Positions 1 to 33,062 of a stretch of 33,062 bases of DNA are shown here, one piece after another. Every line of letters starts with the position of its first letter. Within the stretch, counting starts at the first letter, position 1. This DNA comes from Lentisphaeria bacterium (GTDB lineage Bacteria > Verrucomicrobiota > Lentisphaeria > Oligosphaerales > Oligosphaeraceae): the NCBI GenBank assembly GCA_024405215.1, contig JAKSPB010000034.1, positions 1-33,062 on the forward strand, given 5' to 3'. Made by a program: the position numbers and the translations under genes. The notes beneath the pieces were generated by a model. The model made no database searches. It worked only from the letters and a program-made list of their open reading frames with translations, and was not told where the DNA came from.

Positions 1-130
1 CGGCACGGTCCAGCAAAATCGGTCCCAACATCGGCACCAGGCTCCAGCAAATCAGCCCCAGCACCTGGGAAGCCAGAAAAAGCGCGATATACTGCGCCCA
101 CTGACGATATTGGGAAGGCAATCGAACCAA
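1..130 (-). CDS. Membrane protein of unknown function, 5' part only
   Basis: This is the N-terminal part of a gene that runs off the left edge. It lies in the same frame as fabG, just after the fabG TAG stop, and has no ATG. The best start is TTG at 130, because AGGA lies 7 nt upstream and overlaps the fabG stop, suggesting coupled translation. The 43 visible residues begin with a short polar stretch (LVRLPSQYRQWAQ). They continue as a strongly hydrophobic helix (roughly residues 14-37, YIALFLASQVLGLICWSLVP), so this is an inner-membrane protein with its N-terminus at the surface. Too little is visible to name a family. A second in-frame TTG at 121 is a possible alternative start without a comparable SD. 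Reality of the gene is inferred from reading frame, hydrophobicity and spacing. Confidence 0.55.
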   Translation of the reverse strand, partial: MVRLPSQYRQWAQYIALFLASQVLGLICWSLVPMLGPILLDRA

Positions 131-139
131 AGTATTGTC

Positions 140-898
140 CTACATCGCCATGCCGCCGTCCACCGCCAGGACCTGTCCGGTTACGTACGCGGCAGCGGGA
201 GAGGCAAAGAAAAGCACGGCGGCGGCGATTTCCTCAGGCTGGGCGATGCGTCCCAACGGAATCTGCGTCTTGAGCTTCTCCTTGAGAGCCTCGGAAAGGA
301 CGTCCGTCATGGCAGTCTGGACGAAGCCCGGCGCAACGGCATTCACCGTAATGGAACGACTGGCCAGTTCCCGGGCCACCGCCTTGGTCAGGCCGATGAC
401 GCCGGCCTTGGCGGCCGCGTAGTTCGCCTGACCGGCGTTGCCCATGATGCCTACAATGGAGGAGATATTGATGATACGACCCTTGCGTGCCTTCAGCATG
501 GAGCGAACCGCCGCATGGATGCAGTTGTAGACCCCTTTCAGATCCGTGTCGATCACCGCGTCCCAATCCGCCTCCGGCAGTCGCATCACCAAGTTGTCCT
601 TGGTGATGCCGGCGTTGTTGACCAAGATGTCCACACTGCCGCCAAGAGCGGCCAGTACAGTATCAAAAGCAGTCTGGACGGCGCCGGTGTCCTTGATGTC
701 GCAGGCATAGCCAGCCACCATGGATTCGTCAATGCCGCATTCCGCCGACAACTCCTTCGCAACAGCCTGTGCAGCTTCCAAATTCGTGCCGAAGAAAGCA
801 ACCTTGGCGCCTTCCTGCAAGAAGGCCTTCACAATGGCGCGGCCGATTCCACGGGTGCCACCAGTGACAATTGCGGTTTGACCAGAAAGTATTCCCAT
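140..898 (-). CDS. fabG: 3-oxoacyl-[acyl-carrier-protein] reductase FabG
   Basis: Reduces 3-oxoacyl-ACP to 3-hydroxyacyl-ACP with NADPH in the cytosolic type II fatty acid elongation cycle. The 252-residue protein is a standard short-chain dehydrogenase. It has the cofactor motif TGGTRGIG at residues 12-19, NNAG at 94-97, catalytic Ser147, Tyr160 and Lys164 with the usual 13- and 4-residue spacings, and the C-terminal YVTGQVLAVDGGMAM signature. The ATG at 898 is chosen over the longer open frame (to 1042) because AGGAG lies 5 nt upstream, the family starts here, and the extra residues are low-complexity. It follows fabD (ending at 951) by 52 nt on the same strand. Its stop codon overlaps the SD of the next gene. 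Confidence 0.97.
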   Translation of the reverse strand: MGILSGQTAIVTGGTRGIGRAIVKAFLQEGAKVAFFGTNLEAAQAVAKELSAECGIDESMVAGYACDIKDTGAVQTAFDTVLAALGGSVDILVNNAGITKDNLVMRLPEADWDAVIDTDLKGVYNCIHAAVRSMLKARKGRIINISSIVGIMGNAGQANYAAAKAGVIGLTKAVARELASRSITVNAVAPGFVQTAMTDVLSEALKEKLKTQIPLGRIAQPEEIAAAVLFFASPAAAYVTGQVLAVDGGMAM

Positions 899-950
899 GA
901 TTACTCCTTGAAATGCGGGGGGAAACGTTGGACGGGGCGAACAGGGCGGC

Positions 951-1844
951 CTACAAATCGCTGGCTTGTGCAGGGAAGCGCCGGTCAATGCGCCGTGCCA
1001 GCCCGCAGAGCACATGCCCGGGGCCCAGTTCCCACAGGGCATCCACAGCGCCCATCATAGCCCTGGCGCAATCCTCCCAGCGAACCGGCGAAACAATCTG
1101 CCGGGAGAGCAAATCCACGATCTGTGCACGAGAGTCCTCGCAAGACCCTCCCAGCACATTATGAACCAGCGGCATCTTCGGCGCCCCGAAGGGAATATCC
1201 GTCAGGAACTCGCGGAAAGCCTCTGCCGCCTCCAGCATCAGAGGCGAATGGTAAGCGCCAGCGACCTCCAGAAGCTGCGTCTTCATCGCCACGCCTTCAA
1301 GGTCCTTGGCGGCTGCCTCCACTGCGTTTTTTTCGCCGCTCAAGATGCGCTGTCCCGGGCAATTGAAGTTTGCCACCTGGATTCCATGGTTCCGGCAAAC
1401 CTCCTCAAGCGCTTCGTCAGGCGCGCCAATCACGGCAAGCATGGCGCCCCGGGTGCGTCGGCAGCACTCGTCCATCAGTTCGCCACGCCGGGCGACCATC
1501 TTCAGCCCGTGCTCGAAATCCACCATCCCCGCTGCAGTCACCGCTGTCACCTCTCCCAAGGAAAGTCCGCCGGCCATGACGAATTCCTCCTCAGCCGAAG
1601 GCGTCTCCCGGCGGGCGGCCAATGCCGCAAGGCTCGTCACAAAAATGGCAGGCTGACAATGGGCGCATGCAGTCAATTCCTCTTGCGGTCCCTGAAAACA
1701 TAACTCGGAGAGTTTCCATCCGAGAATCCGGTCAGCGTCGTCAAAGACCTTTGCTGCCGCTGGAGAACTTTGAGAAAGCGCCAGCCCCATTCCCGGATGC
1801 TGAGCACCTTGCCCGGCGAACATCAAGCCAATTCGTGTGGTCAT
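951..1844 (-). CDS. fabD: Malonyl-CoA:ACP transacylase FabD
   Basis: Transfers malonyl from CoA to acyl carrier protein, supplying the extender unit for fatty acid elongation. The protein has 297 residues, close to the family norm. The N-terminal GQGAQ is at residues 11-15. The nucleophile elbow G-L-S-L-G puts Ser95 in the active site. Arg120 (malonyl carboxylate) and His199 in AYHSPLM complete the expected set. The residue before the nucleophile is Leu rather than the His of E. coli FabD (GHSLG); GLSLGE also occurs in plant-type homologues, so this need not impair function. The ATG at 1844 starts the conserved TRIGLMFAGQGAQ; an upstream in-frame extension to 1940 is not conserved in style. 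No clear SD is visible. The gene lies 52 nt downstream of plsX. Confidence 0.96.
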   Translation of the reverse strand: MTTRIGLMFAGQGAQHPGMGLALSQSSPAAAKVFDDADRILGWKLSELCFQGPQEELTACAHCQPAIFVTSLAALAARRETPSAEEEFVMAGGLSLGEVTAVTAAGMVDFEHGLKMVARRGELMDECCRRTRGAMLAVIGAPDEALEEVCRNHGIQVANFNCPGQRILSGEKNAVEAAAKDLEGVAMKTQLLEVAGAYHSPLMLEAAEAFREFLTDIPFGAPKMPLVHNVLGGSCEDSRAQIVDLLSRQIVSPVRWEDCARAMMGAVDALWELGPGHVLCGLARRIDRRFPAQASDL

Positions 1845-1896
1845 TCTGGATAAAAGAAATTGACAGGGGAACTTCCCCCCGAAAAAACGATTTCGC

Positions 1897-2931
1897 TCAG
1901 CCGATGGAATCCAGTGCGTACTGGTGAATGACTTCCACAATTCGGTCGTTCAGCTTTTCGCGAATGAGCTCGCCCACGGCGCGAATGCCGTTTGCCACTG
2001 CATGGGCCTGGAAATTCCCGTGCCCGATAACACAGCATCCTTTGACGCCCAGCAACGGCGCGCCGCCGACTTCGCCAGCGTCGGTCTGCTTTTTCACTTC
2101 CTTGAAGGCGCCTTTGGAGAGCAAACCGCCCATCTTCCACCAGAACTTCTGCATGACCTGCCCCTTGATCATATTCGACATGGACTTGCAGAGCTGCTCG
2201 CTGGTCTTCAGGACAACATTGCCCACGAAGCCGTCGCAGACCACCACATCCACCTTGCCGCAGAAGAGGTCATGACCTTCCACGTTGCCAATGAAATTGA
2301 TCCCCGGGATATTCTTGATCAGCCCGAACGCATCCTGGACCTGCTTGTTCCCCTTGCCCTCTTCCGTTCCGTTGGAAAGGAGGCCAATGCGAGGATTCGC
2401 CAACTTGAGCGTCTGCTTCGCATACAGATCGCCCATAATGGCGAACTGCGCCAGAACCGACGGCGTACAATCTACCGTCGCACCGGAATCCATCAGAATC
2501 CACGGCTCTTTCTCGCCCGGCATGACCGTCGCGATACCCGGTCGCGCCAATCCCTCCAGCATACGCCATTTGAGGAAGGACGCTCCCACGGCCGCACCCG
2601 TGTTTCCGGCGCTGAATACGCCACCCGCACGACCGGCCTTCACCATGTCCATCGCAACACCAATGGAGCTGTTGCGCTTTTCCCGAAGGGCCTTCACCGG
2701 ATGCTCGTTCATCCCCACGACTTCCGGGGCGTGCACGAACTCCAGCCGGGAATCCTCGGCGTTCACACCGAGTTCCACCAATCCTTTCCGGACCACCTCC
2801 TGATCGCCTACCAGGAGATAACGATACGCGTCTCCGAAACGCTCCAGCGCTTCGGCTACGCCGCCCGTAATTGCGGACGGCGCAAAATCCCCGCCCATCA
2901 TATCCACTGCTACGATGACATCGGATGCCAT
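1897..2931 (-). CDS. plsX: Phosphate acyltransferase PlsX
   Basis: Converts acyl-ACP to acyl-phosphate, the donor for PlsY in phosphatidic acid synthesis; a peripheral membrane enzyme in its family. The 344-residue protein starts with IVAVDMMGGDFAP, the family signature. It also contains VVVCDGFVGNVVLKTSE and a GGAPLLGVKG segment, both typical of PlsX. The ATG at 2931 has a strong SD (AAGGAGG, 8 nt spacing) that lies inside the end of rpmF, and the first 22 nt overlap rpmF. The rpmF-plsX-fab order is a widely conserved lipid/ribosome cluster, which supports the call. Confidence 0.97.
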   Translation of the reverse strand: MASDVIVAVDMMGGDFAPSAITGGVAEALERFGDAYRYLLVGDQEVVRKGLVELGVNAEDSRLEFVHAPEVVGMNEHPVKALREKRNSSIGVAMDMVKAGRAGGVFSAGNTGAAVGASFLKWRMLEGLARPGIATVMPGEKEPWILMDSGATVDCTPSVLAQFAIMGDLYAKQTLKLANPRIGLLSNGTEEGKGNKQVQDAFGLIKNIPGINFIGNVEGHDLFCGKVDVVVCDGFVGNVVLKTSEQLCKSMSNMIKGQVMQKFWWKMGGLLSKGAFKEVKKQTDAGEVGGAPLLGVKGCCVIGHGNFQAHAVANGIRAVGELIREKLNDRIVEVIHQYALDSIG

Positions 2932-3146
2932 AGGCGGGGCCTCCTTATGGGTTGTGCCTTAGCGGCCGTCTGCATGATCTGCCGGGCCTGGTGGCCATCA
3001 TAGAAACCGCACTTGGTGCAGACACGGTGAGGCAGGCACGCGGCACCGCAATTGGTGCAGGTATGGGGTTCCAGACCCTCATAGCGCTTGGAGGCCTTGC
3101 GCTGACGGACACGCATCTTGCTACGCTTGCATTGCTGAACAGCCAT
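2910..3146 (-). CDS. rpmF: 50S ribosomal protein L32, with C-terminal extension
   Basis: A component of the large ribosomal subunit. The N-terminus is basic (CKRSKMRVRQRKASKRY). The zinc-ribbon cysteines are Cys30, Cys33, Cys43 and Cys46 (CTNC and CTKC). At 78 residues it is about 20 longer than most L32 proteins. The extra tail (about residues 56-78) is the part that carries the plsX SD and overlaps the plsX start by 22 nt. The start at 3146 has AAGGA a few bases upstream. The gene sits between yceD and plsX, the classic arrangement. Confidence 0.95.
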   Translation of the reverse strand: MAVQQCKRSKMRVRQRKASKRYEGLEPHTCTNCGAACLPHRVCTKCGFYDGHQARQIMQTAAKAQPIRRPRLWHPMSS

Positions 3147-3204
3147 TGTTCCTTAACTCCTTTGGGTTGCTTGTGTTTTGGATTCTGAAAAAAAATCCGA
3201 AATT

Positions 3205-3714
3205 CTATTTTTCCAGCTGGTCAAGAGCCGCCCAGGGATTGTCCTCATCCTCCTCGCCGGAGTCGTCTGGACAATCGCAGGGACCGTCATTCCAGTTGGC
3301 ACCACATCTGGGACAAAGCCCCAGACAATCCTCCTTGCAGAGGAAATGCTGCGGAAAAGTAATTAATATATCCTCTCGAAGCGCATCTGACAGGTCAATC
3401 GTGGTACCAAATGCATTTTCGAACTCATGACAGACCTCATCCGTCTCAATTGGCCACGGGAAAACGCCCTCGCAACGGTCGCAGACACAGTCCATGGCAG
3501 TCTTGAGACCTCCCGTGACCAGCAAATCGTTTCCGCCGTTGATGGCCTCCAGATGAAGATGGTATTCCACTGGGGCGGTGAACCAGAAGCGCTCCTCGTC
3601 CTCCAGCCCCAGTTCCAAGGCGGGGACCGATCCATCCAGATCCACCCCCCGAGGCGGCAAATCGACCAAGTCGAACTGCACGCCCTTCACCGGCTTGTTG
3701 GAAAATTCGCTCAT
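3205..3714 (-). CDS. yceD: YceD/DUF177 family protein, rRNA-associated
   Basis: The 169-residue protein belongs to the DUF177/YceD family, implicated in 23S rRNA accumulation in bacteria and plants and commonly encoded just before rpmF. The first cysteine group is C-x-C-x2-C at residues 76-81 (CVCDRC). The second group is C-x3-C-x3-C-x2-C at 126-137 (CKEDCLGLCPRC), followed by CDC at 146-148. The tail is acidic, and the C-terminal segment NPWAALDQL is a family hallmark. It starts 12 nt after the dapA stop, with no clear SD, suggesting translational coupling to dapA. The role is inferred from family and position. Confidence 0.9.
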   Translation of the reverse strand: MSEFSNKPVKGVQFDLVDLPPRGVDLDGSVPALELGLEDEERFWFTAPVEYHLHLEAINGGNDLLVTGGLKTAMDCVCDRCEGVFPWPIETDEVCHEFENAFGTTIDLSDALREDILITFPQHFLCKEDCLGLCPRCGANWNDGPCDCPDDSGEEDEDNPWAALDQLEK

Positions 3715-3726
3715 GAAGACAGGGAA

Positions 3727-4599
3727 CTAGATGAGATCCAGCTTGTGGAGGGTATTGCGCAGGATTTCCCGGTTGGCGGCGCCCATCTCGCAAAGCGGCA
3801 GGCGGTATTCCTCGGCCAGGAGCCCCATGTCGGCCAGCGCCGCCTTGACGGGAATGGGATTGGCCTCCAGGAAGAGGTCGTGAGCCAGAGGATAATAGCG
3901 CCTGTGGATGGCGTAGGCGCCGGCGAAATCGTTGGCCAACGCCATCTGGCACATCTTCACGTAGGCCTCGGGAGCCACGTTGGACAGAACGCTGATGACG
4001 CCCGTGGCGCCCACGGACATCATGGGCAGGGCCAGGCTGTCGTCGCCGGAAAGAACCGTCAGATCGCACATGTTGCGAATGGCGTTGACGCGCTCCACGC
4101 TGCCGGCCGCCTCCTTGATGGCGGCCACCTGGGGATGTTTGGAAAGGCGCAGAACCACATCCAGCGGAATCTCCTTGCCCGTGCGGCCAGGCACATTGTA
4201 GAGGACGACGGGGAGCTTGGTGCACTCCGCCGTGGCCACGAAATGACGGTAGAGACCTTCACTGGAGGGCTTGTTGTAGTAGGGGGTCACCTGCAAAGTG
4301 GCGTCCACGGGCATATCCTCGACGGCCTTCGTCAGGCGGATCGCCTCTTCCGTGGAGTTTGCGCCGGTTCCCGCGATGATCTGGCAACGGCGGTTGGCTT
4401 TCTCCGCCACGAAACGGATCACATCCAGATGCTCCTCCACGGTGACAGTGGGGGATTCGCCCGTGGTCCCCACGGGAATGATTCCGGAAACACCCGCGGC
4501 AATCTGGCGTTCAACCAGCGCCTCCAGGCAAGGATAGTCGACTTTTCCGTTGCGGAATGGAGTGACAAGCGCAGTGTAGACACCTTGAAGCTTCAACAT
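3727..4599 (-). CDS. dapA: 4-hydroxy-tetrahydrodipicolinate synthase DapA
   Basis: Condenses pyruvate with aspartate semialdehyde, the first committed step to lysine and diaminopimelate. The 290-residue TIM barrel has GTTGES at residues 44-49, Tyr108 in YYNKPSSEGLY, Tyr134 in VVLYNVPGRTG with Arg139, and the Schiff-base Lys162 in AAIKEAAG. All key residues of the E. coli enzyme are present. The ATG at 4599 gives the canonical LQGVYTALVTPF start. A frame extension to 4680 encodes an A/T-rich, phenylalanine-rich stretch and is rejected. No SD precedes the ATG; the upstream 60 nt are a long pyrimidine run on the coding strand. About 115 nt separate it from queA. Confidence 0.97.
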   Translation of the reverse strand: MLKLQGVYTALVTPFRNGKVDYPCLEALVERQIAAGVSGIIPVGTTGESPTVTVEEHLDVIRFVAEKANRRCQIIAGTGANSTEEAIRLTKAVEDMPVDATLQVTPYYNKPSSEGLYRHFVATAECTKLPVVLYNVPGRTGKEIPLDVVLRLSKHPQVAAIKEAAGSVERVNAIRNMCDLTVLSGDDSLALPMMSVGATGVISVLSNVAPEAYVKMCQMALANDFAGAYAIHRRYYPLAHDLFLEANPIPVKAALADMGLLAEEYRLPLCEMGAANREILRNTLHKLDLI

Positions 4600-4714
4600 A
4601 TTCGGGGAAAAAAGGAGAAAAAAAGGAAAAGAAAAGGAAGAGAAAAGAAATTTCGCCAGGCACCTACGCAGGAACTTCACCGCAAGATGCCGAAGATGTC
4701 GTTACTATATCCCG
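4600..4714 (-). other. Pyrimidine-rich spacer queA-dapA
   Basis: The 115-nt spacer reads on the minus strand as a run of C and T blocks (about 4607-4660) immediately before the dapA ATG, with no SD. It could be a leader for SD-independent initiation or for factor binding. No hairpin terminator is visible, so readthrough from queA is plausible. Confidence 0.4.
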
Positions 4715-5779
4715 TCAAGCGGGATTCGGGACAACGCCGCGTCCTGGCGGCAAGAGAAGCATGCAGTCTCCGTAGCTGAAGAAACGGTAGCGCATCCGGA
4801 TGGCGTCGCGATAGGCGGCCATTACCGCATCGTAAGGCGCGAAGCAGCAGACCAGCATCAGTAGCGTGGACTGCGGGAGATGGAAGTTCGTGAGCAGGCC
4901 GTCCGCCACGTGGGGCTTCTTGGGCGGATAGAGGAAGATGCTGGTGCGGCCGCTGCCGGCTCTGACGAATCCCGTGTCGCCGTCGGCGCAGGTCTCCACC
5001 GTGCGAACGGAAGTGGTCCCCATGCAGAAGACCTTCCCGCCATTGCGGTGCGTGGAGTTGATGATTTCCGCAGCCTCATCGGAAAGCGTGTAGCGCTCCT
5101 CGTGCATCACGTGCCCCTCGACAGTCTCGCTCTCCACGGGCTTGAACGTGCCTGCGCCCACATGAAGCGTCAGACGGGCGATGCGCACGCCTTTGGCCTC
5201 CAGTTCCGCCAGGATCTCCGGCGTCATGTGAAGCCCCGCCGTAGGGCACGCCACGCTGCCGGGATTGGCCGCGTAGATCGTCTGGTAATTCTCCTTGTCG
5301 GACTCCTCCGCCTCGCGGTTGATGTAGGGAGGCAGCGGAGTCTTGCCGTATTTCTCCAGAATGGAAAGCACATCCTCGTCGTCGAACTCCACGATGCAGG
5401 CGCCGTCGGGCTCCTTCTCCAGCACGGTAAGCCCCGTGCCCGCGCCCTCCAGGATCACGCGTGCGCCGATGCGCAGGCGCCGTCCGGGCTTCAGGAAGAC
5501 CTGCCATTTGCGCCCGCCTCGGCTTTCCAGCATGAAGACCTGGACCCGTCCATGGCTTTCCGGGCGTTCCCCCCAGAGTCTGGCGGGAATGACCCGCGTA
5601 TCGTTGATGACCAGGCAGTCTCCCTCGTGGAGATACTCCGCGAAATGGTGGAAATCGGAAGAGAGGCGTTCCCCCGTCTCCCGTTCCAGGATCAGCATCC
5701 GTGCGGCGGCGCGGTCTTCCAGGGGCCGCTGAGCGATCAGCTCCTGCGGCAACTCGAAATCAAAATCGGAAACAAGCAT
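4715..5779 (-). CDS. queA: S-adenosylmethionine:tRNA ribosyltransferase-isomerase QueA
   Basis: Transfers and isomerises the ribosyl moiety of SAM onto preQ1 in tRNA, forming epoxyqueuosine. The 354-residue protein is full length for the family. It contains the N-terminal FDFELPQELIAQ-PL signature, LVINDTRVIPARL, NYQTIYA-PGSVACPTAGLHMT, LTLHVGAGTFKPV and the C-terminal NFHLPQSTLLMLV block. The start at 5779 lies 12 nt downstream of the smpB stop. AGGAAG just after that stop is spaced about 10 nt from the ATG. It shares the same strand and cluster with smpB and dapA. Confidence 0.97.
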   Translation of the reverse strand: MLVSDFDFELPQELIAQRPLEDRAAARMLILERETGERLSSDFHHFAEYLHEGDCLVINDTRVIPARLWGERPESHGRVQVFMLESRGGRKWQVFLKPGRRLRIGARVILEGAGTGLTVLEKEPDGACIVEFDDEDVLSILEKYGKTPLPPYINREAEESDKENYQTIYAANPGSVACPTAGLHMTPEILAELEAKGVRIARLTLHVGAGTFKPVESETVEGHVMHEERYTLSDEAAEIINSTHRNGGKVFCMGTTSVRTVETCADGDTGFVRAGSGRTSIFLYPPKKPHVADGLLTNFHLPQSTLLMLVCCFAPYDAVMAAYRDAIRMRYRFFSYGDCMLLLPPGRGVVPNPA

Positions 5780-5791
5780 CTTTTCGACTTC

Positions 5792-6241
5792 CTACGCGCC
5801 CTTGATTGCGCGTTCGACTTCCCGTTTGTCCATCTGTTCCTTCAGGGCCTCGCGCTTGTCCTGGAGATTCTTTCCGCGGCACAGGCCGATATTCAGCTTG
5901 ATGTGTCCGCGATCATCGAAATAGGCATCCAGCGGAATAATGGTCAATCCTTTGGCCTCCGTGGCGCGCTTCAGCTTGCGAATCTCCTTCTTGTGGAGAA
6001 GAAGCTGGCGCTGTCGGGTGGGCGCATGGTTGTTGTAGCTGCCCATGGCATACGGCGCGATATTGCTGCCGATCAGCTGCGCGCTGCCCTTGGCGTCAAT
6101 GGCCACATAGGCCTGCGCCAGGGACATCCCGGCATTGCGGCAGGACTTGACCTCCGTCCCCGTCAGCGAAATTCCCGCCTGAAGTTTCTCCAGGACCTGG
6201 TAGTCGTGGAAAGCTCTCTTGTTTTGACAGATATTTTTCAT
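5792..6241 (-). CDS. smpB: SsrA-binding protein SmpB
   Basis: Binds tmRNA and delivers it to stalled ribosomes for trans-translation. The 149-residue protein has the conserved opening NKRAFHDYQVLEKLQAGISL-TGTEVKS, the PYAMGSYNNHAPTRQRQLLLHKKEI loop region, LTIIPLDAYFDDRGHIKLNIGLCRGKN, and a lysine/arginine-rich C-terminal helix. All blocks match the family. It follows the glycosyltransferase gene by 56 nt. No evident SD precedes the ATG. The tmRNA gene itself is not seen in this window. Confidence 0.97.
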   Translation of the reverse strand: MKNICQNKRAFHDYQVLEKLQAGISLTGTEVKSCRNAGMSLAQAYVAIDAKGSAQLIGSNIAPYAMGSYNNHAPTRQRQLLLHKKEIRKLKRATEAKGLTIIPLDAYFDDRGHIKLNIGLCRGKNLQDKREALKEQMDKREVERAIKGA

Positions 6242-6297
6242 AGCACCGTTTCAGAGTGATGACATAATATAACCGAAAGAAACCATGCCGTTTTCCG

Positions 6298-7128
6298 CTA
6301 ATGGAAAATCCCCTGGCAGAGCCTGGCCAGGAGATGCCAGAGCGGCCAGACAAACCGCCTCGCCCAGGACCACCCCCAATACTTCCGCGCAGTCAGCAGG
6401 AAGCTCCGGCGGTAGAGCCGGTAGATCCGCCAGCTGGAAAGCGCCTTCTTGATGGTGGCGCTGCCCAGATGGGTGACCCGTGATTCTGAAAGATACCACG
6501 TGCCCAGTCCACGCTTCTGGAACTTCTCGCCCAGCACCGGCTCCTCGAAGAAAAGAAAATACTCCTCGTCAAAACCGCCGACGGCGAAAAAGGCCTCCGC
6601 CCGTACCAGCAACACGCATCCACGGACCGCGTAGCATGGACGGGACGGCCCGCCGAATGGCGACCGCCAACGACGGAACCGCTCCTTCGCCCCAAGGTCG
6701 GCCGCGGTGTCCCAAGGAGACTGCGGAAGACCGTCCGTCCCCTGCACATCAGGGCCGACGATACCGCATTCCGGATGCGTCTCCAGGAACTCCACCATCC
6801 GTTCCAGACGGGAGTTCTCGTCGAAAAGCACATCGTCGTTGCAGACGAGAAGATACTTCAGGCCGGGACAATGCGTCCTCAGCGCTTCCGCGCCCCGGTT
6901 GTTCCCCCGGGAATACCCCAGATTTTCGGCAAAGAAAAGCCTCAGGCAGGACGCAGGAAGATTCTCCTCAAGACATGCCTGGGTCTCTTTCGTGGACGCC
7001 ACGTCCACCACGCAAGCGGCCACAGGAAACGGCAGCCTGGGCAGCTGTTCCTTCACAAAGGCGCAGGTCCGTTCAGGAGAACGGAATCCCACGACCACGA
7101 CTCCGATGACAGGGAACTCTTCCGACAT
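6298..7128 (-). CDS. Family 2 glycosyltransferase (rhamnosyltransferase-like)
   Basis: Likely transfers a sugar from a nucleotide donor to a cell-surface glycan acceptor in the cytosol; donor and acceptor cannot be read from sequence. The 276-residue protein has a GT-A fold. The nucleotide-binding strand is VIGVVVVGFRSPERT (residues 7-21). ENLGYSRGNNRG (68-79) and the metal-binding NDD (97-99) follow. The acceptor-side segment VGGFDEEYFLFFEEPVLGEKF (183-203) resembles the FDE-FFEE-D motif of rhamnosyltransferases, but with PVLG in place of the usual VDLC. The C-terminus is basic and tryptophan-rich, possibly membrane-associating. Its ATG starts one base after the typA stop, so it is translationally coupled to typA, an unusual partner. 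Confidence 0.85.
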   Translation of the reverse strand: MSEEFPVIGVVVVGFRSPERTCAFVKEQLPRLPFPVAACVVDVASTKETQACLEENLPASCLRLFFAENLGYSRGNNRGAEALRTHCPGLKYLLVCNDDVLFDENSRLERMVEFLETHPECGIVGPDVQGTDGLPQSPWDTAADLGAKERFRRWRSPFGGPSRPCYAVRGCVLLVRAEAFFAVGGFDEEYFLFFEEPVLGEKFQKRGLGTWYLSESRVTHLGSATIKKALSSWRIYRLYRRSFLLTARKYWGWSWARRFVWPLWHLLARLCQGIFH

Positions 7129-7129
7129 C

Positions 7130-8938
7130 CTAATCAGCCGGCGCGCTCCATCCCCACTTCTTGAGTACCCGCTTGCGCAGGCGAATGCTCTTGGGAGTGA
7201 CCTCCATCAGCTCGTCGTCATTGATAAAGCTGATGCAGTCCTCCAGGCTCATCTGGACAGGCGGCGTGAGGATGATATTCTCGTCGGAGCCGGCGGCGCG
7301 GACGTTGGTCAACTTCTTCGCCTTGCTGGGATTCACCAGCATGTCTCCTTCACGGGCATTCTCGCCGACAATCTGGCCGGCGTAGATCTTCACGTTGGGT
7401 CCCAGGAACAAGCGCCCGCGCTCCTGCAGATTGAAGAGCGCATAGGGGACCGTTTCGCCGGTTACCATGGAGACCATGGCGCCATGCTGGCGGTAGATGA
7501 TCTCGCCGGCGTATGGCTCGTAGCCGCTGAAGATGTAGTTCATCACGCCCAGTCCCTTGGTGTCCGTCATGAACTCCGAACGGTAGCCCAGGAGCCCCCG
7601 GGTGGGAATCAGATAGACGATGCGGGCCATGCCATTCTCGGAATCCATGGACTGGATGCGCCCTTTGCGAAGGCCCAACTTTTCCATGACAGGACCCACG
7701 TAGTTCTGATCCACATCGACGGTCAGTTCCTCGTAGGGTTCCAGCTTCTCGCCATTGGGGCCCGTCTGGAAGATGACCACGGGACGGGTGCACTCCATTT
7801 CGTAGCCCTCGCGGCGCATCTGCTCGACAAGCACGGAAAGATGGAGTTCGCCGCGGCCGGATACGGTAAAGCCCTGTCCCACGCCCATGGGCACGACCTG
7901 CAAGGCCACGTCGGACATGGTCTCGCGACGCAGACGCTCCTCCAGATGACTGGATGTCACGTAGGTGCCTTCCTGGCCGGCAAACGGAGAGCCATTGGGC
8001 AGGAAGTTCATGGAGATCGTAGGCGGGTCGATGGGCATGGGCGGCAGGGGAATGGGATCCTCCGCAGAGGTATAGGTGCAGCCAACGGTCACGTCGTTCA
8101 TGCCGGCGATGCCGACGAGGTCGCCGCAGATGGCCTCGTTCACCTGGAACTTCTTGTTGGACTCGAAACGGAAGATCTGGGTGATGCGAGCGTTCTTCAG
8201 GCTTCCGTCACGCATGGCCACCGCTGTCGCCTGGTTGATGTCGATCTTGCCGCTGGTGATTTTGCCGATGCCGATACGGCCCAGATAGGGAGAGTAATCC
8301 AGAGTGGAAATCAGAATCTGCAAGGGGCCGTCGGAAGAGCCAGAAGGCGCGGGGATGTCCTTGACGATGTGCTCGCACAACGGCGTCAGGTCCTTCCGCT
8401 CGTCGTCCAGATTGTCCACCGCCCAGCCGTCACGTCCGGAGGCATAGACCACGGGGAAATCCAGCAGGTTGTCCGGAGCATCCAGACGCACGAAGAGGTC
8501 GAATACCTGATCCACCGCCCAGTCTGGACGCGCCGCCGGTTTGTCCACCTTGTTGATGACCACCACGATGGGCAGGGAAAGCGCCAGGGCCTTCTTCAGC
8601 ACGAAGAAAGTCTGGGGCATGGGACCCTCCTGGGCGTCCACCAGCAGAAGCGCGCCGTCCGCCATCTTCAGGACACGCTCCACCTGCCCGCCGAAATCCG
8701 CGTGTCCGGGAGTGTCAATGATGTTGATCGTATAATCCTTATAGGAAAAGGAGCCGTTCTTGCTGGTGATGGTGATGCCGCGCTCACGCTCGATATCGCC
8801 GGAATCCATCATGCATTCCTCGACTTTCTGATTGTCGCGGAACATGCCGCTATACTTGAAAAGCTGATCGACCAGCGTGGTCTTGCCATGGTCGACGTGC
8901 GCAATGATGGCGATGTTGCGAATCTTGGACTGTTCCAT
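7130..8938 (-). CDS. typA: Ribosome-associated GTPase TypA/BipA
   Basis: A translational GTPase of the EF-G/LepA superfamily that acts on the ribosome under stress and in 50S assembly. The 602-residue protein carries G1 AHVDHGKT (residues 13-20), switch I with DIERERGITI (48-57), G3 DTPGH (75-79) and G4 NKVD (129-132). TypA-specific features are SGRDGWA in domain 1 and RGLLGYRSEFMTDTKG in domain III/V. It is the first gene of the long minus-strand cluster. The 110 nt upstream, up to the antiporter terminator, must hold its promoter. No strong SD is close to the ATG; AGGAA lies about 14 nt away. Confidence 0.97.
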   Translation of the reverse strand: MEQSKIRNIAIIAHVDHGKTTLVDQLFKYSGMFRDNQKVEECMMDSGDIERERGITITSKNGSFSYKDYTINIIDTPGHADFGGQVERVLKMADGALLLVDAQEGPMPQTFFVLKKALALSLPIVVVINKVDKPAARPDWAVDQVFDLFVRLDAPDNLLDFPVVYASGRDGWAVDNLDDERKDLTPLCEHIVKDIPAPSGSSDGPLQILISTLDYSPYLGRIGIGKITSGKIDINQATAVAMRDGSLKNARITQIFRFESNKKFQVNEAICGDLVGIAGMNDVTVGCTYTSAEDPIPLPPMPIDPPTISMNFLPNGSPFAGQEGTYVTSSHLEERLRRETMSDVALQVVPMGVGQGFTVSGRGELHLSVLVEQMRREGYEMECTRPVVIFQTGPNGEKLEPYEELTVDVDQNYVGPVMEKLGLRKGRIQSMDSENGMARIVYLIPTRGLLGYRSEFMTDTKGLGVMNYIFSGYEPYAGEIIYRQHGAMVSMVTGETVPYALFNLQERGRLFLGPNVKIYAGQIVGENAREGDMLVNPSKAKKLTNVRAAGSDENIILTPPVQMSLEDCISFINDDELMEVTPKSIRLRKRVLKKWGWSAPAD

Positions 8939-9048
8939 GCTTGGGAAAAATTCCTATGAATAGGGATGTAGAGTGTATTTGTCTATAAGATATATCTTTT
9001 CTGCAAGATTGTCGCCATTTGGCGGGAATTGACTTGTCATTTTATCAC
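8939..9048 (-). promoter_or_regulatory. Probable promoter region of the typA cluster
   Basis: This AT-rich segment lies between the antiporter terminator and typA. It contains a perfect 12-bp palindrome AAGATATATCTT at 8987-8998 and a short inverted repeat CCTAT-ga-ATAGG near 8953-8964. No textbook -35/-10 pair stands out. The palindrome overlaps the most likely -10 area and could be an operator. Confidence 0.4.
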
Positions 9049-9089
9049 AAAAAAAATCCGCAGAAGACGCCAAACCGCCTTCTGCGGAT
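9049..9089 (-). terminator. Rho-independent terminator of the antiporter gene
   Basis: An 11-bp perfect stem (ATCCGCAGAAG / CTTCTGCGGAT; arms 9056-9066 and 9079-9089) is followed on the minus strand by a run of eight T. It lies 70 nt after the antiporter stop, a textbook intrinsic terminator. Confidence 0.93.
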
Positions 9090-9159
9090 CATTGAGGGAA
9101 TTGCAAAAGTCGCTTTGAGGGCGCTTATGCAATTCACCCGTTTTCCTGACAAGCTCAGG

Positions 9160-10797
9160 CTATTCGGCCTGGGCGTTGTCCTTGGTGATGAACTTCAGGC
9201 CAGCCAGAATCAGGATCATCAGTCCGGCGGTAAGCGGGAAGGCCACAAACCAGTTCTGGGTAAAGCCGGCCAGCAGGAATCCCACGAAGGAGACTCCGGC
9301 CACGGTGATGACGTAAGGCAGCTGCGTGCTGACGTGGTTGATGTGCTCGCAACGTGCGCCTGCGGAGGACATGATGGTGGTGTCGCTGATGGGGGAGCAA
9401 TGGTCGCCGCAGACCGCGCCGGCCAGGCAGGCGGACATGCCGATGATGAGCAGCTGGCTGTCACCTGGGAAGATACTGCAGATGATGGGGATCAGGATGC
9501 CGAAGGTGCCCCAGGATGTGCCCGTGGCAAAGGCCAGGACGCAGGCGACCAGGAAGATGACGGCGGGCAGGAAGTTACCCAGTTCGGCGGCGTTGCCTTC
9601 CATGAGCCTGGCGATGAACTCCTTCAGTTCCAGGATGCCGGTCATGTTCTTCAGGGAAGTGGCCAGAGTCAGGATCAGGATGGCGGGAACCATGGCGACA
9701 AAGCCATCGGGAACGCATTTCATGGCCTCCCTGAAGGAGATTACGCGTCGTCCGACCAGATAGATGATGGTAAGAACCAGGGCGATCAGTGCGCCCCAGG
9801 GAAGAGCCACGGTGGCGTCGGTATCGGCGAAAGCGGCCTGGAAGGTCTTGCCATTCTCGCCATAGCCGCCAACGTAGACCAGCGCATAGACGCAGACGCC
9901 AATGAGAACGAGCACGGGCAGAAGCATATCCATGAACTTGCCCTTGGCGTTTTCGCCGGGACGGACGCCGTTGTCCACTTCCCCGCCTTCGGTGAAGAGG
10001 TCGCCCTTCAGCATGGCGTTTCGCTCGTGGCGGGCCATGGGACCGAACTCAAGCTTCATGAAGGTGATGCACAGCACGAAGACGAAGGTCAGCAGGGAAT
10101 AGAAGTTGAAGGGGATGGCGCGTATGAAGAGATCCAGGCCATTGTATCCTGTGCCCTTGGCGAACTCGGAGACGGCTGCAGCCCAGCTGGAAATGGGCGC
10201 GATCATGCAGATGGGCGCGGCGGTGGCGTCAATGAGATAGGCCAGCTTGGCGCGGGAGATCTTGTTGGCGTCGGTGACGGGCTGCATCACGCTGCCGACG
10301 GTCAGGCAGTTGAAATAGTCGTCAATGAAAATCAGGATGCCCAGCACGAAGGTGGCCAGGATGGCGCCCGTGCGGCTCTTGATGTTCCTGTGCGCCCAGG
10401 CGCCGAAGGCGGCGGCGGCGCCGGTACGGTTGATCAGGGCGACCATGATACCCAGGATCACCAGGAAGATGAAGATGCCTGCGCTGCCAGCGACAGCGCC
10501 GATGAGACCATGGTTGACGACGCTGTCAATCGTAGAGAAGAGATTGAAATCGGCGGAAAGCAGGCCACCGAAAAGAATTCCGAGGAAGAGGGAGGAATAG
10601 ACCTCCTTGGTGATCAGCGCCAGGCCAATGGCCAACAGCGGCGGCAGGGCGGCCCAGAAGGTGCCCGTGAAACGGCTGGAGACAGTTTCCGCAGCCTCCT
10701 CGACGACCTCGGCCTCCTGGGCTAGAATCTCAGGGGAAAGACAGAAGAGGCAAAGCACTCCGAGCAAAAGGAAAAACAGGACAGATCGATTTTTCAT
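9160..10797 (-). CDS. NhaC-family Na+/H+ antiporter with N-terminal signal peptide
   Basis: An inner-membrane ion antiporter of the NhaC superfamily, exchanging H+ for Na+ or coupling organic-acid exchange; the substrate cannot be told. The 545-residue protein has about 12 hydrophobic segments. Family blocks include IFIDDYFNCLTVG (156-168), ATAAPICMIAPISSWAA (191-207), GTSWGTFGILIPI and GDHCSPISDTTIMSSAGA near the C-terminus. The first 26 residues look like a cleavable signal peptide (basic start, FFLLLGVLCLFCL core, AQ end), followed by an acidic stretch. The ATG at 10797 is preferred over an upstream in-frame extension to 10905. No SD is evident. It is a single-gene unit between the pseudopilin terminator and its own terminator. 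Confidence 0.92.
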   Translation of the reverse strand: MKNRSVLFFLLLGVLCLFCLSPEILAQEAEVVEEAAETVSSRFTGTFWAALPPLLAIGLALITKEVYSSLFLGILFGGLLSADFNLFSTIDSVVNHGLIGAVAGSAGIFIFLVILGIMVALINRTGAAAAFGAWAHRNIKSRTGAILATFVLGILIFIDDYFNCLTVGSVMQPVTDANKISRAKLAYLIDATAAPICMIAPISSWAAAVSEFAKGTGYNGLDLFIRAIPFNFYSLLTFVFVLCITFMKLEFGPMARHERNAMLKGDLFTEGGEVDNGVRPGENAKGKFMDMLLPVLVLIGVCVYALVYVGGYGENGKTFQAAFADTDATVALPWGALIALVLTIIYLVGRRVISFREAMKCVPDGFVAMVPAILILTLATSLKNMTGILELKEFIARLMEGNAAELGNFLPAVIFLVACVLAFATGTSWGTFGILIPIICSIFPGDSQLLIIGMSACLAGAVCGDHCSPISDTTIMSSAGARCEHINHVSTQLPYVITVAGVSFVGFLLAGFTQNWFVAFPLTAGLMILILAGLKFITKDNAQAE

Positions 10798-10923
10798 GGG
10801 AAAAAGGGATTTTGTTGGAGAAACAAAAAGAATGGAAATGAAAAACTGCCTTAAAATATTACCGTCAAACGAATTTACAATATTCGCCACGGATTTTCTG
10901 GACAAAAAGAACCGGAAGTATAC

Positions 10924-10957
10924 AAAAAAAGCCCGGCGGAGACATGCTCCGACGGGC
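10924..10957 (-). terminator. Rho-independent terminator of the minus-strand pseudopilin
   Basis: An 11-bp stem with a single mismatch (arms 10931-10941 and 10947-10957, 5-nt loop) is followed on the minus strand by seven T. It ends 25 nt after the pseudopilin stop and isolates that gene from the antiporter. Confidence 0.92.
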
Positions 10958-10981
10958 GAAGAAACGATTCAGCTATACAAA

Positions 10982-11728
10982 TCAGGGCTGCCAACCGAGC
11001 CAGCCGAGAGTGGCGTGCTTGAAGGGACGGAAGTAGCGGGACTTGTGGGAATTGTAGTTCCTGTCGAACTCGCCCTTGCCGATGCTCTCAACATGATAGT
11101 CGGTCAGCAGGACATTGCACAAGCCGCCATGACGACGGGAAGCGGCATAGTAGGCCTCGGCATTGTCCTCGCGGCAGACCACGTTCCAGCCCTGGAAGAT
11201 ATTGGTGGAGTCCCAGGTGGTGGTGGTGGACAGGGCATCCGGACCATCCGCGAGGATGACGGGGGTCTCGCCTTTGGAGCAGTGGGATTCCACCTCGCCA
11301 AGGGTCACAGGCTGGTTGTTGTGGGGGTTGTCCTTGGGGCCGGACTGAAAGCCGAAGCAGCTGTAGTTGAAGGTGTAGCCGACGCCTGCCTTCAACTTGC
11401 TGTAGTCCTTGCCGTCAAACGCCTGGGACTTGGAGGAAGCGGGGCAGGAGAAGAGTTTCCATGCCACGTTCTCGTACTTCACGAAATAATTGAAGTAGTC
11501 CATGTAGCCGCCCCACTCGGAATTGTAGATGTAGTAGGACGGATAGTAGTCATTGTTGTCGTTGGAGTACATGAGGAAGACCAGGCCGATCTGCTTCATG
11601 TTGTTGACGCAGCTGATCTGGCGGGCCGTCTCGCGGGCCGAGGAAATCGCAGGCAGGAGCATGGAGGCCAGTATGGCAATTATCGCGATGACCACCAGCA
11701 GCTCGATAAGGGTGAAGTTTTTCTTCAT
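10982..11728 (-). CDS. Type II pseudopilin-like protein, H-X9-D type
   Basis: A membrane-anchored, exported protein with an N-terminal type IV pilin-like methylation signal. The signal is MKKN then [20 protein letters not shown], with Glu at position +5 after the predicted cleavage before Phe5. Position -1 is Asn instead of the canonical Gly. Residues 30-60 form the usual amphipathic helix with [14 protein letters not shown]. The 248-residue protein contains [14 protein letters not shown], an H-X9-D-Y variant (His200, Asp210) of the H-X9-DG motif found in expanded pseudopilin families of Lentisphaerae and Planctomycetes. The ATG at 11728 is chosen over an in-frame TTG at 11740. The gene is an orphan with its own promoter and terminator. 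The role is unknown; a pseudopilus or surface adhesin subunit is possible. Confidence 0.9.
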
Positions 11729-11805
11729 GGTTGACTTCAATTTGGGGTTGTCTTTGAGGGAGTTGGGTATGGGTTGAAATGCGACGAAACATCGCGGACG
11801 TTAAA

Positions 11806-11833
11806 ATTATAGGAAAGTTTCCTGAAAAATCAA
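11806..11833 (-). promoter_or_regulatory. Sigma70-type promoter of the minus-strand pseudopilin
   Basis: On the minus strand TTGATT (11828-11833) is followed by 16 nt and a perfect TATAAT (11806-11811), about 78 nt before the ATG. The same TTGATT-N16 layout precedes the plus-strand pseudopilin. Confidence 0.75.
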
Positions 11834-11900
11834 GTACCGCCACACGTTTTTCCAAAAAATAACGCCCTCTTCCCCAAAATTAAGGAAATTACTGGAGTTG

Positions 11901-11954
11901 CCGTCATGGATTGCCGACACGGGCTTGTCCTGTGCCCGATGCGCAAGCCCCGGA
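11901..11954 (-). repeat. Dispersed intergenic hairpin element, copy A
   Basis: One of three ~54-bp related elements. On the minus strand it contains GGGGCTTGCGCATCGGGC, ACAGGACA, then GTGTCGGCAATCCATGACGG. The hairpin arms around the TTGC loop contain one mismatch and one G-T wobble. 25 of the first 30 positions match copy C. A second 8-bp perfect inverted repeat (AGCCCCGG / CCGGGGCT, 11946-11967) overlaps its start. It lies 54 nt downstream of cstA and about 170 nt upstream of the pseudopilin start. Confidence 0.8.
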
Positions 11955-12007
11955 AAACGCCGGGGCTGAACACGCAGGCAACTCGAGGATGCAATCACCG
12001 AAAACTC

Positions 12008-13717
12008 CTATGGCGCGGAAACGCCCTGCGAGTTCTTGCGGGCGTTCAGGAGGCGCTTTACCGCCAGGACGGCCAGGATGACCGCCATCACCAGCAGAAG
12101 GATGGCGATGCAGGAGAGGTACTTGTTTTTCTCCCAGTTTGCCTGCATCAGGTTCGCCAGGGCGAAGACGGAGACGCCCCACATGAAGAGCATGGGCAGC
12201 ATGGCGAAGAGCCAGGGATAGCGCTTGCGCAGCAGGAAGAGCGTCACCGTCAGAAGCGTCATGGCGGCAAGCAGCTGGTTGGCCGCGCCGAAGACAGGCC
12301 ACATCCGCACGCTTTCGCCCGTGCAGAGCATCAGGAAGGCCAGGACGATGATGGCGATGGTGCCGGTCCAGCGGTTGCCCAGGAAGGCGCGTCCGCGGCC
12401 AATGGGACGCTGGGGCGCGTCCGCGCTGTTCACGGCGGGCATTTTTTCGCTGGGCATGACCAGTTCCTGCCACAAGAAGCGCGCCAGGCGTGTGCCAGTG
12501 TCCAGGCTGGTCAGGATGAAGGCGGAGATGGTCAGCACGATGAAGGTGCTGCCGATGTAGGAAGGAATGCCCAGGGCCTCGGCAAAGTGTCCAACGCCCA
12601 TGGCGAACATCGTAGGCGCGGCATTGTGGGTCTGGGACGCCAGGGTGGCGTAATTCTCAGCGGAGAGGTAGCAGACGGAGCAGATGGCGATGATGGCCAG
12701 GACGCCTTCCACCAGCATGCCGCCGTAGCCGACCCGGCGGATGTCCTTCTCATTGGCGATCTGCTTGCTGCTGGTGCCGGAGGCCACCAGGGAATGGAAG
12801 CCGCTGCAGGCGCCGCAGGCGATGGTGACGAAGAGCAGCGGAAAGACATCGGGAATCACGCTGCCGCCTTCGGGAATGACGATCGTGGGCATTGTCAGGG
12901 TGGCACGGGCCGCGATGACGCCCGCAACGCCCACGATCATCATGGCATACAGCAGGAAGCTGTTCAGGTAGTCCCGAGGCTGAAGCATGAACCAGACGGG
13001 AATCGTGGAAGCGATGAAAGCATAATAAAGAAGGATAAGGTACCACACGATACGTGCTTGGGAAACGGAGACCCCCAGCAACGCGGGCAGATCGCAGGGG
13101 AAGAGGGTCCCCAGCCAGATGCAGAGGAAGGTCAGCGGCACGAAGATCAGGCTGGCCTCCAGCAAGTCCAGGAGCTTGTTTTTCAGGACACAGCCCATGA
13201 TCGGCGCCAGCACGATGAACAAAATGGAACTGGTGGCCACGGACGGCGTGTTCAGGAAGGAATTGGCAACCTGGTCCGTGAAGACAGCTACGACCAAGAC
13301 CAAAAGCACCAGGCAGAAGACCAGGAAAATCTGGCGTCCCCAGTACCCCAGTTCCTTCTCGACCACGTATGCCACGCTGCGGCCGTCGTGACGCACGGAA
13401 AGATACATGGCCGCGAAATCGTGCATGGCGCCGATGAAAACACATCCCAGAAGAATCCAGACGACGGCGGGAACCCAGCCGTATTTGGCGGCCAGAACCG
13501 GCCCGACGATGGGACCCGCGCCCGCGATGGAGGCGAAATGATGTCCGAAAAGCACCATCGGATTGGTCTTCACATAGTCGATGCCGTCCGCCATCCGCTC
13601 GGAGGGACACTTCCGGGACTTGTCGACCCTGAAGATCTTTTCCAAGACGCGTCCATAGACGATGTAGGCAAACGCGAAATAAACGATGCCCGCGATGAGT
13701 AAACTACTGGTGTTCAT
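12008..13717 (-). CDS. cstA: Carbon starvation protein A family transporter (CstA)
   Basis: An inner-membrane transporter of the CstA family, associated with uptake of peptides or pyruvate when preferred carbon is scarce. The 569-residue protein has many hydrophobic helices and the family signature NPMVLFGHHFASIAGAGPIVGP (residues 52-73), plus GAMHDFAAMYLSVRHDGRS and PVWFMLQPRDYLNSF. It belongs to the shorter CstA class (E. coli CstA has about 700 residues). The basic C-terminus ends in RLLNARKNSQGVSAP. The start at 13717 (MNTSSLL) is favoured; an in-frame TTG at 13738 would add seven residues. AGGA lies about 14 nt upstream, too far for a good SD. It is divergent from a secreted glycosidase, consistent with scavenging of glycoprotein-derived nutrients. 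Confidence 0.95.
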   Translation of the reverse strand: MNTSSLLIAGIVYFAFAYIVYGRVLEKIFRVDKSRKCPSERMADGIDYVKTNPMVLFGHHFASIAGAGPIVGPVLAAKYGWVPAVVWILLGCVFIGAMHDFAAMYLSVRHDGRSVAYVVEKELGYWGRQIFLVFCLVLLVLVVAVFTDQVANSFLNTPSVATSSILFIVLAPIMGCVLKNKLLDLLEASLIFVPLTFLCIWLGTLFPCDLPALLGVSVSQARIVWYLILLYYAFIASTIPVWFMLQPRDYLNSFLLYAMMIVGVAGVIAARATLTMPTIVIPEGGSVIPDVFPLLFVTIACGACSGFHSLVASGTSSKQIANEKDIRRVGYGGMLVEGVLAIIAICSVCYLSAENYATLASQTHNAAPTMFAMGVGHFAEALGIPSYIGSTFIVLTISAFILTSLDTGTRLARFLWQELVMPSEKMPAVNSADAPQRPIGRGRAFLGNRWTGTIAIIVLAFLMLCTGESVRMWPVFGAANQLLAAMTLLTVTLFLLRKRYPWLFAMLPMLFMWGVSVFALANLMQANWEKNKYLSCIAILLLVMAVILAVLAVKRLLNARKNSQGVSAP

Positions 13718-14085
13718 AACAAGAAACAGTCCTACCAAGATTTGGCGACACTTGTCTAGCGCCTGACCGACGGTAAATATAATTCATTCTGAGCTATTTG
13801 AAGTCGGACGGGGCCGACGGGTCGGACGGGGCCGGCGGGGCCGACAGTGCAACGCCAAAGCGGAAATGTCCCAACGGCCAAAACTTATCCAAAAACATTG
13901 ATTTTATACTTTTTTAACAAGACCACGCCATAAGAACTCTTTAACCAAAGAAAAGTCAAAACAAAAAAGGAACGATTGTTATTTTAAAGACCATTCGATG
14001 GTTTTCCTGATCGGCAAAATCACCGACATGGATTTTCACACGGACTTTTTCCGCCCCCATACCCCCCAAAAAATTCTTTATTCCC
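13718..14085. other. Divergent intergenic region cstA / GH20-like gene
   Basis: 368 nt without a convincing gene. The cstA-proximal side holds an AT-rich patch (around 13776-13786) suited to a cstA -10. It is followed by the GC-rich tandem repeat listed separately and a very AT-rich stretch (13880-13990) that probably drives the plus-strand gene. A small inverted repeat ACCAT-tcg-ATGGT lies at 13990-14002. The last 30 nt before 14086 are C/A/T-rich with no SD. Confidence 0.6.
13803..13845. repeat. 18-bp GC-rich tandem repeat
   Basis: Two adjacent 18-bp units, GTCGGACGGGGCCGACGG (13803-13820) and GTCGGACGGGGCCGGCGG (13821-13838), differ at one position. They are followed by a truncated GGCCGAC. 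Each unit also contains short palindromic parts (GTCGG / CCGAC). The repeat sits between divergent promoters. Confidence 0.85.
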
Positions 14086-16755
14086 ATGTCAAACACCCTG
14101 CGCAAACTTTTCTGTGCAGCCACGCTGCTTCTAGCCGTCTGGTCCATGGCATTCACCATCGACAACTACCATCAGGAAGGAGACTTTCCGCTGCTGGTCC
14201 CCTCGGTACAGAAGCTTTCCCGGACAGGGGATGCCTTCGCGCTTCCGGAAAAGCTCGTCGTCTCCGCGCCGGAAGAGCTTACTCCCGTCCTGCGCCAGCT
14301 GAACGACACCACGACGGGGAAATTCGGCATCCAGGCCATCCGTTCCAACGACAACGCACAATGCGTCCTGACTTTGACAGCCGACGGCGTTCCCGCCAAC
14401 GACCAGGGATATACGCTCGACATTGACGCCAAGGGCATCCACATCGCCGCCCGCACCTGCCAGGGCCTCTACTATGGAGTCCAAACCCTCCGCAACCTCC
14501 TTGACAACAGCGCCGTCCCCAGGCTTCCCGGCTGTTCGATCCAGGACTGGCCCGGCCTGGAATGGCGCGGCTACCACTTGGATTGCAAGACCTTGGAAAA
14601 CAAGAACGTCCCCCTCTTCTGCAAATTCTTCGAGACCATGGGCTCCCTGAAGTTCAACGCCGTCCAGCTCTGCTTCGGCGCCAACCTGCCTTTCCAGGAC
14701 TCACCCTTCCAGCGCAAGGAGACCCTCACCCAGGAATCCCTGGACATGATCATGCGGGCCGCCGAGGAAAACTACGTCACCATCATTCCCCAGCTGCAGC
14801 TGATCACCCACGCCAGCTGGCTGGCCGACTACCCGAACTTCTACGAGGAGGTCGGCAACAAGAAGACGTACAAGCGCTTCTGGGACTCCAGCATCTGCGT
14901 CAAGAAGCCCAAGGCCATCGAGCTGAGCAAATACGGCCTGCGCGAGACCGTCCGCCTGATGCGCCCCCAATACCTGCACGTCTGTCTGGACGAGTTCAAT
15001 CTCTGCCAAGCCGACAAATGCGACTACTGCGAAAGCGGCCGCCACACGCCGGAAGAGCTGGCGGCGACCATGACCGAACTGCTGGACTACACCAAGGGCC
15101 TGGGCGTGATCCCCATCGTCTATCAGGACGAGATGCTGCTCCAGCGCGCCTCCTTCTCCCCCACCGCACCCGCGCTGCTGAAGGCCATGCCCCGCGATGT
15201 GATCCTTGACTTCTGGGACTACGACGTGGTTCCCCACAGGAGCCACTACGAATTCCTGAAGGAGCAGGGCTTCGAAACCATCGTGGGCGTCAGTTTCTGC
15301 AACAAGGTCCGCAACACCCGCTCCCTGCCCCTGATGACCAAGGAACTGGGCGGCAAAGGCATCATCCTCACCTACTGGGGGTGGGTCTGGAGCCACTTCA
15401 CCCATCAGGACCGGATCAACAACGACGCGGCGGCCGGCACTGCCCTCACCGCCGAATACGGCTGGAATCCCGATAACAAGACGGAACTGCAGGAGCTCCC
15501 CTGGGATCCCGCCTTCCTGCTGCGCCGCCGCATGTCCTTCGGACATCCCGAACGCACGGTGGAACGCAACTACGCCGCCATCCCCTTGCAGAGGCACTTC
15601 AACGGCGTGGTCGGAAAAGACCTGAACTTCTTCAGCCTGAACCGGTCCATCCTGGAAGGCTTCCAGCAGGACGCGGCCCGCGCCCCGGAACATTACCAGC
15701 TGCTTCCCGCCTCCCAGGACACCTTGGCCGCCATCCTGGTTTCCGGCGGCATGGACAAGTATTCCCGCGAGACCGTCACGGTGCCCCTGCAGGGCCAGAT
15801 GAAAGGCATCTCCCTTCTGCTGACCGCAGGCCTTCCCGGCGACGCCTCCATGTACAACTACGCAAACCACATGAACCGCCAGCCCATGTTCACCTTCAAG
15901 GTGAATTACACCGACGGCACCAGCGTGGAAGAAGAGACCACCTACCGCTGGCACTACAACTGCTGGAACAGCGAAGCCAGCGGCATCTACTCCCGATTCG
16001 TGCTGCGCGGCCCCGATGCCAACACGCGGCTCTGCTCCCTCTACGCCTACGACTGGGAGAACCCCCATCCCGAAAAGGCCCTGAAGTCCTTCCAGGTGAT
16101 CCCCGCCTGCAAGTCCGGCGCGGCCACCGCCATCTTCGCCGCAGTCGCCGTGGATCCCCTGCAGCCCGTCCCTCAGCAGACGCAGGGAGTCTTCCTGGAT
16201 GAATTTCTCCAGACCTCCACGCGGCACCTGGCCTTTGACGACGGCATCCCCGCCGGCTGCCAGGTCAAACTGGAAGGCGATGTAAACGGCAAGCTGAAAT
16301 ACACTGTCCGCCAGGACGCCAATGCCCCTTGCAAAAGCTACCTGGAACTGGTCGTCCCCCCGAAAAAAGCCCTGGACAACAACCGCACCCGCCTCTATCT
16401 GGACTTCCCCATTCCCAAGGGCACTCCCGTGAAATCCTTCTTCGCGCGCTATGCCGTTGACGATTCCGAGGTCATCGCCCATAGCGGTTTCTACTGCGGC
16501 ACGCCGAACTTCACCACCTACGAGACCTACTACGACTTCCATTCGGAGCTGGCGTCAGACTGGACGTATCTTCTCACCCCCACAAGCGACATGCTCAAGG
16601 AGGGCAATGCGGAGTTCAAACCAGAGGACGCCACGATCCTGCGCTTCTCCCTCTGGTTCCTCAACGACAAGCCCGTGACGGTGAAAATCGGCGACGTGTG
16701 GAGCAACGAAGCCCAACTCTACTGGTCCGCACCCGCCAATGTCTGGATCAAATAG
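14086..16755 (+). CDS. Secreted GH20-like beta-N-acetylhexosaminidase, divergent
   Basis: Predicted to cleave terminal N-acetylhexosamine residues from glycans outside the cytoplasm. The 889-residue protein begins with a signal peptide (residues 1-22, ending SMA). A GH20b-type alpha/beta domain follows (about 25-150, with TCQGLYYGVQTLRNLL). The TIM barrel begins at about residue 158 with GLEWRGYHLDCKT. The catalytic acid pair is likely Asp302-Glu303 in HVCLDEFN, where typical GH20 enzymes have GGDE. The barrel includes YWGWVWSHF near 430. The remaining ~400 residues are beta-rich and may bind carbohydrate. The ATG at 14086 has no SD. It precedes a 957-residue putative glycosidase on the same strand, 113 nt away. 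The exact substrate is uncertain because the active-site loop is non-canonical. Confidence 0.78.
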   Translation: MSNTLRKLFCAATLLLAVWSMAFTIDNYHQEGDFPLLVPSVQKLSRTGDAFALPEKLVVSAPEELTPVLRQLNDTTTGKFGIQAIRSNDNAQCVLTLTADGVPANDQGYTLDIDAKGIHIAARTCQGLYYGVQTLRNLLDNSAVPRLPGCSIQDWPGLEWRGYHLDCKTLENKNVPLFCKFFETMGSLKFNAVQLCFGANLPFQDSPFQRKETLTQESLDMIMRAAEENYVTIIPQLQLITHASWLADYPNFYEEVGNKKTYKRFWDSSICVKKPKAIELSKYGLRETVRLMRPQYLHVCLDEFNLCQADKCDYCESGRHTPEELAATMTELLDYTKGLGVIPIVYQDEMLLQRASFSPTAPALLKAMPRDVILDFWDYDVVPHRSHYEFLKEQGFETIVGVSFCNKVRNTRSLPLMTKELGGKGIILTYWGWVWSHFTHQDRINNDAAAGTALTAEYGWNPDNKTELQELPWDPAFLLRRRMSFGHPERTVERNYAAIPLQRHFNGVVGKDLNFFSLNRSILEGFQQDAARAPEHYQLLPASQDTLAAILVSGGMDKYSRETVTVPLQGQMKGISLLLTAGLPGDASMYNYANHMNRQPMFTFKVNYTDGTSVEEETTYRWHYNCWNSEASGIYSRFVLRGPDANTRLCSLYAYDWENPHPEKALKSFQVIPACKSGAATAIFAAVAVDPLQPVPQQTQGVFLDEFLQTSTRHLAFDDGIPAGCQVKLEGDVNGKLKYTVRQDANAPCKSYLELVVPPKKALDNNRTRLYLDFPIPKGTPVKSFFARYAVDDSEVIAHSGFYCGTPNFTTYETYYDFHSELASDWTYLLTPTSDMLKEGNAEFKPEDATILRFSLWFLNDKPVTVKIGDVWSNEAQLYWSAPANVWIK

Positions 16756-16868
16756 GATCCTTTACCAATAGCGTAAGAAATTGTTCTGAATCACGCCTGA
16801 ACCCTACGCAGTGATTATATTTTATATTTCCCTGCGTTTTGTTCAGTCGTGTTTTTTTTCCATTCCCC
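16756..16868 (+). other. Spacer with weak hairpin and AT-rich block
   Basis: AATCAC (16789-16794) and GTGATT (16811-16816) can pair around a 16-nt loop, directly followed by an AT-rich run (16813-16829). This could be a weak terminator for the upstream gene, a promoter -10 region for the downstream gene, or both. The final 25 nt before the ATG are T- and C-rich with no SD. Confidence 0.35.
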
Positions 16869-19742
16869 ATGAGAAATTTTCAACGCACAGAAATCGTCCG
16901 CCACGCCACTGGCGACCGCACTGGCTACCTTCCGCCCTGCGGCAGCGTAAGCATCCCCTTTGAAGTCCCGACCTCCAGCGGCCCCGTCTCCCATGACATC
17001 CGCCTCATCGGCGAAACGGACTACTTCTGGCGCTGGCGCACCGAATGGGGCGCCCCATACGCCATCGCCATGGTCATCGACGACGTACTGACCACCCGCG
17101 ACACCTACCACGAGAAATACGCGCTGGACTTCCCCTGCCACGGCGACAATCATCCCCGCAACGCCTACCTGAAGTTCTACCAGGGAGACCTGGAACCCGG
17201 CGCAGCCTGCCGCCTCGCCATCCCCGTCAAGGCGACGGATTTCCATTGCGAAGGCGAAGCGGGCCTCTGGCTGGAGCTCTACTTCGCAAAAGAGGGACGC
17301 CATCCGAACGATGTCTTCGACGCCCCAGACCAGGTCGTCGCCATCTCCTTCCCCGAAGGAAGCTACGACTGGACTGTCCTGCAAAAAGACTTCACCCTGC
17401 CGAAAAACACCGTCTGCGCCATCCTGCGCATCGGCATCCGAAAATGCACGGGGAAGCTGCTGGCCGGTTCTTCCATCCTGCAATTCAACGGAGGCCAGAA
17501 CATCATCCCGCCGCTGGCGATGACGCAGGCGCGGCTGGAGCAATTCAACTATGTCGGCGAAAACCTTTCCCGGCGTGACTGGCTGGAATGCGCCGTGGAA
17601 ATCGACGGGAAGGAAATCTTCAGGGGCGAAAAGTACTCCTGCATTGTCCGCCGCCCCGAATACACCTTCCCAGCAGGAGCGCTTGCCCCCGGAAAGCACA
17701 TCTTCACCCTGCGCCTTCTCAATGACTACGAGAATGCCATAGGCTTCGTCCTCCAAGGCCTGGAACTCCATGAGTTCGGTGCACATGACTTCGAACTCGT
17801 TGGCGCCCCGGAGACCGTGACGAAGGGAAAGGAATTCACCGTCCTGCTTCGCACGAACCAGGACAATGTCTCCGTCACCGCGGCAGGCCGCACCTGCCGC
17901 TATGCAGAGAAGGGTCTTCACGCCATGAAGCTTCCGGCGCTGTCACAGGCGGAACAGACCTTCGAACTGCGTTCGGCGGGACACGCCGATTCCTTCCGCG
18001 TCGCCAGTGCATCGGCCGCCAATCCCCCCGTCTATCTGGGAACCGGCGACTCCATCTACATCCCCCAGACCATGGAGGACATGGAGCGCTATCTGGAATG
18101 GTATATGGGAAACCACGTAGGCAACTGCATCTGCTTCCGCCATTCCTACCGCTGGGGTGGTGGACGAAGCCTGAACGAACCGATGTGGAAAAAGACCGTC
18201 GCCCTGCTGAACGAACTGGAATTCCACTACACCTTGATGGTGGACGGACGCGAGCTGCCCGGGATGACCGCCAATCCGCCGGAAGCAATGCTCCAGGGGC
18301 CATACTACATCGGACGGCGCTCCCATGAGAATGACGGCTCCTTCTGCTATTGGCACAATCAAATCTGGGGGCGAAACCATTTCCCGGAACCCTACGGCGA
18401 CATCCTCTCGCGCACCGTCAATCCCGGCGGCATCCAGCCGCACGTGCGCCCGAAGCGCAATGACTTCAAGACATGGTGGTTCTTCGATCCGGAAAAGGCG
18501 CAGAATGCCAAGGAGGCCGCGGAGTACTTTGTCGAGAACCTGAAGGACGCCAAGGGCGACTCCACCCGTCATTCCGGTCCCTCCACCCTCTTCCGCTACT
18601 TCTTCCAGGCCGGATACGACTGCCTGCTGGCAGAACAGATGTATGGGCCGGAAGAGGTGATTCTCTCGGCGCTCCGCGGTGCCTCGCGCGCCTACGGAAA
18701 ACAGGATTTCGGCACCCATCTGGCCGTCCAATGGGGTTCCACCCCTGCGGATACCCAAAGCCACGCCGAACGCTATTTCCTGTCACTGGCCACAAGCTAT
18801 CTCCAGGGCGCCACCGACATCAACACCGAAGAAGGCCTCTGGCGCATGGAAGAGCGATACGCCGACTACGACCGCTGCAGCCACACCTGCCTGATCCATC
18901 AGGATGCGCATCAGCGCTTCCGACGCTTCATGGAACGCCATCCGCGCCGCGGCCAGCTCGTGGCCCCCGTCGCCGCCCTCCAGGGACGCTACGATGGCTG
19001 GCGCTGCTTCGGACGGGAGGATGTCTGGGGATATCCCGGCAAGGAATGGGAGTTCAGCAAGGCGGAGGAATCCTTCGACCTGCTGAAGCTTTTCTTCCCC
19101 CGCAGCAAATTCAGCAGCGTCTATGCCCATGACTGCCCGGACGCCCCCCAGGGATGGTATACGGGCATGCCCTACGGAAGCCTGGACATCGCTCCGTGGG
19201 AGACCGATTTGTCCCAATACCGCGCGGTTCATCTGCTGGGATGGCATAGCTGGGAAGACGGCGACGGCCAGAAGCTTCTGGACTACGTCGCCAACGGCGG
19301 AGACCTGCTGCTGACGCGTCGCCACCTGAACCGCTCCCTGAAGCGAAACGCCCCCGTGGACTACCCGGACGATTCCGCGCTGGACACGCTGCTCGGCGCA
19401 GGCTGGCGCACGGCCGGCGGCGTCCGTGTCCGCCAGATCGGAAAGGGCCTGGTGCGTTTCTTCGCCACGGAATGCTGGCCTGCCGAGGAAGCCATCCGGG
19501 AGGAATACCTTGCCGCCATGCGCCAGCAGGCGGAAGCGGCCACTCAAAAGGAATGCCAACGCGGTTGGATCCTCTCCAACGAAGACGTGGAATTCGCCGC
19601 ATACGACCTGCCGGACGGCTCACGCCGCTTCTACCTGCTCAACATCCGCTGGTGGGACCGCAAGGCCGTCCAAGTCACCTACCGACATGGCGAAGAATCC
19701 ACGGAAATCACCGTCCACTTCGGTGAAATCCTGGAAATCTGA
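16869..19742 (+). CDS. Large putative glycoside hydrolase-like protein, family not recognised
   Basis: A 957-residue protein without signal peptide or membrane segments. I do not recognise a named family with confidence. Residues 1-390 look beta-rich, as several sandwich domains. From about 392 (GDSIYIPQTMEDMERYLEWYMGN) the sequence resembles a TIM barrel with many aromatic residues, through YLQGATDINTEEGLW near 650, where acidic residues could be catalytic. Around 777-830 a Rossmann/GATase-like segment (DLSQYRAVHLLGWHSW, then GQKLLDYVANGGDLLLTRR) resembles the trimerisation domain of GH42-type beta-galactosidases. A small beta domain ends the protein. The ATG at 16869 is preferred to an in-frame TTG at 16839. 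Following the GH20-like gene, it may act on oligosaccharides released by that enzyme; this is inference. Confidence 0.7.
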   Translation: MRNFQRTEIVRHATGDRTGYLPPCGSVSIPFEVPTSSGPVSHDIRLIGETDYFWRWRTEWGAPYAIAMVIDDVLTTRDTYHEKYALDFPCHGDNHPRNAYLKFYQGDLEPGAACRLAIPVKATDFHCEGEAGLWLELYFAKEGRHPNDVFDAPDQVVAISFPEGSYDWTVLQKDFTLPKNTVCAILRIGIRKCTGKLLAGSSILQFNGGQNIIPPLAMTQARLEQFNYVGENLSRRDWLECAVEIDGKEIFRGEKYSCIVRRPEYTFPAGALAPGKHIFTLRLLNDYENAIGFVLQGLELHEFGAHDFELVGAPETVTKGKEFTVLLRTNQDNVSVTAAGRTCRYAEKGLHAMKLPALSQAEQTFELRSAGHADSFRVASASAANPPVYLGTGDSIYIPQTMEDMERYLEWYMGNHVGNCICFRHSYRWGGGRSLNEPMWKKTVALLNELEFHYTLMVDGRELPGMTANPPEAMLQGPYYIGRRSHENDGSFCYWHNQIWGRNHFPEPYGDILSRTVNPGGIQPHVRPKRNDFKTWWFFDPEKAQNAKEAAEYFVENLKDAKGDSTRHSGPSTLFRYFFQAGYDCLLAEQMYGPEEVILSALRGASRAYGKQDFGTHLAVQWGSTPADTQSHAERYFLSLATSYLQGATDINTEEGLWRMEERYADYDRCSHTCLIHQDAHQRFRRFMERHPRRGQLVAPVAALQGRYDGWRCFGREDVWGYPGKEWEFSKAEESFDLLKLFFPRSKFSSVYAHDCPDAPQGWYTGMPYGSLDIAPWETDLSQYRAVHLLGWHSWEDGDGQKLLDYVANGGDLLLTRRHLNRSLKRNAPVDYPDDSALDTLLGAGWRTAGGVRVRQIGKGLVRFFATECWPAEEAIREEYLAAMRQQAEAATQKECQRGWILSNEDVEFAAYDLPDGSRRFYLLNIRWWDRKAVQVTYRHGEESTEITVHFGEILEI

Positions 19743-19795
19743 TCCGTCGCCACGTTTAGGAGGAAACATATTTCCCTCCTGCGTTGCACCCTATC

Positions 19796-19833
19796 CCCCC
19801 TTGCCGTTTCCATGCCGGCAAGGGGGATTTTTT
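19796..19833 (+). terminator. Rho-independent terminator
   Basis: An 11-bp perfect stem (CCCCCTTGCCG / CGGCAAGGGGG; arms 19796-19806 and 19816-19826) is followed by ATTTTTT. It lies 54 nt after the large glycosidase-like gene and faces the convergent DUF362 gene. The minus-strand side lacks a T run, so it is one-directional. Confidence 0.93.
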
Positions 19834-19866
19834 ATTGGAAATCAACTTAAATCACCTGTGCATTTC

Positions 19867-19920
19867 CCCGAGGCTTGCGCCACGGGGACAGGACGAGTTC
19901 ATATCGTAAATCCCTAATGG
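19867..19920 (+). repeat. Dispersed intergenic hairpin element, copy B
   Basis: The element starts with CCCGAGGCTTGCGCCACGGG, then GACAGGACGA, and ends in TCGTAAATCCCTAATGG. The hairpin has one A-A mismatch around a TTGC loop and can be extended by an outer C-G pair. 27 of the first 30 bases match copy C. GCATTTC precedes the hairpin in both B and C. It lies just beyond the terminator of the upstream plus-strand gene, between convergent genes. Confidence 0.85.
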
Positions 19921-19939
19921 CAAATATATAGTCCCGTTT

Positions 19940-21145
19940 TTATTTCCAAATGGAGACGATCTTCCCCAGCATGCGGCAGCCGAAGGAGCCGATGGCGGTC
20001 AAGTGGAAGACGCGTTCCAGCCAGGATTTCCGCAATTCAATGGCGTCCACGGGGCAGAACTCGTGGCAGCAATAGCATCGGATGCAGGTGCGGTGATTTA
20101 CGCCGCCGCCTTCCCTGCGAGGATCAATGGCGGCCTCGGGCCTGACGGGACATCCCCGATGGCACTTCAGGCATCGGACGCATTTCTTCTTGTCAATCCA
20201 AGGCGTGGGGGCCAGTTGTCCACGCAACCATCGCAGCGCCCAATTTGGCAGCGGCAGCAGACGCAGAATATTGGCAGGGGCCTTCACCAGTTCGTAATCA
20301 GGGACCTTCAGAGACTCCAGCGCCCCCCCCGCAATCTGGATCTCTTCCAGGGAAACAGCGCCATAGTTTTCCCGCTTCGCCGCGCGCAGCAGCGGATATT
20401 TCGCGGGATCGAATCCAATCAGCGAACAGCCCACTACATCCACGGCAGCGAGATCCGTCCCCACGACCAGCGCACCGATTTTCCGGGGCTTTCCGCCGTG
20501 AGGCCCGGGCCCTTCCATGCCGACGATGGCGTCCATCACCGCCAGCTTCATCCGCGCCGTGCGGTTGATGTCGATCATCAGGTCCGAGAGAAGATCGCGG
20601 TCCTGCAAGCGGAAGTGATACTGTGCCTTCTGCGTCCCCGGAATCAGGCCATATTGGTTCTTCAAGGCGCCACTGTAACCCATCTGGACATGAGTCTTCA
20701 GCTTGGGAAGCGTAATCGCCACATCCACTTCCTTCAAATGGCTGGTCAGCTCCAAATGCTTGCCAATGGCATTCTCCTGATTTTCATAGATCGAGGTCTC
20801 TTGAAAGACTGCGGTCTCCGCGCCCTCCTCGTCGCAAATTGCCTGGATTCCGCAGGCCCGCATATTCTCCGCCGTGCTTCCCACGCCGGGACCATCCCCC
20901 ACCAGAATGCGAGACGCACCGGCCTCGCGCACCAGGCGAATCACAGCACGGACGACTTCCGGATGAGTGGTGACCGCTTCCTCCGGACGGGCCGGGGCCA
21001 AGAGATTCACTTTCAGGAGAACCCGGTCGCCGGGATGGACAATCCCCTGCATGCCGCCAAAAGGCGCCATCGCCTGCCGGAGACCGTCCAGCACCGCCTC
21101 GGAAGCATAATCGGAAACAGGAATGAGGGAGACAAGAGAAGACAT
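19940..21145 (-). CDS. DUF362 domain protein with two [4Fe-4S] clusters
   Basis: A 401-residue cytosolic protein with an N-terminal DUF362 domain (about residues 5-275; RVLLKVNLLAP, THPEVVRAVIRLVREAG, LPKLKTHVQMGYSGALKNQYG) and a C-terminal ferredoxin domain. The cysteines form two C-x2-C-x2-C-x3-CP motifs at 322/325/328/332 and 354/357/360/364. DUF362 proteins are widespread but their reaction is not established; an electron-transfer role is inferred from the clusters. The ATG at 21145 is chosen over an in-frame TTG at 21196. No SD is visible. It lies 85 nt downstream of dxr, across a CTAG-rich inverted repeat, and is convergent with the glycosidase-like gene. Confidence 0.88.
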   Translation of the reverse strand: MSSLVSLIPVSDYASEAVLDGLRQAMAPFGGMQGIVHPGDRVLLKVNLLAPARPEEAVTTHPEVVRAVIRLVREAGASRILVGDGPGVGSTAENMRACGIQAICDEEGAETAVFQETSIYENQENAIGKHLELTSHLKEVDVAITLPKLKTHVQMGYSGALKNQYGLIPGTQKAQYHFRLQDRDLLSDLMIDINRTARMKLAVMDAIVGMEGPGPHGGKPRKIGALVVGTDLAAVDVVGCSLIGFDPAKYPLLRAAKRENYGAVSLEEIQIAGGALESLKVPDYELVKAPANILRLLPLPNWALRWLRGQLAPTPWIDKKKCVRCLKCHRGCPVRPEAAIDPRREGGGVNHRTCIRCYCCHEFCPVDAIELRKSWLERVFHLTAIGSFGCRMLGKIVSIWK

Positions 21146-21175
21146 GAGCAACAAGGGAAATTTGCCCCCTGGGAG

Positions 21176-21229
21176 ACTAGAAGACCTAAGGGACAAGGAG
21201 GCCTAGGAAACTAGGAGGTCTGGTCTAGA
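21176..21229. repeat. CTAG-rich imperfect inverted repeat
   Basis: The dxr/DUF362 spacer contains four CTAG tetramers within about 55 nt, plus AGACCT near the left end and AGGTCT near the right end. The outer parts (CTAGAAGACCT and AGGTCTGGTCTAG) can fold into a stem around a ~28-nt loop. This could be a processing or regulatory site between the two genes. Confidence 0.5.
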
Positions 21230-21230
21230 T

Positions 21231-22361
21231 TTAGCGCCAGGCTGCGACGACCTTCTCCGCCTGCTCCTTCGCCGCAGCGATTTCCTCAAAGGAACGAGGG
21301 GCGCTACGGGGTGCGGATTCCAGAGCCGCAGCCACCGTCTGGACGATTTCGTCAAAGGCGATCTCATGATTCAGGAAACGCGTCAGCGCCAGGTCATTTG
21401 CCGCATTGAAGACCGCGCCGGCCGCGCCGCCCATGCGCAAGACCTTCCGAGCCAATTCCAGGGCGGGAAAGCGCTTCGTGTCCGGCGGCAGGAAATCCCA
21501 ATGCATGGCCTGGGTGAAATCCAGAGGTTTCATGAAAGCCGGGCAACGTTCCGGGTGGGTAAGACAATACTGGATAGGCAACTTCATGTCCGTGGGACCG
21601 CACTGCGCCAGCACGGCACCGTCCCGATACTCCACCATGGAGTGCACCATGGACTGCGGATGGATCACCACGCCGATCTGCTCCTCGGTGGCCCCAAAGA
21701 GCCATGCGGCCTCCAGAATCTCCAGCGCCTTGTTCATCAGCGTCGCGCAATCCAGGGTGATTTTCGTCCCCATGTTCCACGTGGGATGCCGAAGCGCCTG
21801 TTCCGGCGTCACGAAATGCAAATCCACCTCGGGATGCGCGTGAAAAGGTCCGCCGCTGCATGTCAGCCAGATCTTTTTCATGGCGGCCTTTTTCTCGCCG
21901 TTCAGACACTGGAAAACCGCACAGTGCTCGCTGTCTACGGGAAGAATCTTTCCACCGCATTTCCGCGCCACGTCCGTGACCCATTCGCCTGCGGCAACCA
22001 TGACTTCCTTGGTAGCAAGGCAAACGCGCTTTCCGGCTTCCAAAGCGGCCAGGACGAACTTCAGTGCACCGATCCCCTGGATGGCGCAGACTACTGTCTT
22101 TACGCGGTCGCTTCCAATCAGTTCCAAGACGGCCTCCTCGTCGGGAAGCGTGGAATCCTGCGGACGTTCCGCACAGAAGAGCTTCGCGAAGGGAAAATCT
22201 TTTGTCAAATCAACGAGCTTCTCCAAGGAGCAACGGCAGGTCGCCGCCTCCAGACGGAAGCGCTCTGGCATTGAAGCAAGCACGGCAAGGGTATTGCGAC
22301 CAATGGATCCCGTTCCTCCAAGGACCACAACGCCTTCCCGATCATCAAAGGGCATATTCAT
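21231..22361 (-). CDS. dxr: 1-deoxy-D-xylulose 5-phosphate reductoisomerase Dxr
   Basis: Converts DXP to 2-C-methyl-D-erythritol 4-phosphate in the MEP isoprenoid pathway, with NADPH and a divalent metal. The 376-residue protein has GGTGSIG (residues 15-21) for NADPH, metal ligands Asp143, Glu145 (VDSEH) and Glu214, the lid HPTWNMG (192-198), and IHPQSMVHSMVEY (233-245). The usual A-N-K-E motif reads A-T-K-E (Thr117), a mild deviation. Length is slightly below the E. coli enzyme. The start is ATG at 22361 or 22355 (MNM); neither has an SD. Both overlap the end of a small upstream gene, so initiation may depend on coupling. Confidence 0.96.
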   Translation of the reverse strand: MNMPFDDREGVVVLGGTGSIGRNTLAVLASMPERFRLEAATCRCSLEKLVDLTKDFPFAKLFCAERPQDSTLPDEEAVLELIGSDRVKTVVCAIQGIGALKFVLAALEAGKRVCLATKEVMVAAGEWVTDVARKCGGKILPVDSEHCAVFQCLNGEKKAAMKKIWLTCSGGPFHAHPEVDLHFVTPEQALRHPTWNMGTKITLDCATLMNKALEILEAAWLFGATEEQIGVVIHPQSMVHSMVEYRDGAVLAQCGPTDMKLPIQYCLTHPERCPAFMKPLDFTQAMHWDFLPPDTKRFPALELARKVLRMGGAAGAVFNAANDLALTRFLNHEIAFDEIVQTVAAALESAPRSAPRSFEEIAAAKEQAEKVVAAWR

Positions 22362-22545
22362 AAAGCAGACTCAGAAAAATCCAGAATAGCATCAAACAAA
22401 GCAAAAACGAACACACCGCCGTGCCACTGTCCAGGCGGTGGCGACGACGGTGCAGAACGCGCCGCCCTCCCCCATTGTTCTCCAAGACCGCCTGCAACAT
22501 GCGCCGCCGGCGGGGAGAAAGCTTGAGATGGGAAGGGGACGCCAT
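22345..22545 (-). CDS. Small single-helix membrane protein overlapping dxr
   Basis: A 66-residue reading frame fills the pilT-dxr gap and overlaps the dxr start by 17 nt. Residues 1-40 are strongly basic (RRRR at 12-15, HRRRHR at 32-37). Residues 45-62 (CSFLLCLMLFWIFLSLLY) form one hydrophobic helix, giving a tail-anchored or positive-inside topology. The gap has no other candidate, and dxr lacks its own SD, which supports translational coupling. The frame's own SD is weak (GGA near the ATG). An overlapping alternative frame (22358-22555) has no such structure. Function is unknown. Confidence 0.55.
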   Translation of the reverse strand: MASPSHLKLSPRRRRMLQAVLENNGGGRRVLHRRRHRLDSGTAVCSFLLCLMLFWIFLSLLYEYAL

Positions 22546-22563
22546 GGAGATCCACGCAGAGAA

Positions 22564-23670
22564 CTACTGGATGATACCACCGGAATCGGTGAGGAAGATT
22601 CCCTTGAAGTTCATCTTCAGAGCCTGCGGATTGTCCGAGAGCTCCAGAGCCTTCTCTTCAGAAATGTCACCGTTGTTGTAGTGCTTCAGGAGGCACTGGT
22701 TGAAGGTCATCATGCCCGCTTCCTCGTTGGCCTCGATGGCCTGCTGCAACTTGTCAATGCGGCCATCGAAGATCAACTTCTTCACAATAGGAACGTTGGT
22801 CATGATTTCCGTGATGGGCACGACACCCTTTCCGGAGGCCTTCTTGGCCAGACGCTGGCAGATGATTGCCTTCACCACATCGGAGAGGGACTTGCGGATG
22901 GAATCGCGCTCCTCGATGGTGAACATGTCCAGGATACGGTTGATGGACTGGGGGGCATCCTTGGTATGCAAGGTGGTGATCACCATGTGACCGGTTTCGG
23001 CAGCCGCCAGAGCGGTCTCGAAGGTGACACGGTTGCGCATTTCGCCGACGACGATGATATCGGGATCCTGACGCAGGGCATGAACCAGGGCGGATTCAAA
23101 AGTCTCCGCATCCAAACCAACCTCGCGCTGTTCAAAGAAGGACTTGTTGTCCTCGAAGGTGTATTCGATAGGATCCTCGATGGTGATGATGTGCTTCTGG
23201 AAATTCGTGTTGATGAAATCCAGCATGGCGGCCATGGTGGTGGACTTGCCGCTGCCCGTGGTGCCCGTGATGAAGATGATGCCGTTGCTGTTGGAGGCAA
23301 TATCCTTCAGCACTTCCGGCAGACCGGCTTCCTTCACCGTGGGGGCCTTGCTCTTGACCCAGCGCATGGTAATGCCACGATCGCCGCGCTGCAAGTGCAG
23401 GTTCACACGGAAACGCCCGACATCGGGTTCCTGCCAGGCGAAGTCCAGGTCGCCTTTCGCCTTGAACTCCTCGTATTTCCCTGCGGGAACGATGTCATTG
23501 CAGAACTGGTTGAAGATCGTCGAGTCCGTCTCATAGTCCAGCTGCACCAGATTGGAATCTATGCGGAGCTGGACATTCTTGTTCTCTCGGATGTGCAAGT
23601 CACTGGCCCGCTCGTCCACTGCGTATTTCAGCAGGTCGTGCAGGCATGACGTTTTGAGTTGTACAGCCAT
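22564..23670 (-). CDS. pilT: Twitching motility / pilus retraction ATPase PilT
   Basis: A hexameric cytosolic ATPase of the type II/IV secretion family that powers depolymerisation of type IV pili. The 368-residue protein contains an N-terminal PAS-like domain (ASDLHIRENKNVQLRID), Walker A GTTGSGKST (136-144), the Asp box ITIEDPIEY (162-170), Walker B DPDIIVVGEMR (202-212) and the His box TGHMVITTLHT (226-236). A C-terminal effector region follows. A clear PilT AIRNLIRE motif is not seen, so a PilU-like role is possible. It lies 63 nt after phosphofructokinase and just before the small membrane protein and dxr. Pilus structural genes are not adjacent; the window's pseudopilins are elsewhere. 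An AGGG lies about 5 nt before the ATG. Confidence 0.93.
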   Translation of the reverse strand: MAVQLKTSCLHDLLKYAVDERASDLHIRENKNVQLRIDSNLVQLDYETDSTIFNQFCNDIVPAGKYEEFKAKGDLDFAWQEPDVGRFRVNLHLQRGDRGITMRWVKSKAPTVKEAGLPEVLKDIASNSNGIIFITGTTGSGKSTTMAAMLDFINTNFQKHIITIEDPIEYTFEDNKSFFEQREVGLDAETFESALVHALRQDPDIIVVGEMRNRVTFETALAAAETGHMVITTLHTKDAPQSINRILDMFTIEERDSIRKSLSDVVKAIICQRLAKKASGKGVVPITEIMTNVPIVKKLIFDGRIDKLQQAIEANEEAGMMTFNQCLLKHYNNGDISEEKALELSDNPQALKMNFKGIFLTDSGGIIQ

Positions 23671-23733
23671 AAATGCCCTGTTTGTTAGAGGTTGCTTTTT
23701 GTTTTTCAGGAGATGTTCGGAAAAAGGTTTCGG

Positions 23734-25101
23734 CTAATCAAGGCCGGTGGCCTTGGAATCCGGGCCGCACTGGCCATCCAGCAATTTCGCCTGGCGTGTG
23801 CTCAACAACACGCTCTGCCAGAGTTGTCCATAGGGATCCACCTTGCGTCGGGCGCAAGTGGCAAGCACGCTGGGAACATACGTGAAATATCCCTGCCAGT
23901 TGCCCACCACCAGGTCCGTCATGCCAGCCATGGCCGCATGGACCGCGTGCTGCGCCAGATGCAGGCAGAAGGCGGAATCGCTGGCATTGGCGGGCAGGCT
24001 TCGGATCTCATAGCTGGGATCGAAATACTTGATGGAGATGGGAAGATTCTTCTCGGCGAAATGCCGCTTGATTCGCTCCTTCAGGAAAACGCCGATGTCG
24101 TTGTGAAGCACATTGCCGGATTGATCCACCTGATGCACGTCGGCAAGCAGCTCCTGGCCGGCGCCCTCCGCCACCACGATCACCGCATGATGCTTCCGCT
24201 CCATGCGTTTTTCCAAGGCCGCCAGCAGGCCGCCAGCCCCCTCAAGACGGATGGACACCTCGGGAATCAGACAGAAGTTCGCCACGGAGTTCGCCAAAGT
24301 GGCGTACGCGGCGATGAAGCCGGAGTCACGGCCCATGAGGCGCACCAGGCCCAGGCCGTTGTAGGCGCCATTGGCTTCGTTGTGCGCACAGCTCAGGATG
24401 TGCGCGGCCGCCTGGACCGCCGTCTCAAAGCCGAAGGTCTTGTCCATGAAGTTCAGGTCGTTGTCGATGGTCTTGGGAATGCCAATCACGCTGCACTCCA
24501 CGCCACGCTTCTTGCATTCCATGGCGATGGCATGCGCACCACGCTGGGTGCCATCGCCTCCGATGGCAAAAAGGATATTGATATTCAGGCGGTCAAGCGT
24601 CTTGACCCTCTCCTCCGCGGGCTGTGCGCCGCGGGAGGAACCTAGGATGGAGCCACCCTCGGCGTGGATGTCATCCACGACGTCGGGATTCAGTTCCATG
24701 GGACTCAGCCGATAGGCGGGATTCAGTCCCTGGTAACCATACTTTATTCCGAAGATGTTGTCCACGCCATAGACGTACCAAAGGGTATTGACCAGGCCCT
24801 TGATCACATCGTTGAGTCCCGGGCAGAGGCCGCCGCAGGTGACAATGCCGGCACGGGTCCACGCAGGGTCGTGGAACATCTGGCGCCGCGGGCCAGCCGC
24901 CAGGAAAGAAGGAATGGCCTTCTTCTCCTCAAGGAACTTCTGATTCAACGCGGCGTCCGCGAAATAGCAGATTCTCTCCGTGTCGTCAACGAACTTCGAG
25001 TTCTTCAGCGGCGAATCCAAGGTAGGCGTCCCCACGCGGGAGATGCCGAAATCCAGTTCAGAAAGAGTCTTGATGTCAATGTCGATGTTTTGCGGAAGCA
25101 T
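23734..25101 (-). CDS. 6-phosphofructokinase, TP0108/plant-like type
   Basis: Phosphorylates fructose 6-phosphate in glycolysis. The 455-residue protein is longer than E. coli PfkA and has an N-terminal extension of about 80 residues before GIVTCGGLCPGLNDVI. Diagnostic motifs are GGDGTQRGA (181-189) and PKTIDND (209-215), with the catalytic Asp213. The Gly in GGDG suggests ATP as donor, while the Lys in PKTIDND is typical of PPi enzymes; the combination is characteristic of plant-like and trypanosomal ATP-dependent enzymes. LMGRDSGFIAAYA and a family-typical NWQGYFTYVP follow. AAGGA lies 7 nt before the ATG. It is the first gene of a minus-strand group with pilT and dxr, divergent from recD2. 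Confidence 0.93.
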   Translation of the reverse strand: MLPQNIDIDIKTLSELDFGISRVGTPTLDSPLKNSKFVDDTERICYFADAALNQKFLEEKKAIPSFLAAGPRRQMFHDPAWTRAGIVTCGGLCPGLNDVIKGLVNTLWYVYGVDNIFGIKYGYQGLNPAYRLSPMELNPDVVDDIHAEGGSILGSSRGAQPAEERVKTLDRLNINILFAIGGDGTQRGAHAIAMECKKRGVECSVIGIPKTIDNDLNFMDKTFGFETAVQAAAHILSCAHNEANGAYNGLGLVRLMGRDSGFIAAYATLANSVANFCLIPEVSIRLEGAGGLLAALEKRMERKHHAVIVVAEGAGQELLADVHQVDQSGNVLHNDIGVFLKERIKRHFAEKNLPISIKYFDPSYEIRSLPANASDSAFCLHLAQHAVHAAMAGMTDLVVGNWQGYFTYVPSVLATCARRKVDPYGQLWQSVLLSTRQAKLLDGQCGPDSKATGLD

Positions 25102-25213
25102 GATTTATTCCTTATAGAAATTCCCTTGCGCATTGCCAACGAAACGCGCTTGACAAACTATAATACGAAAAAACGCCGTAGTAGGCGAGACTTTATTGTT
25201 TTTTTGCAACGAA
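25102..25213. promoter_or_regulatory. Divergent promoter region, phosphofructokinase / recD2
   Basis: For the minus-strand gene, TTGGCA (25132-25137), a 17-nt gap and TATAAG (25109-25114) form a plausible sigma70 pair, but so close to the ATG that the mRNA would be nearly leaderless. For recD2, TATAAT (25159-25164) is a good -10 with no clear -35 at the right distance. The TTGACA at 25150-25155 is only 3 nt from that -10 and cannot pair with it. Confidence 0.4.
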
Positions 25214-27559
25214 ATGCCCCAAAATTCATCATTACGGAAACCCAAGCCCCCCTGGCTCCTCAAGAAGCTCCATGGCATCGAGCCGCCACCGACGCTTCCG
25301 ACGACAACTCCCCTGCCGAACGAGACCGAATTGACGGGCACGGTCCTGCGCACTGTATTTGCCAATCCGGAAAACGGCTACGGCGTGGTCACCCTGAAAC
25401 GTGCCGACGGCCTTGCCGACGCCTGCCTGGCAGGAAACCTGGCGGGTGTCATGCCAGGCGTGGAAGTCCAGGTGACCGGCCACTGGACCGACCATCCGAA
25501 ATTCGGTCGGCAGTTCCAGGTGGAAACATCAAAGTATCTGCTGCCGACCAGCGCCTCGGGCATCGAGCGCTATCTGGCCAGCGGCGTGCTTCCCGGCATT
25601 AACGAAGTCTATGCAAAGGCCATCGTCAGGAAATTCGGCGACAAGACTCTCGACATCCTGGACCACCACCCGGAACGCCTCTCAGAAGTGCCCGGCATCG
25701 GCGGAAAACGTCTGCAAGCCATCGTCGACGCCTGGGGGAAAGCCGCCGAATCCCGTGAAGAGATGATCTTCCTGGAAGGACTGGGAATCTCCCCCGCCAT
25801 GGCCAGAAAGATCATCAACCGCTATCCCGGCCGCAGCCCATCCCAGCTGGTGCGCCAGAATCCCTACCGCCTGGCCCGGGAAGTGGAAGGCATCGGCTGC
25901 CTGACCAGCGACCGCATCGCCGCCAGCCTGGGCATCGCGCAGGACGCCGCCATCCGCATTGCCTCTGGCCTGGCATACACCCTGGACCAGTCCTCGCAAT
26001 CCGGACATGTCTATCTTCCCAAAAGCCGCCTGCTGGACGAAGCCGCACGGCTGCTGAATGCCTCCCCGGACGCCCTGGACAAAGGCTACCAGGAAGCGCT
26101 GGCCTGCCATGCCATCGTGGCACTGCAATTTCCCGAAGAGCCGGAACCCTCCTGCTACCTGCCACGGATGGAAGATGGCGAGACCAACCTGGCCGTGCTG
26201 GTGAACGCCCACCTGTCGAACCGCTTCCCCTCCTACGAGCGCCTGAAGCAACTCCCGCAGCGTCCCGGCGAAATCGTCCTGAATGACGAACAACGCCAAG
26301 CGGTGAAGACCGCGCTGACCGCACCGATCTCCATCATCACCGGCGGTCCCGGCGTCGGCAAGACCACGGTCATCCGCAGCGTGGTGGACCTGGCCATCGC
26401 CAACAAATGGAAAATCCTTCTGGCCGCCCCCACGGGCCGTGCGGCGAAGCGCCTCTCCGAATCCGCCAAATATGTGACAGCCAGCACCATCCACCGCATG
26501 TTGAAATACGATCCCGCCGCCAACGACTTCCAGTTCAACCAGGGGAACCGCCTGGAATGCGACATCCTAATCGTGGATGAAGTCTCCATGCTGGACCAGG
26601 AGTTGGCGGAAAGCCTCCTGGCCGCCGTGGCTCCGGACACGAGGCTGGTGCTGGTGGGCGACAAGGACCAACTGCCCTCTGTCGGCCCCGGCGCAATCCT
26701 CCATGACCTGCTGGAGTGCGGTCGGATCCCCGTAGTCTCCCTGAAACGGATCTACCGCCAGGCGGATGGCAGCCGCATCATCACCAGCGCCCATGACGTC
26801 AACGAGGGGCGCCTGCCGGACCTGTCCAATCCGCCCAAGGGCACCCAAGGTGAATTCTACTTCTACGAGAACGACCAGCCACAGAATTGCCAGGAGTTCA
26901 TCACCAGGCTTTGCTCCCACAGCGTCCCCGAGTTCTTCGGACTGGATCCGCTGGAGGACATCCAGGTGCTCACTCCCATGCGCAAGGGCGAATGCGGCAC
27001 TGTCGCCCTGAACCAGAAGCTCCAGGAAGTCCTGAACCCGCCTTCTCCGGAAAAGCCGGAACTAACGCTGACCGGCACTGACCAGCAGCGCATTTTCCGC
27101 CTTGGCGACCGGGTCATGCAGACCAAGAACAACTACGACAAGCAGGTCTTCAACGGCGACATGGGACGCATCGTCGCCGTGGACCGGGAGGCGAAGTCCT
27201 TCTCCGTGGCCTTCGACAAGGAGACCGTCTCCTACCAGGCCAACGAGTGCCAGCAGCTCCTGCACGCCTACGCGGTCACCATCCACAAATCCCAGGGCTG
27301 CGAATTCCCCGCCGTCATCGCTCCGCTTCTGGGGCAGCACCATGTGATGCTCCAGCGCAATCTCCTCTATACCGCCATCACCCGCGCCAAGAAGCTCTTC
27401 ATCCTGACGGGCTCCGCCAACGCAGTACGGCACGCAGTGGAAAACGACACGCCGCTGCTGCGTCTGACGCATCTGACCTGGCGCCTGAAAAATCCCACAA
27501 TCCACCCGCAAATTCTCTTTGCAGACCCCAACTACACTCATGAGCTACCCTTTTCGTGA
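25214..27559 (+). CDS. recD2: RecD2-like SF1B DNA helicase
   Basis: A 5'-3' DNA helicase of the RecD2 (RecBC-independent) family, acting in DNA repair. The 781-residue protein has an N-terminal OB-like domain (TELTGTVLRTVFANPENGYGV), helix-hairpin-helix motifs near residues 140-210 (EVPGIGGKRLQAIV), and Walker A GGPGVGKTT at 377-385. DILIVDEVSMLD (Walker B), LVGDKDQLPSVGPG (motif III), AVTIHKSQGCEFPAV and NLLYTAITRAKK (motifs V-VI) complete the helicase core. RecB and RecC are absent nearby. The ATG at 25214 is favoured over an in-frame TTG at 25196; no SD is present. The 3' end overlaps the CE15-like gene by 20 nt. Confidence 0.95.
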   Translation: MPQNSSLRKPKPPWLLKKLHGIEPPPTLPTTTPLPNETELTGTVLRTVFANPENGYGVVTLKRADGLADACLAGNLAGVMPGVEVQVTGHWTDHPKFGRQFQVETSKYLLPTSASGIERYLASGVLPGINEVYAKAIVRKFGDKTLDILDHHPERLSEVPGIGGKRLQAIVDAWGKAAESREEMIFLEGLGISPAMARKIINRYPGRSPSQLVRQNPYRLAREVEGIGCLTSDRIAASLGIAQDAAIRIASGLAYTLDQSSQSGHVYLPKSRLLDEAARLLNASPDALDKGYQEALACHAIVALQFPEEPEPSCYLPRMEDGETNLAVLVNAHLSNRFPSYERLKQLPQRPGEIVLNDEQRQAVKTALTAPISIITGGPGVGKTTVIRSVVDLAIANKWKILLAAPTGRAAKRLSESAKYVTASTIHRMLKYDPAANDFQFNQGNRLECDILIVDEVSMLDQELAESLLAAVAPDTRLVLVGDKDQLPSVGPGAILHDLLECGRIPVVSLKRIYRQADGSRIITSAHDVNEGRLPDLSNPPKGTQGEFYFYENDQPQNCQEFITRLCSHSVPEFFGLDPLEDIQVLTPMRKGECGTVALNQKLQEVLNPPSPEKPELTLTGTDQQRIFRLGDRVMQTKNNYDKQVFNGDMGRIVAVDREAKSFSVAFDKETVSYQANECQQLLHAYAVTIHKSQGCEFPAVIAPLLGQHHVMLQRNLLYTAITRAKKLFILTGSANAVRHAVENDTPLLRLTHLTWRLKNPTIHPQILFADPNYTHELPFS

Positions 27560-28832
27560 CAAATTCCTCCCCTGGCCCCGCACGCCCCTTTTCACCTTGG
27601 CAAAACCAGACGGCGACCTAAAGCCCTTCTGGGAAGCGCACGCCCGTGACTTTGCCTACGTGCAACCCAACACAAACTTCGCAGAAAGCGCAGCCGGCGA
27701 CCTGCCCATCCCCTCCACGCTGGTCAATCCCGACACCGGCGCACGCATCGCTACCCCGGAGGAATGGCCGGCGTTGCGGGAAACCCACCTCCGGAACATC
27801 ACGCGCATTCTCTATGGCGAACTGCCGCCCAAGCCACAGTCCCGTGAAGTGGAAATACTGAAAGAAAAGGAGGTCTTCGACGGCACCGCCCTCCAGCGCA
27901 TCCTGAAACTGACCCTCTGCAATGACGGCAAGCGTCACGAAGTCACCGTCCTCTGCTACATCCCCAAGGCGGCCCAGCCTGTTCCTGCCATCGTGGCCAT
28001 GAACTTCCCGGGGAACCACGGCTGCACCGATGACCCCGACGTACCGCTTTCCCCCTGGCGCGACCAGCAAAAACCACGCGGCGACGGCAAAAGCCGCTGG
28101 AACTTCCGCCTCCTGACCGACGCCGGTTTCGCCGTCATCACCTGCGCACGCTACGACTTCTATCCCGATGACGTCTTCGGGCGCAAGGAGAGCGTCTTCC
28201 GGCTCTTCCACGATGAATCCGAGCTCACGCCCCGCGACCGGCAGTACACCGCCATCAGCGCCTGGGCATACGGCTACAGCATCCTCCGGGAACTGGCCGC
28301 CTCCTTCCCCGAGATCAACGCGAAGGACATCTGGGCCCACGGCCATTCCCGTCTGGGGAAAACCGCCCTGTGGACCATCGCCAACGACCCCGGATGGGCG
28401 GGCGCCATCAGCAACTGCTCCGGTTGCGCAGGCGCGAAGATCTCCCGGCGCAACTACGGCGAGACCCTGGAAGTCATCGACCACTTCTTCCCCTGGTGGG
28501 TCACCCACGAGGCACTGCCCTACGCGCAGAATCCCGCCATCCTCCCCTTCGACCAGCACACCCTTATCGCCCTGGCCGCGCCGCGCCCCGTGCTGGTCAC
28601 CAGCGCCCACGAAGACCAATGGGCGGATCCCATGGGACAGTTCCTCGCCGTCAAGGGCGCCCAGGAGACCTACCAGCTTCTCGGCGGAAAGCCCCTTCCC
28701 AGCCAGGAATATCCCGCATTGGAAGAAGTCCTGATGAGCCCCTCCCTCGGATACTACGAGCGACACGGCATCCATGATGTCACCGACCAGGACTGGACCA
28801 ACGTCATCAACTTCATCCGCCAGACCCGCTGA
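27540..28832 (+). CDS. CE15-like glucuronoyl esterase
   Basis: An alpha/beta hydrolase of the CE15 (4-O-methylglucuronoyl methylesterase) type, which cleaves ester links between glucuronic acid of xylan and lignin or related esters. The 430-residue protein has the family GHSRLGKTALW with nucleophile Ser270, ISAWAYGYSILRELAA (239-254), SNCSGCAGAKISRRNYGET (291-309) and the predicted catalytic His412 in GIHDVTDQDW. No signal peptide is visible at the ATG at 27540, so the protein is either cytoplasmic or exported unconventionally, unlike most CE15 enzymes. An in-frame TTG at 27519 does not add a signal. Its start overlaps the last six codons of recD2, so it is translated in an operon with an unrelated repair helicase. 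Confidence 0.87.
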   Translation: MSYPFRDKFLPWPRTPLFTLAKPDGDLKPFWEAHARDFAYVQPNTNFAESAAGDLPIPSTLVNPDTGARIATPEEWPALRETHLRNITRILYGELPPKPQSREVEILKEKEVFDGTALQRILKLTLCNDGKRHEVTVLCYIPKAAQPVPAIVAMNFPGNHGCTDDPDVPLSPWRDQQKPRGDGKSRWNFRLLTDAGFAVITCARYDFYPDDVFGRKESVFRLFHDESELTPRDRQYTAISAWAYGYSILRELAASFPEINAKDIWAHGHSRLGKTALWTIANDPGWAGAISNCSGCAGAKISRRNYGETLEVIDHFFPWWVTHEALPYAQNPAILPFDQHTLIALAAPRPVLVTSAHEDQWADPMGQFLAVKGAQETYQLLGGKPLPSQEYPALEEVLMSPSLGYYERHGIHDVTDQDWTNVINFIRQTR

Positions 28833-28861
28833 CCTTTTAACGGGTTCGAGAAGTCGGATGG

Positions 28862-28895
28862 CTCCCGCTCCGACGCACATCCGTCGGAGCGGGAG
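28862..28895 (+). terminator. Strong hairpin after the CE15-like gene, no T tract
   Basis: A 13-bp perfect stem (CTCCCGCTCCGAC / GTCGGAGCGGGAG; arms 28862-28874 and 28883-28895) has an 8-nt loop, 29 nt past the stop. No U-run follows on either strand, so it may protect the 3' end or stop transcription with Rho rather than act alone. Confidence 0.65.
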
Positions 28896-28994
28896 AACGG
28901 AAGGCTGGCAAGCGCATCCCTCCCCCGTGGCGTAATTCATGCCCAAAAGGGAATTCCATACTTAGGTTTCCTGCACGTTCTGGCATTTCATTCT

Positions 28995-29047
28995 CCCGAG
29001 GCTTGCGCCTCGGGCAAAGGACGAATCCGGTTGACAATTCATAATGG
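28995..29047 (+). repeat. Dispersed intergenic hairpin element, copy C
   Basis: The most regular copy, with a perfect 8-bp stem-loop CCCGAGGCTTGCGCCTCGGG (28995-29014, TTGC loop). It is followed by CAAAGGACGA and a tail ending TTGACAATTCATAATGG. It lies downstream of the CE15-like gene hairpin and 143 nt upstream of the pseudopilin ATG. One gap in the tail is needed to align it to copies A and B. Confidence 0.85.
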
Positions 29048-29094
29048 AAACGGAAACTTAGGTACAATTCCCCCCAAAAAATTGTTCAGAGGGC

Positions 29095-29122
29095 TTGATT
29101 TTTCCGTTTTTTTTACGATAAT
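29095..29122 (+). promoter_or_regulatory. Sigma70-type promoter of the plus-strand pseudopilin
   Basis: TTGATT (29095-29100), 16 nt, then GATAAT (29117-29122), about 68 nt before the ATG. The -35 and spacer start (cTTGATTTTTC) are identical to the other pseudopilin promoter in the window. Confidence 0.7.
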
Positions 29123-29190
29123 ATGTATTGTGCGAAACAAGAGCTCTTGTTTCCCTCTTCAAAACAAAACCCAAAAAAGGAAAACACAAA

Positions 29191-30003
29191 ATGAAAAAAT
29201 CCTTCACCCTGATTGAGCTGCTGGTGGTCATCGCCATCATCGCCATCCTGGCCTCCATGCTCCTGCCCGCCCTCTCCAAGGCCCGCGAAAAGGCCCGCGC
29301 CATCTCCTGCATCAACAACCTGAAGCAGCTTGGCCTGGGCACCATCCTCTACACCAACGACTCTGACGACTACTACCATCCCTCCAAGTGGGGCAAGAAG
29401 GCCGGCTACGACAGCGGCGACAACTGCTACTACTACTGCTTCAACCAGCTGTGCACCACCGGCAGCACCTATCCTGCCAAGACCGGCGAACTGGCCACGA
29501 AGGGCGAAGGCGCCTGGAAACTGTGGCAGTGCCCCAGCTTCGGCGCCAACGCCTGGGAAGAGAACTGGAAGGGCGCTCCCAAGACAACCCGTCCAAAGAC
29601 CGGCTATCAGTACAATCCCGGAGCCGGCTACAACACCCAGATCGACCCCGCAGTCGATGACAGCGGCAACGCCTCCTCCTACACTGGCTGGGGTGCCAAG
29701 GCCGGTTGGGTCCGCTGCGTTCAGCCCACCTCTCCCAGCAACTTCATCCTCTACCTGGATCGCTGCTCCTTCGCCGGCAATGGCGGCAGCTGGGTCTTCT
29801 GGTATTGCATCAACCACGACTTTGGTCTGACCATCAAGGAAGTCGAAAACGAATACTGCCGCCACGGCGGATTAAACCAGCAGGTCTACGCCGATGGCCA
29901 CGCCGCCACCGTGAAGTGGAGCGACCTGGACGCCCTCGGCAACTCCGGCGACGGCGACACCAGCAAGATCGCCATGCAGATCGGCGGCGACGGCAAGGAC
30001 TAA
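29191..30003 (+). CDS. Type II pseudopilin-like protein, H-X9-DG type
   Basis: An exported protein of 270 residues with the pilin-like N-terminus [24 protein letters not shown]. It should be cleaved before Phe5 by prepilin peptidase, although -1 is Ser rather than Gly. Glu9 is the conserved +5 glutamate. [23 protein letters not shown] continues the helix. [14 protein letters not shown] gives the canonical H-X9-DG motif (His225, Asp235-Gly236). The middle is rich in Gly, Tyr, Trp and Cys, suggesting a disulfide-stabilised extracellular domain. The ATG at 29191 follows AAAGGA with 8-9 nt spacing; an in-frame upstream extension to 29128 is rejected. No assembly genes are adjacent. It has its own promoter and terminator. 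Confidence 0.92.
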
Positions 30004-30029
30004 TCCCGCCTGCCTAAACAGCTGAATAC

Positions 30030-30076
30030 CACAAGCCCTTGGTGATTCTCCTTCATCAAGGGCTTGTGATGATTTT
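30030..30076 (+). terminator. Hairpin terminator after the plus-strand pseudopilin
   Basis: A 12-bp perfect stem (CACAAGCCCTTG / CAAGGGCTTGTG; arms 30030-30041 and 30057-30068) has a 15-nt loop and is followed by ATGATTTTGG. The T run is short, so termination may be partial. Confidence 0.75.
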
Positions 30077-30103
30077 GGACCATTTTCCCAACAAGTCTAT
30101 CCA
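30075..30103 (+). promoter_or_regulatory. Possible promoter of the SUMF1-fold gene
   Basis: TTGGAC (30075-30080), a 17-nt gap, and TATCCA (30098-30103) lie 30 nt before the ATG. The -10 is imperfect. No SD lies between it and the start. Confidence 0.3.
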
Positions 30104-30132
30104 GGACGGGAATTCCTATTTTCAAAACTTCC

Positions 30133-31149
30133 ATGTGCAATACCCAAAAGACGTGCGATGAAAAGTGCCACTGCAAGTGCCTTTGCTGGCTCAAGGCCGT
30201 CATCTGCCTGGCCATCGTCATCGGTGTAGCAGTCGCCGCATATGTCATTGGACGCAACATTCAACGCAAGGCGCAGATCCCCGTCCTCCTGGCAGCAGCG
30301 GAAACCGACTTGGACGCAGGGAAACTCTATTCCGCCATGAGCAATCTCTCTTCCGCCTGTTCTTTGGGAGCCTTGCCGGAACAAACGGATGGCTTGAAGA
30401 ACAAAATCAAAGAGGCACTCTCTTCCAAGGCCCTCTCCTTTGTCATCGCAGGACAGGCAATTCAGATGTGCTATTGTCCGGAAGGCACATTCCTGATGGG
30501 CAGCGACAAGAAAGAAAAAGTCCGCCAGGACGATGAAGTGCTCCATGAAGTCACCATCACCAAGCCCTATTGGCTGGGCGCCTGTGAAATCAACCAGGCC
30601 ATCTGGAATGCGGTGATGGGAACCAACAACAGCCATTTCAAAAGCGACGAGAATCCCGTCGAGGAAATCAACTGGGACCAGGCAAAGGAGTTCTGCGAAA
30701 AGCTCAATGCGGACGCGAACATCGTCCGTCCAGAAGGCTATCGTTTTTCCCTTCCCACGGAAGCCCAGTGGGAGATGGCCTGCCGGGCGGGAAGCGCAGC
30801 CGCATACTCCGGCGCCCTCCTGGATGACATCTGCTGGTTTGCCGGCAACGGCGAATACAAGACCCATCCTGTCGGTTCCAAGGCCCCGAATCTCCTCGGC
30901 CTGCATGACATGCACGGCAACGTCTGGGAATGGTGCCTGGACGCCTATGACGAATATCCCGATACCGCCGTGACGGATCCACTTGTGCAAGGCGAACTGA
31001 ATGCCAAGCGCGTTTACCGGGGAGGCAGCTGGGGCTACGAGGCCGATTCCTGCCGTTCCGCCTCGCGCGCGAAAAACCACACCAGGAACATCAACCACGA
31101 CCTGGGCTTCCGATTGGCGCTCATTCCCGATGACATATCTTTGAAATAG
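30133..31149 (+). CDS. Membrane-anchored SUMF1/FGE-fold protein, Cys-rich N-terminus
   Basis: A 338-residue protein. Residues 2-18 contain six cysteines (2, 8, 12, 14, 16, 18; CHCKCLCW), then one transmembrane helix (about 19-40), a helical linker (45-110), and a formylglycine-generating-enzyme-type domain from about 113. Domain motifs are GTFLMGS (118-124), LPTEAQWEMACRAG (207-220), GNVWEWC (262-268), RGGSW (296-300) and a final GFRL (325-328). True FGEs have two active-site cysteines just after the GGSW region; here only Cys307 is seen, so sulfatase activation is unlikely and a binding or other oxidative role is more plausible. The cysteine cluster would lie on the cytoplasmic side and might bind metal. 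No SD. It forms a likely operon with the next gene, 55 nt away. Confidence 0.82.
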   Translation: MCNTQKTCDEKCHCKCLCWLKAVICLAIVIGVAVAAYVIGRNIQRKAQIPVLLAAAETDLDAGKLYSAMSNLSSACSLGALPEQTDGLKNKIKEALSSKALSFVIAGQAIQMCYCPEGTFLMGSDKKEKVRQDDEVLHEVTITKPYWLGACEINQAIWNAVMGTNNSHFKSDENPVEEINWDQAKEFCEKLNADANIVRPEGYRFSLPTEAQWEMACRAGSAAAYSGALLDDICWFAGNGEYKTHPVGSKAPNLLGLHDMHGNVWEWCLDAYDEYPDTAVTDPLVQGELNAKRVYRGGSWGYEADSCRSASRAKNHTRNINHDLGFRLALIPDDISLK

Positions 31150-31204
31150 CCATCGCCGTCAGAAGTTCCCCTTTTCACAAGCAACCACCTAACAGGAAAA
31201 CACC

Positions 31205-31639
31205 ATGGGCAATACCAAGAAAGCCGTCATTTCCATCATCCTCATCATCCTGGCCACCTTCGCCATCGTCCTCCAGGTAAAGCACAACACCAAAGGCGAC
31301 GCGCAACAGACTGCGGAACAGGCAGCTGCGCAGCTGGAGAAGATGAGCGGGGCCCAAAGCATCTTCAACTCCGCCGTGGAACAGGCGTCAAAATCCGGCT
31401 GGTCCACCACAGGCAAATATTGGAAGACCGGCGCCCTCAACGGCATGGTCAAGAAAAACCTTGACACGGTCTTCGGGAAGTCCTTCAACGTTGGCGACGT
31501 AACCAACCAGAACTTCAACCGCGACTCGGAAAACAACCAGGATTGCGTTGTTTTCCAGTTCCAGGGAAAGAGCTACATCATGCACTTCGTGAAAGACAAG
31601 AAGGGGAATTACCTGCTGACGGATTTCGCCCTCTACTAA
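31205..31639 (+). CDS. Small membrane-anchored protein of unknown function
   Basis: A 144-residue protein with an N-terminal transmembrane helix (about residues 6-23, AVISIILIILATFAIVLQV) and a soluble domain of about 115 residues presumably outside the cytoplasm. The domain is alanine/glutamine-rich and helical at first (QQTAEQAAAQLEKM). It then has a compact part with CVVFQFQGKSYIMHFVKDK-KGNYLLTDFALY, which looks like an antiparallel sheet. No family is recognised. AGGA lies 9 nt before the ATG. It is downstream of the SUMF1-fold gene in the same direction and is followed by a strong hairpin. Confidence 0.82.
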   Translation: MGNTKKAVISIILIILATFAIVLQVKHNTKGDAQQTAEQAAAQLEKMSGAQSIFNSAVEQASKSGWSTTGKYWKTGALNGMVKKNLDTVFGKSFNVGDVTNQNFNRDSENNQDCVVFQFQGKSYIMHFVKDKKGNYLLTDFALY

Positions 31640-31669
31640 ATTCTCCGCCCAAACCTGACCGCCCCTCAC

Positions 31670-31702
31670 GCGCCCCGGCTGTCCTTCAGCCGGGGCGCCT
31701 TT
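31670..31702 (+). terminator. Hairpin terminator after the small membrane protein
   Basis: A 12-bp perfect GC-rich stem (GCGCCCCGGCTG / CAGCCGGGGCGC; arms 31670-31681 and 31687-31698) with a 5-nt loop is followed by CTTTG. It separates the two-gene unit from carB. Confidence 0.8.
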
Positions 31703-31789
31703 GCGTTCAGAGCAAACAGTACAGAGCATACGGAGCAAACTCGTTTTTTCCATGGATTCTTCCCGTTTCCACGTCCACCAGTTCCGGCG

Positions 31790-31903
31790 TCTGGGAGTAT
31801 ATTAAGTAGGTTTGCCCGGAAATCATCCCCGGGAGATTCACCCCAGGTGATCCGCCGGGAACATCTTCCATACCCTTAAGTTCTTTCCACCCAAGGAGAT
31901 TTT
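31790..31903 (+). promoter_or_regulatory. Promoter area and possibly structured leader of carB
   Basis: TATATT (31797-31802) is a plausible -10. The following 95-nt leader contains GC-rich complementary segments: CCCGG (31816-31820) can pair with CCGGG near 31830 or with the downstream CCGGG around 31857. TCACC-cca-GGTGA forms a small hairpin near 31840-31852. These alternatives could form mutually exclusive structures, but no anti-SD helix is obvious. No known riboswitch is recognised. AAGGAG precedes the ATG by 5 nt. Confidence 0.4.
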
Positions 31904-33062
31904 ATGCCGAAACGTACGGACATCAAGAAGGTCATGATCATCGGAAGCGGTCCGATCATCATTGGCCAGGCCTGTGAATTTGACTATTCGGGCACCCAGG
32001 CGTGCAAAGCGCTACGGAGCCTAGGCTACGAGATTGTCCTGGTGAACTCCAATCCCGCCACCATCATGACGGATCCCGGCACCGCCGACCATACCTACAT
32101 CGAGCCGCTGAACGTGGAGCGCATGGAGGAGATCATCGCCAAGGAGCGTCCGGACGCGCTGCTGCCCAACCTGGGCGGCCAGAGCGCCCTGAACCTCTCC
32201 AGCGAGCTGGCCGAAAAGGGCGTCCTGGCCCGCTACGGCGTGAAGGTCATCGGCGTCCAGATCGATGCCATCAAGCGCGGCGAGGACCGCGAGGCCTTCA
32301 AGGACACCATGAACTCCCTGGGCGTCCAGATGGCTCCCAGCCGCATCGTCCACAGCGTGGAGGAAGCCCAGCAGGCGGCCAAGGAAATCGGCTTCCCCGT
32401 GGTGGTCCGTCCCGCCTACACCATGGGCGGCACAGGCGGCGGTTTCTGCTACAACGTGGAGGAATTGCAGACCATCGCCAACCGCGGCCTGCAGGCCTCC
32501 CTGGTCCACGAATGCCTGATCGAGGAATCCCTGCTGGGCTGGGAAGAGCTGGAACTGGAGATCGTCCGTGACTCCAAGGGCCAGATGATCACCGTGTGCT
32601 TCATTGAGAACGTGGATCCCGTCGGCGTGCACACCGGCGACTCCTTCTGCACCGCCCCCATGCTGACCATCGCCCCCGACATACAGAAGAAGCTCCAGGA
32701 ACTCTCCTACAAGGTGGTCGAGAGCATCGGCGTCATCGGCGGCACCAACGTGCAGTTCGCCCGCAACCCCCGCGACGGGCGCGTTGTGATCATCGAGATC
32801 AACCCCCGTACCAGCCGCTCCTCCGCGCTGGCCTCCAAGGCCACCGGCTTCCCCATCGCATACGTCTCCGCCCTGCTGGCAGCCGGCGTCACCCTGGACG
32901 AACTGCCCTACTGGAAGGAAGGAACGCTGGACAAGTATGTCCCCAGCGGCGACTACGTCGTGGTAAAGTTCGCCCGCTGGGCCTTCGAGAAATTCCGCGG
33001 CGTCCAGGACAAGCTGGGCACGCAGATGCGCGCCGTCGGCGAAGTCATGAGCATCGGCAAGA
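31904..33062 (+). CDS. carB: Carbamoyl-phosphate synthase large subunit, N-terminal part
   Basis: Makes carbamoyl phosphate from bicarbonate, glutamine-derived ammonia and ATP for arginine and pyrimidine synthesis; the partner is CarA, not seen here. The gene starts at 31904 with a strong SD (AAGGAG) and continues beyond the window; 386 codons are visible of a protein usually over 1,050 residues. The start KKVMIIGSGPIIIGQACEFDYSGTQACKALR is the family signature, followed by LVNSNPATIMTDP, VVVRPAYTMGGTGGGFCYN (ATP-grasp glycine loop), EESLLGWEELELEIVRD, and VIIEINPRTSRSSALASKATGFPIA. This is the carboxy-phosphate half. carA is not immediately upstream, so the subunits are probably not cotranscribed. 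Confidence 0.96.
   Translation, partial: MPKRTDIKKVMIIGSGPIIIGQACEFDYSGTQACKALRSLGYEIVLVNSNPATIMTDPGTADHTYIEPLNVERMEEIIAKERPDALLPNLGGQSALNLSSELAEKGVLARYGVKVIGVQIDAIKRGEDREAFKDTMNSLGVQMAPSRIVHSVEEAQQAAKEIGFPVVVRPAYTMGGTGGGFCYNVEELQTIANRGLQASLVHECLIEESLLGWEELELEIVRDSKGQMITVCFIENVDPVGVHTGDSFCTAPMLTIAPDIQKKLQELSYKVVESIGVIGGTNVQFARNPRDGRVVIIEINPRTSRSSALASKATGFPIAYVSALLAAGVTLDELPYWKEGTLDKYVPSGDYVVVKFARWAFEKFRGVQDKLGTQMRAVGEVMSIGK

Follow-up and report, generated by a model that had tools for sequence, protein, structure and literature searches.

A single-pass membrane protein with a degenerate SUMF1/FGE domain, a small anchored partner from a new protein family and an adjacent pseudopilin probably form one module, in which the SUMF1 fold would serve as a membrane-tethered, non-catalytic binding ectodomain near pilus-like or type II secretion structures. 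The genes are located in a window of 33,062 nucleotides (the whole stretch of DNA analysed), which represents contig 28 in the 2.98-Mb draft assembly (G000) of a Lentisphaeria bacterium. The initial annotation had proposed a membrane unit of two genes, one of them coding for a degenerate SUMF1 domain; this was upheld, with the two genes kept as neighbours, together with the pseudopilin, in the congener G027. The features of the region are:

29191-30003, + strand: pseudopilin/prepilin of 270 amino acids with an IELL-type prepilin motif and DUF1559 (Pfam N_methyl, e-value: 8e-7; DUF1559, e-value: 3e-8)
30030-30068, + strand: hairpin of 16 pairs downstream of the pseudopilin, probably a terminator separating it from the gene pair
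30133-31149, + strand: SUMF1/FGE-like membrane protein of 338 amino acids (open reading frame list; Pfam PF03781; AF2 model)
30136-30186, + strand: Cys-rich N-terminal head, residues 2-18, with six Cys (sequence count)
30196-30252, + strand: single transmembrane segment, residues ~22-40 (hydropathy; helix 10-57 in the AF2 model)
30316-30423, + strand: two-helix membrane-proximal stalk, residues 62-97 (AF2 helices 62-75 and 84-97, moderate confidence)
30463-31119, + strand: SUMF1/FGE (C-type-lectin-type) domain, residues 111-329 (Pfam; Foldseek)
31036-31038, + strand: codon of Tyr302, at the position of the FGE catalytic Cys336, lost (alignment to human FGE)
31051-31053, + strand: codon of Cys307, at the position of the FGE catalytic Cys341, kept (alignment to human FGE)
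31205-31639, + strand: small anchored partner of 144 amino acids (open reading frame list; hydropathy; model; alignment)
31670-31698, + strand: GC-rich hairpin of 12 pairs at the end of the unit, probably a terminator

The SUMF1-fold open reading frame begins MCNTQKTCDEKCHCKCLCWLKAVICLAIVIG and, as originally described, combines six cysteines within 17 residues, a single transmembrane segment and a SUMF1/FGE domain. The Pfam FGE-sulfatase family (PF03781) matches residues 111-329 along profile positions 4-254 of 255 (Bitscore: 137.9, gathering threshold: 23.3; e-value: 6.3e-40). In the comparison of a profile of 46 aligned relatives with the PDB sequence of human FGE, the human stretch GGSYM-C336-HRSY-C341 aligned with GGSWG-Y302-EADS-C307, which reverses the earlier statement that the second active-site cysteine is lacking: it is the first (Cys336) that is replaced, by Tyr302, while the second (Cys341) is present as Cys307. 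The latter residue is retained in 41/46 aligned relatives, and almost no member of this set carries a Cys at the 336 position in the alignment stretches examined. Loss of the first catalytic cysteine with retention of the second is, judging from these alignments, the pattern of a large bacterial SUMF1-domain family, and both catalytic cysteines together occur in none of the SUMF1 paralogues examined in the same genome. The two active-site cysteines of FGE serve to bind Cu(I) (PMC12123546), and mutation of either one affects the activity of the enzyme (PMC4505483). As the enzyme uses both cysteines and the Cys336 equivalent is lost, formylglycine-generating activity of the window protein is very unlikely, and its SUMF1/FGE annotation should not be taken as sulfatase activation. 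The fold is also common to the enzymes PvdO and EgtB, and Cys307 is strongly conserved, such that an active FGE-like or PvdO/EgtB-like oxidase could be envisaged, which would use this residue to modify the product of the adjacent pilin gene or some exported substrate. We nevertheless consider such an enzyme quite improbable, given the missing Cys336 equivalent, the loss of both catalytic positions in the G027 counterparts described below and scores falling far short of the NCBIfam cut-offs for PvdO, EgtB and GldK.

The AlphaFold model, built with the 46-sequence alignment (pLDDT 87), predicts a long helix (residues 10-57) that includes the transmembrane segment, then a pair of helices close to the membrane and finally the SUMF1 domain. 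Foldseek comparison of this model placed TvpA of Treponema denticola first (5e-20), followed by PvdO (1.5e-16) and human FGE (3.5e-15). In PMC5006420, the FGE-subclass CLec fold is presented as a general motif for ligand binding. TvpA is the variable protein of a diversity-generating retroelement and the best PDB match of the window protein both by sequence and by fold, which would favour a retroelement target here as well. An RVT_1 profile search of the genome, which is 97% complete, gave no reverse transcriptase match while three control genomes were positive, and this reading is therefore not supported and has a negligible probability. The window SUMF1 domain is also matched by a phage family, phrog_18508 (4e-45), whose label 'kinase' is probably wrong for this domain.

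Of all segments in the 22 genes predicted in the window, the head preceding the transmembrane segment is the densest in Cys, with cysteines at positions 2, 8, 12, 14, 16 and 18 (C-x5-C-x3-C-x-C-x-C-x-C). At the regional Cys frequency of 2.1%, six cysteines in 17 residues have a probability of ~1e-6 per 17-residue window. A start codon downstream of the head was considered and rejected, there being no in-frame ATG, GTG or TTG before the transmembrane segment (sequence reading). Residues 1-108 had no homologue at an e-value below 0.01 among 29 genomes of the family or 48 of the order, and the matches between 0.01 and 1 resemble chance transmembrane matches. Furthermore, no comparable head was recovered in a Cys-cluster screen of 141 SUMF1-domain open reading frames, a few of which have zinc-ribbon-like segments, and the CxCxCxC DNA pattern occurs 23 times in the genome against 24 in the control, which gives no enrichment. 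A shared Cys-head module was accordingly discarded, and in the genomes searched the head is private to one protein in one draft genome.

The initial annotation had described a cytoplasmic metal-binding head and would have taken a lack of the Cys-rich N-terminus in homologues as refuting it; the Cys-rich segment itself is present in the sequence, but it is absent from every homologue found and its spacing is not that of a zinc ribbon. The six-Cys N-terminus would thus represent a protein-specific cytoplasmic tail, which may bind metal or may be a by-product of the exchange of a lipoprotein signal for a transmembrane anchor. That it acts as a metal or redox sensor signalling through the membrane to the SUMF1 ectodomain appears improbable: the density of cysteines next to the membrane is very unlikely by composition, and some distant SUMF1-domain proteins (L066, L080 and L100) do carry N-terminal zinc-ribbon-like segments, yet the head is conserved in no relative, its spacing is not that of a zinc ribbon and its DNA pattern is no more frequent than in the control. 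As a separate observation, the SUMF1 lipoprotein L135/L100 (G013:C50) has a zinc-ribbon-like segment, CSECGRECPEGQMLCDEC, following its lipobox.

The charge pattern flanking the transmembrane segment is ambiguous for topology. An extracytoplasmic location of the SUMF1 domain is suggested mainly by its relatives, since lipoprotein-type signals are present in the G027 counterparts, and signal peptides or lipoboxes in the closest relatives (read by eye).

The second protein of the pair had been described as an anchored protein of no recognised family, and this description holds. It comprises an N-terminal hydrophobic, putative transmembrane segment (residues ~7-25), a linker, a W-x6-W region and a C-terminal sheet of four strands predicted at low confidence; a single-sequence structure model (pLDDT 57) was too poor for fold comparison. 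Searches of Pfam, NCBIfam and PHROGs returned only weak sub-cut-off matches, and profile comparison returned none in the PDB. The family, as defined in this analysis, is marked by the N-terminal transmembrane segment and by conserved K6, W66, W73, F90 and K132 in a 10-sequence alignment, traits which the window protein shares. Its profile detects members in 6/48 genomes of the order, confined to the genus of the window (g1) and genus g8, while among 241 genomes of the phylum no convincing further member was found, the one match other than the window's covering only 30 residues of the transmembrane segment. By these searches the partner family is new and narrowly distributed. In g8 the partner genes mostly form tandem pairs, and the genes beside them, identified by eye, encode a HydF-like GTPase and an esterase; no pilin or SUMF1 gene is present at these loci.

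The pseudopilin, SUMF1 and partner genes recur together on contig C56 of the congener G027, where a duplicated array has the order pilin-SUMF1-partner followed by partner-pilin-SUMF1:

1544-2401: first pilin
2469-3290: first SUMF1 lipoprotein open reading frame
3326-3763: first partner
4036-4476: second partner
ending 5499: second pilin
5654-6544: second SUMF1 lipoprotein open reading frame

Both partner copies of G027 are located in this array, and its two pilins are the best two of the 59 G027 matches to the window pilin (e-values: 3e-84 and 2e-80; next: 6e-46), with which they are joined in the tree with moderate support (83/90). The genes flanking the trio differ between the two species, and the trio is therefore conserved more than its surroundings. 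The SUMF1 proteins of the array have lipoprotein-type signals (read by eye) and no Cys head, and their domains form a long branch and have lost both catalytic positions (GGSCNGSGMSAGLYR). They share 38-39% identity with the window domain, as compared to ~50% for unlinked secreted SUMF1 domains of g8, suggesting that the gene in the SUMF1 slot of the array may have been replaced. A clade of the window and array SUMF1 domains is compatible with the AU test (p-AU 0.53), which does not in itself demonstrate one.

As such, conservation of the pair as neighbours, which had been proposed as a check in the Victivallales, stands with the pseudopilin in one congener and fails across that group, the partner family being limited to two genera and in g8 not placed beside a SUMF1 gene. 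In the congener G028 (77% complete), neither a confident partner homologue nor a pilin of the window subfamily was found. The window pilin subfamily is seen, strongly or weakly, only in the six partner-bearing genomes of the 48; with two genera, this co-occurrence may reflect shared ancestry rather than function. The g8 pilins were rejected as part of the module, as those examined adjoin permease or other genes, not SUMF1 or partner genes.

Adjacency in one genome alone means little where pilins are so numerous, and the window genome has 64 pilin matches in addition to 13 SUMF1-domain matching stretches. The window protein could, as such, be an ordinary stray member of a large paralogous SUMF1 family, with a small membrane gene next to it that is unrelated, the two brought together by accident or by a recent local rearrangement, as the separate location of the partner in g8 and the closer relationship of the window SUMF1 domain to unlinked genes might also indicate. 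We consider this unlikely, though deserving of real weight, because the three genes recur in this order in G027, involving both its partner copies and the pilins closest to that of the window, between different flanking genes.

Several additional genes were observed near pilins. Two close paralogues of the window pilin on contigs C22 and C6 of the same genome (L130:1069-3222 and L132:1-1979) each adjoin a membrane protein with a weak Wzy_C match; this match to the O-antigen ligase family is below cut-off, and the protein may be a ligase for pilin glycosylation. Both G027:C56 and the g8 genomes (L096:29-1207; L177-L180) have a permease, by eye of the purine-cytosine type, close to a pilin. Elsewhere in the window (22564-23670, - strand), a T2SSE/PilT-type secretion ATPase is encoded beside a phosphofructokinase gene. 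Short TGTTCA-type tandem repeats were found at contig ends of the genome (G000:C3:30-56 and G000:C16:2-94).

The SUMF1-fold and partner open reading frames are 55 nt apart, and this gap, the two hairpins and the preceding pseudopilin (29191-30003) agree with the initial annotation. Its picture of a hairpin-bounded pair following a pseudopilin was incomplete, as the first hairpin cuts the pair off from the pseudopilin. Counted as a class, terminator-like sites are no more numerous in the sequence than in shuffles, but the two hairpins comprise 16 and 12 pairs, respectively. With hairpins before and after it, the pair looks like a transcription unit of its own, and with one between them the pilin and the pair are probably carried on separate transcripts.

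We suggest that the domain of the SUMF1-fold single-pass protein would be extracytoplasmic and would bind ligands or proteins without catalysis, that the small lineage-restricted single-pass partner would be made together with this protein, and that the two, with the adjacent pseudopilin, would form a module shared by members of the genus, which would most likely act at the cell surface, either on pilus-like or type II secretion structures or beside them. A more specific version, in which pilin, SUMF1 anchor and partner form a surface apparatus that displays or holds a pilus-like fibre and, in this species, the cytoplasmic Cys tail couples it to the metal or redox state, is a long shot. Through the trio, a degenerate SUMF1 protein and a new small family become tied to one clade of pilins, which represents a concrete set to test among the dozens of pseudopilins and several SUMF1-domain genes of this genome.

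A survey of the literature on SUMF1 in Planctomycetes and on DUF1559 pseudopilins found nothing on such a gene pair. The window protein shares with SUMF1/FGE (PF03781) the domain, the fold and the Cys341 equivalent, but has Tyr in place of Cys336 and a membrane anchor, and the positions of the human FGE structural cysteines 346 and 365 also appear to be replaced (alignment reading). With TvpA (2y3c), its closest solved structure (sequence: 8e-28; fold: 5e-20), it shares the FGE-type CLec fold, although it has a transmembrane anchor and a partner gene in a genome where no retroelement was found. PvdO, which functions in pyoverdine maturation, has the fold of the window SUMF1 domain, but the window protein scores 76.2 bits against the NF051459 cut-off of 500. 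GldK/PorK, a lipoprotein of the type IX secretion ring, is likewise a SUMF1-fold envelope protein that works with a partner, PorN/GldN (PDB entries); the window protein scores 84.8 bits against the TIGR03525 cut-off of 350, and its partner matches neither the GldN nor the PorN family. The order of a cytoplasmic part, a transmembrane segment and a SUMF1 domain is shared with kinase-TM-SUMF1 proteins of PVC bacteria, including one from an Opitutaceae genome (L017) and one from the window's own genome (L006; G000:C16:9431-11164), where a single very long open reading frame joins a kinase-like protein, a transmembrane segment and two tandem SUMF1 domains. In place of the kinase, the window protein has an 18-residue Cys-rich tail.
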